From: Acidihalobacter prosperus | GTDB taxonomy: Bacteria > Pseudomonadota > Gammaproteobacteria > DSM-5130 > Acidihalobacteraceae | NCBI RefSeq assembly: GCF_000754095.2 | Contig: NZ_JQSG02000002.1 | Coordinates: 248,001 to 312,000, forward strand | Reading direction: 5' to 3' | Length of the DNA: 64,000 nt | Shown here: positions 1-64,000 of the stretch, piece by piece | Numbering within the stretch: the stretch's first letter is position 1 | How the letters are laid out: each line of letters starts with the position of its first letter | Position numbers and translations under genes: made by a program | Notes under the pieces: generated by a model | What the model saw: only the letters and a program-made list of their open reading frames with translations | What the model was told of the DNA's origin: nothing | Databases searched by the model: none

Positions 1-2027
<2,027 letters not shown>

Positions 2028-2123
2028 TTACCAGCGGCGAGCGCGGCGCGGCAATCGACACCCGTCACCGCCCGGCCGCATGCGTTAGAATCCAGTCATC
2101 ATCGATCCGCGCCGGAGAGCCGC

Positions 2124-2636
2124 ATGAGCCAAGAAGACCCCAAACCGCACCTGAGCGAAGCCTACGCCCGCATGATCGAGCGCGCGCGCAGCACCGTGGA
2201 AAGCGCCGGCAAGCGGCTCGAACAGGCCGTGGACGAAGCCCGCGACATGGCGCACGAACTGGGAGAATTGACCCGCGACGAGGCCGACCTGCTGTCCGAG
2301 TACGTCAAGCGCGACCTGCGCGACCTCGGCGCCTATCTGGACCTTTCCGGCAGCGACCTGCGCGGCTGGTTCGTCATCGACAAGACCTTGATCGAGGCGC
2401 GCCTGTTCGAACTCATGGCCTCGGTCGCCGACAAGACCAGCCTCGCCCTGGCCGAATTCGCGCGCAACGTGCGCCAGCCCACGGTCTGGCGCACCGGCGA
2501 AATCACCGGCCCAGGCGTGCTCGCCTGCCTCGAATGCGGCAAGACCCTGCAGCTGGGCAAGGCCGGGCGGATTCCGCCCTGCCCGCACTGCCACGCCACC
2601 CGTTTCCGCCGCCAGCACGAATCGCCGGAAGCTTGA
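2124..2636 (+). CDS. Zinc ribbon-containing protein, YbeL/DUF1451 family
   Basis: 170 residues. The N-terminal two thirds is charged and helical (likely coiled coil, residues about 10-110). The C-terminus holds a zinc ribbon with two CxxC-type knuckles (CLECGKTLQLG and PPCPHCHATRF). The architecture and the position beside leuS match YbeL, a conserved protein of unknown function. The start ATG follows a GGAGAG ribosome-binding site. The upstream open frame antisense to leuS is a composition artefact and is not part of the gene. Function is unknown. Confidence 0.85.
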   Translation: MSQEDPKPHLSEAYARMIERARSTVESAGKRLEQAVDEARDMAHELGELTRDEADLLSEYVKRDLRDLGAYLDLSGSDLRGWFVIDKTLIEARLFELMASVADKTSLALAEFARNVRQPTVWRTGEITGPGVLACLECGKTLQLGKAGRIPPCPHCHATRFRRQHESPEA

Positions 2637-2646
2637 ACCGATACAC

Positions 2647-2680
2647 GCCGCCCGCGTGACCGCATCGTCATGCGGGCGGC
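2647..2680. terminator. Convergent intergenic hairpin, likely bidirectional terminator
   Basis: Between the ends of the ybeL-like gene and manC, which converge. A 9-bp perfect stem GCCGCCCGC/GCGGGCGGC extends by a further five pairs (one G-U) to leave a 6-nt loop. There is no clear U-tract on either side, so termination is inferred from position and stem strength. Confidence 0.5.
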
Positions 2681-2687
2681 GCCGCCC

Positions 2688-4103
2688 TCATCCTCGCCCG
2701 TAGCTGTCCTCGAAACGCACGATGTCGTCCTCGCCGAGATAGCTGCCCGACTGTACCTCGATCATTTCGAGTTCGATGCGCCCCGGATTTTCCAGCCGAT
2801 GGGTCACGCCCAGCGGGATGAACGTCGACTCGTTCTCGGCCAGCGTGAACACTTCGTCGCCGCGGGTCACGCGCGCGGTGCCGCGCACCACGATCCAATG
2901 CTCGGCGCGGTGGTGATGCATCTGCAGCGACAGCCGCTCGCCGGGCTTGACGGTGATGCGCTTGACCTGGAAGCGCTCGCCCAGACTGATACCTTCGTAG
3001 GCGCCCCATGGGCGCAGCACGCGGCGGTGGTTCACGCTTTCCTCGCGGCCGGCACCCTTGAGGCGGCCGACCACCGACTTGACCTCCTGCACGCGGTCGC
3101 GGGCGGACACCAGCACGGCATCGGCGGTCTCTGCCACCACCACATCGGAGAGGCCGAGTACCGCCACCAGCCGATGTTCGGCATGCACGTAGCTGTCGCG
3201 ACAGTCCAACGCGATCACATCGCCTTCCAGGCGGTTGCCGGTTTCGTCCTTGGCACCCACCTCCCACAAGGCCTGCCAGGAACCGACGTCGCTCCAGCCT
3301 GCATCGAGCGGCACCACCACGGCGTCATCGGTGGGCTCCATCACCGCGTAATCGATCGAATCGCTGGGGCTGGCGGCAAAGGCTTCCGCATCCAGGCGCA
3401 GGAAGTCGAGGTCCTCGCGCGCCAGCGCATGTGCGCGGCGCGCCGCTTCCAGAATCGCCGGCGCATGGGTCTCCAGCACCTGCAGATAGCGCTCGGCGGT
3501 GAACAGGAACATGCCGCTGTTCCACCAGTGGCGGCCGCCGGCGACATAGGCCTCGGCCACGTCCAGCGCCGGTTTCTCGACGAACCGCGCGACGCGGCGC
3601 GCCGGTCCCTCGCCGAGGACATCGCCCGCCTCGATGTAGCCATAGCCGGTTTCGGCGCGCGTGGGTACCACGCCGAAGGTCACCAGCGCGCCGTCGCGGG
3701 CGGCGGCGGTCGCCGCCGCCACCGCCGCGTGGAAGGCCTGGACGTCATTGATCAGGTGATCGGCCGGCAGCACCAGCATCAGGGCCTGCGGATCGGCGAC
3801 AGCGATGTCGAGCGCCGCCGCGGCGATCGCGGGCGCCGTATTGCGCCCGATCGGCTCCAGCAGGATGCGGCCATCGACGCCCAGCGCGCGCAGCTGCTCG
3901 GCCACCATGAAACGCTGTTCGTCGTTGCCGACCACGCAAGGCGCCGCCACACCCGGCAGGCCCGCCAGGCGACGCAAGGTGGTCTGGAACAGGCTCAGCT
4001 CGCCGACCAGCGGAATGAACTGCTTGGGATAGGCATGCCTGGACAGCGGCCACAGGCGGGTACCGGAGCCGCCCGACAGTATCACGGGTACAATCTGGGT
4101 CAT
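2688..4103 (-). CDS. manC: Mannose-1-phosphate guanylyltransferase / mannose-6-phosphate isomerase
   Basis: Bifunctional 471-residue enzyme making GDP-mannose from mannose-1-phosphate and isomerising fructose-6-P/mannose-6-P. The N-terminus carries the nucleotidyltransferase signature GGSGTRLWPLSR (residues about 10-21) and the FVEKP motif. The C-terminal cupin domain has the phosphomannose isomerase histidines (QMHHHRAEHWIVV). Length is typical of the AlgA/WbpW/CpsB type. Its ATG overlaps the lnt stop (ATGA), so it is translationally coupled to a lipoprotein-maturation operon and lies 27 kb from manB and 19 kb from gmd, which use its product. Confidence 0.96.
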   Translation of the reverse strand: MTQIVPVILSGGSGTRLWPLSRHAYPKQFIPLVGELSLFQTTLRRLAGLPGVAAPCVVGNDEQRFMVAEQLRALGVDGRILLEPIGRNTAPAIAAAALDIAVADPQALMLVLPADHLINDVQAFHAAVAAATAAARDGALVTFGVVPTRAETGYGYIEAGDVLGEGPARRVARFVEKPALDVAEAYVAGGRHWWNSGMFLFTAERYLQVLETHAPAILEAARRAHALAREDLDFLRLDAEAFAASPSDSIDYAVMEPTDDAVVVPLDAGWSDVGSWQALWEVGAKDETGNRLEGDVIALDCRDSYVHAEHRLVAVLGLSDVVVAETADAVLVSARDRVQEVKSVVGRLKGAGREESVNHRRVLRPWGAYEGISLGERFQVKRITVKPGERLSLQMHHHRAEHWIVVRGTARVTRGDEVFTLAENESTFIPLGVTHRLENPGRIELEMIEVQSGSYLGEDDIVRFEDSYGRG

Positions 4104-5632
4104 TTCGATTCCATCTTCCGCTGTTGATTTCGAGTCATGGCCAGGCCAAAGACCCAGCCGAAAAACAGTATCGCGAACACCGCGCCGACCACGGGGCCGT
4201 TGCCGATCCTTACATAAGGCGTGGCACCGCCCATCGGCCGGACCTCGGCGCTGATCACCTCGGTGCGTCCCATATCCGCCAGCGCGATCACCTCGCCCTT
4301 GGGGCCGACGATGCCGGAAATGCCGGTATTCGCGGCACGCAGCAGATAACGCCCGGTCTCCAGCGCGCGCATGCGCGCGATCTGCATGTGCTGGGCAGGC
4401 TCCAGCGAGCCGTCGAACCAGGCATCGTCGCTGACGTTCACCAAAAGGCTCGCCTGCGGCAATCCGCGGATCACGAGATCCCCGTAGGCATCCTCGTAAC
4501 AGATCGACACGTCCACCGTCTGGCCTGCGGCCTGCACCGTATAACCGCCCCGTCCTGCGCTCAATCCGGACATCGGCACGTTCATATCCCGGTATAGCCA
4601 GCCCAGCAGCCCCTTGAAGGGCATGTATTCGCCGAACGGCACCAGATGATGCTTGAAATAGAAGCCGGGCGCGCCGTCACCGACGCTCGCCACCGCATTG
4701 TAGATTTTCTGCCCTCGCCGCACGAACAACCCCACCATCAGCGTCGAGCCGTGGCTGGCGGCCTCGGCCGCCAACGGGTCGAGATAGCGGGCGGCCACCT
4801 CGCGGTACAACGCCGGTATCGCGCTCTCCGGCCAGACGATCAGGCGGCTGTCCCAGTGCGCGCGGGTCAGGTCGCGATAGCGCGCCAGCGTGCGCTCGAA
4901 TTCGCTCGGCACCCACTTGACCTGCTGCGGCACGTTGCCCTGCACCACGCTCACCCGCATCGGCGCGCCGGTCGGATGCGTCCAGTCGACCTGTCTGAGT
5001 GCGCCGGCACCGAACCAGAGCACACCGGCCGCCAGCAGCGCGGCAACACGCGGCGGCACGCGGCGGCCGGTCGCCGCCAGGGCCAGCAGGCCGGCGAGGA
5101 GCGCCACCAGCCAGCTGACGCCGTAATCGCCGAGCACGGGCGCCAGCCCGCCCGGCCCGCTCGCCACCTGGCTGTCGCCGAGCAGCAGCCACGGAAAGCC
5201 CGTGAACAAGGTACCGCGCAGCCATTCGAACGCGGTCCAAAGCGCCGGCCAGATCACGATCAGGCGCGCCGCGGCCGGCACGCAGCCGAAGCGCGAGGCC
5301 ACCCAGCCCATCAGCCCCGGATAGAGCGCCAGGACCAGCACGAACACGCCGGCCAGCGGCAGGGCCAGCGCCTGCATGTGCGCCCCGAACAGGGACAGGC
5401 CCGAGGTGATCCAGGAAACACCGAAACCGAAAAATCCGAGTCCGTACAGATACCCCCGCCAGGCCATGCGGCGAGGCGTGGCATGATGCCAGCTCACAAA
5501 CAGCATGGCCGGGCCGATCACAGCCAACGGCGCCACCGAGTAAGGCGCAAAGGCCACCACGGTCAACAGCCCGGCCAGCAGGGCGAGCAGATCGGCGAGC
5601 CGGGAACGCCCGCTCAGGTCGCTGAGTTTCAT
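4100..5632 (-). CDS. lnt: Apolipoprotein N-acyltransferase
   Basis: Inner-membrane enzyme adding the third acyl chain to lipoproteins. It has 510 residues: N-terminal membrane segments (about 1-210), then a nitrilase-fold domain. The catalytic triad context is visible: Glu in VWPESAIP, Lys in FKHHLVPFGEYMPF and Cys in SICYEDAYGD. A final membrane helix lies near the C-terminus. The order corC > lnt follows the usual gammaproteobacterial arrangement. The stop overlaps the manC start by ATGA. Confidence 0.96.
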   Translation of the reverse strand: MKLSDLSGRSRLADLLALLAGLLTVVAFAPYSVAPLAVIGPAMLFVSWHHATPRRMAWRGYLYGLGFFGFGVSWITSGLSLFGAHMQALALPLAGVFVLVLALYPGLMGWVASRFGCVPAAARLIVIWPALWTAFEWLRGTLFTGFPWLLLGDSQVASGPGGLAPVLGDYGVSWLVALLAGLLALAATGRRVPPRVAALLAAGVLWFGAGALRQVDWTHPTGAPMRVSVVQGNVPQQVKWVPSEFERTLARYRDLTRAHWDSRLIVWPESAIPALYREVAARYLDPLAAEAASHGSTLMVGLFVRRGQKIYNAVASVGDGAPGFYFKHHLVPFGEYMPFKGLLGWLYRDMNVPMSGLSAGRGGYTVQAAGQTVDVSICYEDAYGDLVIRGLPQASLLVNVSDDAWFDGSLEPAQHMQIARMRALETGRYLLRAANTGISGIVGPKGEVIALADMGRTEVISAEVRPMGGATPYVRIGNGPVVGAVFAILFFGWVFGLAMTRNQQRKMESK

Positions 5633-5638
5633 GCGCCG

Positions 5639-6502
5639 CTAGAATGCATCGCCGGATGCCGGCAGCGGCTGCACGCGCAGCTCCAGCAGGTACACCCGGC
5701 GATTGTCCGCACGCAGCACGCGGAAACGGAAACGGTCGAGATCGATCACCTCGCCGCGCTTGGGCACGCGCCCGACCCGGTTGATGATCAATCCGCCGAT
5801 GGTGTCGAACTCCTCGTCACTGTAGGCCGTACCGAAATGCTCATTGAAATCCTCGATCGTGGTCAGCGCCTTGACGGTGTAGTGTCCGTCGTCGTGGAGC
5901 AGAATCAGCCCCTCGCCCTCGACCTCGTCATGCTCGTCGCCAATGTCGCCGACGATCTGTTCGAGCACATCCTCGATGGTCACCAGGCCGGCAACGCCAC
6001 CATATTCGTTGACCACGATGGCCATATGATTACGCGTGTTGCGAAAATCCTTGAGCAACACGTTGAGGCGCTTGCTCTCCGGCACGAACACCGGCGAACG
6101 CAGCAGATCCTGGAGGTCGAATCGTTCATCCTCGCGACGGCAATGGCGCAGCAGGTCCTTGGCCAGAAGGATGCCGATCACCTCGTCGCGGCTGTCGCCG
6201 ATCACCGGATAGCGCGAGTGTCCGGAATCGAGCACGCTGGCGAGAATGCTTTCCAGGCCGTCGCCACGGCCGACCACCTCCATCTGCGCGCGCGGCACCA
6301 TGATATCGCGCGCCTGCATGTCGGCCACCTCGAACACGCCCTCGATCATGGCCAGGGCATCGACATCCAGCAATTCCCGGTCGTGCGCGTCGCGCAACAG
6401 TTCGACCAGTTGTTCACGGTCCTGCGGTTCGCCCAACAGGGCGCGGCTCATGCGCTCCAGCCAGCCAGGCTGGCCGGAGCGCCTACTGGGTCGGTCTTCC
6501 AT
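5639..6502 (-). CDS. corC: CorC/HlyC-family protein with paired CBS domains
   Basis: 287 residues, the YbeX/CorC cytosolic type without the DUF21 membrane domain. The CBS pair starts at the DIMVPRAQMEVV motif (residue about 65) and runs through NHMAIVVNEYGGVAGLVTIEDVLEQIVG. The C-terminal CorC_HlyC domain (FDTIGGLIINRVGRVPKRGE) closes the protein. The family is linked to magnesium/cobalt resistance and membrane stress. It lies immediately upstream of lnt (6-nt gap), conserved synteny with E. coli ybeX-lnt. Confidence 0.93.
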   Translation of the reverse strand: MEDRPSRRSGQPGWLERMSRALLGEPQDREQLVELLRDAHDRELLDVDALAMIEGVFEVADMQARDIMVPRAQMEVVGRGDGLESILASVLDSGHSRYPVIGDSRDEVIGILLAKDLLRHCRREDERFDLQDLLRSPVFVPESKRLNVLLKDFRNTRNHMAIVVNEYGGVAGLVTIEDVLEQIVGDIGDEHDEVEGEGLILLHDDGHYTVKALTTIEDFNEHFGTAYSDEEFDTIGGLIINRVGRVPKRGEVIDLDRFRFRVLRADNRRVYLLELRVQPLPASGDAF

Positions 6503-6585
6503 TAATACATGCGTCTCGCGTGAGATGCGGCAGCCGCCGCGATGCCGGGGTGCGGTCCGATGGGGATGTCGCCCCGCCCGCCCGC

Positions 6586-7056
6586 TTATTCGTATGGATT
6601 GTCATAGCCTAACCGTCGCAGAATTTCGATTTCAAGCGCCTCCATGCGCGCAGCATCCGCATCCGTCTCGTGATCGTATCCCTGCAGATGCAGCAGGCCG
6701 TGCACCACCATATGCGCATGGTGCGCGTCAAGCGGCTTGCCCTGCTCCCGCGCTTCGGCCTCGATCACCGGCACGCAGATCACCAGATCCCCGAGATGCG
6801 GGTCGTCCACGCCGGGCGGCAGCTCGAAGGGGAACGACAGCACGTTGGTCGGCTTGTCGCGTCCGCGGTACTCGCTGTTGAGCGCGCGCGACTCGTCGGC
6901 ATCGACATACCGCAGCAGCAGCGCCCGTCCCGGCGTCCGCATCGCCGCCTCGACCCAGACGCGCAGTTGCTCGTCCGGCGGACTCGGCAACGTGCTGGCG
7001 CGCTGCACCTCGATCTCGACCGCCGGCGTCGCCTCAGCCCTGTTCGAATCCGGCAT
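6586..7056 (-). CDS. ybeY: rRNA maturation endoribonuclease YbeY
   Basis: 156 residues with the UPF0054 zinc signature [11 protein letters not shown] near the C-terminus and the conserved [14 protein letters not shown] segment. It acts in 16S rRNA 3' maturation and 70S quality control. I use the ATG at 7056 (MPDSNRAE) because longer starts would overlap deep into phoH; this start still overlaps phoH by 23 nt, as is usual for coupled phoH-ybeY pairs. Confidence 0.93.
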
Positions 7057-8011
7057 AGGCCCGTACGATGCGCTGTACCAGCGGATGGCGCACCACATCG
7101 CTGGCATTGAAAAAAGTGAAGCTCACGCCCTCGACCGCCTTGAGCACCTCGATCGCCTGGCGCAGGCCCGATGGCGTGTTGCGCGGCAGGTCGACCTGGG
7201 TCACGTCGCCGGTCACCACCGCGGTGGTGCCGAAGCCGATGCGAGTGAGGAACATCTTCATTTGTTCGATGGTGGTGTTCTGCGCCTCGTCGAGAATCAC
7301 GAAGGCGTCGTTGAGCGTACGCCCGCGCATGAACGCGAGCGGCGCGATTTCGATCACGTTGCGCTCGAGCAGCTTGACCACCCGATCCGGCCCCAGCATT
7401 TCGTACAGGGCGTCGTAGATCGGCCGCAGATAGGGGTCGACCTTCTGACTCAGATCGCCGGGCAGGAAACCCAGCCGCTCGCCGGCTTCCACCGCCGGAC
7501 GCACCAGCACCAGCCGGCGCACGGCATCGCGTTCGAGGGCGTCCACCGCACTGGCCACGGCGAGATAGGTCTTGCCGGTGCCGGCCGGGCCGATGCCGAA
7601 GGTCAGGTCATTGGTCTGGATCTGGTGCAGATAGCGCGCCTGGCGCGGACCGCGCGCGCGGATCATGCCCCGCCGCGTACGCAGCTCGACGGGCTGGATA
7701 TCCGTCGTCTCCTCGGGCGGCAAGGCCTCCGCACCGCATTCCTGCAGGCTCAGATGCACCATCGCGGGGCTGATTTCCTCGTCGCCGGCACTCTCGTAAA
7801 GCCCCTGCAACACGCGTGCCGCAACCTCCAGCGCCGCACGCTCCTGGCCGATCAGCGAGAAATGGCCGCCGCGGTTGTTGATCTCGATCCCGAGCCGGCG
7901 CTCGATCAGGCGCAGGTGCTCGTCGAACTGCCCGCACAGATTGGCCAGCCGGGAGGTGCTGGCGGGTTCGAGCGTCAGATTGAGAGTGGAAGGATGGGCG
8001 ACCGCCGTCAT
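7034..8011 (-). CDS. phoH: PhoH-like ATPase (YbeZ)
   Basis: 325-residue P-loop NTPase, a probable RNA helicase-like partner of YbeY. Walker A is [11 protein letters not shown] and Walker B is [11 protein letters not shown], followed by [22 protein letters not shown]. An N-terminal KH-like segment ([13 protein letters not shown]) precedes the ATPase core. The ATG at 8011 (MTAVAHPS) leaves a 37-nt gap after miaB. Confidence 0.94.
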
Positions 8012-8048
8012 CGCGGCCGTTCCGGCCGGTGACGTGCGCGCGGCGCGC

Positions 8049-9404
8049 TCATGCGCCGACCGCCTGCGCGGACGGCGCATGAGCCGCCAGCTCGCCGCGC
8101 AGCGAATTGCTCAGCGCCTCGGTCACGCGCACCTCGACGAAGTCGCCGATCAGGGCCACGTCGCCCCGGAAGTTGATCACCCGGTTGTTTTCGGTGCGCG
8201 CGGCCAGCCAGCGCGGATCCTTCCGCGACGGCCCGGTCACCAGCGCCTTCTGGGTCGTGCCCACCATGGCCTCGCTGATCGCCGCCGCCATTTCGTTGAT
8301 GCGCGCCTGCAGCCGCGCCAGCCGGGCCTTCTTCACCGCCAGCGGCACGTCGTCGGGATAGGCCGCGGCCGGCGTGCCGGGGCGTGCACTGTAGATGAAG
8401 CTGAAGGATTGGTCGAAGCCGACATCCTCGATCAGCTGCATCATCGCCTCGAAATCCGCCTCCGTTTCGCCGGGAAAGCCGACGATGAAATCCGAGGACA
8501 GGCACAGATCCGGGCGGATGGCACGCAACCGACGGATCTTGGCTTTGTATTCGAGGGCGGTATGGCCGCGCTTCATGGCGGCCAGGATGCGATCGGAACC
8601 GTGCTGCACCGGCAAATGCAGGTGGCTGACCAGCTGCGGCACGTCGGCGTAGACCTGGATCAGCGAGTCGCTGAATTCGACCGGGTGCGAAGTGGTGTAG
8701 CGGATACGGTCGATGCCCTCGATGGCGGCGACATAGCGGATCAGCAGCGCCAGATCGGCGATCTCGCCATCCACCATCGGGCCGCGGTAGGCGTTCACGT
8801 TCTGCCCCAAAAGGTTGACCTCGCGCACGCCCTGCGCGGCCAGCATCGCGACCTCGGCGATCACGTCGTCGAAGGGACGGCTCACCTCCTCGCCGCGCGT
8901 ATAGGGGACCACGCAGTAGGTGCAGTACTTGCTGCAGCCCTCCATGATCGAAACGAAGGCGGTCGGCCCCTCTGCGCGCGGTTCCGGCAGGTGATCGAAC
9001 TTCTCGATCTCGGGAAAGGAAATATCCACCACCGGCGCGCGCGCGCGGCGCACCTCGGCCACCATCTCGGGCAGGCGATGCAGGGTTTGCGGACCGAACA
9101 CGATGTCCACGAACGGCGCGCGCTGGCGCAGCGCCTCGCCTTCCTGGGAAGCGACGCAGCCGCCGACGCCAATGATCAGGTCGGGCCGCTGCTGCTTGAG
9201 CTCTCGCCACCGCCCAAGCAGGGAAAAGACCTTTTCCTGCGCCTTTTCGCGAATCGAGCAGGTATTCATCAGCAGGATGTCGGCCTCATCGGGCGTGGCG
9301 GCCAACTGCGCGCCCCGGGCCTCGCGCAGCACGTCCAGCATCTTGCCGGAATCGTACTCGTTCATCTGACAGCCCTGAGTCTGGACGTAAACCTTTTCGT
9401 GCAT
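8049..9404 (-). CDS. miaB: tRNA-2-methylthio-N6-dimethylallyladenosine synthase
   Basis: 451-residue radical-SAM methylthiotransferase modifying A37 of tRNAs. The N-terminal UPF0004 domain supplies three cysteines ([33 protein letters not shown]). The radical SAM cluster is [19 protein letters not shown]-terminal TRAM domain follows (about 375-440). It heads the miaB-phoH-ybeY-corC-lnt-manC unit. The gene upstream diverges, so the operon promoter should lie in 9405-9531. Confidence 0.97.
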
Positions 9405-9531
9405 GGGGCGACAACCGCTGGATCAATCGATCAAAGCCGCATTCTACCAGAACTTGACGCCACATCGCGCTTGCCACGACGCTGTCGCGGCACTAGATTG
9501 CCCACAGGCACACCAAGGAAATTGTCACGCC

Positions 9532-10521
9532 ATGACGGCCCCCGACAAACCCGCGCACGCCGACGGCGGCACCCACGTGCCCTCGCCCGCCGATCCGCTG
9601 CACCGGCACGAACCCCTGCCCTGGCATCATCCCAAACCTCCCGAAGAGGACCCGGACGCGCCTGAGCGCATCCGCCGCATCCTGGCCAGCCCCAGCTACC
9701 GCGAGGCCATCGAGGATGGCGATTTCCTGCGCGCCGACCACACCCGCGGCGCACGCCTGCAGCTCGATTACCTCAAGCCGGAGCTGGCGCTGCGCGAGCA
9801 CGGCATCGAACACACCGTCGTCGCCTTCGGCAGCACCCGCTTGGTCGAACCCTCCGCCGCGCAGGCGCATGTCGACGCGTTGCGCGCGCAAACGGCGGCG
9901 CAGCCGGACAACGACGGCCTGCGACGCCAGCTGGCCACAGCCAAACGCATCCTGCAAAAAAGCGCCTATTACGACGTCGCCCGCGAGTTCGGCGCCATCG
10001 CCAGCCGAGCTGGCCGCCATGCCCGCGGTGGGCAGCTGGTGGTAATGACCGGCGGCGGCCCCGGCATCATGGAAGCGGCCAATCGCGGCGCCCACGACAC
10101 CGGCACCGAATCCGTGGGCCTGAACATCCGCCTGCCCCACGAGCAGTATCCCAACCCCTACATCACGCCCGAACTGTGCTTCCGCTTCCACTATTTCGCG
10201 ATGCGCAAGCTGCACTTCCTGCTGCGTGCCCGTGCGCTGGTCGCGTTTCCCGGCGGCTATGGCACGCTCGACGAGCTGTTCGGCACCCTGACCCTGGTGC
10301 AGACGCGCAGCATCGCGCCGGTGCCGGTGGTACTGGTCGGCGAGGCCTACTGGCGGCGGGCAGTGGACTTCGCCTATCTCGCCGACGAAGGGGTGATCGA
10401 TCACGAGGACCTGTCGCTGTTCTGGTATGCGGAGACCGCACAGGACATCTGGGACGGCATCCTGGCCTGGTACGAAGCGGCCGGCAAACCGCTGCTCGAG
10501 CCGGACGGCACCGACGACTGA
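9532..10521 (+). CDS. LOG-family protein (nucleotide phosphoribohydrolase-like)
   Basis: 329 residues with the Rossmann-type LOG/TIGR00730 core. The two family signatures are present: GGGPGIMEAANRGAHD and FPGGYGTLDELFGTLTL. Members cleave nucleoside 5'-monophosphates at the glycosidic bond; older annotations call them lysine decarboxylases. An N-terminal extension of about 130 residues, including a long helical part, precedes the core, as in the larger proteobacterial members. The start is the ATG after AAGGA at 9515. Substrate cannot be told from sequence. Confidence 0.85.
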   Translation: MTAPDKPAHADGGTHVPSPADPLHRHEPLPWHHPKPPEEDPDAPERIRRILASPSYREAIEDGDFLRADHTRGARLQLDYLKPELALREHGIEHTVVAFGSTRLVEPSAAQAHVDALRAQTAAQPDNDGLRRQLATAKRILQKSAYYDVAREFGAIASRAGRHARGGQLVVMTGGGPGIMEAANRGAHDTGTESVGLNIRLPHEQYPNPYITPELCFRFHYFAMRKLHFLLRARALVAFPGGYGTLDELFGTLTLVQTRSIAPVPVVLVGEAYWRRAVDFAYLADEGVIDHEDLSLFWYAETAQDIWDGILAWYEAAGKPLLEPDGTDD

Positions 10522-10543
10522 CCCCAACTGCGGAGACCCGCCC

Positions 10544-11944
10544 ATGCAGATCACCTTTCACGGCGCCGCACAGGGCGTGACCGGCTCCTGCCACCTGGTC
10601 GAATGCAACGACAAGCGGATATTGATCGACTGCGGTCTTTACCAGGGCAATCGCGAACTGGAGGAGGAAAACGCCGGCGATTTCAGCTTCGATCCCGCCG
10701 CGATCGACTACCTGCTGCTGACCCACGCCCATCTCGATCACTGCGGACGGATTCCGCTACTGACCCGGCGCGGTTTCCGCGGCGAGATCATCGCCACGGG
10801 CGCCACCCGGGAACTGGCGCGGCTGGTCATGCTCGATGCCGCCCACCTGAACGAGGAAGACGCCGAACGGCGTTCGCGGCGCGCGGCGCGGCACGGGCAC
10901 GGCCATGCCCAGGGCGATGCCCATCCGCTTTACACCGAGCTGGACGCCCTCGCTGCCATCGACAATTTCGGACGCACGGCCGCCTACGCACAGCCTTTGG
11001 ATCTGGCCGAGGGCATTCGCGTCTCCTTCCACGATGCGGGGCACATCCTCGGTTCGGCCAGCGTGCTGCTGGAAATCACCGAAAACGGGCACGGCCGGCG
11101 CGTGCTGTTTTCAGGCGACCTCGGTAACAGCGGCCGCCCCATCCTGCGCGACCCGCAGCCGCCGGGCGATTGCGACGTGGTCGTCATGGAAACCACCTAC
11201 GGCGACCGACTGCACAAGGCGCTGCAACCTTCGGTGGAAGAACTCTACACGGCGATCGACGACACCTTCCGACGCGGCGGCAATGTCATCATTCCCACTT
11301 TCGCCCTGGAACGTGCGCAGGAGATCCTGTACTACCTGCGCGAGGGCGTCGAATCCGGCCGCCTGCCCGCCTCGCTGCCGATTTTTCTGGACTCGCCGAT
11401 GGCGATCTCCGCCACCGAGATCTTCCGGCGCCACCCCGAGTGTTACGACGAGGACGCGCTCGCACTGCTCGCCGACGGCAAGGATCCGTTCGCAGTACCC
11501 AATCTGCGCTTCACGCGAGAAGCCGCGCAATCGATGGCGCTGAACCAAATCCATGGCGGCGCCGTGATCATGGCCGGGTCCGGCATGTGCACCGGCGGAC
11601 GCGTGCGCCACCACCTGCGCCATCATCTCTGGCGCACCGACAGCAGCGTGGTTTTCGTGGGCTACGCCGCGCACGGCACCCCGGCGCGACGCATCATCGA
11701 CGGTGCGGACAGTCTGCGGCTGTTCGGCGAGGACATTCCGATCCGGGCCCGCATCCACACCATCGGCGGCTTCTCGGCGCACGCGGACCAGGCCGAACTG
11801 CTGGCCTGGCATGCCCGCACCGGCTCGCCCGAACGGACCTTCCTGGTCCATGGCGAACCCGAAGCGATGGCCACCTTCGCCGACAAGCTGCCGCCCTCGA
11901 CCCGCGTGCAGCAACCCCGGCTGCACGCGGGTTTCGAGCTGTGA
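10544..11944 (+). CDS. MBL-fold RNA-processing exonuclease, beta-CASP family
   Basis: 466 residues resembling CPSF73/RNase J-type bacterial enzymes. The metal site HAHLDH lies near residue 63. The beta-CASP and C-terminal motifs are present: SGDLGNSGRPILR, METTYGDR, AGSGMCTGGRVRHHL, GYAAHGTPARRI and GGFSAHADQAELL. It begins 22 nt after the LOG gene on the same strand and is probably co-transcribed. Likely a cytoplasmic RNA nuclease; its substrates are unknown. Confidence 0.9.
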   Translation: MQITFHGAAQGVTGSCHLVECNDKRILIDCGLYQGNRELEEENAGDFSFDPAAIDYLLLTHAHLDHCGRIPLLTRRGFRGEIIATGATRELARLVMLDAAHLNEEDAERRSRRAARHGHGHAQGDAHPLYTELDALAAIDNFGRTAAYAQPLDLAEGIRVSFHDAGHILGSASVLLEITENGHGRRVLFSGDLGNSGRPILRDPQPPGDCDVVVMETTYGDRLHKALQPSVEELYTAIDDTFRRGGNVIIPTFALERAQEILYYLREGVESGRLPASLPIFLDSPMAISATEIFRRHPECYDEDALALLADGKDPFAVPNLRFTREAAQSMALNQIHGGAVIMAGSGMCTGGRVRHHLRHHLWRTDSSVVFVGYAAHGTPARRIIDGADSLRLFGEDIPIRARIHTIGGFSAHADQAELLAWHARTGSPERTFLVHGEPEAMATFADKLPPSTRVQQPRLHAGFEL

Positions 11945-11978
11945 AGGATTTCGGCGCAGACACGGCATCAGACCGCCA

Positions 11979-12335
11979 TCAGTCGCGGTAGCGATCGCCC
12001 GGACGACCGTAGCCGTAGCCGTAGCCGTAATCCCGGTGATCGTCGTCGCCACGCCATATACGGCGATGATGCTCGCGCCATTCGTGACGCCGCCAGGCTC
12101 GACGCGCCTCGCGCCGATCCTCTCGACGGTCATGATAGCGATAGGGGTAATCGTAGACCCTGACCGGCGGGCGCACGACGACCACCGGCGGCGGCGCCAC
12201 CCAGGCATGGACCGGGCCCATGTGCACGCCGAACCACACACCGCCATCGTCATCCGCACGGGCCGCCAGGCTGCTGCCCATCAGCAGGGCGCCGACGCCC
12301 GCCGCCAAAATGATCCGTTGCATCTTATTCGGCAT
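11979..12335 (-). CDS. Hypothetical exported Arg/His/Tyr-rich protein
   Basis: 118 residues. A clear signal peptide (IILAAGVGALLMGSSLAARA, cleavage after about residue 25) is followed by a GVHMGPVHAWVAPPPVVVV segment and then a strongly charged tail rich in Arg, Asp and His, ending in YGYGYGYGRPGDRYRD. The ATG at 12335 has a strong GGGAGGAA ribosome-binding site, which decides the start over longer frames. Probably periplasmic. No function recognised. Confidence 0.65.
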   Translation of the reverse strand: MPNKMQRIILAAGVGALLMGSSLAARADDDGGVWFGVHMGPVHAWVAPPPVVVVRPPVRVYDYPYRYHDRREDRREARRAWRRHEWREHHRRIWRGDDDHRDYGYGYGYGRPGDRYRD

Positions 12336-12603
12336 TTCGAATTCCTCCCAAGCCTTGCAGCGCGACCTGCGCCGAAACGTGGCGCTGGTTTCGCCACCGT
12401 CGGAGCCAGTCTGCGCAAATGCGCATGAACAGCGGCTGAATCGATCATCTTCCGCGGGACGACCGTAGCGCGCGCATCGGCACGCCCGCCACTGTCGGCA
12501 ACTGGCGACACTGTCCATATGCCCGGAACTTCCTGCAGAATACCCGCTCTAAATGCCCGGTCCGTCTGGTTGGACGCCAGACAGGCGAGACAGGGGGAAA
12601 TCG

Positions 12604-12741
12604 ATGAGGGAAGACGCCAAACGGTGCTCCCGGGTGGCCAGGCGTGTGTGCGCCCATGCCGAAGAACCTATCGCGACCCTTCTGAATCGCACCCGGCATC
12701 ACCACCGGCATTCATCACACCTCAAGGAGAAGAAAGGATGA
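12604..12741 (+). CDS. Possible small leader ORF before the LysM lipoprotein
   Basis: A 45-codon frame starting MREDAKRCSRVARRV with an AGGGGG site 7 nt upstream of its ATG. Its TGA overlaps the ATG of the next gene (GGATGA), which would couple translation. The sequence is Arg/His-rich and resembles nothing I know, so it may be chance. The rest of the 402-nt interval 12336-12737 holds no other feature that I can identify. Confidence 0.3.
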   Translation: MREDAKRCSRVARRVCAHAEEPIATLLNRTRHHHRHSSHLKEKKG

Positions 12742-13220
12742 AAGTCAATGCCATACGCGGTTCAGCGGCGACCGTAGCACTCGTTTCCCTAGCCCTGCTG
12801 GGAGGTTGTGCCACGACCGCGAAAACCACCCCCGCACCCGAGCCCGCCGCGCCGCCCGCACCGGCCCCGACCGCCCAGCCGGCACCGCCGCCTCCGCCCG
12901 CGCCGACCATGCCCAGCAAGAAGACGGCCTATACCGTCATGAAGGGCGACAATCTCTGGAACATCGCGGGGATGCAGGACATCTACGGCAACCCCTACGA
13001 GTGGCCGCTGATCTACAAGGCGAACTCGGGCAAGATTCACGACCCCGACCTGATCTTCCCCGGCGAATCGCTGAAGATCAATCAGGGTGCGAGCACGATG
13101 CAGATCGACGCGGCGATCTATCACGCCAAGCATCGCGGCGCCTGGAAACTCGGCCAGCCGACTTCCAGCGACCTGAAATTCCTCAAGGAAAGCGCGGCCG
13201 AGTTCCTCAAGGCCAAATAA
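12738..13220 (+). CDS. LysM domain lipoprotein
   Basis: 160 residues. The lipoprotein signal peptide has lipobox LLGGC (Cys24), followed by an Ala/Pro-rich linker (about 30-58) and a LysM domain (TAYTVMKGDNLWNIAGMQDIYGN through FPGESLKI). The C-terminal portion (YHAKHRGAWKLG...) is helical. Likely anchored in the outer membrane and binding peptidoglycan. AAAGG precedes the ATG. It begins a run of plus-strand small envelope genes. Confidence 0.85.
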   Translation: MKVNAIRGSAATVALVSLALLGGCATTAKTTPAPEPAAPPAPAPTAQPAPPPPPAPTMPSKKTAYTVMKGDNLWNIAGMQDIYGNPYEWPLIYKANSGKIHDPDLIFPGESLKINQGASTMQIDAAIYHAKHRGAWKLGQPTSSDLKFLKESAAEFLKAK

Positions 13221-13398
13221 GCGCACCGTTCGCGCCGCCGGCCCGACAAGGGCTGGCGGCCGGACACCCGCCCCAGTCAAACTTCGTCAAACTTTTCATC
13301 TGCTTAGCCTTCTTGTCCGATGCTACAATCGGCCACGGGCCATGGCGCGGACGAATGCGTCCGTGGACGGCCATTGCAACCTCACGGTGGTACGAGCG

Positions 13399-13821
13399 AT
13401 GAACAGACCCTTCATGGCACGCGCACTGCTGACCGCCGCCCTGCTTGCGGGCGGACTGGTTCCCGCGGCACACGCCGACCGCTGGGACTGGCACGGCCCC
13501 TACCGGCATTTCGATCACGACGGCCGTTGGTATCACGGCGACCATGACGGTCGTTTCGGCTGGTGGTGGATAGCCGGCCCCGGCGTCTGGTACTTCTACT
13601 CGCGCCCCGTCTGGCCCTACCCCCGCTACTACTACGAATACCCGTACGAGTACCCCAACCCGCCGGTTGTCGTGGTGCCGCCGTCCCAGCCCCAGGCAGC
13701 ACCGCCACCGCCACAGCAATACTGGTACTACTGCGCGGGCGCCAAGGCTTACTATCCTTACGTCCGCAGCTGCCCGGGCGGCTGGCGCAAGGTGCCGGTC
13801 ACGCCTCCCGCCGAGCACTAG
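13399..13821 (+). CDS. Hypothetical exported Trp/Tyr/His-rich protein
   Basis: 140 residues with a signal peptide (ALLTAALLAGGLVPAAHA), then DRWDWHGPYRHFDHDGRWYHGDHDG-like aromatic and His-rich sequence, a Pro-rich linker and the C-terminal pattern YWYYCAGAKAYYPYVRSCPGGW. That last pattern, with two cysteines and YYPYV, recurs in small exported proteins of many Proteobacteria. Function unknown. A possible -10 (TACAAT, 13324-13329) lies upstream without a convincing -35. Confidence 0.7.
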   Translation: MNRPFMARALLTAALLAGGLVPAAHADRWDWHGPYRHFDHDGRWYHGDHDGRFGWWWIAGPGVWYFYSRPVWPYPRYYYEYPYEYPNPPVVVVPPSQPQAAPPPPQQYWYYCAGAKAYYPYVRSCPGGWRKVPVTPPAEH

Positions 13822-13835
13822 AGGAATCCGCAGGC

Positions 13836-14339
13836 ATGAAACGCATCACGATTTCGCTGTTGCCGCTGGTCGCCGCCGGACTGCTCGCGGGTTGCGCCAC
13901 GGTACCCCAGGCGCCCACGGTCGCGGTCATGCCCGGCCCCGGCAAGCCGCTCGACGAATTCCAGCGCGACGACTACTTCTGCCGGCAGTACGCACGCCAA
14001 CAGGTGGGCGTGGACCCCAACGCGGTCGCCCAGCAGCAGGTACTGAGCGGAGCCGCGGTCGGCGGCGCCCTCGGCGCCCTCGGCGGACTGATCATGGGCG
14101 GTGGCGACGACCCCGGGTTGACCCGCTCCATGGCGGGTGCCGGGCTGCTGATGGGATCGGCGATGGGGGCCGGTGCCGCCCAGCAAAGCCAGTTCAGCCT
14201 GCAACGACGCTACAACATCGCCTACATGCAGTGCATGTACGCCAGAGGCAATGCCGTGCCGGGTTACCCGCGGCCGCGCTATGTACCGCCGCCACCACCG
14301 GGCTCCCCGCCGCCGCCGCCCCCACCTGGCGGCAGGTAA
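13836..14339 (+). CDS. Glycine-zipper lipoprotein
   Basis: 167 residues. Lipobox LLAGC (Cys20). The middle holds a Gly/Ala-rich stretch (GAAVGGALGALGGLIMGGG) typical of YMGG-like/glycine-zipper envelope proteins, and conserved Cys residues in DDYFCRQYARQQ and YMQCMYARG. The C-terminus is a polyproline run. It lies 14 nt after the preceding small exported gene, so they are probably co-transcribed. Function unknown. Confidence 0.78.
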   Translation: MKRITISLLPLVAAGLLAGCATVPQAPTVAVMPGPGKPLDEFQRDDYFCRQYARQQVGVDPNAVAQQQVLSGAAVGGALGALGGLIMGGGDDPGLTRSMAGAGLLMGSAMGAGAAQQSQFSLQRRYNIAYMQCMYARGNAVPGYPRPRYVPPPPPGSPPPPPPPGGR

Positions 14340-14364
14340 CGGGCGGCCCGGCCACGACCTGACC

Positions 14365-14769
14365 TCAGGCCCCGGGCTTGCGGGTGAACACCTCGTTCAT
14401 CCCGCTGCCGGCCAGCTCGTGGGAAATCGACTGGCCATCGTCGCTGACGACGTAGGTCTCGGCACGGATCACCGACGGCGTGCTCTTGAGCCACACCGTC
14501 ACCCGATTGCCCTTGATGTCGTAATGATCCACCGCGATGCGGCTCTTCTGGTCGCCCTGACTCACGATCATCGTCGACGAGGTGAACTCGACCGTCGTGC
14601 CCTTGCTGAACGGCGCAGCAAGGCCGCCGAGCACCGAACCCAGATCGCCCCCGCCCGAGTAGCGCTCGAACGTCCACTGCCCCAACAGCGGGTTATGTGC
14701 GGCGCAGCCGCCCAGCAGCAACGCGCCCAGCAAGCCCAACAGTCCAAAACCGCGATACCAAGCCCGCAT
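14365..14769 (-). CDS. Putative lipoprotein of unknown function
   Basis: 134 residues with a lipoprotein signal (LLGALLLGGC, Cys22) and a small beta-rich domain (LLGQWTFERYSGGG ... TTVEFTSSTMIVSQGDQKS). The layout is like small lipocalin-type 'magnitude of departure' lipoproteins. I place the start at 14769 because GGAG lies 6 nt upstream; an in-frame ATG four codons earlier exists. It converges with the glycine-zipper gene. Confidence 0.7.
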   Translation of the reverse strand: MRAWYRGFGLLGLLGALLLGGCAAHNPLLGQWTFERYSGGGDLGSVLGGLAAPFSKGTTVEFTSSTMIVSQGDQKSRIAVDHYDIKGNRVTVWLKSTPSVIRAETYVVSDDGQSISHELAGSGMNEVFTRKPGA

Positions 14770-14851
14770 CGGATTCTCCATTCAAGTCGCGACCAAACTC
14801 CTGGCCACGTGGATTCTACATGCGCCGCAGACATCCGGCAGCAGACCGGCA

Positions 14852-16000
14852 TCAGCGCGCGCGCATCCCCCACAGCCCCAGCAGCGGCCCCGGCGCCAGC
14901 AGCCAGATCGCGGCCGTGCCCAGCATCGACCACGACAGCGTCGTCAGCTCGATGGCCAGCACCGTCAGCAGGAAACCGACCCCGTTCATGACCGCCAGCG
15001 CACTGCCCATGGTCTCGCCCGGCACGGCCGCGGCCGCCAGCGCGGAAAACTGCGGCGAATCGGCCGCCACCGTTACGCCCCAGACGGCCAGCAACAACCA
15101 GACCAACCATGACGGCGCACCGCCGAGCGCCGGGTAGAGCAGACAAACCGCACCCGACAACCCGAGCGCGCCGGCGGCCACCCGCGCACTCCCCGTCCGC
15201 CGGCTGAGATAGCCGCCGACCACGCAGCCCACGCCGCCCAGGGCGATGAACGCGAACGACAGCAGGGCCGTCGTCTGCGGCGCCCACTGCGCCTTCGCCA
15301 CCAACGGTGCGATCAGCAGCGGCGCCAAGGTCCAGACGGCATACAGCTCCCACATATGACCGAAATAGCCCAGCGCGGCGCTGCGAAACCCCGCATTCGA
15401 GAAGGCGCCGAACACCCCGCCCCAATGCATGCGCGCGGCCGCCGGGTGATGCGGGCCGTCACCGAGCCAGAAGATCGCCAGCCCCCCCGCCGCCGCGAGC
15501 AGCGACGACACGCCGACGACCGCATGCCACTCCAGCTGCGCGCCCAGCGCATGCACCAGATGCGGAAACCCCGTACCCAGCGCCAGCATGCCCACAAGCC
15601 AGCCCAGCACCATGCCCTTCTTTTCCGGCGCCCAGCTCACCACCAGCTTCATACCCAGCGGGTAAATGCCGGCCAGCGCCAGCCCGGTGACGAACCGGAA
15701 GGGCAGCCCGGCCCACAGCGTATGCGCCCAGAGGGCGAATCCCGCATTGGCGGCCGCCCCGACCAGCGCCGACACGAAAAAAATGCGGCTCGCGCGATAG
15801 CGGTCCGCAAGCCCGGAGAACGCGAACAGCAGCGTGCCGACGATAAACCCCAGCTGCACCGCACTGGTCAGATACCCCAGCCCCTCGGCACCGATCCCCC
15901 AGGCTCGCTCCAGCTGATCGGCTACGCCATTGGCGGAAAACCACAGCGAAGTCCCGCAAAACTGCGCGAGCACGATGAGCCATACCGGAAAGCGCTTCAT
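14852..16000 (-). CDS. MFS transporter
   Basis: 382 residues with about 12 predicted membrane helices. The family loop motif between helices 2 and 3 appears as [13 protein letters not shown], and the N-terminus reads [23 protein letters not shown]. Inner-membrane secondary transporter; the substrate cannot be inferred. It sits just downstream of the polysaccharide locus on the same strand but 121 nt away, so a shared transcript is possible but not shown. Confidence 0.85.
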
Positions 16001-16121
16001 GCGTGGCTATTGGCCGCCATTCAGCGGCCTGCCGGAAGCGCCGTGCGCCCGGCGCCGGCTCTCGCTCGATGGACTTCGGCGGGCAGGCCGACCGGCCCAG
16101 GCATCGGCGACGACAACACGC

Positions 16122-17504
16122 TCATGCCGTGTCCGAGAGCGATCGGCGTTGATCCAGCATCGCCCAGCTCAGCAGGAAGCCGGACATGAACATGAACATC
16201 TCCCACATGTGGTCGCGCATGATGCTGTCGACCAGACTGCGCGTGAAATAATCGAACACGACCATGCCCAGTGCGGCTGCCGCCGCCACGCGATGCGTGG
16301 CAAGCCCACGCCAGGCGCTGCGAAACAGCGTGGTGATGAATATCAGCCACAACGCCAAGCCGGGCAACCCGACGCCATCGGTGAAGTCGATGATGCCGCT
16401 GTGGCTGTGATTCCCTCGCGCCAGGTCGGTGTGATAGATCGCATCCACGCCATAGCCGAAAGCCTGCCCCTGGAACCCTACTCCCAGGGGATAGCGCCAG
16501 ATGACATGCAACCCCTCCTTGGCCCAGGCAATACGCTGGTAATTGGAAACGTTGACGACCTGCCCGTCCGGAAACTTCGGCAGACCGCCGGTCAGCCACT
16601 CGCGGTTGTGCGTGGTATCCAGTGCGATGGGAACGGTAGCCAACAGGGTCTTCCAGCGTTGCTGATGGCTGAGCGTATAGCCGACAAAACCGATCCCCAC
16701 CACGCCGACCAGCAGCGCCACGGCAATCTCGCGGCGGCGGCGGGCCGGCGGCGACTGGCTGATCAGGACGCCGATACTCAGCACCGTCATCAAGCCGAGC
16801 AGCACCGTGCCGTTGCGCATGTCTTCGATGTAGGACGAGAACAGGCCGCCCGCGAACAGCAGGCCGATCGCGGGATAACCCAACCCCAGTGCGCCCTCGC
16901 GGCCCAGGCGCTTCATGATGACCTCGGCGAACAACAGGGCGAGATACATGTTCGTGAGATAGTTCGCCTTGTCGGGCGATCCCGTCACTTCCAGGAAATT
17001 CGTGCCCTCGAGCCCGCCGAAGCGCCGCATCAGCGTGCCATGCTGCATCCAATGCACCAGATCGACAGCCACAATGAACCAGACGTTGACCGCCAGGACC
17101 GCGAACAACAGGCGCAGCAGCGTCTGGCGGTGATCCGGCAGCAGGCGCGCGGCGGACACGCCGATGAAGAACACGATGACATTCAAAAGCCAGCGGCCAC
17201 GTATTTCGTTCAGCACCTTTTCCGGCGCCAGCGCCCAACCCATCACCTGGATCAGCATCCAGGCCGTCAGCAGCCCGAATATCCACCACACCACGCGCGG
17301 CACTCCGATGGACCAACGCACATCGCTCGGCAGCCGCCGCATGCCGACGACAACCCAGATCAGGGCGAAAAACAACAACGCGTTGCGCAGCGCGATCGTG
17401 CCCTGAATCGGCCAGATGAACATCACAGCGGTCAGCACGGCGAGGCCGGTCAAGACATAGGGCCGGCTCGACAGCCGCTCATCGTGCAGGGTAGTCGTTG
17501 TCAT
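16122..17504 (-). CDS. O-antigen ligase/polymerase-type membrane protein
   Basis: About 460 residues with 10-12 membrane helices and a large periplasmic loop (about 290-370) containing GNHSHSGIIDFTDGVGLPGL, the conserved His-containing segment of the Wzy_C/WaaL family. It may ligate polysaccharide to lipid A-core (WaaL) or polymerise it (Wzy); sequence alone does not separate these. As the only such protein in the locus, and alongside an ABC exporter, WaaL is more likely. Start taken as the ATG at 17504 (MTTTTLHDE); another in-frame ATG is at 17543. Confidence 0.75.
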   Translation of the reverse strand: MTTTTLHDERLSSRPYVLTGLAVLTAVMFIWPIQGTIALRNALLFFALIWVVVGMRRLPSDVRWSIGVPRVVWWIFGLLTAWMLIQVMGWALAPEKVLNEIRGRWLLNVIVFFIGVSAARLLPDHRQTLLRLLFAVLAVNVWFIVAVDLVHWMQHGTLMRRFGGLEGTNFLEVTGSPDKANYLTNMYLALLFAEVIMKRLGREGALGLGYPAIGLLFAGGLFSSYIEDMRNGTVLLGLMTVLSIGVLISQSPPARRRREIAVALLVGVVGIGFVGYTLSHQQRWKTLLATVPIALDTTHNREWLTGGLPKFPDGQVVNVSNYQRIAWAKEGLHVIWRYPLGVGFQGQAFGYGVDAIYHTDLARGNHSHSGIIDFTDGVGLPGLALWLIFITTLFRSAWRGLATHRVAAAAALGMVVFDYFTRSLVDSIMRDHMWEMFMFMSGFLLSWAMLDQRRSLSDTA

Positions 17505-17603
17505 GCAAGTCTCTTGAAAGGTGTATGGAAATGGTTCGGACATGCGCGGCGGCGCGGCCGGGCAGGAGGCTCAGGGGTATGACCTTGATTGCAAGCGATC
17601 ATT

Positions 17604-18581
17604 TCATTGCGCCGGCGAATTTCTTTCCCAGCGCAGCGCGTCGGCCACGATCCGGTCCAGATCGTCGTAGGCCGGCGTCCAGCCCAGCACCTCGCGAATA
17701 CGCGTGTTGTCGGCAACCATGACCGGCAAGTCGCCCGGCCGACGCGGGACCTCATCGACACGGTAATCGATCCCGCCAACACGCCTGACCGAATCGGCCA
17801 CCTCGCGGACGCTGTAGCCGCGCCCGTAACCGCAGTTCAGCACCTCGGACGAGCCACCTGCGGCTAGATGCGCCAGGGCGTCCAGGTGTGCGCGTGCCAG
17901 ATCCTCGACATGGATGAAGTCCCGGATACAGGTGCCGTCGGGCGTCGGGTAATCCGTACCAAATATGGGCAGGCACTCGCGGCGCCCCAACGCGGCCTCG
18001 CAGGCCACCTTGATCAGACTCGTGGCCTCCGGGGTGGATTGGCCGATGCGCGCCTCGGAATCCGCGCCTGCCACATTGAAATAGCGCAACACCACATAGC
18101 TCGGGCCATCCGCGAGGCCGAGATCCATGAGCATGCGTTCGCTCATCATTTTCGAAGCCCCATAGGGATTCGCGGGCGCCAGGGGCACGGTTTCGTCGAC
18201 CAACGGCAGATCGGTCATGCCGTAGACCGCCGCCGTGGAGGAAAACACGAAATGAGGCACCCCAAAGCGCCGTACCCGCTCCAGCAGCGTCAAGGTATTG
18301 CGCGTATTGTTGCCGTAATACTTGAGCGGCTCCGCCAGCGACTCGGAAACCACGATGGAGGCGGCGAAATGCAGGACCGCATCGAATCGGTGCGTCTCGA
18401 AGAGCGCATCCAGCCGCGCACCGTCCGCCAGATCGCCCTCGACCAACGTGCCGCTCAAGACCGCCCAGCGATACCCGGTGGAAAGATTGTCGTAAACCAC
18501 CACCTCATGCCCGGCTTCGCCGAGCTGACGCACGACATGAGAGCCGATATACCCGGCACCGCCGGTCACCAATAACTTCAT
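17604..18581 (-). CDS. galE: UDP-glucose 4-epimerase
   Basis: 325-residue extended SDR. The NAD motif GGAGYIGSHVV is at the N-terminus, the catalytic S-T-A-A-V-Y-G region and YGASKMMSE carry Ser/Tyr/Lys, and SRIRDFIHVEDLA-type segments appear as GTCIRDFIHVEDLARAH. It interconverts UDP-Glc and UDP-Gal for polysaccharide synthesis. Start at MKLLVTGG. It is flanked by the ligase-type gene and the initiating transferase, both on the same strand. Confidence 0.93.
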   Translation of the reverse strand: MKLLVTGGAGYIGSHVVRQLGEAGHEVVVYDNLSTGYRWAVLSGTLVEGDLADGARLDALFETHRFDAVLHFAASIVVSESLAEPLKYYGNNTRNTLTLLERVRRFGVPHFVFSSTAAVYGMTDLPLVDETVPLAPANPYGASKMMSERMLMDLGLADGPSYVVLRYFNVAGADSEARIGQSTPEATSLIKVACEAALGRRECLPIFGTDYPTPDGTCIRDFIHVEDLARAHLDALAHLAAGGSSEVLNCGYGRGYSVREVADSVRRVGGIDYRVDEVPRRPGDLPVMVADNTRIREVLGWTPAYDDLDRIVADALRWERNSPAQ

Positions 18582-18674
18582 GCGCCCCCCGAATGGTCGC
18601 CGATGGGAAGCCGGTCCACCCCGCGCCCCTGAGCCGGGACACACACACCGCGCGGTGCCGGCCTATTCATGAAT

Positions 18675-20084
<1,410 letters not shown>

Positions 20085-20155
20085 ATCGACATGACGATCA
20101 CTGATAGGTAGCCGAGTATTCTAGCAAGCGGGGTTGCCGTACGGCGCAGCCCCAT

Positions 20156-21277
20156 TCAGGCATCGTGCGCAGCCATGGCCTGCTCGACCACGGCCGCAAA
20201 CCGTGCGCGGAAGGCACCGACTGAAAATTGTTCCGCATGGGTGCGGCACGCCTGTTCCGAGAAAGACACGCCCGCCAGCTCAAAACGTTCCACAGCGGCG
20301 ATCAGCGATTCCGGCGTCTGCGCCTCGAAAAACAGTCCCGTACGACCCTCGACCACCGTCTCGCGAGCCCCACCCCGACCATAGGCGATCACGGGTGCGC
20401 CCGCGGCCTGGGCCTCGACAGGGGCGATGCCGAAATCCTCCTCGGCGGCAAAAACGAACGCCTTTGCCTCTCCCATCAACGCGGCGAGTTCGTCTGCGCC
20501 CTGGTAGCCCAGCATCTCGATATGGTCATGCCCGGCGGCCAATGCCGCGATCCGTTCGTATTCCGGGCCTGCGCCCACAACCTTGAGCGAACGTCCCGGC
20601 ATGCGAGCGAAAGCCGACACGATCAGATCCACTCGCTTATAGGGCACGAGGCGCGAAGCCGTGAGGTAATACGTCTGCCGGGTCGGGCCTGGGGCGAATC
20701 CATCAATATCCACAGGTGGCGGGACGACTATGGCATCTCGCCTATACGCCTTACGGATACGACGCGCGATATATGACGAACTTGTCACAAAAACATCTAC
20801 ACCGTTAGCAGTCCGCACATCCCACTGACGGATGCGGTGCAGCAGGTAGCGCGCAAGCCAGCTCTTGAGGCCGCGGGTCATGCCCGATTCGCGCAGATAT
20901 TGGTGCTGCAGATCCCAAGCGTAACGCAGCGGTGTATAGACATAGCTGACATGCACCTGATCAGGCCCTGTCAACACGCCTTTGGCCACCGCATGCGAAC
21001 TTGAAATCACCAGATCGTAACTCGAAAGGTCTAGCTGCTCGATCGCCAACGGCATCAAAGACAGGTAGCTTCGATACCGCCTGCGGGCGCCCGGAAGCTT
21101 CTGGATGAAGGTGGTCTTGGGCTGCCGGCCACCCAGAAAGGCGCGTTCTGCCTCCGGCAGAAAATCGCACACGGAAAACAGATCGGCCTGCGGATACAGC
21201 TGCAGTATCTGCTCCAGTACGCGCTCGGCACCGGCATAGGTGGTGAGCCAGTCGTGGACGACGGCTATACGCGTCAT
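20156..21277 (-). CDS. GT4 glycosyltransferase, WbaZ-like
   Basis: 373 residues. The N-terminus (VVHDWLTTYAGAERVLEQIL) and HVSYVYTPLRYAWDLQHQYLRESG are typical of the WbaZ mannosyltransferase subgroup. The GT4 C-terminal motif appears as AAEEDFGIAPVEAQAAGAPV. It probably transfers mannose or the related D-rhamnose from a GDP-sugar, which fits the gmd and rmd genes nearby. Acceptor unknown. Confidence 0.87.
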   Translation of the reverse strand: MTRIAVVHDWLTTYAGAERVLEQILQLYPQADLFSVCDFLPEAERAFLGGRQPKTTFIQKLPGARRRYRSYLSLMPLAIEQLDLSSYDLVISSSHAVAKGVLTGPDQVHVSYVYTPLRYAWDLQHQYLRESGMTRGLKSWLARYLLHRIRQWDVRTANGVDVFVTSSSYIARRIRKAYRRDAIVVPPPVDIDGFAPGPTRQTYYLTASRLVPYKRVDLIVSAFARMPGRSLKVVGAGPEYERIAALAAGHDHIEMLGYQGADELAALMGEAKAFVFAAEEDFGIAPVEAQAAGAPVIAYGRGGARETVVEGRTGLFFEAQTPESLIAAVERFELAGVSFSEQACRTHAEQFSVGAFRARFAAVVEQAMAAHDA

Positions 21278-21353
21278 CGTAACCTCGTGTATTCCGCCCG
21301 CATGTACCTCGGAGCAGATCGAATGATGAACATGCCCGCGTCAAGCCGTTTTG

Positions 21354-22478
21354 TCATACCGACATAGGACTCAGCTCACGATAAACGCCCAGCGTCTCCT
21401 CGACGGTCTTGTCCCAGCTCATGAGGCGTACGCGTTCCCTGCCCGCGGCGATACGCGTCTGCCGCTCGTCTTCGTCCACCAGCGACTTCAGCATGGCCTC
21501 CGCAATGTCCGTGGCCGAAGTCGGATCGACCTCCCAGGCGATGCCCGCGGAAACCTCCGGCAACGAGGTCGTATTAGACGTCACCACTGGGATACCGCTG
21601 GCAAAGGCCTCCAACACCGGCAATCCGAAACCCTCGTACAGAGACGGAAACACAAAGGTCGATGCCCCATAATACAAGGCCCGCAGTTCAGCCCTCTCTC
21701 CGACATCGGACAACCAGCGCACTTCGCCTTGCGCTTCCTTATGCTTGAGGGTTTCGATCAGATTCTCACAGCGCCAGCCCGGTTTACCCACAACGACCAA
21801 GGGATGCTCACGACGCACCTCCTGAGGCAGCAATGCATGGGCTTCAATCACGCGGGTGAAATTCTTGCGGGGCTGGAGTGTTCCCACAGCCAGGAAATAC
21901 CCGGGCGTCAGCCCGTAACGCGGCAAGATCTGACCGACAAATGCAGGATCTGGATCTGTCAGCCAGACTTTGTCCACACCACAGTGAATCACCCGAATAC
22001 GCGACTCATCGACCCGATAATGCTCCACCAGTTCGGCGACCGAATATGAAGAAATGGCGATCACCGCATCGGCATAACTCGCCAACTTTCGCATCAAGGC
22101 ATTTTTCAGCTGCCTGAACCGTGGATTGGCCATCGACGGGTCCACCATCGGGATGGCATCGTACAACGTCGCCACCACAGGGCAGCGCATAGGCAAAACC
22201 CGATAATCGGTCGCATGGTATACATCGACCTTTGGATTCTGCCGCCAAAAGCCGCCACTAAACACACCACCCAGCGCCGCCACAGGAAATGGCACGCCAA
22301 AAGACTGCCCGACCGACAACCGCCCCCCATCTCCACGCTTAGGGAAAGACAAGGGCACTACCTGCTGTTGACGCTCCTTCAATCCGTTCAACAAGTGCTG
22401 TGTGTAAACTCCCATGCCGTCAAGCCGGCCAGCGGTACGCGCGGGTTCCAGTACAGAAGTGGACAGACCAATCCTCAT
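21354..22478 (-). CDS. GT4 glycosyltransferase (MtfB/WbdA-like)
   Basis: 374 residues with two Rossmann lobes. It carries GMGVYTQHLLNGL near the N-terminus, VYHATDYRVLP, VGTLQPRKNFTRVIEAH and the EX7E-type motif LYEGFGLPVLEAFASGIPVV. Related enzymes use GDP-mannose or GDP-rhamnose. Its start overlaps the end of rmd by ATGA, so it is translationally coupled to the GDP-D-rhamnose reductase; a D-rhamnosyltransferase role is a reasonable inference. Confidence 0.86.
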   Translation of the reverse strand: MRIGLSTSVLEPARTAGRLDGMGVYTQHLLNGLKERQQQVVPLSFPKRGDGGRLSVGQSFGVPFPVAALGGVFSGGFWRQNPKVDVYHATDYRVLPMRCPVVATLYDAIPMVDPSMANPRFRQLKNALMRKLASYADAVIAISSYSVAELVEHYRVDESRIRVIHCGVDKVWLTDPDPAFVGQILPRYGLTPGYFLAVGTLQPRKNFTRVIEAHALLPQEVRREHPLVVVGKPGWRCENLIETLKHKEAQGEVRWLSDVGERAELRALYYGASTFVFPSLYEGFGLPVLEAFASGIPVVTSNTTSLPEVSAGIAWEVDPTSATDIAEAMLKSLVDEDERQTRIAAGRERVRLMSWDKTVEETLGVYRELSPMSV

Positions 22479-23353
22479 TCTTGGTACATCCAGGCCAACG
22501 TATCGGATAACGGGCGCGGAATTGCGCAGTCAACGAGAGACACCAGCTTGTCACGACTGCCGCGCAGGACGGGTATCTCGTTGGCCCGCACGAAGGCCGG
22601 GTTGACCCTGACCTTGATCTCGTAGCCGGCCAACCTGCCCACCTCGGCCAGCACCGCACGCAGGGCGACGGCGCGGCCGCTGCACACGTTCACCACCTGC
22701 GAACGGACATCGGATTCGAGCAACGCCACATAGGCATCGACGGTGTCGCGCACATCGGAGAAATCCCGGCTCACGTCCAGGTTCCCCAGCTCGATCGTCT
22801 CGGCCCCGCGCTTGAAGTGGGACACGATCTTGGGGATCAGGAAGTCCTCGGACTGCCCGATCCCGGTGTAGTTGAAGGGGCGCGCGATCACGATGGGCAT
22901 GCGCTCGAAACGGGTACGCACCATGTGCTCCATCGCCAGCTTGCTCGTCGCATAGTGATTGACCGGCGCGGGGCAGATCGACTCGTCGAGCACCTCGACA
23001 TCCGGCGTGCCGTACACGTTGGCGGAGCCGGCGATCAGCACGCGCGGCGGCTGCGCCAGGGTCTCCAGGGCGGACAGGAGGTTGAGCGTACCGAACACAT
23101 GCACGCGGTAGAAATCCTCCGCGCTGCCATGCCCGACAAATGCGATGCCAGCCAGGTGCACCACATGGGTAGGCTGCGCCTCCGCGATCGCCCGCCTGAC
23201 GGCCTCGGCGTCGGTCAGATCGCACGAAAGGCTAACGTCCGCACCGCAGTCGTCCTGGCCCAGGCCGACCACGCGGTATCCTCTGTCCTTAAGTGCGGCA
23301 ACCATATACTTTCCGGTAAATCCGGAAGCTCCGGTAACCAGGGCTATCTTCAT
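22475..23353 (-). CDS. rmd: GDP-4-dehydro-6-deoxy-D-mannose reductase
   Basis: 292-residue SDR. The NAD(P) motif is TGASGFTGKYM, the catalytic Tyr/Lys are in NHYATSKLAMEHMV, and RPFNYTGIGQSEDFLIPK is characteristic of Rmd/Tld proteins. It reduces the Gmd product to GDP-D-rhamnose (a 6-deoxytalose product is the alternative). Start chosen at MKIALVTGASG, since the longer frame begins with GTG and lacks a site. Coupled to gmd upstream and a GT4 downstream. Confidence 0.88.
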   Translation of the reverse strand: MKIALVTGASGFTGKYMVAALKDRGYRVVGLGQDDCGADVSLSCDLTDAEAVRRAIAEAQPTHVVHLAGIAFVGHGSAEDFYRVHVFGTLNLLSALETLAQPPRVLIAGSANVYGTPDVEVLDESICPAPVNHYATSKLAMEHMVRTRFERMPIVIARPFNYTGIGQSEDFLIPKIVSHFKRGAETIELGNLDVSRDFSDVRDTVDAYVALLESDVRSQVVNVCSGRAVALRAVLAEVGRLAGYEIKVRVNPAFVRANEIPVLRGSRDKLVSLVDCAIPRPLSDTLAWMYQE

Positions 23354-23427
23354 CTGCAACCTCTGCTCGCATCGGGATTGCGGCGGCACAGCCTACTCGC
23401 ATCCGGCTTCAAGCGAATGCCGGCCCC

Positions 23428-24465
23428 TCAGAACGAAAAACCGGACTCATTCCGGCGCAGGTCCGCCTCGACCATCATCTGGCACAGCTCCTCCAGGCTG
23501 GTCTTGGGCTCCCAACCCAGTTCGCGCCGCGCCTTTTCGGCATCGCCGATCAACAGATCGACCTCGGCCGGCCGATAGAATTTCGGGTTGACGCGCACGA
23601 TCGTCTTGCCCGTGGCGGCATCGACCCCGTATTCATCCTCGCCCTCGCCCTGCCATTGAATCTCGATGTCCACCGCCTTGCAGGCCATGGTCACGAAATC
23701 GCGCACCGATTCGGTACGGCCGGTCGCCAGCACATAGGTGCCGGGTTTGTCTGCCTGCAGCATGCGCCACATGCCTTCGACATACTCCTTGGCGTAGCCC
23801 CAGTCGCGCTTCGCGTCGAGGTTGCCGAGCTCCAGCACGTCCAGCTTGCCCAGCTTGATCTTGGCGATACTGTCTGTGATCTTGCGGGTCACGAACTCCA
23901 GGCCCCGCAGCGGCGACTCGTGGTTGAACAGGATGCCGCTGCAGCCGAAGATGTCGTAGCTCTCGCGGTAGTTCACCGTGATCCAGTGTGCGTACAGTTT
24001 GGCCACGCCATAGGGGCTGCGGGGGTGGAACGGCGTCTCCTCCGTCTGCGGGATCGCCTGTACCATGCCGAACATCTCGGAAGTCGACGCCTGGTAGAAG
24101 CGGATCTTCGGGTTCACGATCCGGATCGCCTCCAGCAAGTTCAGCGCCCCCACGCCGGTAATCTCCGCGGTGGTGACCGGCTGGTCGAAGGACACGCCCA
24201 CGAAACTCTGCGCGGCGAGATTATAGATCTCCGTCGCGCCACTGTTCTGCAGTAGGCGGATGGCCGAACTCATGTCGGTGAGGTCGAATTCGACCAGGTG
24301 GAGGTTCGGATGCCCCGCCACGCCGAGTTCCTCCATACGCCAGAAATTAACGGAGCTCGTGCGACGGTAGGTCGCGTAGACGACGTAGCCCTTCTGCAGC
24401 AGCAACTCCGCCAGATAGGCGCCGTCCTGGCCGGTGATGCCGGTGATGATGGCTGTTTTCGACAT
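23428..24465 (-). CDS. gmd: GDP-mannose 4,6-dehydratase
   Basis: 345 residues. The signature [20 protein letters not shown] is followed by [15 protein letters not shown]. The active-site region reads ASTSEMFG and [12 protein letters not shown]. It converts GDP-D-mannose to GDP-4-keto-6-deoxymannose, the precursor of D-rhamnose here because rmd follows at once. GDP-mannose comes from manC and manB in this window. Confidence 0.96.
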
Positions 24466-24518
24466 GGTTCACTCTCTAGTATCGGTGTGTTGTGTCACGA
24501 ACGGGCGAATAGCACCTT

Positions 24519-25112
24519 TCACGCGGGAGCCCTCGCTCGCCATGCTGAGCATGGGAATGTCTCCCGAGCTGTCGCCTTAGGCATAGGTCCTCCTCGGGGA
24601 GCCAACGCTCTCCAGGAGGGCCCGGATGCGCCGAACCTTTTCGTGGCCGTAGAGTCGGCACCCTCAAACTTCCCCGTCAGCACGCCCTCGGCGTCGGCCT
24701 CGAGCGAGGAGGCCAGGCAGGCATCGATGCCGACGCGCTCCGCCCACGGCTCCAGATAAACGTCCAGCGAGGCGCTGACCAGCACGCATCGGTGCCCCTG
24801 CGACTGGTGCCAGCGCAGCCGCGCGAAGGTGTCCGAGCGGAGCATCCCGTTGATGTGTGTTTCCGCGAAGTCGCGCCCTAGGGAACGCAAGTCTTCCAGC
24901 GATGTCCCGGCGAGCGCCTGGCCAAAAAGCGCCTCCTTGGCGCGATCGTTTCGCGTGATGCGCAAAGCATACCCCAACAGCCAGGGCGATACCGACAGCA
25001 AATCCAAAGCCAGCGGCGCGCTTCCTCTCACCATCCTGAGAAACGGGATCAGGCTGTCCCGATACGTCAGCGTGCCGTCGAAATCGAAGAAGGCGACCGG
25101 CCGGGGGCTCAT
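24519..25112 (-). pseudogene. Decayed HAD-IB phosphatase (frameshift and nonsense)
   Basis: The first 150 or so residues are a good HAD subfamily IB hydrolase: FFDFDGTLTYRDSLIPFL (motif I) and CVLVSASLDVYLEPWAE (motif II). Homology then breaks near 24660, where the family sequence (YGHEKVRRIRALLES) continues in another frame. In that second frame the motif III region reads RTYA-stop-GDSSGD: a TAA at 24577-24579 replaces the expected Tyr codon of YAYGDS. Two independent lesions make a sequencing error unlikely. The ATG overlaps the SDR stop. Normal homologues dephosphorylate sugar-lipid intermediates; this copy should be inactive. Confidence 0.75.
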
Positions 25113-25721
25113 AACTCGAGCCGCTTGAAAACGGCTTCGGGAATATGCCGGATGATCAACATGATCCACCGCCACACTCCCGGCAGGTAGACAACATCCC
25201 GCCGCTTGGCGATCGCGCGCAGTATACCCTGGGCCACGGCTTCTGGCGGCGCCCACAGCAGGCCCTTTTTCTCGATATGCGCCGTCATGGGCGTATCCAC
25301 GAAGCCGGGCTTGATGGTGACCACCGAGACGCCCGCACGCACCAAACGATTGCGTAACCCCTGGAGGAACAGGGTCAGCATCCCCTTGGCCGCACCGTAA
25401 ACGTAGTTGCTCTGCCGCCCCCGGTCGCCGGCGACGGAGCTGATCGCGGCGACCACGCCGCCCCCCCTGCACCTCCAGCCTGTTCGCCGACAGGGTCAGC
25501 AGCGAGATCGCGCTCAGGGCGTTGGTCGTCACCTCCGCGAGCGTCAGTTCGACCGATCGCTCGCAGGCCTTCTGATCCGGCAGCGAGCCATGCGAGACCA
25601 GAACGACGTCCATGCCGCTCAGGGCTTCCTCGGCTTGGGACAGCAGGGCCTCATGCCGTGCGTGCTCGTTCAGATCCGCGGCGATGGCAGAGGTGGCCCC
25701 AAAAATCACGATACGTTGCAT
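25109..25721 (-). pseudogene. Decayed SDR, DprE2-like (internal deletion and frameshift)
   Basis: It starts MQRIVIFGATSAIA and then jumps directly to ADLNEHARHEALL, missing about 45 residues that normally complete the first Rossmann beta-alpha-beta units (junction near 25680). After SLLTLSANRLEVQGG a seven-C run on the plus strand (25461-25467) carries one extra base. The rest (VVAAISSVAGDRGRQSNYVYGAAKGML to VFKRLEL) continues in a second frame. Catalytic Tyr/Lys (YVYGAAK) survive but the cofactor fold cannot. Family members act with an FAD oxidase to epimerise polyprenyl-phospho-ribose to arabinose. Confidence 0.75.
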
Positions 25722-25723
25722 AG

Positions 25724-26190
25724 TCACTCCATGCCCCCCCGCCAGAAACTCGACGAGAACTTCGGATCGACGAAGGCGCTGAACTCCGACCAGGCGGGAT
25801 AGGCAGCACGGAACAGGTCGCCCGGCATGCGCGCACGACCGCATCGAGTTCGTCCAGAAGCCTTAGGGTACTCCGACCCTGGTTCGGGAAATCCAGGGCC
25901 AGGGTTGCCCCCGGCCGCGGGAAGGAAAGCATTCCCGGCGCAGGACTGTGCCCGAAGGTCTTGAGCACCGCCAGGAACGAGCCCGTCTTGTGCCGGGCGA
26001 TGATCTCGAGCAGATCCTGCACGCCCTCCGCGCTGGCTGCGGGCGGCAGGACGCACTGGTACTGAAAGAACCCCTTGCGCCCGTACATCCGGTTCCATTC
26101 CAGGATGCCGTCCAGGGGGTAGAAATAGGGCACGTAATGCGCCAGCTCGGCCGTTTTTCGCAGGCGGCGGTGGTAATACAGCGATTCGTA
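25724..26190 (-). pseudogene. Truncated FAD oxidase, DprE1-like (C-terminal remnant)
   Basis: Homology to FAD-linked DprE1-type oxidases begins abruptly at YESLYYHRRLRKTAELAHYV, just after the glycosyltransferase stop, with no start codon in frame. The N-terminal FAD-binding half (over 200 residues) is missing. A second lesion near 25830 deletes about ten residues (the GGRLYPAKD-type segment with the catalytic Lys) and shifts frame before RMPGDLFRAAYPAW ... FVDPKFSSSFWRG. It ends just before the SDR remnant, which is the normal gene order for this pathway. Confidence 0.75.
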
Positions 26191-26200
26191 GTCATGACAC

Positions 26201-29200
26201 TCATTTCATTGCCACCGTCTGATTCACGGGCAATATGATGGACAGAAGCTGCTCCACACTCTGGCTCCATGTCATCCATGGAATATCGGAGGATTGAGGA
26301 TAGGTATTCGAGTCGTAAAGCCCTAACCATTGATTGACACTTTTCGCCAATGCCTCCGGCTCGCGGCCTTCGAAATAATATGCATGCTTGCCGGCAACCT
26401 CACGAAATACCGGGATGTCACGCGCAATAATGGGCAGGTGCCGCTGAGCGGCCTCGATCAGAGGAAGACCGAAGCCCTCGCCCTCGGATGCAGCGATCAG
26501 ACAAGTGCTTGCCGCATAGATCCGCTCCAGGTACTCGTCGCTGATTCCTTCGAGCCAAAACAGACGCTTATTCATCTCCGGATGACTGCGCAGCCGCTCC
26601 GCCAGCTCTCCGGTCTTCCAGCCTTCCTTGCCGACTATGATCAGATTGGCGGTGCTGCCCTCTTCCCAGAGCACCTCGAATGCGGCAAGCGCCTGGGCAT
26701 GCCCCTTCCGGGGTTCCAAGGTACCCACCATAAGAAAATTGACTCGCCCCGTTGCCGTCCGAAGTACTTCCTCCGCATCAGGCGGAAGACCACGCGATGG
26801 AGACGAATTCTCTATGTCGGCCCCCAGGTGAAACCAGGAGATACGAAGCGGCCGACTTCTCTTCGGATCATTCCTGTCGACCCAGTCGGTGAGCTCATCG
26901 GCAACCGCCTTGGAGATACACACAGCCTCATCGCTCGCGGCCACCACTTCCAGCCACTGCCGAAAGGCGGTCACCAAAGCATCGTCGAAGAAGTGCGGCA
27001 TCAGCACACAAAGCAGGTCATACACTACAAACTTGATCAGAACTCCATGGCGCCGCATCTGCTCAAGGGTTTCCCTCTGGGCGGAGACGACATGCGGATG
27101 CAAATCCAAGCCCAAAAAGACATCTCCGGGATAGAACGATATGGCGTCATCTCTTAAGCCACCGACAGCAGGCTCACCTAAAAATGAACTGGAAAACGCA
27201 TTCGCCCGGAAGTATCCCAATCTATCCGCATTTGCATAAACGGGAATCACGTCATAACCAGATGGCTCATTGTTCAGCAAATAGCCGAGAACACTTCGTA
27301 CGACACGTTGAATTCCGCTCTTTGCATCAACATGAACCAGTGCCGACACATCCACAAACAGTTGCCTGTTCTGCCCGACCGGAACGATATTGGAGGCAAC
27401 GCACCGTGCGATCCTCCCCTTGTCGGCATCAGTGAAATCGCCCCCCCCACAATCAGCGAGCGAATTCAGTAGTTCTGTAACTATCTCATCCGGGCTCTTG
27501 GCCGAAGAAACACTAGTCTGTATGGCTCCGCTCCCCGAAGCATCGCGATCATCCCTTAAAGACGAAACCGCCTCCATCACCTTGTTGTAAACAAACTCGA
27601 CGGAAATGTTTGCCAGACAACGCATTTCGTGCTGGCAGTCGGAACGGGACGCAATATGGCAAGGTGAACAGGAAACACTTTCGTGGACAACATAGCTGTC
27701 GCCAAATACGGGCGCCCATTCTGCAACCGTCTCATGTCCCGCATAAACACCGAGAACAATGAGATCGAGATAGCCGGCCAAATGTACGCCAAGCGAGTTA
27801 TTGGCTACGCAGATGGCATTCCTCGCAAGAGACTGCACAAGATCAGAGAACTCAAGCCCTGCATGAATCGTAATTTTCCCGTCGGACCCGAGGCCGAATC
27901 GACGTGCTTCATCATCACTGGCGAAATAAACATTGATGGCTTCGATGCGTGCATCCTGATCCAGCAACTCGATGAGCCCACGATAATTTTCGCGCCCCCA
28001 CTCCTTAACGTCGTTCCCGGCATGGGGAAAGATTGCCACCGCGCTCGAATCGTCTTTCCGCCGCTCAGCCAGCGCGGGGAGCGACACGTAATCATTGATG
28101 TCCTCAGGCAAGGCATCGATTATGCGCAGCATTTGGACGGTGATTGACGTCCTGTTGAGCGGTGTCGTCTCGAATGGGATATCGGGGTAGGAGGGAAGCA
28201 CCACATCAAGCTTGTCGTCAATATCCGGGTCGAAGGTCTGGTAGCCTGCTTTGTGTTTGGCCTTCACCTTCGCGAGCAGAAATCGCGTGTCTCTTTGTCT
28301 TCGCAAATCTATCGCAATATCGTACTCACCAAGCCGATCGAGAAATTCACCGATCTCGCTGTCTTTAGCGGATGGTGATTCGGCCGATTTCTTCTTGAAA
28401 AAGTCCAAAAAAAACAGATTGTCAAAAACCTTGATCTGCTCGGCGATCGAAGCGTTCCAGCTTCCGACCACTGCATCTATGGTTGCATAGGGATATCTGG
28501 CTCGCAATTTCGTAATGGCAGGAACCGCGAGAAGCAAATCCCCCATATGATCCAGCTTGATTACAAGTATTTTTTTGTTGTTTTGAAGAAATTTCGATGT
28601 TTTCTGTACATTGACAGGCGCAAGACCCTTCACCGAAGAGCCGCGATCGAAGACCCGAACCGCCCGCAGCGCGCGCTTGGCGCTTTCATCCCAAGAGAAC
28701 TTACCGATCTGCGATTTTGCGTGGGCGGCAAGAGAAGCGCGAAAATCCTCATCTACGAGCCCCTGCTCCATTTTCCTGCTTATCGATGAAACCGAACAAG
28801 GATCGAACAACGCATCCTCATAACCCACCACCTCAGGGAGGCTTGTTGCATTGGAGGCTATGACAGGCGCCCCACAGGCCATGGCCTCCAGCGGAGGAAG
28901 ACCGAATCCTTCATGCAGCGATGGAAAAACGAATAATGCACAACTGTTGTACAACTTGAGCAAGTCGTCGTCTTCGACATAGCCGGTCAGAACGACTTCT
29001 TCGTCCGTCAAGCCGCAGCTCTTGGCAGTTTTCAGAAGATCCTTCGCGTGACCTTCCGGCATTTTCCCGGCAAGCACAAGCTGGTGTATATCTCTTAAAC
29101 CATCAGGAAGCTCCGCATAGGCTTGAATCAAACGGCGCAAGTTCTTTCTGTCATCCGCGCCGCCCGTATACATGACGAACTCACGTGTGATTCCGACCCT

Positions 29201-29860
29201 ACGACAAACCTCGCCCTTCTCTTGCTCCGACAAATTCAACCTATGAAACGATGGGTCAAATGCCCCCGATACATTGACAACCCGATGCTCATCGAAGCCA
29301 ACGGCATCGATGGCTTCCTGCCGAGCGCTTTCGGAAATGGCTAGCAGTTGTTGGCTTCGTTTTAGAGACTGGATCTTGCGAGAATAGTGCTCCCGGAGAA
29401 TATCATTCGACTTGTAATTCTCATCTGGATTTATGAGCGGAATCAAATCATATAGGACAACAGCGACGGGAGTATTCCCATCCAATTCTCCAACGCTGGT
29501 GACCGCATCATCCCCATATCCCTCGAATAGACTGGTGATCAACACCACGTCGGGATCTAGGCTAGCAAAAAAAGCTTCCCTAATTCGTTCAGCCACTTGG
29601 CGTCGTTGCCGGTTATTTGGGTTTGTGGCCCTAGTGGGTCCCGGCACCTCCCATACCCGCACGTTTTCTTGTGGAAGAATGCCCTCGAAGGCCGCGCGAA
29701 CGGGCTCTATGGTTTCATGAAACAAGCCATTCAAGGCCACGATGACCTCATGCTCACCACGATTGCGTGCAATCGCTTTCGCCAGAGACAGCGAATATCG
29801 CCCGATACCGCGAAACCGGCTTTCGGTTTGCGCGCCCTGCAAGTCCAGGACGATACGCAT
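26201..29860 (-). CDS. Three-domain GT4-GT9-GT4 glycosyltransferase
   Basis: 1219 residues in one uninterrupted frame. Residues about 1-405 are a GT4 enzyme ([35 protein letters not shown]). Residues about 430-770 are a GT9/heptosyltransferase-like domain ([31 protein letters not shown]; the Cys-containing [12 protein letters not shown]). Residues about 832-1212 are a second GT4 ([50 protein letters not shown]). No membrane segment is seen. It starts at the ATG overlapping the methyltransferase stop (TGATG). Likely builds several linkages of the O-polysaccharide at the cytoplasmic face. Donors unknown; the GT9 part suggests an ADP- or similar nucleotide sugar. Confidence 0.88.
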
Positions 29861-31053
29861 CAATGCCGCTCCTTTCTGGAATTAATAGCTCGATCGAGCT
29901 CTTCGTAAACACTGCGCGCACGCGGAGGGAGGTCATTCAAATCGCATTGATTTATTTCGTTGTTCTGTTGAACGCGTTCTTTCATTCTTCCATATAGTTT
30001 CTTGAGCGGCGCATACAAGCCAATCTTCTTCACAACACGCACGCCAAAATGCCTGAGACGCGAATGGGATTGCAGAAGAACAACACCACGCCGCGCCACG
30101 GGATAGGCCATTTTTTTAACAAACTTCTTTGCCCTTACGGTCGCGCCTTCCTGGCGCACCATCCTAAGCTGATGCGCCATCCATCTCAGGGGGGCTGTCA
30201 TCCTCCAGGATCGACTGCCACAAATCCCATGCAACTCACTTAGCGCCTGCAAGGCCGTTGCTTCCGCCTTTTGCGCATGCGCGACAGCTTCATCTATTCG
30301 CTGCAGGTGTCCCGCTTCATAGCGCATCGCCAGATCTTCAAGGGTCAAACCGTATCGTTGTTCGTAAGCCGCATCAAAACCCTTCAGTATTTCTTCCTGC
30401 GCCGCCTTTTGGGCAACTATTGCGTAGTCCGGACTCACGCCGTTGAGCACCTGCAGCAAGCTGATGTTCTTCGCGGTTCGCAGTTCCTCAGGCTCCTGAA
30501 GCCCCAGGGTCTTGGTGCGCAGGAATCCTGTGTAGTCCGGCAAAAACGACAACAGCCTAGGCGGCAACGGCTGCAGATGCGTGGGGTCTGAATAGAAACT
30601 GGATGAGCCGACGACGATGTTTTCCGGATTTGGCGTCTCCAAAATAAGTAGACCGGCGGGCTTTAACACCCGCAACGCCTCTTCCACCAACTTTTGCAAT
30701 GCGCCAAATGGGATATGCTCTGCCATATGGAAGCCCGAAACGATCGTCTGGCTTTCGTCAGGAAGTTGCTCGAGAGCCTCTATGGCGTCTTTTTTGTCGA
30801 CGGAAAATCCTCGTTCTCGGCAGGCCGCCAGCATCCCTTCATCCAGGTCGACGCCTTGGCAGGAAAAACCGGATTCACCCAGGAGTTCCAGCCATTCGCC
30901 CCGGCCACACCCCAAATCGATTACGGCACAATGGTCATATATGCTCTTTAGCGGCAGAACGAACGGGAGATAGACCCGCAATCTCCCCTTGATTAACTCC
31001 CGAGAACCACGATAGCGATCTTCGAATGCCCGATAAAAATTTACGCCATGCAT
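29860..31053 (-). CDS. SAM-dependent methyltransferase with helical C-terminus (WbdD-like N-domain)
   Basis: 397 residues. The methyltransferase domain (about 35-190) has VIDLGCGRGEWLELLGESG as motif I, then VDLDEGMLAACRERG and FHMAEHIPF. C-terminal to it is a helical, probably coiled-coil part (about 240-280) and the segment GSRSWRMTAPLRWMAH that recurs in O-antigen enzymes. WbdD-type proteins cap polymannose chains by terminal methylation; the kinase domain of WbdD is absent here. Coupled to the GT4-GT9-GT4 gene, so it may methylate the chain it builds. Confidence 0.82.
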   Translation of the reverse strand: MHGVNFYRAFEDRYRGSRELIKGRLRVYLPFVLPLKSIYDHCAVIDLGCGRGEWLELLGESGFSCQGVDLDEGMLAACRERGFSVDKKDAIEALEQLPDESQTIVSGFHMAEHIPFGALQKLVEEALRVLKPAGLLILETPNPENIVVGSSSFYSDPTHLQPLPPRLLSFLPDYTGFLRTKTLGLQEPEELRTAKNISLLQVLNGVSPDYAIVAQKAAQEEILKGFDAAYEQRYGLTLEDLAMRYEAGHLQRIDEAVAHAQKAEATALQALSELHGICGSRSWRMTAPLRWMAHQLRMVRQEGATVRAKKFVKKMAYPVARRGVVLLQSHSRLRHFGVRVVKKIGLYAPLKKLYGRMKERVQQNNEINQCDLNDLPPRARSVYEELDRAINSRKERH

Positions 31054-31102
31054 AAGTACAATTCCGTTGCGAACTCAACCGGATCCAGCGATGGACGGCA
31101 CA

Positions 31103-32485
31103 TCACGCCCCCTGAATCACGGCTTCGATTTCATCCACCAGATGAGGGACGGGAAAGGCATTGTTTCTGACTTCGACATTCAGCCTGAGCAATGGCTCTG
31201 TATTGGACCCACGCAGATTGAAACGCCAGTCCGGGAACTCCACGCTGACACCATCCGTCCGGTCTACGGTTGGATTCTGAGGCAAGAAGCGGGCCAGCAC
31301 CCGCTCGATCGTGCCCGGCACGTCCTCGACCCGACAGTTGATCTCGCCGCTGCATGGATAGGCAGCCATGCGCTCGTCGACCAGATCCGCCAAGGTCTTG
31401 CCGCTCGCGCTCATCAACTCGCCGATCAGCAGCCAAGGGATCATGCCAGAATCGCAGTAGGCGAATTCCCGGAAATAGTGGTGTGCGCTCATCTCGCCGC
31501 CGTAGACGGCGTCTTCCTCGCGCATGCGCTGTTTGATGAAGGCATGGCCGGTCTTGGACTGGACCGGGATACCACCCGCCTCCCGCACCTGTTCGATGGT
31601 GTTCCAGGTCAGACGGGGGTCATGGATGATCTTCGCCCCCGGATGCTTGGCCAGCAGCGTCTCGGCCAGCAGTCCCACCAGGTAGTAGCCTTCTATGAAA
31701 CGGCCCTTGGCGTCGAACAGGAAGCAGCGGTCGAAGTCGCCGTCCCAGGCAATGCCCAGATCGGCGCCATGCTCAGCCACAGCCTTTGATGTGGCCGAAC
31801 GCATTTCCGGCAATAACGGATTCGGCACACCATTGGGGAAATTGCCATCCGGCTGTTCATGGACGTAATGCACCTTGAAGGGCAAGTACTTTTCCAAGCG
31901 TCGCATGACCGGACCGGCACCGCCGTTGCCGGGGTCGGCCACGATGGTCAACGGTTTGAGGCGGGAGACATCAACGTAACCCAGCAGGTGTTCGATATAA
32001 GCGGTCTTGTCGTGATCCTCGATCACATTGCCCCGGCGATCCGCCGGCTGATACTCGCCGGAGATCACGCGATCGCGAACGGCAAAAAGACCGGTATCGC
32101 CGCTGACGGGCCGTGCGCCCTCGCGCACGAGCTTCATGCCGTTGTAGCCCTTGGGGTTGTGGCTCGCGGTGATCATGATGCCGCCACCCACGCCATCTGT
32201 CTCACGGTGGAACGTCTGGAAATAGACTTCTTCCGTGCCGCACAAGCCAATGTCAATCACGTCCGCGCCGGCATCGCACAGCCCACGAATCAGGGCTTCA
32301 GAAAGCATGGGGCTTTCCAGGCGCACGTCATGGCCAACCACGACTTTCGCAGCGCCGATTTCATCGACAAAGGCGCGGCCAATCGCATAAGTCACATCGG
32401 CATCCAACATTTCCGGGACTTGGCCACGGATGTCATAGGCCTTGAAGCAGGCCCTGACCTTCGCGGTAATTGCCGACTGGCTCAT
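31103..32485 (-). CDS. manB: Phosphomannomutase/phosphoglucomutase
   Basis: 460 residues of the alpha-D-phosphohexomutase family (AlgC/ManB type). The phosphoserine loop is [15 protein letters not shown], the metal loop is [12 protein letters not shown], the sugar-binding loop is [10 protein letters not shown] and the phosphate-binding C-terminus is [14 protein letters not shown]. It makes mannose-1-phosphate (and possibly glucose-1-phosphate) for manC. Its ATG overlaps the stop of the preceding small ORF. Confidence 0.95.
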
Positions 32486-32745
32486 GATTCTTTCCCCGCA
32501 TCGCCACTTTGCCTATCGAGCATCACCGGGTGGATGACCGCCAAGGTAGCTGAACCATGCATCTCCCGAGCACACCGAAAAGCCTTGCTGACCGGCACCA
32601 CCTCGTCGGGAACGAAATGAATAGGCTTAAGTATCCCTTGCGTAAAACTGGGTGGAGATGCGCTCCTGCTCCTCCGCTCATAATGACGAAATGTGATATC
32701 GGTCACCACCGACCCCGTGAATTCGCTACCCAGAGCGCGTCTCAT
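32482..32745 (-). CDS. Small coupled ORF between wzt and manB
   Basis: 87 codons ([19 protein letters not shown]...). Its ATG overlaps the wzt stop (ATGA) and its stop overlaps the manB ATG (ATGA), so it fills the interval exactly. No family recognised and no membrane segment or signal peptide. It might be a remnant of a longer Wzt C-terminal domain shifted out of frame, since this Wzt lacks one. The double overlap argues that ribosomes traverse it; whether the peptide matters is unknown. Confidence 0.45.
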
Positions 32746-33491
32746 GCCCTTACTGCGGCCCCCACGGAGGGTTGCTCCAGCTCGGCTGTACTACCCTGTC
32801 TCACGATGCGTCCGTGCTCCAGCCGAACGTAGCGGTCGCAGAATTGCGCGACCTGGCTCTCCGCATGTGATACGAACAACAATGTCATCCCATTCTTGCG
32901 CATGGTCTCGATGCGATCGAGACACTTGAGCTGAAAGTCTGCGTCGCCCACAGACAAAATCTCGTCAGCCAACAAGATTTCGGGGTCCAGATGCACCGCG
33001 ACGGAAAACCCAAGCCGCGCATACATACCGGAGGAATAGTTCTTCACAGGCTCGTAGATAAACTCTCCGAGCTCTGAGAAGTCCAGAATCGAGCTAAACA
33101 ACGCCCGAGTCTCCCGGTTTTTCAGGCCGAACAGGCTGGCGTTCAGATAGATATTCTCTTCCCCCGTCAGCTCGGGGTTGAAACCCACGCCCAAGGCAAT
33201 CATCGGCACGAGGCGGCCGCGGGTCACGACGCGACCAGTGGTCGGAGGCACAATACCGGCAATCAAGGTCAGCAGGGTGCTCTTGCCGGAACCGTTGTGC
33301 CCCATGAGACCCAGCGCCTCGCCGCGTTCTACGCTGAAAGAAACATTATCCAAAGCACGGAAACGATGAGGTTGCGGCCGCCAGCGTTTGTCGAACAGAC
33401 CGACGACCCGCTTCTTGAGAGAGTCCTGTGCATTATGATGGAGCACGAAGTCCTTCGTGACCTGCTCGACGATGATGACGGGCTCGCTCAT
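32742..33491 (-). CDS. wzt: Polysaccharide ABC exporter ATP-binding subunit, short Wzt
   Basis: 249 residues. Walker A is GHNGSGKSTLL, the signature is NYSSGMYARLGFSVA and Walker B is EILLADEILSVGD, typical of the Wzt/KpsT/TagH group. The start is the ATG overlapping the wzm stop; upstream sequence in that frame is antisense to wzm. Wzt proteins that recognise a chain-terminal modification carry a C-terminal carbohydrate-binding domain and exceed 400 residues; that domain is absent. Confidence 0.93.
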   Translation of the reverse strand: MSEPVIIVEQVTKDFVLHHNAQDSLKKRVVGLFDKRWRPQPHRFRALDNVSFSVERGEALGLMGHNGSGKSTLLTLIAGIVPPTTGRVVTRGRLVPMIALGVGFNPELTGEENIYLNASLFGLKNRETRALFSSILDFSELGEFIYEPVKNYSSGMYARLGFSVAVHLDPEILLADEILSVGDADFQLKCLDRIETMRKNGMTLLFVSHAESQVAQFCDRYVRLEHGRIVRQGSTAELEQPSVGAAVRA

Positions 33492-34297
33492 AGGCGTTCG
33501 ATCAATTTTGCACCGCGACGATAGAAGAGCCAGAGGCCCACGCCCAAAGAAAGGGCCGCCCAGGCTGAAAAAGCGGCACTGATCTGCCATGATGGCAGCT
33601 GCCCTGCCCAAAAAATATCCTGAAAGATATGTGTGAACTCCGTTAGCGGATTCACCAGAAAGAGATCGCGGATGCGGGCTGGCACCATGCTCAGCGGATA
33701 GATGATGGGGGTCGTCCAGAAAAACAGCTGCACAAAGACTTCGACCAGATGCTTGAGATCCCGAAAATCCACATAGAGCACGCATAGGATCAACATGAGA
33801 CCGAATGCGAATCCCAGGAACAGCAACAGATAGAACGGATAGACCAGAAGCGCCCAGTGCAGCTTACCGCCTAATGGCCCGTAAAGCATCAGGAACACCA
33901 CCAGCGCCATGAACCAGAGCACGGAATTGACCAACAGGTTCGAAAGCGGCACCAGCAAACGCGGGAAGTAGATCTTCTTGAGCAGATCGGCATTGCCCAC
34001 CAGTTGTTCCGGCGCCTGGGTGACCAAGGTCGAAAACAACGTCCAATGCACGATGCCTGTCACCATATAAAGCGCATGGTTCGGCTGCGAAGAGCGAAAC
34101 ACATAGGTGAAGACGAAGAGGTACATCAAGGTAATCATCAGCGGATTCATGAGCGACCAGGCAAAGCCCAGCACGGCCCCTTGGTAACGCACCTTGATCT
34201 CCTTTGAGACCAAATTGCGCACCAAATCGCGATAAGACCACCAGCGCCAGAAAGGCCCGAGGAGGGTCCGCGCACGTATGTTCACAACATCAGTCAT
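33488..34297 (-). CDS. wzm: Polysaccharide ABC exporter membrane subunit
   Basis: 269 residues with six predicted membrane helices, ABC-2 type. The N-terminus (WRWWSYRDLVRNLVSKEIKVRYQGAVLGFAWSLMNPL) is characteristic of Wzm/KpsM. It pairs with Wzt to move finished undecaprenyl-linked glycan across the inner membrane. First gene of a coupled wzm > wzt > small ORF > manB run; upstream lies the repeat/IS scar. Confidence 0.93.
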   Translation of the reverse strand: MTDVVNIRARTLLGPFWRWWSYRDLVRNLVSKEIKVRYQGAVLGFAWSLMNPLMITLMYLFVFTYVFRSSQPNHALYMVTGIVHWTLFSTLVTQAPEQLVGNADLLKKIYFPRLLVPLSNLLVNSVLWFMALVVFLMLYGPLGGKLHWALLVYPFYLLLFLGFAFGLMLILCVLYVDFRDLKHLVEVFVQLFFWTTPIIYPLSMVPARIRDLFLVNPLTEFTHIFQDIFWAGQLPSWQISAAFSAWAALSLGVGLWLFYRRGAKLIERL

Positions 34298-34454
34298 ACT
34301 GGCATGCTTTATCGAGAGGCCTAGAAGTAGTACGCCCGTAACCGCACCCCGCGGGGCAGAGGAGCAAGGATCCCCCCACAGGAAACAAGCGTGAATGCTA
34401 CCGGATCAAGCCCATCTCAGCCAGCCTAACACGCGGCGAGATGCGGATATCGGT

Positions 34455-34707
34455 CTAGGGCCTGCTCACACCATGCGCTGGGGCGCTGTTGTGACTGAGC
34501 GCAAGGAGCGCAGTTTGGTGAACTCGAATCGGTCACGAGCAACGCCGAGCAGGTTTTTTCAGCCGCAACCCGCAGGGCCCCGCCGCCTTCCACATCTCGC
34601 GGTGTTGCGGCAGCTCATGTGGCAGGCCACTCCGCGCCCGCGGCGCCTGGCGAGCCACGCAAAGTGGCTCCGGCTGCGCCTCACCGCATAGTGCGAACAA
34701 GCCCTAG
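34455..34707. mobile_element. MITE-like element with 23-bp terminal inverted repeats
   Basis: Imperfect inverted repeats bound a 253-bp segment: CTAGGGCCTGCTCACACCATGCG at 34455-34477, matched by the reverse complement of 34685-34707 (CTAGGGCTTGTTCGCACTATGCG), 19 of 23 identical. No coding potential inside. Both outer ends carry CTAG. The layout fits a non-autonomous miniature transposable element; no second copy was noticed in this window and the mobilising transposase is not identified. Confidence 0.5.
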
Positions 34708-34759
34708 TAGCGCCAGCGGCACCGAATCATCGTCACGATCCATTCACACGGTTTGACAA

Positions 34760-35042
34760 TGCCATCGGGTGGCGGATGTAGCCCAACGCCATGGCGCTCA
34801 TGCGCCTCTCCCAGCGCACGGTGATCTGTCAACGCTCTTTATCGTCCGCGCCATCTCGCGGCGAGCCGGCGGGCTCACCATTTTTTCTCAGCACAGCCTT
34901 GGCGACTTCGCTCTCCAGCAGCCCCTCCGCCAGCAGATTTGTCAGCCCGTTCTCAGCACACCGGGCCTTGGGGCGCGTGCATCAGCGGTTTCCATGCCGC
35001 AAACCCGGCGCCAGAGTAAGATGATTGCCTCATAGAAGCCGG
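34760..35042 (-). pseudogene. IS3-family transposase remnant
   Basis: Degenerate, frameshifted reading on the minus strand. Near 35040-34980 it reads GFYEAIILLWRRVCGMETADA, matching the helix-turn-helix end of IS3 OrfA (GFSEASFYLWRRKFGGM-type). After a shift near 34975 it reads AENGLTNLLAEGLLESEVAK, the OrfA leucine-zipper region. KMVSPPARREMARTIK follows, like the start of OrfB. The rest of OrfB is gone. It sits next to the MITE-like repeat, so this 930-bp gap is an insertion and recombination scar. Confidence 0.5.
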
Positions 35043-35051
35043 GCCGGCAGT

Positions 35052-35234
35052 TTAGCTCCTTGATTGACGCCTCCTCACGCCTGTCTTCAAAAACATCAAT
35101 AATCCGATCTTCGCAGCAAAGACACTCGCACCCAATCTCCGCACCATTTTTGGATTGACCATCAAATTATCGCGCCAACCAATCTCGGGAAGTAATGACG
35201 ACAACACTCGAACATCAACCACCCAAAACATCAT
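35052..35234 (-). CDS. Short ORF, probably a gene fragment
   Basis: 60 codons (MMFWVVDVRVLSSLLPEIGW...) starting at an ATG overlapping the upstream glycosyltransferase stop, so it would be coupled to it. It has the look of the start or end of a larger enzyme cut off by the adjacent IS remnant. I cannot assign a family. Confidence 0.3.
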   Translation of the reverse strand: MMFWVVDVRVLSSLLPEIGWRDNLMVNPKMVRRLGASVFAAKIGLLMFLKTGVRRRQSRS

Positions 35235-36322
35235 ATCGATTTATGATTCGATATCAAATCATTTAATTGTATTAATGATTTTCTCCAGCTGAACTCGCGG
35301 ATACACTCCACACCGGCCTGAGAAATTTTAAATCTACGCTGAGCATCTCTTAGCAGATCGACTACATTAGACGCCAACGCATCAATATCAGCCGGCGGAC
35401 TCAGCAGTGCATTCACATTATCTTTGGCATAGGCTCTAACACCAACATTATCAGTAGATACCAACGCTGCCCCGCACGACATAGCTTCGGCACCTGGCAA
35501 GCCCCAGCCCTCGTAATGCGATGGCATTAGAAAAATCATGCTGGCGTTATAGAGATCACAAAGCTCGCTATCGCGTGGGCGCTCATGGTATTCAACCCAA
35601 TCAGGCATGAAGTTCGGTTTTTTAGGGCCAAAAGACCAAATATCAAGATCATGACCGCAAACTTCCCGCACCCTCGACAACGCCTTTATGGCGTCAGCCG
35701 TACCCTTAAATGTCTCACGCCGGGTTGGAAACCCTATTTTTCGCCTTCCAATAGAATCAACGGATTGCTTTATATTATAAATATTGAAATCGATCCCATT
35801 TGGTATATAGGCATCGTAATCGGCACCGCACTGCCTCAATAATGCAGCACCCGCAGGCGAAGTGATTATATTAACGAATCCAGCACGATACGTGTCGCAC
35901 ATGCGTTTTTTTACTTCGCTGCGAGCAACCATGTAATGCTCATAGTCATGTATCAGATAGTATTTCTTGCCCGGGAGGCTGCCGTACGTTGCGATCCATT
36001 CTGCGGTCTGCCATGCCGTCGCCACGATCACATCCGACGGCGGAATCCGCTTTTCCTCCAATGAGAAAACCCACGAACACCTCACTCTATTGTCTAGAGC
36101 AAACCACCCGACTGGACAGTAACTTTTATCAAAGAACCTCTGCAAAAATCTAACAATCTTGATTGATAGAAAAAAAATATTATTTTTCTTATACAAGACA
36201 GCCGGGTGAATAATCGTTACTTCATGACCACATGAAACCAAGCCATTCGCATACTCATACACCACCTTAAACCCACCAACAGGGTTATTTCCAGAACCCG
36301 GCAGAACAAACGTTATCTTCAC
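35231..36322 (-). CDS. GT4 glycosyltransferase
   Basis: 363 residues. N-terminal GSGNNPVGGFKVVYEYANGL, then KYYLIHDYEHYM, IPNGIDFNIYNI and the GT4 motif PSHYEGWGLPGAEAMSCGAALV. Starts at GTG, one base after the stop of the methyltransferase upstream. Base composition is clearly more AT-rich than the genes around it (Ile/Asn/Lys-rich, AT-rich codons), a sign of acquisition from elsewhere. Sugar specificity unknown. Confidence 0.85.
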   Translation of the reverse strand: MKITFVLPGSGNNPVGGFKVVYEYANGLVSCGHEVTIIHPAVLYKKNNIFFLSIKIVRFLQRFFDKSYCPVGWFALDNRVRCSWVFSLEEKRIPPSDVIVATAWQTAEWIATYGSLPGKKYYLIHDYEHYMVARSEVKKRMCDTYRAGFVNIITSPAGAALLRQCGADYDAYIPNGIDFNIYNIKQSVDSIGRRKIGFPTRRETFKGTADAIKALSRVREVCGHDLDIWSFGPKKPNFMPDWVEYHERPRDSELCDLYNASMIFLMPSHYEGWGLPGAEAMSCGAALVSTDNVGVRAYAKDNVNALLSPPADIDALASNVVDLLRDAQRRFKISQAGVECIREFSWRKSLIQLNDLISNHKSI

Positions 36323-36323
36323 C

Positions 36324-37250
36324 TCAACCCTCGCCTTTTGGCTCGAACAACAAATTCAAGTATGGATAAAAATACTGCTTTTTCACACCTTTATTGATCA
36401 GCCAATCGCGAGGTATTGGGACACCAACACGGATTGATTTACCCCTCACATGAAAATTCTTAAAGACGCCATTTATAGGCGGCACGAGCGACAAAGACGG
36501 AAAAACATTTTCATCTGATATAAAACTTATTTCAAAACCACCAGCATCAAAATGTCTTTCTATGTTTGACAATGACCTATAGTAAACATCCCATGAGCCA
36601 TTATCTGATATGAGGTACTGGTGCCGCTTGCCACGCAACTTCAAATAACCCAACGCCAACCATCTTGGCATCCACGGCAAGAACGCCAAACCAGTATGGT
36701 CGTCTCTTAGTTGAATTTTATTAGGAACAAGCACAAATAACACATGCCTGCACACCCTTTTAAGTTCGGGCATCAGCACACCAAGAACCCGATCACTCAA
36801 ATGCTCAAGAACCACAAACATTGTCACAACATCGAAACTTTTATCTTCAAATGGCAGGCCATCACCATCGCCTTCAATAAATTTTATTTCATCGACATTA
36901 TTCTCACGAGCCAAAATCCTGGCGAACCCAAGGTGCTCGCGATGAAGATCAACACCATATGCATCATACCCAAGCAAGTTCAGAATAACGGTCAATTCCC
37001 CCGTCCCACAGCCAAAATCCAGTATTTTAAGGTCCTTACCTAGAGCATATTTGCATCTAATTTCGGTCATCAGTGATTCAAGCCAGGACGCATAGCCCGA
37101 TCCAACCGGATTTGTTTTCTCGCTATAGTCCTTCATTTTTGCTTCATAGATATGAGTACCTAAAAACGGCCTCATATACCGAGAGATGGCAGACATGAAT
37201 TCGTCTGCCTTAATATCAGCATCTCTCAAGTCCACGTTACTCACCTTCAC
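36324..37250 (-). CDS. Class I SAM-dependent methyltransferase
   Basis: 308 residues. Methyltransferase motifs: ILDFGCGTGELTVIL (motif I, about residue 76), YGVDLHREHLGFARI and PFEDKSFDVVTMFVVLEHL (post-motif region). The C-terminal part is specific to this protein. GTG start at 37250. AT-rich like its neighbour GT4 gene, with which it probably acts on the same glycan or glycolipid. Substrate unknown; an internal ATG at 37196 is an alternative start. Confidence 0.82.
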   Translation of the reverse strand: MKVSNVDLRDADIKADEFMSAISRYMRPFLGTHIYEAKMKDYSEKTNPVGSGYASWLESLMTEIRCKYALGKDLKILDFGCGTGELTVILNLLGYDAYGVDLHREHLGFARILARENNVDEIKFIEGDGDGLPFEDKSFDVVTMFVVLEHLSDRVLGVLMPELKRVCRHVLFVLVPNKIQLRDDHTGLAFLPWMPRWLALGYLKLRGKRHQYLISDNGSWDVYYRSLSNIERHFDAGGFEISFISDENVFPSLSLVPPINGVFKNFHVRGKSIRVGVPIPRDWLINKGVKKQYFYPYLNLLFEPKGEG

Positions 37251-37358
37251 TTCCCCGAAAAGACAACCCGCACGGAATAACCATGGATCGACTTCAATAA
37301 ATCACCACAAGTCGACCGGGACTGCTCCACCGAAAACTCATGCATTAATAATGCATGG

Positions 37359-38855
37359 CTAGCCACCAACCCCCCTCTTGATTTTGGCAACACGTCCAAC
37401 GATTCCCAGCTTCATTTCATCCGTCAGGCAAAGCCATGCGGTAACGCATGACAAAACAACACATATAATGCTCCATAGCATCCGTTCCATGAACGGCAAC
37501 GACAATCCGCCCACCCAGACAGCCAGCGCTACAGCCACCATATTCCATCGACTAGCTCGCCAATACACCCCGTGCGTGCCTGTCATTAAAAAACAGAATA
37601 ACGCATCCGCGGCACTTCGCATTATCCATGCGACAGCCGCGCCAATCACCCCCCACAGCCCCACCATTACCCACAAAACCACCAGAAAAGGCAGAAGCTC
37701 CACGAGGTAAAATTTAGACATCAAATCAGGTCTATTCTTGGCGGGCATGTATATGTTCGGCACATAGGCAGGACCATTAAGCCACACACTAAGCAATATG
37801 ATAATTGCCACAGGCACAGTTTTTATGGCCATATCTGCCCCTAGCCAAAAATCAAAAAATGGCCGCATACCCAATAGTCCGAGCACAACCAATGGCGTTA
37901 ATAGCGCCGTTAGGCCGATAACTCCCTGATGCAGCAGTTTCCTGCTTTCTTCATCATCAAGTTGTGAAAATCGCGGGAATAACGTCGTAGCCAAGCTAAG
38001 TGGTAGATATGCAACTCGTTGCGTTAATGAGAAAGGAATTGTATAGACCGTGACTGCACCAGCCCCAATACGTGCACCAATAACCATGCGATCGACAATT
38101 GTTAGCAGCGGTATCAAGACACTTGAAAGACTTATCCAGCTCCCAAAGCGCAATAACGGCCCCACCTCGCGGCGATCGATTCTTGGCAATCCCACGAATG
38201 GTAGTTCACGACTGACTGACCAATATAAATACGCCACACCAACCAAACGACCAAGCAGTGCCGATGCCACTAAGGCTGGGATGGTGGCATATCCCATAGC
38301 AACACCAATCAACGGAAATACCTGCAAGGCAACCATCCCCATGGATTGCCCAATATTAAGCGAAATAAATGCATGTTTAGCCTGAAGCGCGCCACCCAAG
38401 ATCGATAATGCCGAGACCAATGGCACACTCGCTGCCAACCAAGGGATGGCCGCAACCGCCTGTTCTTGATACTGAGCTGGAATACGAAACAGCCCGGAGA
38501 AGAAAAGATGCCCCAACACCAACAGGATAAAGCCACCTAAAACACCGATCACCAATCCAAAAACCGCAGCTGTCCAAAATGTGCGGTTGTTGGCCGCATC
38601 ATCCTCCTGTCCTGCCACGCGTTGAGCAACGGCACGACCCAAACCGAAATCGAACGCGCCAAAATACCCCAGTATTGTAAAGGCCAACAACAGAATACCG
38701 TACTTCACTTCACCAACCCAGTGCAGATAAAGCGGAACTGTTGCCAAGGAAACGACTGTGGGGACGAGCTGTCCGATCAAATTGATGGTGGTAGAGCGTA
38801 AAACACTAGGAGTATTCATATCGGAGGAAAAGATGCTTGATATAGGAAGCGCCAT
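37359..38855 (-). CDS. Wzx-like polysaccharide flippase
   Basis: 498 residues, 12-14 membrane helices, MOP/polysaccharide transport family (NLIGQLVPTVVSLATVPLYLHWVGEVKYGILLLAFTILGYFGAFDFGLGRAVAQRVA). It would flip undecaprenyl-linked oligosaccharides across the inner membrane. Its presence together with Wzm/Wzt means two export routes in one locus. An internal ATG at 38819 (MNTPSVLRS) is an equally possible start; no ribosome-binding site favours either. Confidence 0.85.
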   Translation of the reverse strand: MALPISSIFSSDMNTPSVLRSTTINLIGQLVPTVVSLATVPLYLHWVGEVKYGILLLAFTILGYFGAFDFGLGRAVAQRVAGQEDDAANNRTFWTAAVFGLVIGVLGGFILLVLGHLFFSGLFRIPAQYQEQAVAAIPWLAASVPLVSALSILGGALQAKHAFISLNIGQSMGMVALQVFPLIGVAMGYATIPALVASALLGRLVGVAYLYWSVSRELPFVGLPRIDRREVGPLLRFGSWISLSSVLIPLLTIVDRMVIGARIGAGAVTVYTIPFSLTQRVAYLPLSLATTLFPRFSQLDDEESRKLLHQGVIGLTALLTPLVVLGLLGMRPFFDFWLGADMAIKTVPVAIIILLSVWLNGPAYVPNIYMPAKNRPDLMSKFYLVELLPFLVVLWVMVGLWGVIGAAVAWIMRSAADALFCFLMTGTHGVYWRASRWNMVAVALAVWVGGLSLPFMERMLWSIICVVLSCVTAWLCLTDEMKLGIVGRVAKIKRGVGG

Positions 38856-38999
38856 TCATTGGACTATTCTCGCAGTGCCGTGATCTCAACCAATGGGATG
38901 CCAAGCAGGCTGAATATCGACTCAAATGGCTCAGTCGCAGTGACAATCAAGATATCTAGGCGTTAATTCGCGTACTTAAATACCAGCCTCGCAAATATC

Positions 39000-40088
39000 T
39001 CACTCTGCTACCAGCGGGTTCCATGCGTACTGCCGCCCCACCCATTCGCGATACTCGCCGCTGAGGATGGGTTTCCACCAGTCTTGCCGTGCGAGGTACC
39101 ACGTCACCGTGTCCCGCAGCCCGTCCTCGAAGCTGCGCGCCGGCGCGTAGCCCAGCGCTGCGCGCAGCTTGCGCTCGTCGATGGCATAGCGCCGGTCATG
39201 ACCGGGGCGGTCCTTGACGAAGGTGATGGCGCGGGCGTGCGGCGCGCCGGCCGGGCGCAGCGCGTCCATGATCGCGCAGAGACTTTCCACCACCTGTAGA
39301 TTGGCGCGCTCGGCGCCTCCGCCGATATTGTAGGTCTCGCCCGGCTGTCCACCCTGCAGGATCAGCTCGATCCCGCGGCAGTGGTCCTCCACGTGCAGCC
39401 AGTCGCGTACGTTGCTGCCGTCGCCGTAGATGGGCAGCGGCTTGCCGTCGAGCAGGTTGAGGATGCACAGCGGGATGAGCTTTTCCGGGAACTGGTACGG
39501 GCCGTAGTTGTTGGAGCAGTTGCTGATCGTGGTCTCGAGGCCGTAGGTGTGGTGGTAGGCGCGCACGAGGTGATCGGAAGCCGCCTTGCTGGCCGAGTAC
39601 GGCGAGTTCGGCGCATAGGGCGTGGTCTCGGTGAAGGCGGGATCGTCCGCGTCGAGCGAACCGTAGACTTCGTCGGTGGAGACATGATGAAAGCGGTGCC
39701 GCGCGGGCGCAGCGCCGGCCAGCCACACGGCGCGCGCGGCCTTGAGCAGGCTGTGGGTACCGACGACATTGGTATTCACGAAGGCGTCGGGGCCTTCGAT
39801 GGAGCGATCGACATGGCTCTCGGCGGCAAAATGCACCAGGGTGTCGATCGTCTCCTCGCGTAGCAGCGTTTCCACCAAGGCCTGATCGCGGATGTCGCCA
39901 TGCACGAAACGGAACTCGGGACGCCCCTCGGCCGCGGCAAGGCTGGCGCGATTGCCCGCATAGGTCAGCGCATCGAGCACGACCACGCGCCCGCCGGGAT
40001 GGCGCGACAGCCAATAATGGACGAAATTGGCGCCGATGAAGCCGGCGCCGCCGGTCACCAGCAGTCGTTCGGGCGTTGCGGTGCTCAT
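39000..40088 (-). CDS. rfbB: dTDP-glucose 4,6-dehydratase
   Basis: 362 residues, extended SDR. LLVTGGAGFIGANFVHYW binds NAD; HFAAESHVDRSIEGP, VSTDEVYGSL and YSASKAASDHLVRAYHHTYGL are family motifs. Second step of dTDP-L-rhamnose synthesis. Start ATG overlaps the rfbD stop (ATGA). Last gene of rfbA > rfbC > rfbD > rfbB. Confidence 0.97.
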   Translation of the reverse strand: MSTATPERLLVTGGAGFIGANFVHYWLSRHPGGRVVVLDALTYAGNRASLAAAEGRPEFRFVHGDIRDQALVETLLREETIDTLVHFAAESHVDRSIEGPDAFVNTNVVGTHSLLKAARAVWLAGAAPARHRFHHVSTDEVYGSLDADDPAFTETTPYAPNSPYSASKAASDHLVRAYHHTYGLETTISNCSNNYGPYQFPEKLIPLCILNLLDGKPLPIYGDGSNVRDWLHVEDHCRGIELILQGGQPGETYNIGGGAERANLQVVESLCAIMDALRPAGAPHARAITFVKDRPGHDRRYAIDERKLRAALGYAPARSFEDGLRDTVTWYLARQDWWKPILSGEYREWVGRQYAWNPLVAE

Positions 40089-40978
40089 GGCGCGAGCACC
40101 CGCGTCTCGGCTTCCATCCGCGCGAGGCATCGCAGCTCCGCCCCCAGCGCCTCGCGCCAGTGCGGCGCGGACTTGCCGAGCGCCGCCCAGGTGGTGCGTT
40201 TGTCGAGCACGCTGTATGCCGGGCGCCGCGCCGGGGTCGGATAGTCGGCGGTGGCGATGGGATCGACCTCGACGGCGCGCGCCAGCAGTCCCAGGGCCAG
40301 GCCTTCGTCGCGAATCGCCACCGCGAAGTCGTACCATGACGCCACGCCGGCATCGGTCCAGTGGTAGGTGCCGCCGAGCCCGGCGCCGATCATGGCCCAG
40401 ATCGCGCCGGCCAGCCCCGGTGCTCGGGTCGGCGTGCCCACCTGATCGTCCACCACGCCGAGTCGCTCGCGTTCGCGCATCAGGCGCAGCATGGTGAGCA
40501 TGAAATTGCTGCCCTGCGCCGCGTACACCCAGGCGGTGCGCACGACCAGCGCCTGCATCCCCAGACGTTCGCGCACGGCGTCCTCGCCCGCCAGCTTGCT
40601 CGCGCCGTAAATCCCGAGCGGAGCGGTCATGTCCTCCGGGCGGTACGGCCGGCTTCGCTGCCCATCGAATACGAAATCGGTCGACACCTGCACCAGACGC
40701 GCACCGCGATGACGGGCCGCATCGGCAAGCAGTCGCGGGCCCGCGGCATTTACCGCAAAGGCCTGCTCAGAGGCCTCCTCGGCGCGATCGACGGCGGTAT
40801 AGGCCGCCGCGTTGACGATCCAGTCGGGCGCCAGCTCGCGCACCGCGCCGCGCACGGCCGCGGCATCGGTGATGTCCAGATCGGCGCGCGTCAGCGCGCT
40901 TGCGGTCACGCCTGTCGGCACGCTGGCGCGCAGCGCGCTGCCGAGCTGGCCGTCGGCGCCGGTGATCAACACCCTCAC
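40085..40978 (-). CDS. rfbD: dTDP-4-dehydrorhamnose reductase
   Basis: 297 residues. GADGQLGSALR is the cofactor loop, and VSTDFVFDG, GIYGASKLAGE and VVRTAWVYAAQGSNF are typical of RmlD. Final NADPH-dependent reduction to dTDP-L-rhamnose. The start is a GTG overlapping the rfbC stop (GTGA); no ATG in frame fits before the cofactor loop. Confidence 0.95.
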   Translation of the reverse strand: MRVLITGADGQLGSALRASVPTGVTASALTRADLDITDAAAVRGAVRELAPDWIVNAAAYTAVDRAEEASEQAFAVNAAGPRLLADAARHRGARLVQVSTDFVFDGQRSRPYRPEDMTAPLGIYGASKLAGEDAVRERLGMQALVVRTAWVYAAQGSNFMLTMLRLMRERERLGVVDDQVGTPTRAPGLAGAIWAMIGAGLGGTYHWTDAGVASWYDFAVAIRDEGLALGLLARAVEVDPIATADYPTPARRPAYSVLDKRTTWAALGKSAPHWREALGAELRCLARMEAETRVLAP

Positions 40979-41523
40979 GGATACACCTCCGCCTCGCCCA
41001 GCCACGCACCTTCCGCATCCTTGGCGGACACCAGCGGCGCGGCATGCGTGGGTATCGGCCAGTCGATGGCCAGGGTCGGATCGTCCCAGCGGATGCAGCG
41101 CTCGTGTTCCGGGGCGTAGAAATCGGTGCATTTGTAGACGAAATCGGCCATTTCGCTGAGCACGTAAAAGCCATGGCCGAAACCGGGCGGCACCCACAGC
41201 ATGCGCTGGTTTTCCTCGCTCAGCTCGACGCCGACCCATCGCCCGAAGCGCGGCGAGGCGCGGCGCAGGTCGACGGTCACGTCGAATACCCGGCCGGTCA
41301 CCACCCGCACCAGCTTGCCCTGCGGGCGCGCCAGCTGGTAGTGCAGTCCGCGCAGGATACCCTGGCGCGAACGGCTGTGATTGTCCTGCACGAAGGCGGC
41401 GTCGATCCCGCCTTCGCGGAATTTGGCCGCGTGCCAGGTTTCGAGGAAGAAACCGCGCGCGTCGCCGAACACGTCCGGCTCGACTACCACCACCTCGGGC
41501 AGCACGGTGGGCACGAAACGCAT
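40975..41523 (-). CDS. rfbC: dTDP-4-dehydrorhamnose 3,5-epimerase
   Basis: 182-residue cupin. FLETWHAAKFREGGI, FVQDNHSRSRQGILRGLHYQ (catalytic His) and VPPGFGHGFYVLS (Tyr region) are conserved. Double epimerisation step of the L-rhamnose pathway. Its ATG overlaps the rfbA stop by one base (TGATG). Confidence 0.96.
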   Translation of the reverse strand: MRFVPTVLPEVVVVEPDVFGDARGFFLETWHAAKFREGGIDAAFVQDNHSRSRQGILRGLHYQLARPQGKLVRVVTGRVFDVTVDLRRASPRFGRWVGVELSEENQRMLWVPPGFGHGFYVLSEMADFVYKCTDFYAPEHERCIRWDDPTLAIDWPIPTHAAPLVSAKDAEGAWLGEAEVYP

Positions 41524-42392
41524 CAGGCCGTCTCCACCAAACGCTGCAGATACGCGCCATAACCGTTCTTGCGCAAGGGCGCCGCCAGCCGCGCGAGCCG
41601 CTCCGTGTCGATGTAACCCAGGCGCCAGGCGATCTCCTCCGGGCAGGCGATCTTCAGCCCCTGGCGTTTTTCCACCACCTCGATGAAATTGGCCGCCTCC
41701 AGCAACGATTCGTGCGTCCCCGTGTCGAGCCACGCGGTGCCGCGGCCGAGCGGCGTCACGGTCAGCCGGTCGCGCGCAAGATAGGCGCGATTGACGTCGG
41801 TGATCTCCAGCTCGCCGCGCGCCGACGGGCGGATGGTCTTGGCGATCCCCACCACTTCCGCGTCGTAGAAATAAAGCCCGGTGACGGCATAGCGGGAACG
41901 CGGCTTCGCCGGCTTCTCCTCGATATCCAGCACACGCCCCTCGGCATCGAAGCTGACCACGCCATAGCGCTCGGGATCGTGCACGTGATAGGCGAACACA
42001 TGCCCGCCCTGCTCCAGGCGCGCGGCATGCTGTAGCTGGCGGCCGAGACCGGGGCCGAAGAACAGGTTGTCGCCGAGCACCAGCGCCACCGGCGCCCCGG
42101 CGATGAAGGACTCGCCAATGAGGAAGGCCTGCGCAAGCCCGTCCGGAGAGGGCTGCTCGGCATAGCTCAGCGACAGCCCCCATTGCGCGCCGTCGCCGAG
42201 CAGCGCCTCGAAGCGCGGCAGGTCGGCAGGCGTGGAAATGATCAGGATCTCGCGAATCCCCGCCAGCATCAGCGTGGACAGGGGATAGTAGATCATCGGC
42301 TTGTCGTAGACCGGCAGCAGCTGCTTGCACACCGCGTGGGTCAGCGGGTAGAGCCGGGTACCGGAGCCGCCGGCCAGGATGATGCCTTTCAT
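41523..42392 (-). CDS. rfbA: Glucose-1-phosphate thymidylyltransferase
   Basis: 289 residues. [48 protein letters not shown] and [21 protein letters not shown] are diagnostic of RmlA. It makes dTDP-glucose from Glc-1-P and dTTP. First gene of the dTDP-L-rhamnose unit, 74 nt from ssb, with no obvious promoter in the gap. Confidence 0.97.
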
Positions 42393-42466
42393 CGAATGAC
42401 GTCCGTTGTCATCGTCTCAAGCACGGTTTTCCGATCGAATACGGCGTCACGTTCGTTTGGCGGACG

Positions 42467-42952
42467 CTAGAACGGGATGTCGTCGTCGAAATCGATCGGG
42501 GCTTCCTGGTGCGCGGGCGGTTGCTGCTGGGCGGGGGGGCGGGCGCCGCCGCTGCCCTGGCCGGCGGACGGGCGCGCCTGCTGGGCCGGAGCGTCGAAGC
42601 CGGCGCTGCCGCCGGTACGGCCGCCAAGCATCTGCATTTCGGAGGCGACGATTTCGGTGGTGTAGCGGTCCTGGCCGTCCTGACCCTGCCACTTGCGCGT
42701 GCGCAGGCTGCCTTCGACGTACACCTGAGAACCCTTGCGCAGGTATTCGCCGGCGATCTCGGCCAGCTTGTTGAAGAACACGACGCGGTGCCACTCGGTG
42801 CGTTCCTGGCGGTCGCCGCTGTTTTTGTCCTTCCAGCTCTCGCTGGTCGCGAGGGTGACGTTGGTCACCGCGCCGCCGCTGGGCATGTAGCGCACCTCGG
42901 GATCGCCCCCGAGGTTGCCGATCAAGATGACTTTGTTGACGCCTCTGGCCAT
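42467..42952 (-). CDS. ssb: Single-stranded DNA-binding protein
   Basis: 161 residues. N-terminal OB fold ([41 protein letters not shown]), a Gly/Pro/Gln-rich linker (about 110-150) and the acidic protein-interaction tip DFDDDIPF. Essential for replication and repair. The upstream gene on the same strand is a yajR-like transporter; uvrA lies beyond it, as ssb and uvrA often neighbour each other. Confidence 0.97.
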
Positions 42953-43018
42953 GAGTCCCTGTCTCCCTGGTGCTCGCCCCCGACGGCCTGCCGGCGCGAG
43001 GGTCTCAAAGCCGGCATT

Positions 43019-44413
43019 CTACGTGCTTGCCGGTGAAAACTCACGCAGGCGGGACTCGTCCAGCGCGTTGCGGTCGACCTTGAGATAGGCCACGCCCTCC
43101 TCGGCCACGACCATGACCTCGGCCACGCCGGGCACGCGCGCCAGCGCTGCGGTGGTGCTGGCCTCCTCGCGCACGGCGGCATCCTCGAGCTGCAGCACGT
43201 AGCTGGACAGGTAGCGCGGGCTTTTCATGCTGCTGGCGAGCAGCAGCCAGACGCCGACGCCGAACGCACCGAGCAGGAACACGCCGTCGAAACCCCAGCG
43301 CCCGTAGACCGCGCCGCCGATGGCGCCGCCAGCGAAGATGCCAAGGAACTGCGAGGTCGAATAGACGCCCATGGCGGTGCCCTTGCGCGTCGAGGGCGCC
43401 ATCTTGGCTACCAGCGAAGGCAGACTCGCCTCCAGCAGGTTGAAGGCGGTGAAGAAGATCAGCAGGGTGGCGATCATCTCGGCCAGCGAGCGATCGCTGA
43501 ACAGATACAGGATCTCGGACAGGCCGAGCACGGCGATGGCGCCGAGGAACATGGATTTCATCTTGCGGCGTTTCTCCGCAATGATGATCAGCGGCACCAT
43601 GAGCACGAAGGCGATCAGCATCACCGGCAGATACAGCTCCCAGCTGTCGCCGCGCGCGATGCCGGTGAGGCGGGTCAACACCAGCGGCAGGACCACGAAG
43701 TTGGCGGTCAGCACGAACTGCATCATGAAAATGCCGAGATCCAGCCGCAGCAGCTGGCCGTCGCGCAGCACCGCGCCGAAGGCGTCGGCGACGACTTCGG
43801 TGTCGCGGTGGAACTTGTGCGCGCGCGGCGTGGGCACGACCCACAGGGCGATCGCGATGGCGACCAGGCCAAGCGCGGCGGTGACCCAGAAGATGCCGTC
43901 GACGCCGATCCAGCGGTTGAGGATGGGGCCGGCCACCAGGGCGACACTGAAGGCGATGCCGATGCTCAAACCGATGGAGCCCATGATCTTGGTGCGGTGT
44001 TCGTCTCGGGTCAGATCGGCGGCCAGCGCCATGACCGTGGACGAGATCGCCCCCGCTCCCTGTAGCGCGCGGCCGAAGATCACGCCGTAGATCGTATGCG
44101 ACATCGCGGCGATGACGCTGCCGATGATGAAAATGACCAGGCCGGCCAGAATTACCGGTTTGCGTCCGATGCGGTCGGACAGCATGCCGAAGGGGATCTG
44201 CAGGATGGCCTGGGTCAGGCCGTAGATGCCGATCGCGAGTCCGATCAGGAAGTCGGTATGGCCCTTGAGTTCGGCGCCGTAAAGGGTGAATACCGGCAGC
44301 ACCATGAACAGCCCGAGCATACGGACGGAATAGATGCCGGCCAGCGACATGGCCGTGCGTTTTTCCTGGGGCGACATGTCTTCGTCGAATCCGGATGCCT
44401 TGCGCTGTCGCAT
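43019..44413 (-). CDS. MFS transporter with C-terminal YAM domain, YajR-like
   Basis: 464 residues. Twelve membrane helices with the MFS loop GMLSDRIGRKPVI and the motif FGRALQGAGAISSTVMALAADLTRDEHRTK. The C-terminal 65 residues form a soluble ferredoxin-like domain (VPGVAEVMVVAEEGVAYLKVD), the YAM domain of YajR. Proton-driven exporter of unknown substrate. Start ATG at 44413 has AGGAG at suitable spacing. Divergent from uvrA. Confidence 0.88.
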   Translation of the reverse strand: MRQRKASGFDEDMSPQEKRTAMSLAGIYSVRMLGLFMVLPVFTLYGAELKGHTDFLIGLAIGIYGLTQAILQIPFGMLSDRIGRKPVILAGLVIFIIGSVIAAMSHTIYGVIFGRALQGAGAISSTVMALAADLTRDEHRTKIMGSIGLSIGIAFSVALVAGPILNRWIGVDGIFWVTAALGLVAIAIALWVVPTPRAHKFHRDTEVVADAFGAVLRDGQLLRLDLGIFMMQFVLTANFVVLPLVLTRLTGIARGDSWELYLPVMLIAFVLMVPLIIIAEKRRKMKSMFLGAIAVLGLSEILYLFSDRSLAEMIATLLIFFTAFNLLEASLPSLVAKMAPSTRKGTAMGVYSTSQFLGIFAGGAIGGAVYGRWGFDGVFLLGAFGVGVWLLLASSMKSPRYLSSYVLQLEDAAVREEASTTAALARVPGVAEVMVVAEEGVAYLKVDRNALDESRLREFSPAST

Positions 44414-44572
44414 CAATACGCTCCTGAGTTACGTCTAGTGTAGGTATGGGTTTGGCATGGCCCCTTCGGGTCCGGGGTTTTCGACCACGATATGCGGAAA
44501 AATATCCCCCGGACTGGCAGCCCTGGTGATCGGGGCTTAAGATAACCGGCTGAATCGCGCCTTGGTAGACTC

Positions 44573-47425
<2,853 letters not shown>

Positions 47426-47459
47426 CCCGCGCCCCTAACGCGCGCATGGCCCCCGGCGT

Positions 47460-48206
47460 TCAGACGGAAACCGCCACCACCGTGCCAATCTGCAGACCGA
47501 GCACGTCGGCGGCGCGCGCGCGGTTGGCGGCCACTTCGGCCAAGCCGTTGGCATTGACGTACCAGAAGGGCTCGCCCTCGGCGACCGCTGAGAAGGTGTT
47601 CGCCCAGCGCAGGCACCGGCCATTAACCGACAGCACGCTACCGGGGCTCAGTGTGTGGCCCGGCAATCCGGTCACACCATTGCCGTAGCGATCGATATAG
47701 ACAAACTCGGGGCACGTATCCGGCAGACCATGGCCGCCGGAGGGCGGCAGGCGGCGCCCGGGAGGCGACGGACGCCACTGCCCCGCCGCCAGCCGTGCAG
47801 CGCATGGGGCGAACCAGTCGCGCCCGTGAAAGCTGGCAGCAATGGGCGACTCTGGCGGCGGCAGGCTCCACCAGTCGCAAGCATGCGCGCGCATCGCCAC
47901 GATCTCGAACAACCCATTATCCGGACCGACGTACCACACGCCGTCGGCAAGCAGCGCAACGCCGGCGCGCTCGCTGCCCACGCCCGGATCAATCACGCCC
48001 AGGACGATATCGCCGGACGGCAGCCCGTGTGCATAGGCGTGCAGCAGGTAAGCCGAATGGAACGGGTCGAAGGCCGGCGCATCCGCCATGAGGTTGACCA
48101 CGGGTATCTGTGGCGCCGAGCGCAGCAATACCGCCTGCATCTGACCCAGATAGGGACCCGCCACACCAAAGTCGGTGAACAGATGGATCACATGCATCGC
48201 TCTCAT
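47460..48206 (-). CDS. SAM hydroxide adenosyltransferase family protein (DUF62)
   Basis: 248 residues. HLFTDFGVAGPYLGQMQAVL, VIDPGVGSERAGVALL, YVGPDNGLFE and FHGRDWFAPCAARLAAG contain the Asp-Arg-His set used by DUF62 enzymes to activate water against SAM, giving adenosine and methionine; halogenase relatives are less likely. The C-terminal beta domain (YIDRYGNGVTGL) is present. Start taken at MRAMHVIHLF. Lies downstream of rplQ past a strong hairpin, so possibly separate transcription or read-through. Confidence 0.85.
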   Translation of the reverse strand: MRAMHVIHLFTDFGVAGPYLGQMQAVLLRSAPQIPVVNLMADAPAFDPFHSAYLLHAYAHGLPSGDIVLGVIDPGVGSERAGVALLADGVWYVGPDNGLFEIVAMRAHACDWWSLPPPESPIAASFHGRDWFAPCAARLAAGQWRPSPPGRRLPPSGGHGLPDTCPEFVYIDRYGNGVTGLPGHTLSPGSVLSVNGRCLRWANTFSAVAEGEPFWYVNANGLAEVAANRARAADVLGLQIGTVVAVSV

Positions 48207-48211
48207 GACGC

Positions 48212-48240
48212 GCGAAGGCCGGGACAAGCCCGGCCTTCGC
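48212..48240 (-). terminator. Perfect 12-bp hairpin after the alpha operon
   Basis: GCGAAGGCCGGG and its perfect complement separated by a 5-nt loop, 37 nt after rplQ and just before the DUF62 gene. A strong stem, but no U-run follows on the minus strand, so it may be a partial terminator or mRNA 3'-end stabiliser. Confidence 0.55.
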
Positions 48241-48276
48241 TCATTTCAGACGGTTAGCTGCCAACGCAGCATCCGG

Positions 48277-48642
48277 CTACTCCTCGGGCCGGTCGACCAG
48301 TTCGACCAGCGCCATCGGCGCATTGTCACCCGCGCGGTAGCCGCACTTGAGAATGCGCAGATAGCCGCCGGGACGGGTTTTGTAACGCGGACCCAGCTCC
48401 GAAAACAATTTGCCGACGATTTCCTTGTCGCGCAGGCGGCTGAAGGCCAGGCGGCGGCGATGCACGCTGTCTTCCTTCGCAAGCGTGATCAGGGGCTCGG
48501 CCGTCCGGCGCAATTCCTTTGCCTTGGGCAGGGTCGTCTTGATCACTTCATGACGCATCAGGGATACCGCAAGGCTCTGCAGCGTAGCCTTGCGATGTGA
48601 CGAGTTGCGGCTCAGTTGTCTGCCAATATTGCGATGACGCAT
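48277..48642 (-). CDS. rplQ: 50S ribosomal protein L17
   Basis: 121 residues starting [19 protein letters not shown], with the family segment [37 protein letters not shown]. Last gene of the alpha operon after rpoA, as in other gammaproteobacteria. Assembles around the 3' region of 23S rRNA near the polypeptide exit site. Confidence 0.98.
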
Positions 48643-48658
48643 GACTCAATTCCTACGC

Positions 48659-49651
48659 TTAGGCCGAGGCCTTCTGATCTTTGAGACCGGCCGGCGGCCA
48701 GTTATCCAGTTTCATACCGAGCGAAAGCCCGTGCTGCGCCAGAACGTCCTTGATTTCGGTCAGGGATTTCTTGCCCAGGTTCGGGGTCTTGAGCAGTTCA
48801 ACCTCGGTCTTCTGGATCAGGTCACCGATGAAGAAAATATTTTCCGCCTTCAGGCAGTTCGCCGAACGAACGGTCAGCTCCAGCTCGTCCACCGAACGGC
48901 GCAGGATCGGATCGATCTCGGCCTTGGCGGCGGGCGCCTCGCTCTGCTCTTCGCCCTGCATGTCGACGAAGACCTCCAGCTGGCTGCGCAGGATCCCCGC
49001 AGCATGACGGATCACCTCTTCGGCATCCACGGTGCCATTGGTTTCGAGTTCGATCACCAGACGGTCAAGGTCGGTGCGCTGTTCGACGCGCGCACGCTCG
49101 ACCGAGTAGGCCACGCGGCGGATCGGACTGAAACTGGCATCCAGCAGCAGACGGCCGATCGCATGATCTTCCGCGTCGCTGTTGCGGCGCGTTGCGGCAG
49201 GCTGATAACCGCGACCGCGGGCGACCTTCAAGGTCATGTTGACTTCGCCTTCCTTGGTCAGGTGGGCGATGACATGGTCGGGGTTGAGTATCTCGACATC
49301 GTGACCCAGCGCGATATCGGCGGCGGTGATCACGCCCGGCCCCTTCTTGCGCAGGGTCAGGACGGCCTCGTCCTGAGCATGCATGCGCACGGCGAGCCCC
49401 TTGAGATTGAGCAGGATCTCAACAACGTCTTCCTGCACGCCTTCAATCGCGGTGTACTCGTGGAGCACGCCGTCGATTTCAGCCTCGATAACGGCGCAAC
49501 CGGGAATCGAGGACAGCAGGATGCGTCGCAGCGCGTTCCCGAGCGTGTGACCGAAACCGCGCTCGAGCGGCTCGAGGGCCACCTTTGCGTGATTCGGTGA
49601 AAATGCCTGTACGTCGATATGACGCGGCTTGAGCAATTCGGTTGCCTGCAT
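48659..49651 (-). CDS. rpoA: RNA polymerase alpha subunit
   Basis: 330 residues. The N-terminal assembly domain has [20 protein letters not shown] and residues for dimerisation. A linker rich in Glu/Ala (about 240-250) leads to the C-terminal DNA- and activator-binding domain ([30 protein letters not shown]). Normal length. Between rpsD and rplQ. Confidence 0.98.
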
Positions 49652-49690
49652 CTGTAAACCTCTTTCGATCGACGGGCTGAAACGCGGCGA

Positions 49691-50311
49691 TTACTTGGAG
49701 TAAAGCTCGACGACGAGCGACTCGTTGATGTCCGCGGGCAGATCACTGCGCTCCGGGGCGCTCTTGAAGACGCCTTCCATTTTTTTCGCGTCGACTTCCA
49801 TCCATTCCGGTATGCCGAACTGTTCGGCGAGGGTCAGCGCATCCTGGATACGCGACTGCTTGCGCGCACGCTCGCGAATCGCAACGACGTCGTTGCTCGA
49901 CACCTGGAAAGAGGGAATATTGACGACCTCGCCATTGACCGTGATCGCGCGGTGGCTGACGAGCTGACGCGCCTCTGCTCGCGTCACCGCGAAGCCCATC
50001 CGGTACACGACGTTATCAAGACGCGACTCAAGCATCTTGAGCAGATTTTCGCCGGTCGAGCCCTTCTGGTTGGCCGCCTTCTTGAAATAGTTGCGGAACT
50101 GGCGCTCGAGGACGCCATAGATACGGCGCAACTTCTGCTTTTCGCGCAACTGGGTGCCGTAATCGGATACGCGGGTACGGCGATCGCCGTGCTGCCCCGG
50201 AATCTTTTCCAGCTTGCACTTGGACTCGAGACCACGCGCCCGGCTCTTCAGGAAGAGATCGGTGCCCTCGCGGCGGCTGAGCTTGCACTTCGGACCTATA
50301 TAACGTGCCAT
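49691..50311 (-). CDS. rpsD: 30S ribosomal protein S4
   Basis: 206 residues: [22 protein letters not shown], the S4 RNA-binding domain ([41 protein letters not shown]) and the usual C-terminus ending VELYSK. Primary binder of 16S rRNA; in E. coli it represses the alpha operon by binding its leader. Confidence 0.98.
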
Positions 50312-50328
50312 CGATGACTACCCCAAAC

Positions 50329-50721
50329 TTAAACGCGACGGCGCTTCGGCGGCCGGCAACCATTGTGCGGAATCGGCGTCACATCACTGATGCTGGTGAT
50401 CTTGAAGCCGGCGTTGTTGAGCGCGCGGACGGCCGATTCACGGCCAGGCCCAGGCCCTTTCACGCGCACTTCAAGATTCTTCATGCCGTATTCGAGCGCC
50501 ACGTTACCGGCACGTTCAGCTGCCACCTGGGCCGCAAACGGCGTGCTCTTGCGCGAACCACGGAAACCGGAGCCGCCCGAAGTGGCCCAGCACAGAGCGT
50601 TGCCCTGGCGGTCGGTGATGGTCACGATGGTGTTGTTGAAAGAAGCGTTGATATGCGCCACACCATCCGTGACAACACGCTTCGTTTTTTTGCGCGTACG
50701 CGCGACCGTAGGCTTAGCCAT
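50329..50721 (-). CDS. rpsK: 30S ribosomal protein S11
   Basis: 130 residues with [25 protein letters not shown]-type core, [14 protein letters not shown] and the basic C-terminus [15 protein letters not shown]. Platform protein of the small subunit near the mRNA exit. In the alpha operon between rpsM and rpsD. Confidence 0.98.
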
Positions 50722-50748
50722 ATGACTTACTAACGTCCGTTCTGTCGT

Positions 50749-51105
50749 TTACTTGCGAATTGCCTTGCGGGGGCCCTTGCGCGTGCGCGCATTCGTGCGC
50801 GTGCGCTGACCGCGCACGGGCAAGCCGCGACGGTGACGCAGGCCACGGTAGGAACCCATGTCCATCAGGCGCTTGATCTGCATACTGACTTCACGACGGA
50901 GGTCACCCTCGACGACGTACTGACCGACCGCCTGACGAATGGACTCCAGCTCGGCCTCGGTCAGATCCTTGATCTTCGTCTCCGGGCGGATGCCGGTCGC
51001 CTCACAAATCGCCTGGGCGCGATGACGTCCGACGCCGTAGATTGCCGTCAAGGCGATCACCGCGTGCTTCTGATCAGGTATGTTGACACCTGCTACACGT
51101 GCCAT
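50749..51105 (-). CDS. rpsM: 30S ribosomal protein S13
   Basis: 118 residues: [25 protein letters not shown] at the start and the basic tail [27 protein letters not shown]. Head protein contacting the P-site tRNA and the large subunit. First gene of the alpha operon; a candidate promoter lies 38-66 nt upstream. Confidence 0.98.
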
Positions 51106-51142
51106 TCAGAAACTCTCCCTAACCCTGGCGGAAAAGCCGAGC

Positions 51143-51171
51143 ATCATACCCGCTATCCCAACCAGATACAA
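51143..51171 (-). promoter_or_regulatory. Candidate sigma70 promoter of the alpha operon
   Basis: On the minus strand TTGTAT (51171-51166), a 17-nt spacer and TATGAT (51148-51143), in the rpmJ-rpsM gap where the E. coli alpha promoter also lies. The -10 matches consensus at five of six positions, the -35 at three. Confidence 0.45.
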
Positions 51172-51177
51172 TGTTTG

Positions 51178-51291
51178 TCAGCCCTGGCGCTGCTTATGCC
51201 GGGGTTCGGTGCAGATCACGCGGACCACGCCATTGCGACGGATAATCTTGCAATGACGGCATATCTTCTTAACCGATGCTCGAACCTTCAT
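51178..51291 (-). CDS. rpmJ: 50S ribosomal protein L36 (zinc-binding type)
   Basis: 37 residues ([20 protein letters not shown]...) with zinc ligands Cys11, Cys14, Cys27 and His33, the C+ form. It lies between secY and rpsM as in E. coli. Confidence 0.97.
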
Positions 51292-51313
51292 CTCACTTTC
51301 CTCACCAGAGGGA

Positions 51314-52669
51314 TCAGCGGCCGCTGCCGCTTCGCCCGTAAGCTTTCATATTCGCTTTTTTCATCAGGCCATCGTACTGATGCGACATCATGTGTGCCTG
51401 GACCTGGGCCATGAAGTCCATGATCACCACTACGATGATCAGCAACGACGTGCCGCCAAAATAAAACGGCACATTCCAGTACAGAATCAGAAACTCGGGC
51501 AGCAGACACACGAGCGTGATATAGATCGCGCCGACGCCGGTCAGGCGTGTCATCACGCCGTCGATATATCGTGCGGTCTGATCGCCCGGCCGGATCCCAG
51601 GAACAAGAGCGCCGGCCTTCTTCAGGTTGTCCGCGGTCTCGCGCGAGTTGAAAACCAGCGCGGTGTAAAAGAACGCGAAAAAGATGATTGCAGCCGCGTA
51701 CAAAAGCACGTACAGGGGCTGCCCGGGCGATAGCGCCGTCGAAAGACCCTGTAGCCACTGCATCCCGTCCGTACGCCCAAACCACTGTCCCAACGTCGCC
51801 GGAAACAGGATGATGCTCGAGGCGAAGATCGGCGGTATCACACCGGCCATGTTCAACTTGAGCGGCAGGTGACTCGACTGCGCCGCATAGATTTTGCGGC
51901 CGACTTGCCGCTTGGCGTAGTTGACCGTGATTCTGCGCTGTCCGCGCTCGACAAAAACCACGAAGGCCGTCACCACGATCGCCAGTGCGCCGAGCATGAT
52001 GATCGTCGCCGAGGACAGTTCACCCGTGCTCGCGAGTTCAAGCGTGCCGCCAACGGCTTGCGGCAGTCCAGCCACGATGCCCGCGAATATGATCATCGAG
52101 ATCCCGTTGCCGAGGCCGCGCTCGGTAATCTGCTCGCCCAGCCACATCAAGAACATCGTGCCGGTCACCAGCGTCACGGTAGCGGTGAGAATGAAGCCGA
52201 CGCCGGGGTGGATCGCGACCGACATGCCGTTGACCTGCTGGCCCTCCAGCGCCACCGAAACGCCGACCGCCTGGAACGTGGCCAGGGCGACGGTGGCATA
52301 ACGCGTGTACTGGGTAATCTTGCGCTGGCCCGCCTGCCCTTCCTTCTTCAGCTGCTCGAGACTCGGGATAACCGAAGTCAGCAGCTGGATGATGATCGAG
52401 GCCGAAATATACGGCATGACTCCGAGCGCGAGCACGCTCAACCGTTGCAGCGCGCCACCCGAGAACATGTTGAACATGCCCAGGATCGACCCGCTGTGTT
52501 CGGTGAAGAACCTCGCCATCGCGACCGGGTTGATACCAGGCACCGGAATGAAGGTGCCGATGCGGTAAACCACCAGCGCAAGAACCAGGAAAATGAGGCG
52601 CTTGCGCAGCTCGGCAAATCGCCCGAGCCCTGCCAAACCACCTGCAGTGCCAGTGCTCGGGAGCGCCAT
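51314..52669 (-). CDS. secY: Protein translocase subunit SecY
   Basis: 451 residues, ten membrane helices. [11 protein letters not shown] appears as [17 protein letters not shown] (helix 2/plug region), and the cytoplasmic loops have [14 protein letters not shown] and [21 protein letters not shown]. Forms the Sec channel with SecE/SecG. Starts at an ATG overlapping the rplO stop (TGATG). Confidence 0.98.
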
Positions 52670-53103
52670 CAGTCTTCGACCTTTCCGCCTGCCTGTTCGA
52701 TCGCCGCGCGCGCGCCGGCGGTCACCGCCAGGCCACGAACGGTTACGGCCTTGTCGATTTTGCCGGAAGCGATCACTTTGGCCTTGAGCGTGCGCGGCGA
52801 AACGAGATCCGCAGCGATCAGAGCCGCCAGATCGATCACCTCGGCATTGACCTTGGCGAGTTCATGCAGCCGGATCTCGTCGACCCGAGCGGACTTGCGC
52901 GAGTTGAAGCCGATCTTGGGCAGGCGGCGCTGCAGCGGCATCTGGCCGCCTTCGAAACCGACCTTGCGATAGCCGCCAGAGCGGGAGTGCTGACCCTTGT
53001 GGCCTCGACCGGCCGTCTTGCCGAGTCCCGAACCGATACCACGGCCGACACGAACGCGCGACGGGCGGCTGCCTGCTGCGGGCTTGAGCGAATTAAGCTT
53101 CAT
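52669..53103 (-). CDS. rplO: 50S ribosomal protein L15
   Basis: 144 residues with the Gly/Arg-rich N-terminus ([21 protein letters not shown]) and [18 protein letters not shown]. Late assembly protein of the large subunit. Coupled to secY downstream. Confidence 0.97.
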
Positions 53104-53104
53104 T

Positions 53105-53296
53105 TCAGGCCTCCTCTACCCGTAACAGGTAGTGAATCTTGTTGACCATGCCGCGGTTTTCAGGCGTATCGATGACTTCCACGGTATGGTGCATACGGCG
53201 CAGGCCGAGACCGCGCGCACAGGCCTGGTGAGCCTTGATGCGCCCGCTGAGGCTGCGAACCAGCGTTACCTTGATGCGTTTGGTGTCGGCAGTCAT
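53105..53296 (-). CDS. rpmD: 50S ribosomal protein L30
   Basis: 63 residues: [48 protein letters not shown] use the ATG at 53296 ([10 protein letters not shown]); the frame is open upstream to a TTG inside the rpsE overlap. Order rpsE > rpmD > rplO is standard. Confidence 0.96.
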
Positions 53297-53301
53297 GTCG
53301 T

Positions 53302-53811
53302 TCAACCCTTGATCTCTTCGATGCTTTTGCCACGCTTGGCCGCAATTTCTTCAGGCGAATTCATGTTCAGCAGACCGTTAAGCGTCGCACGGACCACATT
53401 CACCGGATTACGCGTGCCGATGCACTTGGCAAGGATGTTGCGCACCCCGGCCACTTCGAAAACTGCGCGCATGGCACCGCCTGCGATCACGCCGGTACCA
53501 TCGGAAGCCGGCTGCATGAACACCTGCGCCGCACCGTGGCGACCGGTGGAGGCGTAGTGCAGGGTGCCCTCGCTGAGAGGCACGCGGACCATGTTCTTGC
53601 GCGCCTTTTCAAGCGATTTCTGGATCGCGGCCGGCACCTCACGTGCCTTGCCATAGCCCATGCCTACACGGCCATTGCCGTCACCCACCACCGTCAGCGC
53701 GGTAAAGCCGAACTGCCGGCCACCCTTGACGACTTTCGCCACACGATTGACCGTGACCAGCTTTTCCTGCAGGCCGTCGCTGTTCGTCGAGCTCTCAATA
53801 TTCGTTGCCAT
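53302..53811 (-). CDS. rpsE: 30S ribosomal protein S5
   Basis: 169 residues. RNA-binding core [40 protein letters not shown] and the C-terminal [25 protein letters not shown]. Contributes to decoding fidelity with S4. Confidence 0.98.
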
Positions 53812-53822
53812 TAGCCGCCTTC

Positions 53823-54176
53823 CTAGAAGTCAAGTCCATTCTCACGGGCCGCTTCCGCAAGCGCCTTGACGCGCCCGTGATAACGGAATCCGGAGCGGTC
53901 GAAGGCTACCGTCTTGATGCCTTTTTCGGCCGCGCGCTCGGCGACAAGTCGGCCCACTGTTTTGGCGGCCTCGATGTTGCCGGTGTATTTCTCGCTGCCC
54001 TTGACAGCCGTCTCGACGGTCGAGGCGGTCGCGATGACCTCCGAGCCGTTCGGGGCGATGATCTGGGCATAGATGTGGCGCGGCGTGCGATGAATGCACA
54101 GCCGGGTCACACCGAGTTCCTTGATTTTCGAGCGGGCGCGCTTGGCGCGACGCAGACGAGACTCTTTCTTTTGCAT
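53823..54176 (-). CDS. rplR: 50S ribosomal protein L18
   Basis: 117 residues: basic N-terminus [20 protein letters not shown], core [17 protein letters not shown] and C-terminal [26 protein letters not shown]. Binds 5S rRNA. Confidence 0.98.
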
Positions 54177-54185
54177 GGTATCGAC

Positions 54186-54719
54186 CTACTTCTTCTTGGC
54201 TTCCTTGCGGATAATCTGCTCGTCCGAATATTTCACGCCCTTACCCTTGTAGGGCTCGGGCGGACGGTACGCGCGGATCTCCGCAGCCACTTGACCGACC
54301 TTTTGACGGTCGGCACCCTTGACCACGATCTCGGTCTGACTCGGTGTTTCGATCGTTATCCCATCCGGTATCGGATACTCCACCGGATGTGAAAAACCCA
54401 GCGTCAGGTTCAGGGACTTGCCCTGCGCCTGGGCGCGATAACCCACGCCGACCAGTTCGAGTTTTTTCTCGTAACCCTGGCTGACGCCGGTAATCAGGTT
54501 CTGCGTGAGCGCACGCATGGTTCCGACCATCGCGAGCTCGTCAGTGGTGCCGTCGGCACGCGCCAGATGCAGTGCACCAGCCTCTTCACGCGCGACGACG
54601 TCCACGTGCAGATTATGCACACCCTCACCCTTCGGGCCCTTGGCCTTGATGGTTCGGCCGTCGATGTTCACCTGGACGCCACCAGGGATCACGACCGGCT
54701 TGTTCGCAACTCTCGACAT
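54186..54719 (-). CDS. rplF: 50S ribosomal protein L6
   Basis: 177 residues, two related domains; the second contains LNLTLGFSHPVEYPIPDGI and the signature RAYRPPEPYKGKGVKY. Located near the factor-binding site of the large subunit. Confidence 0.98.
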   Translation of the reverse strand: MSRVANKPVVIPGGVQVNIDGRTIKAKGPKGEGVHNLHVDVVAREEAGALHLARADGTTDELAMVGTMRALTQNLITGVSQGYEKKLELVGVGYRAQAQGKSLNLTLGFSHPVEYPIPDGITIETPSQTEIVVKGADRQKVGQVAAEIRAYRPPEPYKGKGVKYSDEQIIRKEAKKK

Positions 54720-54731
54720 GGTTCGGTCCCG

Positions 54732-55130
54732 TTATGCCACTACACAAATCACTTCGCCGCCACATCCAGCCTGTCGTGCGGCGCGGTCGCTCATCACCCC
54801 CTTGGAGGTGGAAACGATCGCAACACCCAGACCATTGAGCACGCGGGGAAGCTCGTCTTTTTCACGGTAGATGCGCAGACCGGGGCGGCTCACGCGATCA
54901 ATACGCTCGATCACGCCCTTGCCCTGGTAGTAACGCAACGTCACGACCAGCTGCGGCTTGCTCGTATCGGCGGCCGTCACCTCGAAGCCGTCGATGTAAC
55001 CTTCGTCCTTGAGCACCTGGGCAATGGCCAGCTTGGTCTTGGACGAAGGCATCGCCACCTGCTGCTTGCGTGCCTGCTGGCCGTTGCGGATACGCGTAAA
55101 CATGTCCGCGATTGGATCGGTCATACTCAT
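54732..55130 (-). CDS. rpsH: 30S ribosomal protein S8
   Basis: 132 residues: [18 protein letters not shown], then [39 protein letters not shown] and the C-terminus GGEVICVVA. Central 16S rRNA binder; in E. coli it regulates the spc operon. Confidence 0.98.
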
Positions 55131-55145
55131 TCTTGGGATCCTCGT

Positions 55146-55451
55146 TTACCAGCTCGACATCTTGAGACCAGGCACATCACCACGCATCGCGGCTTCGCGA
55201 AGCTTGTTGCGCCCGAGACCGAATTTGCGATACACGCCGTGGGGACGTCCCGTTACGCGGCAGCGGCTCTGCTGACGCACAGCACTGGAATCACGGGGCA
55301 GCTTTTGCAGCGATACCACAGCGGCACGCTTTTCCTCATGACTGGCTTCGGGATTCGCTATCACCGCCTTGAGGGCTTCGCGCTTCTTCGCATAGCGCTT
55401 GGCCAGGGCTTCGCGCTTGCGTTCGCGTTCGATCATCGATGTCTTTGCCAT
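55146..55451 (-). CDS. rpsN: 30S ribosomal protein S14 (zinc-free form)
   Basis: 101 residues ([20 protein letters not shown]). [33 protein letters not shown] is the conserved core; it lacks the four zinc cysteines of the short form. Start at 55451; upstream frame overlaps rplE. Confidence 0.97.
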
Positions 55452-55464
55452 AACGTTTTCTGCC

Positions 55465-56010
55465 TCAGGTCCTGAACGGAAAGTTGAAGGCTTCCAGCAA
55501 GGCGCGAGCCTCATCATCCGTCTTCGCGCTGGTGGTGATTACGATGTCCATGCCACGCAGTGCATCAATTTTGTCGTAATCGATTTCCGGAAAAATAATC
55601 TGTTCCTTGATACCCATGCTGTAATTGCCGCGGCCATCAAAAGAGCGCGGATTGACGCCACGGAAATCTCGAACGCGCGGCAGCGCGATCGTGATCAGGC
55701 GATCAAGGAATTCGTACATACGTTCCCGACGCAGGGTCAGCTTGGCACCGATCGGCCAGCCGTCGCGAATCTTGAAGCCTGCGACCGACTTGCGCGCCAA
55801 CGTCTGCACGCCTTTCTGACCAGCGATCAGGGCCAGATCGCCCAGCGCGTGATCGACAATCTTCTTGTCGGACACGGCCTCACCCAGACCCATGTTCAGG
55901 GTGATTTTTTCGATCCGCGGCACCTGCATCACGCTCTTGTAGTTAAAGCGCTCCATCAAGGCCGGGACGACCTTTTCCTGATAATGATCTTTCAACCTGG
56001 GCATTGCCAT
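55465..56010 (-). CDS. rplE: 50S ribosomal protein L5
   Basis: 181 residues. Core motifs [45 protein letters not shown] and [25 protein letters not shown]. Binds 5S rRNA. I use the ATG at 56010 ([10 protein letters not shown]); the ATG at 56004 is also possible, and a longer frame would intrude into rplX. Confidence 0.97.
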
Positions 56011-56014
56011 ATAC

Positions 56015-56332
56015 CTACGCGTCGACAACTTCATTGTTCGACTTGAAGAAACGGACCTTGCGGCCGTCATCAAGCGTCCTGTAACCGATCCGGTCGCCCT
56101 TGCCCGTCGCCGGGTTGAAGAGCATCACGTTGGAAGCATCGATCGCCGCTTCACGCTCGATGATGCCGCCCTGAGCACCGGTCTGCGGGTTTCCGCGCTG
56201 ATGCTTCTTGATCATGTTCACGTTCTGCACGAGCAGCTTGCCGTTCGGCAGGACGTGCATGACCGTACCGCGCCGACCCTTGTCCTTACCCGTGACGACC
56301 ATCACGTCGTCACCTTTGCGAATTCTTTGCAT
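56015..56332 (-). CDS. rplX: 50S ribosomal protein L24
   Basis: 105 residues. KOW motif ([21 protein letters not shown]) and [25 protein letters not shown]. Assembly initiator of the large subunit. Confidence 0.97.
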
Positions 56333-56347
56333 GTCACCGACCTCGGA

Positions 56348-56716
56348 TCAGAGCACTTCAGGTGCGAGTGAAATGATCTTCATAAAACGCTCCGAACGGA
56401 GCTCGCGCGTGACCGGCCCGAAGATACGGGTGCCGATCGGCTGGTGCTGGTTATTGAGCAGCACCGCCGCATTCTTGTCGAAACGGATCTTCGATCCGTC
56501 TGGACGGCGGACGCCATGCGCGGTGCGAACGACAACGGCGTTGTATACGTCGCCCTTCTTCACCTTGCCGCGCGGAATCGCATCCTTGACGCTGACCTTG
56601 ATCACGTCGCCAATACCCGCGTAGCGCCGATGGGAACCGCCGAGCACCTTGATGCACTGCACCTTGCGTGCGCCGCTGTTGTCTGCGACTTCCAAAACTG
56701 TTTGCATCTGAATCAT
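56348..56716 (-). CDS. rplN: 50S ribosomal protein L14
   Basis: 122 residues with [45 protein letters not shown] and the C-terminal [23 protein letters not shown]. First gene of the spc section; no promoter visible in the 24-nt gap to rpsQ. Confidence 0.98.
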
Positions 56717-56740
56717 GAGCTAAATTCCCAGTCCGTAGCC

Positions 56741-57004
56741 TTATTCGGGCGAACGCTCCACGATCTCGACCAGCATCCAGCTCTTGGTCCGCGAGATCGG
56801 ACGGCATTCCTGAATCCGAACCGTGTCACCGGTGCGGCCGCTGTTCTGCTCGTCATGCACGTGCAGCTTCGTGGAACGACGGATGTACTTGCCGTACACC
56901 GGGTGCTTGACCATGCGCTCGATCTGCACGGTCAGGGTCTTATCCATCTTGTCGCTCAGAACGCGACCGACCACCGCACGCTTAACCTTCGCTGCTTCGT
57001 TCAT
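56741..57004 (-). CDS. rpsQ: 30S ribosomal protein S17
   Basis: 87 residues: [42 protein letters not shown] and [21 protein letters not shown]. Start ATG overlaps the rpmC stop (ATGA). Confidence 0.98.
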
Positions 57005-57204
57005 GCCGTCTTACCCGCTTTGTCCATTTCGTTCAGCACAGTCTTGACCCGTGCGATGTCCTTGCGCACCTGATCGAACTGATGTGGCTTGGCCAGCTGG
57101 CCAGTTCCACGCTGCATGCGCAGATTGAACTGTGCGCGACGCAGCTCGGTCAGTTCGGCATTCAGCTCGTCGACGCTCTTTTCACGCAATTCGGTTGCCT
57201 TCAT
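57001..57204 (-). CDS. rpmC: 50S ribosomal protein L29
   Basis: 67 residues: [40 protein letters not shown] at 57204 overlaps the rplP stop (TGATG), preferred over the GTG three bases upstream. Sits at the tunnel exit. Confidence 0.97.
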
Positions 57205-57617
57205 CACATCACCGTCCTGGTCACGACCGTGGTCTTGATCGGCAGCTTCGCAGCGGCAAGACGGAAAGCCTCGCGCGCCACTTCTTCGGAAACGCCTTCC
57301 ATCTCGTAAAGCACTCGGCCGGGCAAAATCTTCGCCACCCAGTACTCGACATTGCCCTTACCGCTGCCCATACGCACTTCAAGCGGCTTCTTGGTGACCG
57401 GCACATCCGGGAACACACGAATCCATATCTTGCCGCCGCGCTTGATATGCCGGGTCATGGCACGACGCGCCGCCTCAATCTGGCGTGCGGTAATGCGGCC
57501 GCGATCCAAGGCTTTCAGGCCGTATTCACCAAAGCTGACCTTGTCGCCGACGGTGGCCAGTCCGCTGTTGCGGCCCTTGAATTGCTTACGAAACTTGGTT
57601 CTTTTAGGCTGCAGCAT
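57204..57617 (-). CDS. rplP: 50S ribosomal protein L16
   Basis: 137 residues: [67 protein letters not shown]. Contacts A-site tRNA. Confidence 0.98.
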
Positions 57618-57627
57618 GCCCTACTCC

Positions 57628-58305
57628 TCAACTCGCCGCCTGACGCGATTCGGTGCGCTCGACGCCAGGACCGAAAACGTCACCCTTGTACACCCACACC
57701 TTGATGCCGATCACACCATAGGTCGTATGCGCTTCGGCGAAGCCGTAGTCTATGTCGGCGCGCAGCGTATGCAGCGGCACGCGGCCTTCGCGATACATTT
57801 CCGAGCGCGCGATCTCGGCGCCATTCAGACGTCCGCCGACATTGACCTTGACGCCCATCGCACCCAGGCGCATGGCATTACTGACCGCACGGCGCATGGC
57901 GCGGCGGAACATGATTCGCCGTTCCAGCTGCTGGGCGATACCTTCCGCCACCAGCTGCGCATCGATTTCCGGCTTGCGCACTTCCTCGATATTGATCTTG
58001 ACGCTGTTGACCTCAAGGCCCATCTTGCCGGCCACTTCGCGGCGCAGGCCTTCGATGTCTTCGCCCTTCTTGCCGATCACGATGCCGGGCCGCGCGGTAT
58101 GGATGGTCACAACGGCGGCGCGCGCGGGACGCTCGATCTGGATACGGCTGACCGAAGCATGCGCCAGCTTCTTTTTGATGAAGTTGCGCACGTCGAGATC
58201 GTTGTTCAGGAGGTCCGCATAATGACGCCCCTGCGCATACCACTTCGAGGTCCAGTCGCTGGAGATGCCCAGGCGGAAGCCTACCGGATGTACTTTCTGA
58301 CCCAT
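57628..58305 (-). CDS. rpsC: 30S ribosomal protein S3
   Basis: 225 residues. [22 protein letters not shown] domain ([23 protein letters not shown]) and C-terminal [22 protein letters not shown] overlaps the rplV stop (TAATG). Confidence 0.98.
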
Positions 58306-58649
58306 TAGTTGTTCCTCGCGCGGTCGCCGACCATCACTGTGATGTGGCTGGTGCGTTTGAGAATACGATTACCGCGACCCTTGGCACGCGCATGCATGCG
58401 CTTGAGCGTCGGACCCTCGTCGATGAAAACGCGGCTGACCTTGAGTTCGTCAACGTCCGCACCCTCATTATGCTCGGCGTTGGCAATAGCCGACTCGAGC
58501 ACTTTGCGAATCATCGCGGAAGCCTTTTTCTGGCTGAAGGTCAGTAGCTGCAGGGCCTTCTCGACCGGCATGCCACGAACCTGATCGGCAACCAGGCGGG
58601 CCTTCTGGGGCGAAATCCGAGCAAACTTCAATTTAGCTGCGACTTCCAT
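58305..58649 (-). CDS. rplV: 50S ribosomal protein L22
   Basis: 114 residues: [28 protein letters not shown] and [23 protein letters not shown]. Lines the exit tunnel. Confidence 0.98.
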
Positions 58650-58660
58650 CTGAAACCTCT

Positions 58661-58933
58661 TTACTTGGCCTTTTTATTGGCCACGTGTCCCTTGAAGGTG
58701 CGCGTAGCGGCAAACTCGCCCAGCTTGTGGCCCACCATGTTTTCGCTGACGAGCACCGGCACGTGCTGACGGCCGTTATGCACCGCGATCGTCAGGCCGA
58801 CCATCTGGGGCAGAATCATCGACCGACGCGACCAAGTCTTGATAGGGCGACGCGAGTTCGCCGCAACCGCCTCATCCACCTTCTTGATCAGGTGGTGATC
58901 CACAAAGGGACCCTTTTTGATTGAACGTGGCAC
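58661..58933 (-). CDS. rpsS: 30S ribosomal protein S19
   Basis: 90 residues: [48 protein letters not shown] and [18 protein letters not shown]. Confidence 0.98.
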
Positions 58934-58943
58934 TGGCTACCCC

Positions 58944-59768
58944 TTACTTCCGATTCCGACGACGAACGATGAGCTTATCCGTACGCTTGTTGTTACGCGT
59001 CTTGTAACCCTTGGTGGGAACGCCCCACGGGGTAACCGGATGCTTACCGAAATTGCGACCCTCGCCACCACCGTGCGGATGGTCGACCGGGTTCATGGCC
59101 GTGCCGCGAACAGTGGGGCGCACGCCGATCCAACGCTTGGCGCCGGCCTTGCCGAACTTGCGCAGGTTGTGTTCTGCGTTACCGACCTCGCCAACCGTGG
59201 CACGGCACTCGATCTGCACCTTGCGCATCTCACCCGAGCGGAGGCGAAGCGAGGCATAGGCGCCTTCCCGCGCCACGATCTGCGCACCGGCACCTGCGGA
59301 ACGGGCCATCTGAGCACCTTTGCCAGGACGCATCTCGATGCAGTGGACGGTCGTACCCACCGGGATCGAACGAAGCTCCAACGTATTGCCGGGCTTGATC
59401 GGCGCACCGGCACCGGACATGATTTCGTCGCCGGCCTTCAAACCCTTGGGCGCGATGATGTACCGACGCTCGCCGTCGCGGTACAGCACCAGCGCGATAT
59501 TGGCGCTGCGGTTCGGGTCGTACTCCAGCCGCTCGACGCGGGCTGGTATACCGTCCTTCTGGCGGCGAAAATCGATCAGGCGATAATGCTGCTTGTGACC
59601 GCCACCGATGTGACGCTGGGTGATGCGCCCTTGGTTGTTGCGACCACCGCTCTTCGACTTGCTTTCCACCAGGCCGGCATACGGCGCACCCTTGTGCAGG
59701 GTTTCACGCGTGACCCGCACCTGGAAGCGGCGGCCGGCGGAAGTCGGCTTGGACTTGACGATTGCCAT
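58944..59768 (-). CDS. rplB: 50S ribosomal protein L2
   Basis: 274 residues. Core [22 protein letters not shown] and the conserved C-terminal [28 protein letters not shown], with the His essential for peptidyl-transferase centre assembly. Confidence 0.99.
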
Positions 59769-59779
59769 GATACTTCCCC

Positions 59780-60076
59780 TTACTCGGCGCCGTTGAATTC
59801 GATGTCGCTGCCTTCACGCAGCGTCACATAGGCCTTGCGCACATCATTGCGCTTTCCGGGGCGGCGCCCGAACATCTTGCGCTTGCCCTTGATGTTGACC
59901 ACGCGGACCTCGGCAACCTGCACGCTGAAAAGCGACTCAACGGCCTTGCGGATTTCCAGCTTGGTGGCATCCGGCAGAACCTTGAACACATGCTGGCGCG
60001 AACCTTCCGCCAACAGCGTGGCCTTTTCGGAAACATGGGGCGCCACGAGCACTTGAAGCATACGATCCTGGTTCAT
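59780..60076 (-). CDS. rplW: 50S ribosomal protein L23
   Basis: 98 residues: [19 protein letters not shown] and [31 protein letters not shown] at 60076 overlaps the rplD stop and has GAGGAG 8 nt upstream, which decides it over a GTG at 60085. Docking site for trigger factor and SRP. Confidence 0.97.
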
Positions 60077-60678
60077 GCCAGCCACTCCTCAATCTGTTTG
60101 AGCGCGGCCATGTCCACGACGACCTGCTCGTGGCCGACCAGGCGCACCGGGTCGAGACCCGCCACATCGGTCACGTCCACATGCGGCACATTTCGCGCGG
60201 ACAACCAGAGCGCTTCGCTGGGCTCAGCCGCCACGATCAACGCGTTGCGCGAGGCCACACCCTCAAGCGCAGCCAGAAAGGCCTTTGTCTTGGGCTCGGA
60301 GACGACAAATTCCTCGACGAGCACCAGACGCCCTTGCCGCAGCAGCTCGGAGAAGATCGAGCGCATCGCGGCACGGTACATTTTCTTGTTCAGCTTCTGG
60401 GCGTAACTGCGCGGCTTGGCCGCAAACGCACGCGCACCACCACGCCAGATGGGGCTGCGGATACTGCCGGCGCGCGCACGACCACTGCCCTTCTGCCGCC
60501 ATGGCTTGATGCCGCCCCCTCGCACCTCGGAACGCGATTTCTGCGCCTTGGTACCGGCGCGCCCGCCGGCCATGTAGGCAACGACGGCCTGGTGCACAAG
60601 CGACTCGTTGAAGTCGCGAGCAAAGAGCGCGTCGGAAACCGCAACGCTCGACCCGTTTCCTTGAATCTGCAACTCCAT
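60073..60678 (-). CDS. rplD: 50S ribosomal protein L4
   Basis: 201 residues from MELQIQGN. Tunnel loop [49 protein letters not shown]-type region is present. In E. coli L4 represses the S10 operon through its leader; a candidate leader hairpin lies before rplC here. Confidence 0.97.
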
Positions 60679-60682
60679 GTCC

Positions 60683-61327
60683 TTAACCCTTCTGCTTGAC
60701 CGCCGGCTTGACGATGACATCGCCGCCGACCGCGCCCGGGACAGCGCCCCTGACCAGTATCAGGTTACGCTCGACATCGACGCGCACAACCTGAAGATTT
60801 TGCGTGGTCACGCGGACATTTCCGAGGTGACCCGACATTTTCTTGCCCTTGAACACGCGACCCGGCGTCTGGTTCTGGCCGATGGAACCCGGCGCGCGGT
60901 GCGACAGCGAGTTGCCATGGGTGCGATCCTGGCCGCGAAAGTGATGACGCTTGATGACGCCCGCGTAACCCTTGCCCTTGCTCACGCCGACGACGTCGAC
61001 GATCTGCCCCTCGGCAAAGCGCTCCACGGTAATCTCGCCACCCGCCTCGATACCTTCCAGCTCGGCCGCCGTTGCCCGCGACTCCCAGAGTCCGCGACCG
61101 GCCGTCACATTGGCCTTGGCGAAGTGACCCGCCATCGGCTTGGTCACACGCGAGGCCTTGCGCTCACCGGCGGTCACCTGAACCGCCTCGTAACCGTCCA
61201 CGTCGGCGGTCCTGACCTGCGTCACCCGATTAGGCTCAGCCTCGATCACGGTAACCGGCACGGACTCGCCCGCTTCGGTAAACACGCGGGTCATGCCCAA
61301 TTTGCGCCCAACCAATCCGATAGACAT
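60683..61327 (-). CDS. rplC: 50S ribosomal protein L3
   Basis: 214 residues from [71 protein letters not shown]-type core carries the Gln methylation site. ATG at 61327 preferred over the GTG just upstream. Confidence 0.97.
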
Positions 61328-61389
61328 CACTACACCTCTGTACCTAACTGCCCACCGCGTTACGGCTCACGGCGCATCCGCCTGACAAC

Positions 61390-61420
61390 GCGGCCCGACA
61401 CTCATCAAATGTCGGGCCGC
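61390..61420 (-). promoter_or_regulatory. Hairpin leader between rpsJ and rplC
   Basis: Perfect 11-bp stem GCGGCCCGACA/TGTCGGGCCGC with 9-nt loop, 63 nt before the rplC start. It would form at the very 5' end of RNA from the adjacent candidate promoter. No U-run follows, so a leader or stability element is more likely than a terminator. Confidence 0.5.
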
Positions 61421-61432
61421 GGAAAGCCGTGC

Positions 61433-61461
61433 ATTATGACAGAAAAATGTTTTTTAGTTAA
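61433..61461 (-). promoter_or_regulatory. Candidate sigma70 promoter inside the S10 operon
   Basis: Minus-strand TTAACT (61461-61456, overlapping the rpsJ stop), 17-nt spacer rich in A/T, CATAAT (61438-61433). Four of six and five of six consensus bases. Would drive rplC onward separately from tuf-rpsJ. Confidence 0.45.
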
Positions 61462-61768
61462 GCCTGATTTGCACATCCACGCCGGCTGCGAGATCCAGCT
61501 TCATCAGCGCGTCGACCGTCTTGTCGGTCGGGTCCAGGATGTCCATCAGTCGCTTGTGCGTGCGGATCTCATACTGATCGCGCGCATCCTTGTTGACGTG
61601 TGGCGACACCAGGATCGTGAAGCTCTCCTTGCGTGTCGGCAGGGGAATCGGGCCCTTGACCCGCGCACCGGTCCGCTTGGCGGTTTCGACGATCTCGCTG
61701 GCCGAACGGTCGATCAGACGATGATCGAACGCCTTGAGGCGAATCCGGATTCTCTGACTCGTAGCCAT
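61454..61768 (-). CDS. rpsJ: 30S ribosomal protein S10
   Basis: 104 residues: [35 protein letters not shown] and [35 protein letters not shown]. Also the transcription antitermination factor NusE. Follows tuf after 81 nt holding a hairpin. Confidence 0.98.
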
Positions 61769-61787
61769 TTTCCACTTACTCCATGGC

Positions 61788-61812
61788 GGCGCGGGCGTGT
61801 TGCGCCCGCGCC
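61788..61812 (-). other. Intergenic hairpin between tuf and rpsJ
   Basis: Perfect 10-bp GC-rich stem GGCGCGGGCG/CGCCCGCGCC with a 5-nt loop, 20 nt before the rpsJ start. No U-tract; could be an attenuator or processing/stability element that adjusts S10 relative to EF-Tu. Confidence 0.45.
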
Positions 61813-61849
61813 AGTTTCAATATGCGCGTGACAGTGACCGGAGGCCGCC

Positions 61850-63040
<1,191 letters not shown>

Positions 63041-63115
63041 CAAAGCACCCCAGTTTCCACGACTGACATCGATTCAAGACACACGCAGCGGCGTTACACG
63101 ACTGCACTATCAATA

Positions 63116-63191
<76 letters not shown>

Positions 63192-63232
63192 GCTCTTCAA
63201 ATCTACACCTGACCCAGCCAGCCCAGACCTAA

Positions 63233-63306
<74 letters not shown>

Positions 63307-63350
63307 CTGCAGAATCGTCTCGCGACCATTCGCGGCCAAGCAGAACTGTG

Positions 63351-63435
63351 TGGTGGAGGGGGGAGGATTCGAACCTCCGAAGGCTGAGCCAGCAGATTTA
63401 CAGTCTGCCCCCTTTGGCCGCTCGGGAACCCCTCC
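63351..63435 (-). tRNA. tRNA-Tyr (GTA)
   Basis: 85 nt class II tRNA with long variable arm and encoded CCA. Acceptor GGAGGGG/CCCCTCC, anticodon GTA in CTGTAAA, T arm GGAGG-TTCGAAT-CCTCC. First gene of the tRNA-tuf unit. Confidence 0.97.
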
Positions 63436-63450
63436 AAAACAAAGGCGGAA

Positions 63451-63479
63451 ATTCTCGTCAATTGGCGGGCGCTTGTCAA
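63451..63479 (-). promoter_or_regulatory. Promoter of the tRNA-Tyr/Gly/Thr-tuf unit
   Basis: Minus-strand consensus -35 TTGACA (63479-63474), 17-nt spacer, -10 GAGAAT (63456-63451, four of six). tRNA-Tyr begins 16 nt further on. A GC-rich stretch follows the -10, as in stringently controlled stable-RNA promoters. Confidence 0.65.
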
Positions 63480-63584
63480 CCGCCTGGACGCAGGCTTCGT
63501 CATTTTTGAAATCTGATACCATGCGCCCGTCTGGCGACCTGGGGTCGCCCGGATCATCGACTGGGCGGAGACTATACACGCACC

Positions 63585-64000
63585 ATGAAGATCACGATAT
63601 ACGGATCGGGTTACGTAGGGCTGGTGACGGGTGCGTGTCTGGCGCAGGTGGGCAATCACGTGCTGTGCGTCGACGTCGATCCCGACAAGATCCACCGCCT
63701 CGAACAGGGCGACATCCCCATCTACGAGCCCGGTCTCGACAAGCTCGTGCGCGACAACGCCGCCGCCGGCCGCCTGCGCTTCACCCTCGACGCCGCCGAG
63801 GGCGTCAGGCACGGCCTGTTCCAGTTCATCGCCGTCGGCACCCCGCCCGACGAGGACGGCTCGGCCGATCTGCGCCATGTCCTCGAGGTCGCCCGCAGCG
63901 TCGGCCAACACATGGACGACTACCGCATCGTGGTCAACAAGTCGACCGTGCCCGTGGGCACCGCCGACCGCGTCCGCGAGGCCCTCGCCGAGGCCCTCGC
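63585..64000 (+). CDS. ugd: UDP-glucose 6-dehydrogenase (3' part outside window)
   Basis: 138 N-terminal residues: [21 protein letters not shown]-type NAD-binding start, [25 protein letters not shown] and [13 protein letters not shown] are diagnostic. It oxidises UDP-glucose to UDP-glucuronate for surface polysaccharide. The catalytic Cys lies outside the window. Divergent from the tRNA-tuf unit. GGAG lies 14 nt before the ATG, a long spacing. Confidence 0.92.

Follow-up and report, generated by a model that had tools for sequence, protein, structure and literature searches.

The locus examined here raises the question of whether Acidihalobacter prosperus has lost a D-arabinose decoration, or whether a row of broken genes records a more local event. 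The window (the whole stretch of 64,000 nucleotides that was analyzed, part of contig C2) carries on its minus strand, from 26199 to 24519, a DprE1-type oxidase reduced to its C-terminal part, then a DprE2-type SDR, and then a HAD-IB phosphatase, each of them broken. A sequence-only reading had described them as three adjacent decayed genes in their normal order, still readable and each with lesions of its own, and had concluded that the organism lost a D-arabinose decoration. The description is borne out by our analysis. The conclusion is unsupported, as contig C1 holds an unbroken DprE1/SDR/UbiA/GT-C-like set, and decay of one copy within a variable surface-polysaccharide locus is then no proof that the pathway is gone.

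The lesions were mapped by frameshift-aware alignment of each remnant against three intact references per gene, which recovered all of those proposed and showed the gene order to be that of intact operons. In the following, G000 is the organism's own genome, G001 and G002 are the two congeners searched, and L-numbers denote DprE1-bearing loci. The oxidase remnant (25724..26199, minus strand), delimited by frame-aware alignment and searches, begins to resemble its relatives at codon 26190, at about residue 267 of the 433 in the L031 reference; approximately the first 266 residues are therefore missing, and with them the FAD domain. The internal shift that had accompanied the lost N-terminus in the earlier description is a deletion of about 12 codons plus a frameshift at about 25836-25839, by which the GG-x-YPAKD stretch is lost. 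The lysine of AKD, a catalytic residue, is common to the resident DprE1 on C1 and mycobacterial DprE1 in the alignment of the structure-sequence match. Kinship of the fragment with DprE1 is indicated by its match to solved mycobacterial DprE1 (E 4.6e-14), alongside 101 of 149 aligned residues identical to L030 and a match to genome G064 at E 4.3e-44; the fragment gave no Pfam match. Both of the organism's oxidase copies (L022:10163-11524; window 25840-26199) have alanine where mycobacterial DprE1 has the cysteine of N-x-C-V-D-F-P, which is the benzothiazinone target.

The SDR remnant (25109..25721, minus strand; Pfam match and frame-aware alignment) lacks 45 codons after GATSAIA, near 25682, when compared with L041, and has a net frameshift at about 25466-25469 within a C-rich run, in agreement with the deletion of about 45 residues and the frameshift read earlier from the sequence. 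It shares 128 of 190 aligned residues with L040, its C-terminal part matches PF00106 (E 4.9e-12), and its identity of 46-76% to SDRs adjoining DprE1 genes, in loci with a match, marks it as kin to DprE2 partners. With the FAD-binding domain gone and deletions and frameshifts in both genes, the oxidase and SDR do not form a working DprE1/DprE2 pair. The HAD remnant (24519..25112, minus strand; Pfam match, NCBIfam match, and frame-aware alignment ending at 24529) bears the expected frameshift and stop, at about 24653 and at 24579-24577, respectively. It is identical to L040 at 96 of 189 aligned residues and matches PF12710 (E 1.8e-29), and its N-terminal part, open to about 24654, passes the HAD-IB profile TIGR01490 with 113.1 bits against a cut-off of 98.3, but the frameshift and stop precede the gene end, leaving the catalytic frame incomplete and the GDxxGD motif in the stretch beyond both. 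GDxxGD and GATSAIA are taken here as functional motifs of HAD and SDR enzymes, respectively.

A 441-aa open reading frame spanning 24519-25844 is a chance frame that joins the N-terminal part of the SDR, out-of-frame SDR sequence, and the N-terminal part of the HAD gene. At the SDR-HAD junction, stop and start codons share the four bases ATGA (25112-25109), as they do in four of the seven intact loci inspected (L031, L037, L041, and L042; L030, L034, and L040 differ). The claim that ATGA coupling had been kept thus holds for this junction and fails for the one upstream, because the oxidase stop and the SDR start are two bases apart.

With the oxidase fragment as query, 23 of 95 genomes, the organism's own included, gave matches. 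The two matches in the own genome are the window itself and a 47%-identical protein encoded by an open frame of contig C1, where sequence and profile searches define a DprE1-SDR-UbiA-PMT_2 cluster (L022; G000:C1 about 429.4-433.9 kb). The resident DprE1 (453 aa) has FAD_binding_4 and ALO domains and aligns with solved mycobacterial DprE1 along almost its full length (E 8.9e-84); the DprE2-like SDR (246 aa) passes a general SDR model, and a 515-aa PMT_2 protein is GT-C-like. Divergent to these three genes lies a UbiA gene (294 aa), which matches the decaprenyl-phosphate phosphoribosyltransferase structure 8j8j (E 1.3e-32) and exceeds the NCBIfam cut-off for that enzyme (266.8 versus 234 bits). 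The resident DprE1 and DprE2 score less than their NCBIfam equivalog models require (418.6 of 500 and 156.3 of 250, respectively), and there is no phosphatase gene beside the C1 set. PF04030, a poor probe, matched only the resident copy in the own genome. An intact second copy and a UbiA-type prenyltransferase are hence both present, and the unbroken DprE1, DprE2, phosphoribosyltransferase, and GT-C-like genes together make the C1 set a putative polyprenyl-phospho-D-arabinofuranose donor pathway, with homology pointing to D-arabinose as the product.

The DprE1, SDR, and GT-C-like genes recur in both congeners searched. UbiA adjoins the DprE1 cluster in G001 and is absent beside it in G002, a genome with four UbiA-family matches. 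A UbiA-family gene in G001 (G001:C1:124356-125089) is split over two adjacent frames and is possibly frameshifted, and a UbiA domain in G002 (G002:C1:701700-702440) lies in a 487-aa frame away from the DprE1 cluster that may be a HAD-UbiA fusion.

To place the remnant among its relatives, named loci were taken from the best 80 of at least 563 relatives, which makes them a sample close to the remnant and no census. The 86 DprE1-bearing loci examined comprise 79 of these best 80 of at least 563 (L048 was dropped, being on the same contig as L026) and seven further stretches. Within this sample, SDR genes occur in 82 loci, UbiA in 70, flippase-like LPG_synthase_TM genes in 41, HAD in 16, and GT-C in 14. 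The 16 loci with HAD also hold DprE1 and SDR, arranged as in the remnant, and 14 of the 16 have the gene order UbiA, flippase-like gene (LPG_synthase_TM/TIGR00374), DprE1, SDR, and HAD (L026, L030, L031, L037, L039, L040, L041, L042, L043, L052, L054, L055, L065, and L074); five of the 16 have a GT-C match as well. By gene content, the remnant belongs to this operon type. In L037 (Pseudomonas duriflava), a pilin-like ORF, so called for its signature, and a 627-aa ORF with no Pfam match (L037:78-2467) stand upstream of the UbiA-DprE1-HAD operon, an arrangement as expected of a pilin-arabinosylation locus. The TIGR00374 flippase-like protein of HAD-type operons is a candidate flippase of another type than the MATE protein described in PMC11127046.

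The remnant lies in the variable middle of a surface-polysaccharide locus, directly behind the stop of a glycosyltransferase gene. This gene (26201..29863, minus strand; 1220 aa) abuts the oxidase remnant with its stop at 26203-26201 and is intact at its end, where alignments with the best relatives reach residues 393-395 of a 400-residue query; together with a methyltransferase gene (29860..31053, minus strand) it forms a block of lower G+C. G+C is 0.53 in these two genes (0.57-0.58 at third positions) and 0.63-0.65 in the remnants (0.80-0.83 at third positions). In steps of 300 bases it falls from 0.657 at 25800-26099 to 0.527 at 26100-26399, a step that is not clean because 26400-26999 stands at 0.59-0.60. 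On the other side are the minus-strand genes for GDP-mannose 4,6-dehydratase (gmd; 23428-24465) and an NAD-dependent epimerase/dehydratase (22475-23389) that is RMD-like by our reading. The counterpart locus in G001 shares ligase, galE, WcaJ, and GT20156 on one side and wzt, wzm, GT35231, MT36324, wzx, rmlB, rmlD, and rmlA on the other (57-90% identity over both sides); its middle differs, yet it shares gmd (64%). The gmd-bearing locus of G002 has counterparts of gmd (81%) and of the epimerase gene (59%). Neither of these two loci holds a match to the remnants above 60 bits. The repeats in 24300-26600 are short or weak pairs only, with no strong repeat at the junction. The part of C2 covered by the window gave no UbiA-family match, and no UbiA, flippase, or GT-C gene or remnant was found among the Pfam-scanned neighbors, a subset of the window's ORFs; the synthase, flippase, and GT-C enzyme that define a three-component pentofuranose system were thus not seen among them.

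Taken together, we consider it likely that the remnants are the tail of a D-Araf donor operon that was cut inside the oxidase gene by insertion or replacement of the lower-G+C block and then decayed. An operon for a D-arabinofuranose donor, in intact relatives mostly UbiA, flippase-like, DprE1, DprE2, and HAD, would formerly have occupied the variable middle of the locus. The glycosyltransferase/methyltransferase block would then have been inserted or exchanged, and the leftover genes, no longer under selection, would have collected deletions, frameshifts, and a stop, perhaps recently. For a side chain of the polysaccharide formerly made here, the lost operon probably supplied undecaprenyl-phospho-D-arabinofuranose, by a route that may have led from PRPP to a phosphoribosyl lipid, through HAD dephosphorylation, and on to C2 epimerization by oxidase and reductase.

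Loss of D-arabinose decoration from the organism altogether was set aside when searches of its own genome turned up the C1 cluster. The remnants themselves would fit such a loss, as would the missing phosphatase gene beside the resident set and the lack of a second own-genome match to the HAD fragment at E 0.001, but the unbroken C1 genes and the retention of DprE1, SDR, and the GT-C-like gene in both congeners make it quite improbable; the loss would concern no more than a single decoration of a single glycan. That two copies of the same enzyme families occur in one genome could also suggest a recent duplication of the resident copy. This is barely conceivable given 47% protein identity, and a tree test rejects a sister relation between remnant and resident copy (p 9.5e-85), whereas a wider test does not reject a deeper clade that joins the remnant to the three congeneric resident copies (p 0.263), the groups in both tests having been chosen after the tree was seen. 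A tree of 82 rows places the remnant without resolution and does not unite the HAD-bearing loci in one clade (7 changes); among the matches listed, the closest row is L036 (71% identity), which has no HAD match. By these comparisons, the remnant is a second, divergent cassette, not sister to the resident copy and with no counterpart in the two congeners. Lateral gain is favored, since G001 and G002 each have one oxidase match, the resident copy, G003 and G004 have none, and the HAD fragment matches the window alone among five genomes searched. From the p value of 0.263, it follows that the remnant could possibly be an old paralogue that sister species have lost.

The lesions might instead be errors of sequencing or assembly that make intact genes look broken, as our analysis is based on a single assembly and the SDR frameshift falls within a C-rich run. 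We regard this as very improbable, as the lost oxidase N-terminus, two deletions of several codons each, a stop, and two more frameshifts would all have to be errors within 1.7 kb, while many neighboring genes are open at full length. It is highly unlikely, too, that some fragments are still made and functional. The open N-terminal part of the HAD gene, with its passing profile score, and the retained codon-position G+C speak for it; against it stand an oxidase without its FAD domain, an SDR lacking 45 codons beside GATSAIA, and a HAD motif beyond the shift and stop.

The array, read as the tail of a cut donor operon, is ordinary gene decay and, within a variable locus, a commonplace scar of recombination, and it shows one junction where a D-Araf-type cassette was cut. 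More tentatively, and with rather less confidence, the scar may mark a surface-glycan switch, in which a polysaccharide bearing D-Araf side chains gave way to one lacking them, with the resident pathway kept to supply polyprenyl-phospho-arabinose to another acceptor; the lost operon might then have been of a type that encodes a HAD phosphatase of its own and, instead of the prototype's MATE flippase, one of the TIGR00374 type. The remnant also points to a recurring proteobacterial operon with HAD and flippase-like genes, of which Methylophaga and Chromohalobacter carry intact examples.

A comparison with known systems places the operon type in context. In the three-component systems described by Kelly et al. 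(2024, PMC11127046), PRPP is the source from which a polyprenyl phosphoribose synthase loads the lipid carrier. The 5'-phosphate is taken off by a HAD-family domain, the lipid-linked pentofuranose is exported by a flippase, and its sugar is transferred to the completed polymer by a GT-C enzyme; DprE1/E2 homologues are reported there in loci of Araf-containing glycans. The remnant's operon type resembles these side-chain systems in its predicted PRPP-derived lipid-linked donor, HAD-family phosphatase, DprE1/E2 homologues, and O-polysaccharide setting. The prototype described there makes ribofuranose, with the HAD domain fused to the synthase and a MATE-family flippase, whereas in the remnant's intact relatives HAD is a gene of its own and the flippase-like protein is of the TIGR00374 family, and of the remnant itself only the last three genes are left, broken. 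The mycobacterial decaprenyl-phospho-arabinose pathway (Rv3806c, Rv3807c, DprE1, and DprE2) is matched by the oxidase remnant at solved DprE1 and by the resident DprE1 and UbiA at DprE1 and Rv3806c-type structures. It differs in its phosphatase, which by the account in PMC11127046 is not of the HAD family, and neither its decaprenyl carrier nor its arabinogalactan acceptor is expected in A. prosperus. The D-Araf pathway of Pseudomonas aeruginosa, which serves type IV pilin (Harvey et al. 2011, as cited in PMC11127046), is a donor pathway of the same kind in a gammaproteobacterium, with pilin as its acceptor, whereas the remnant sits in a polysaccharide locus.
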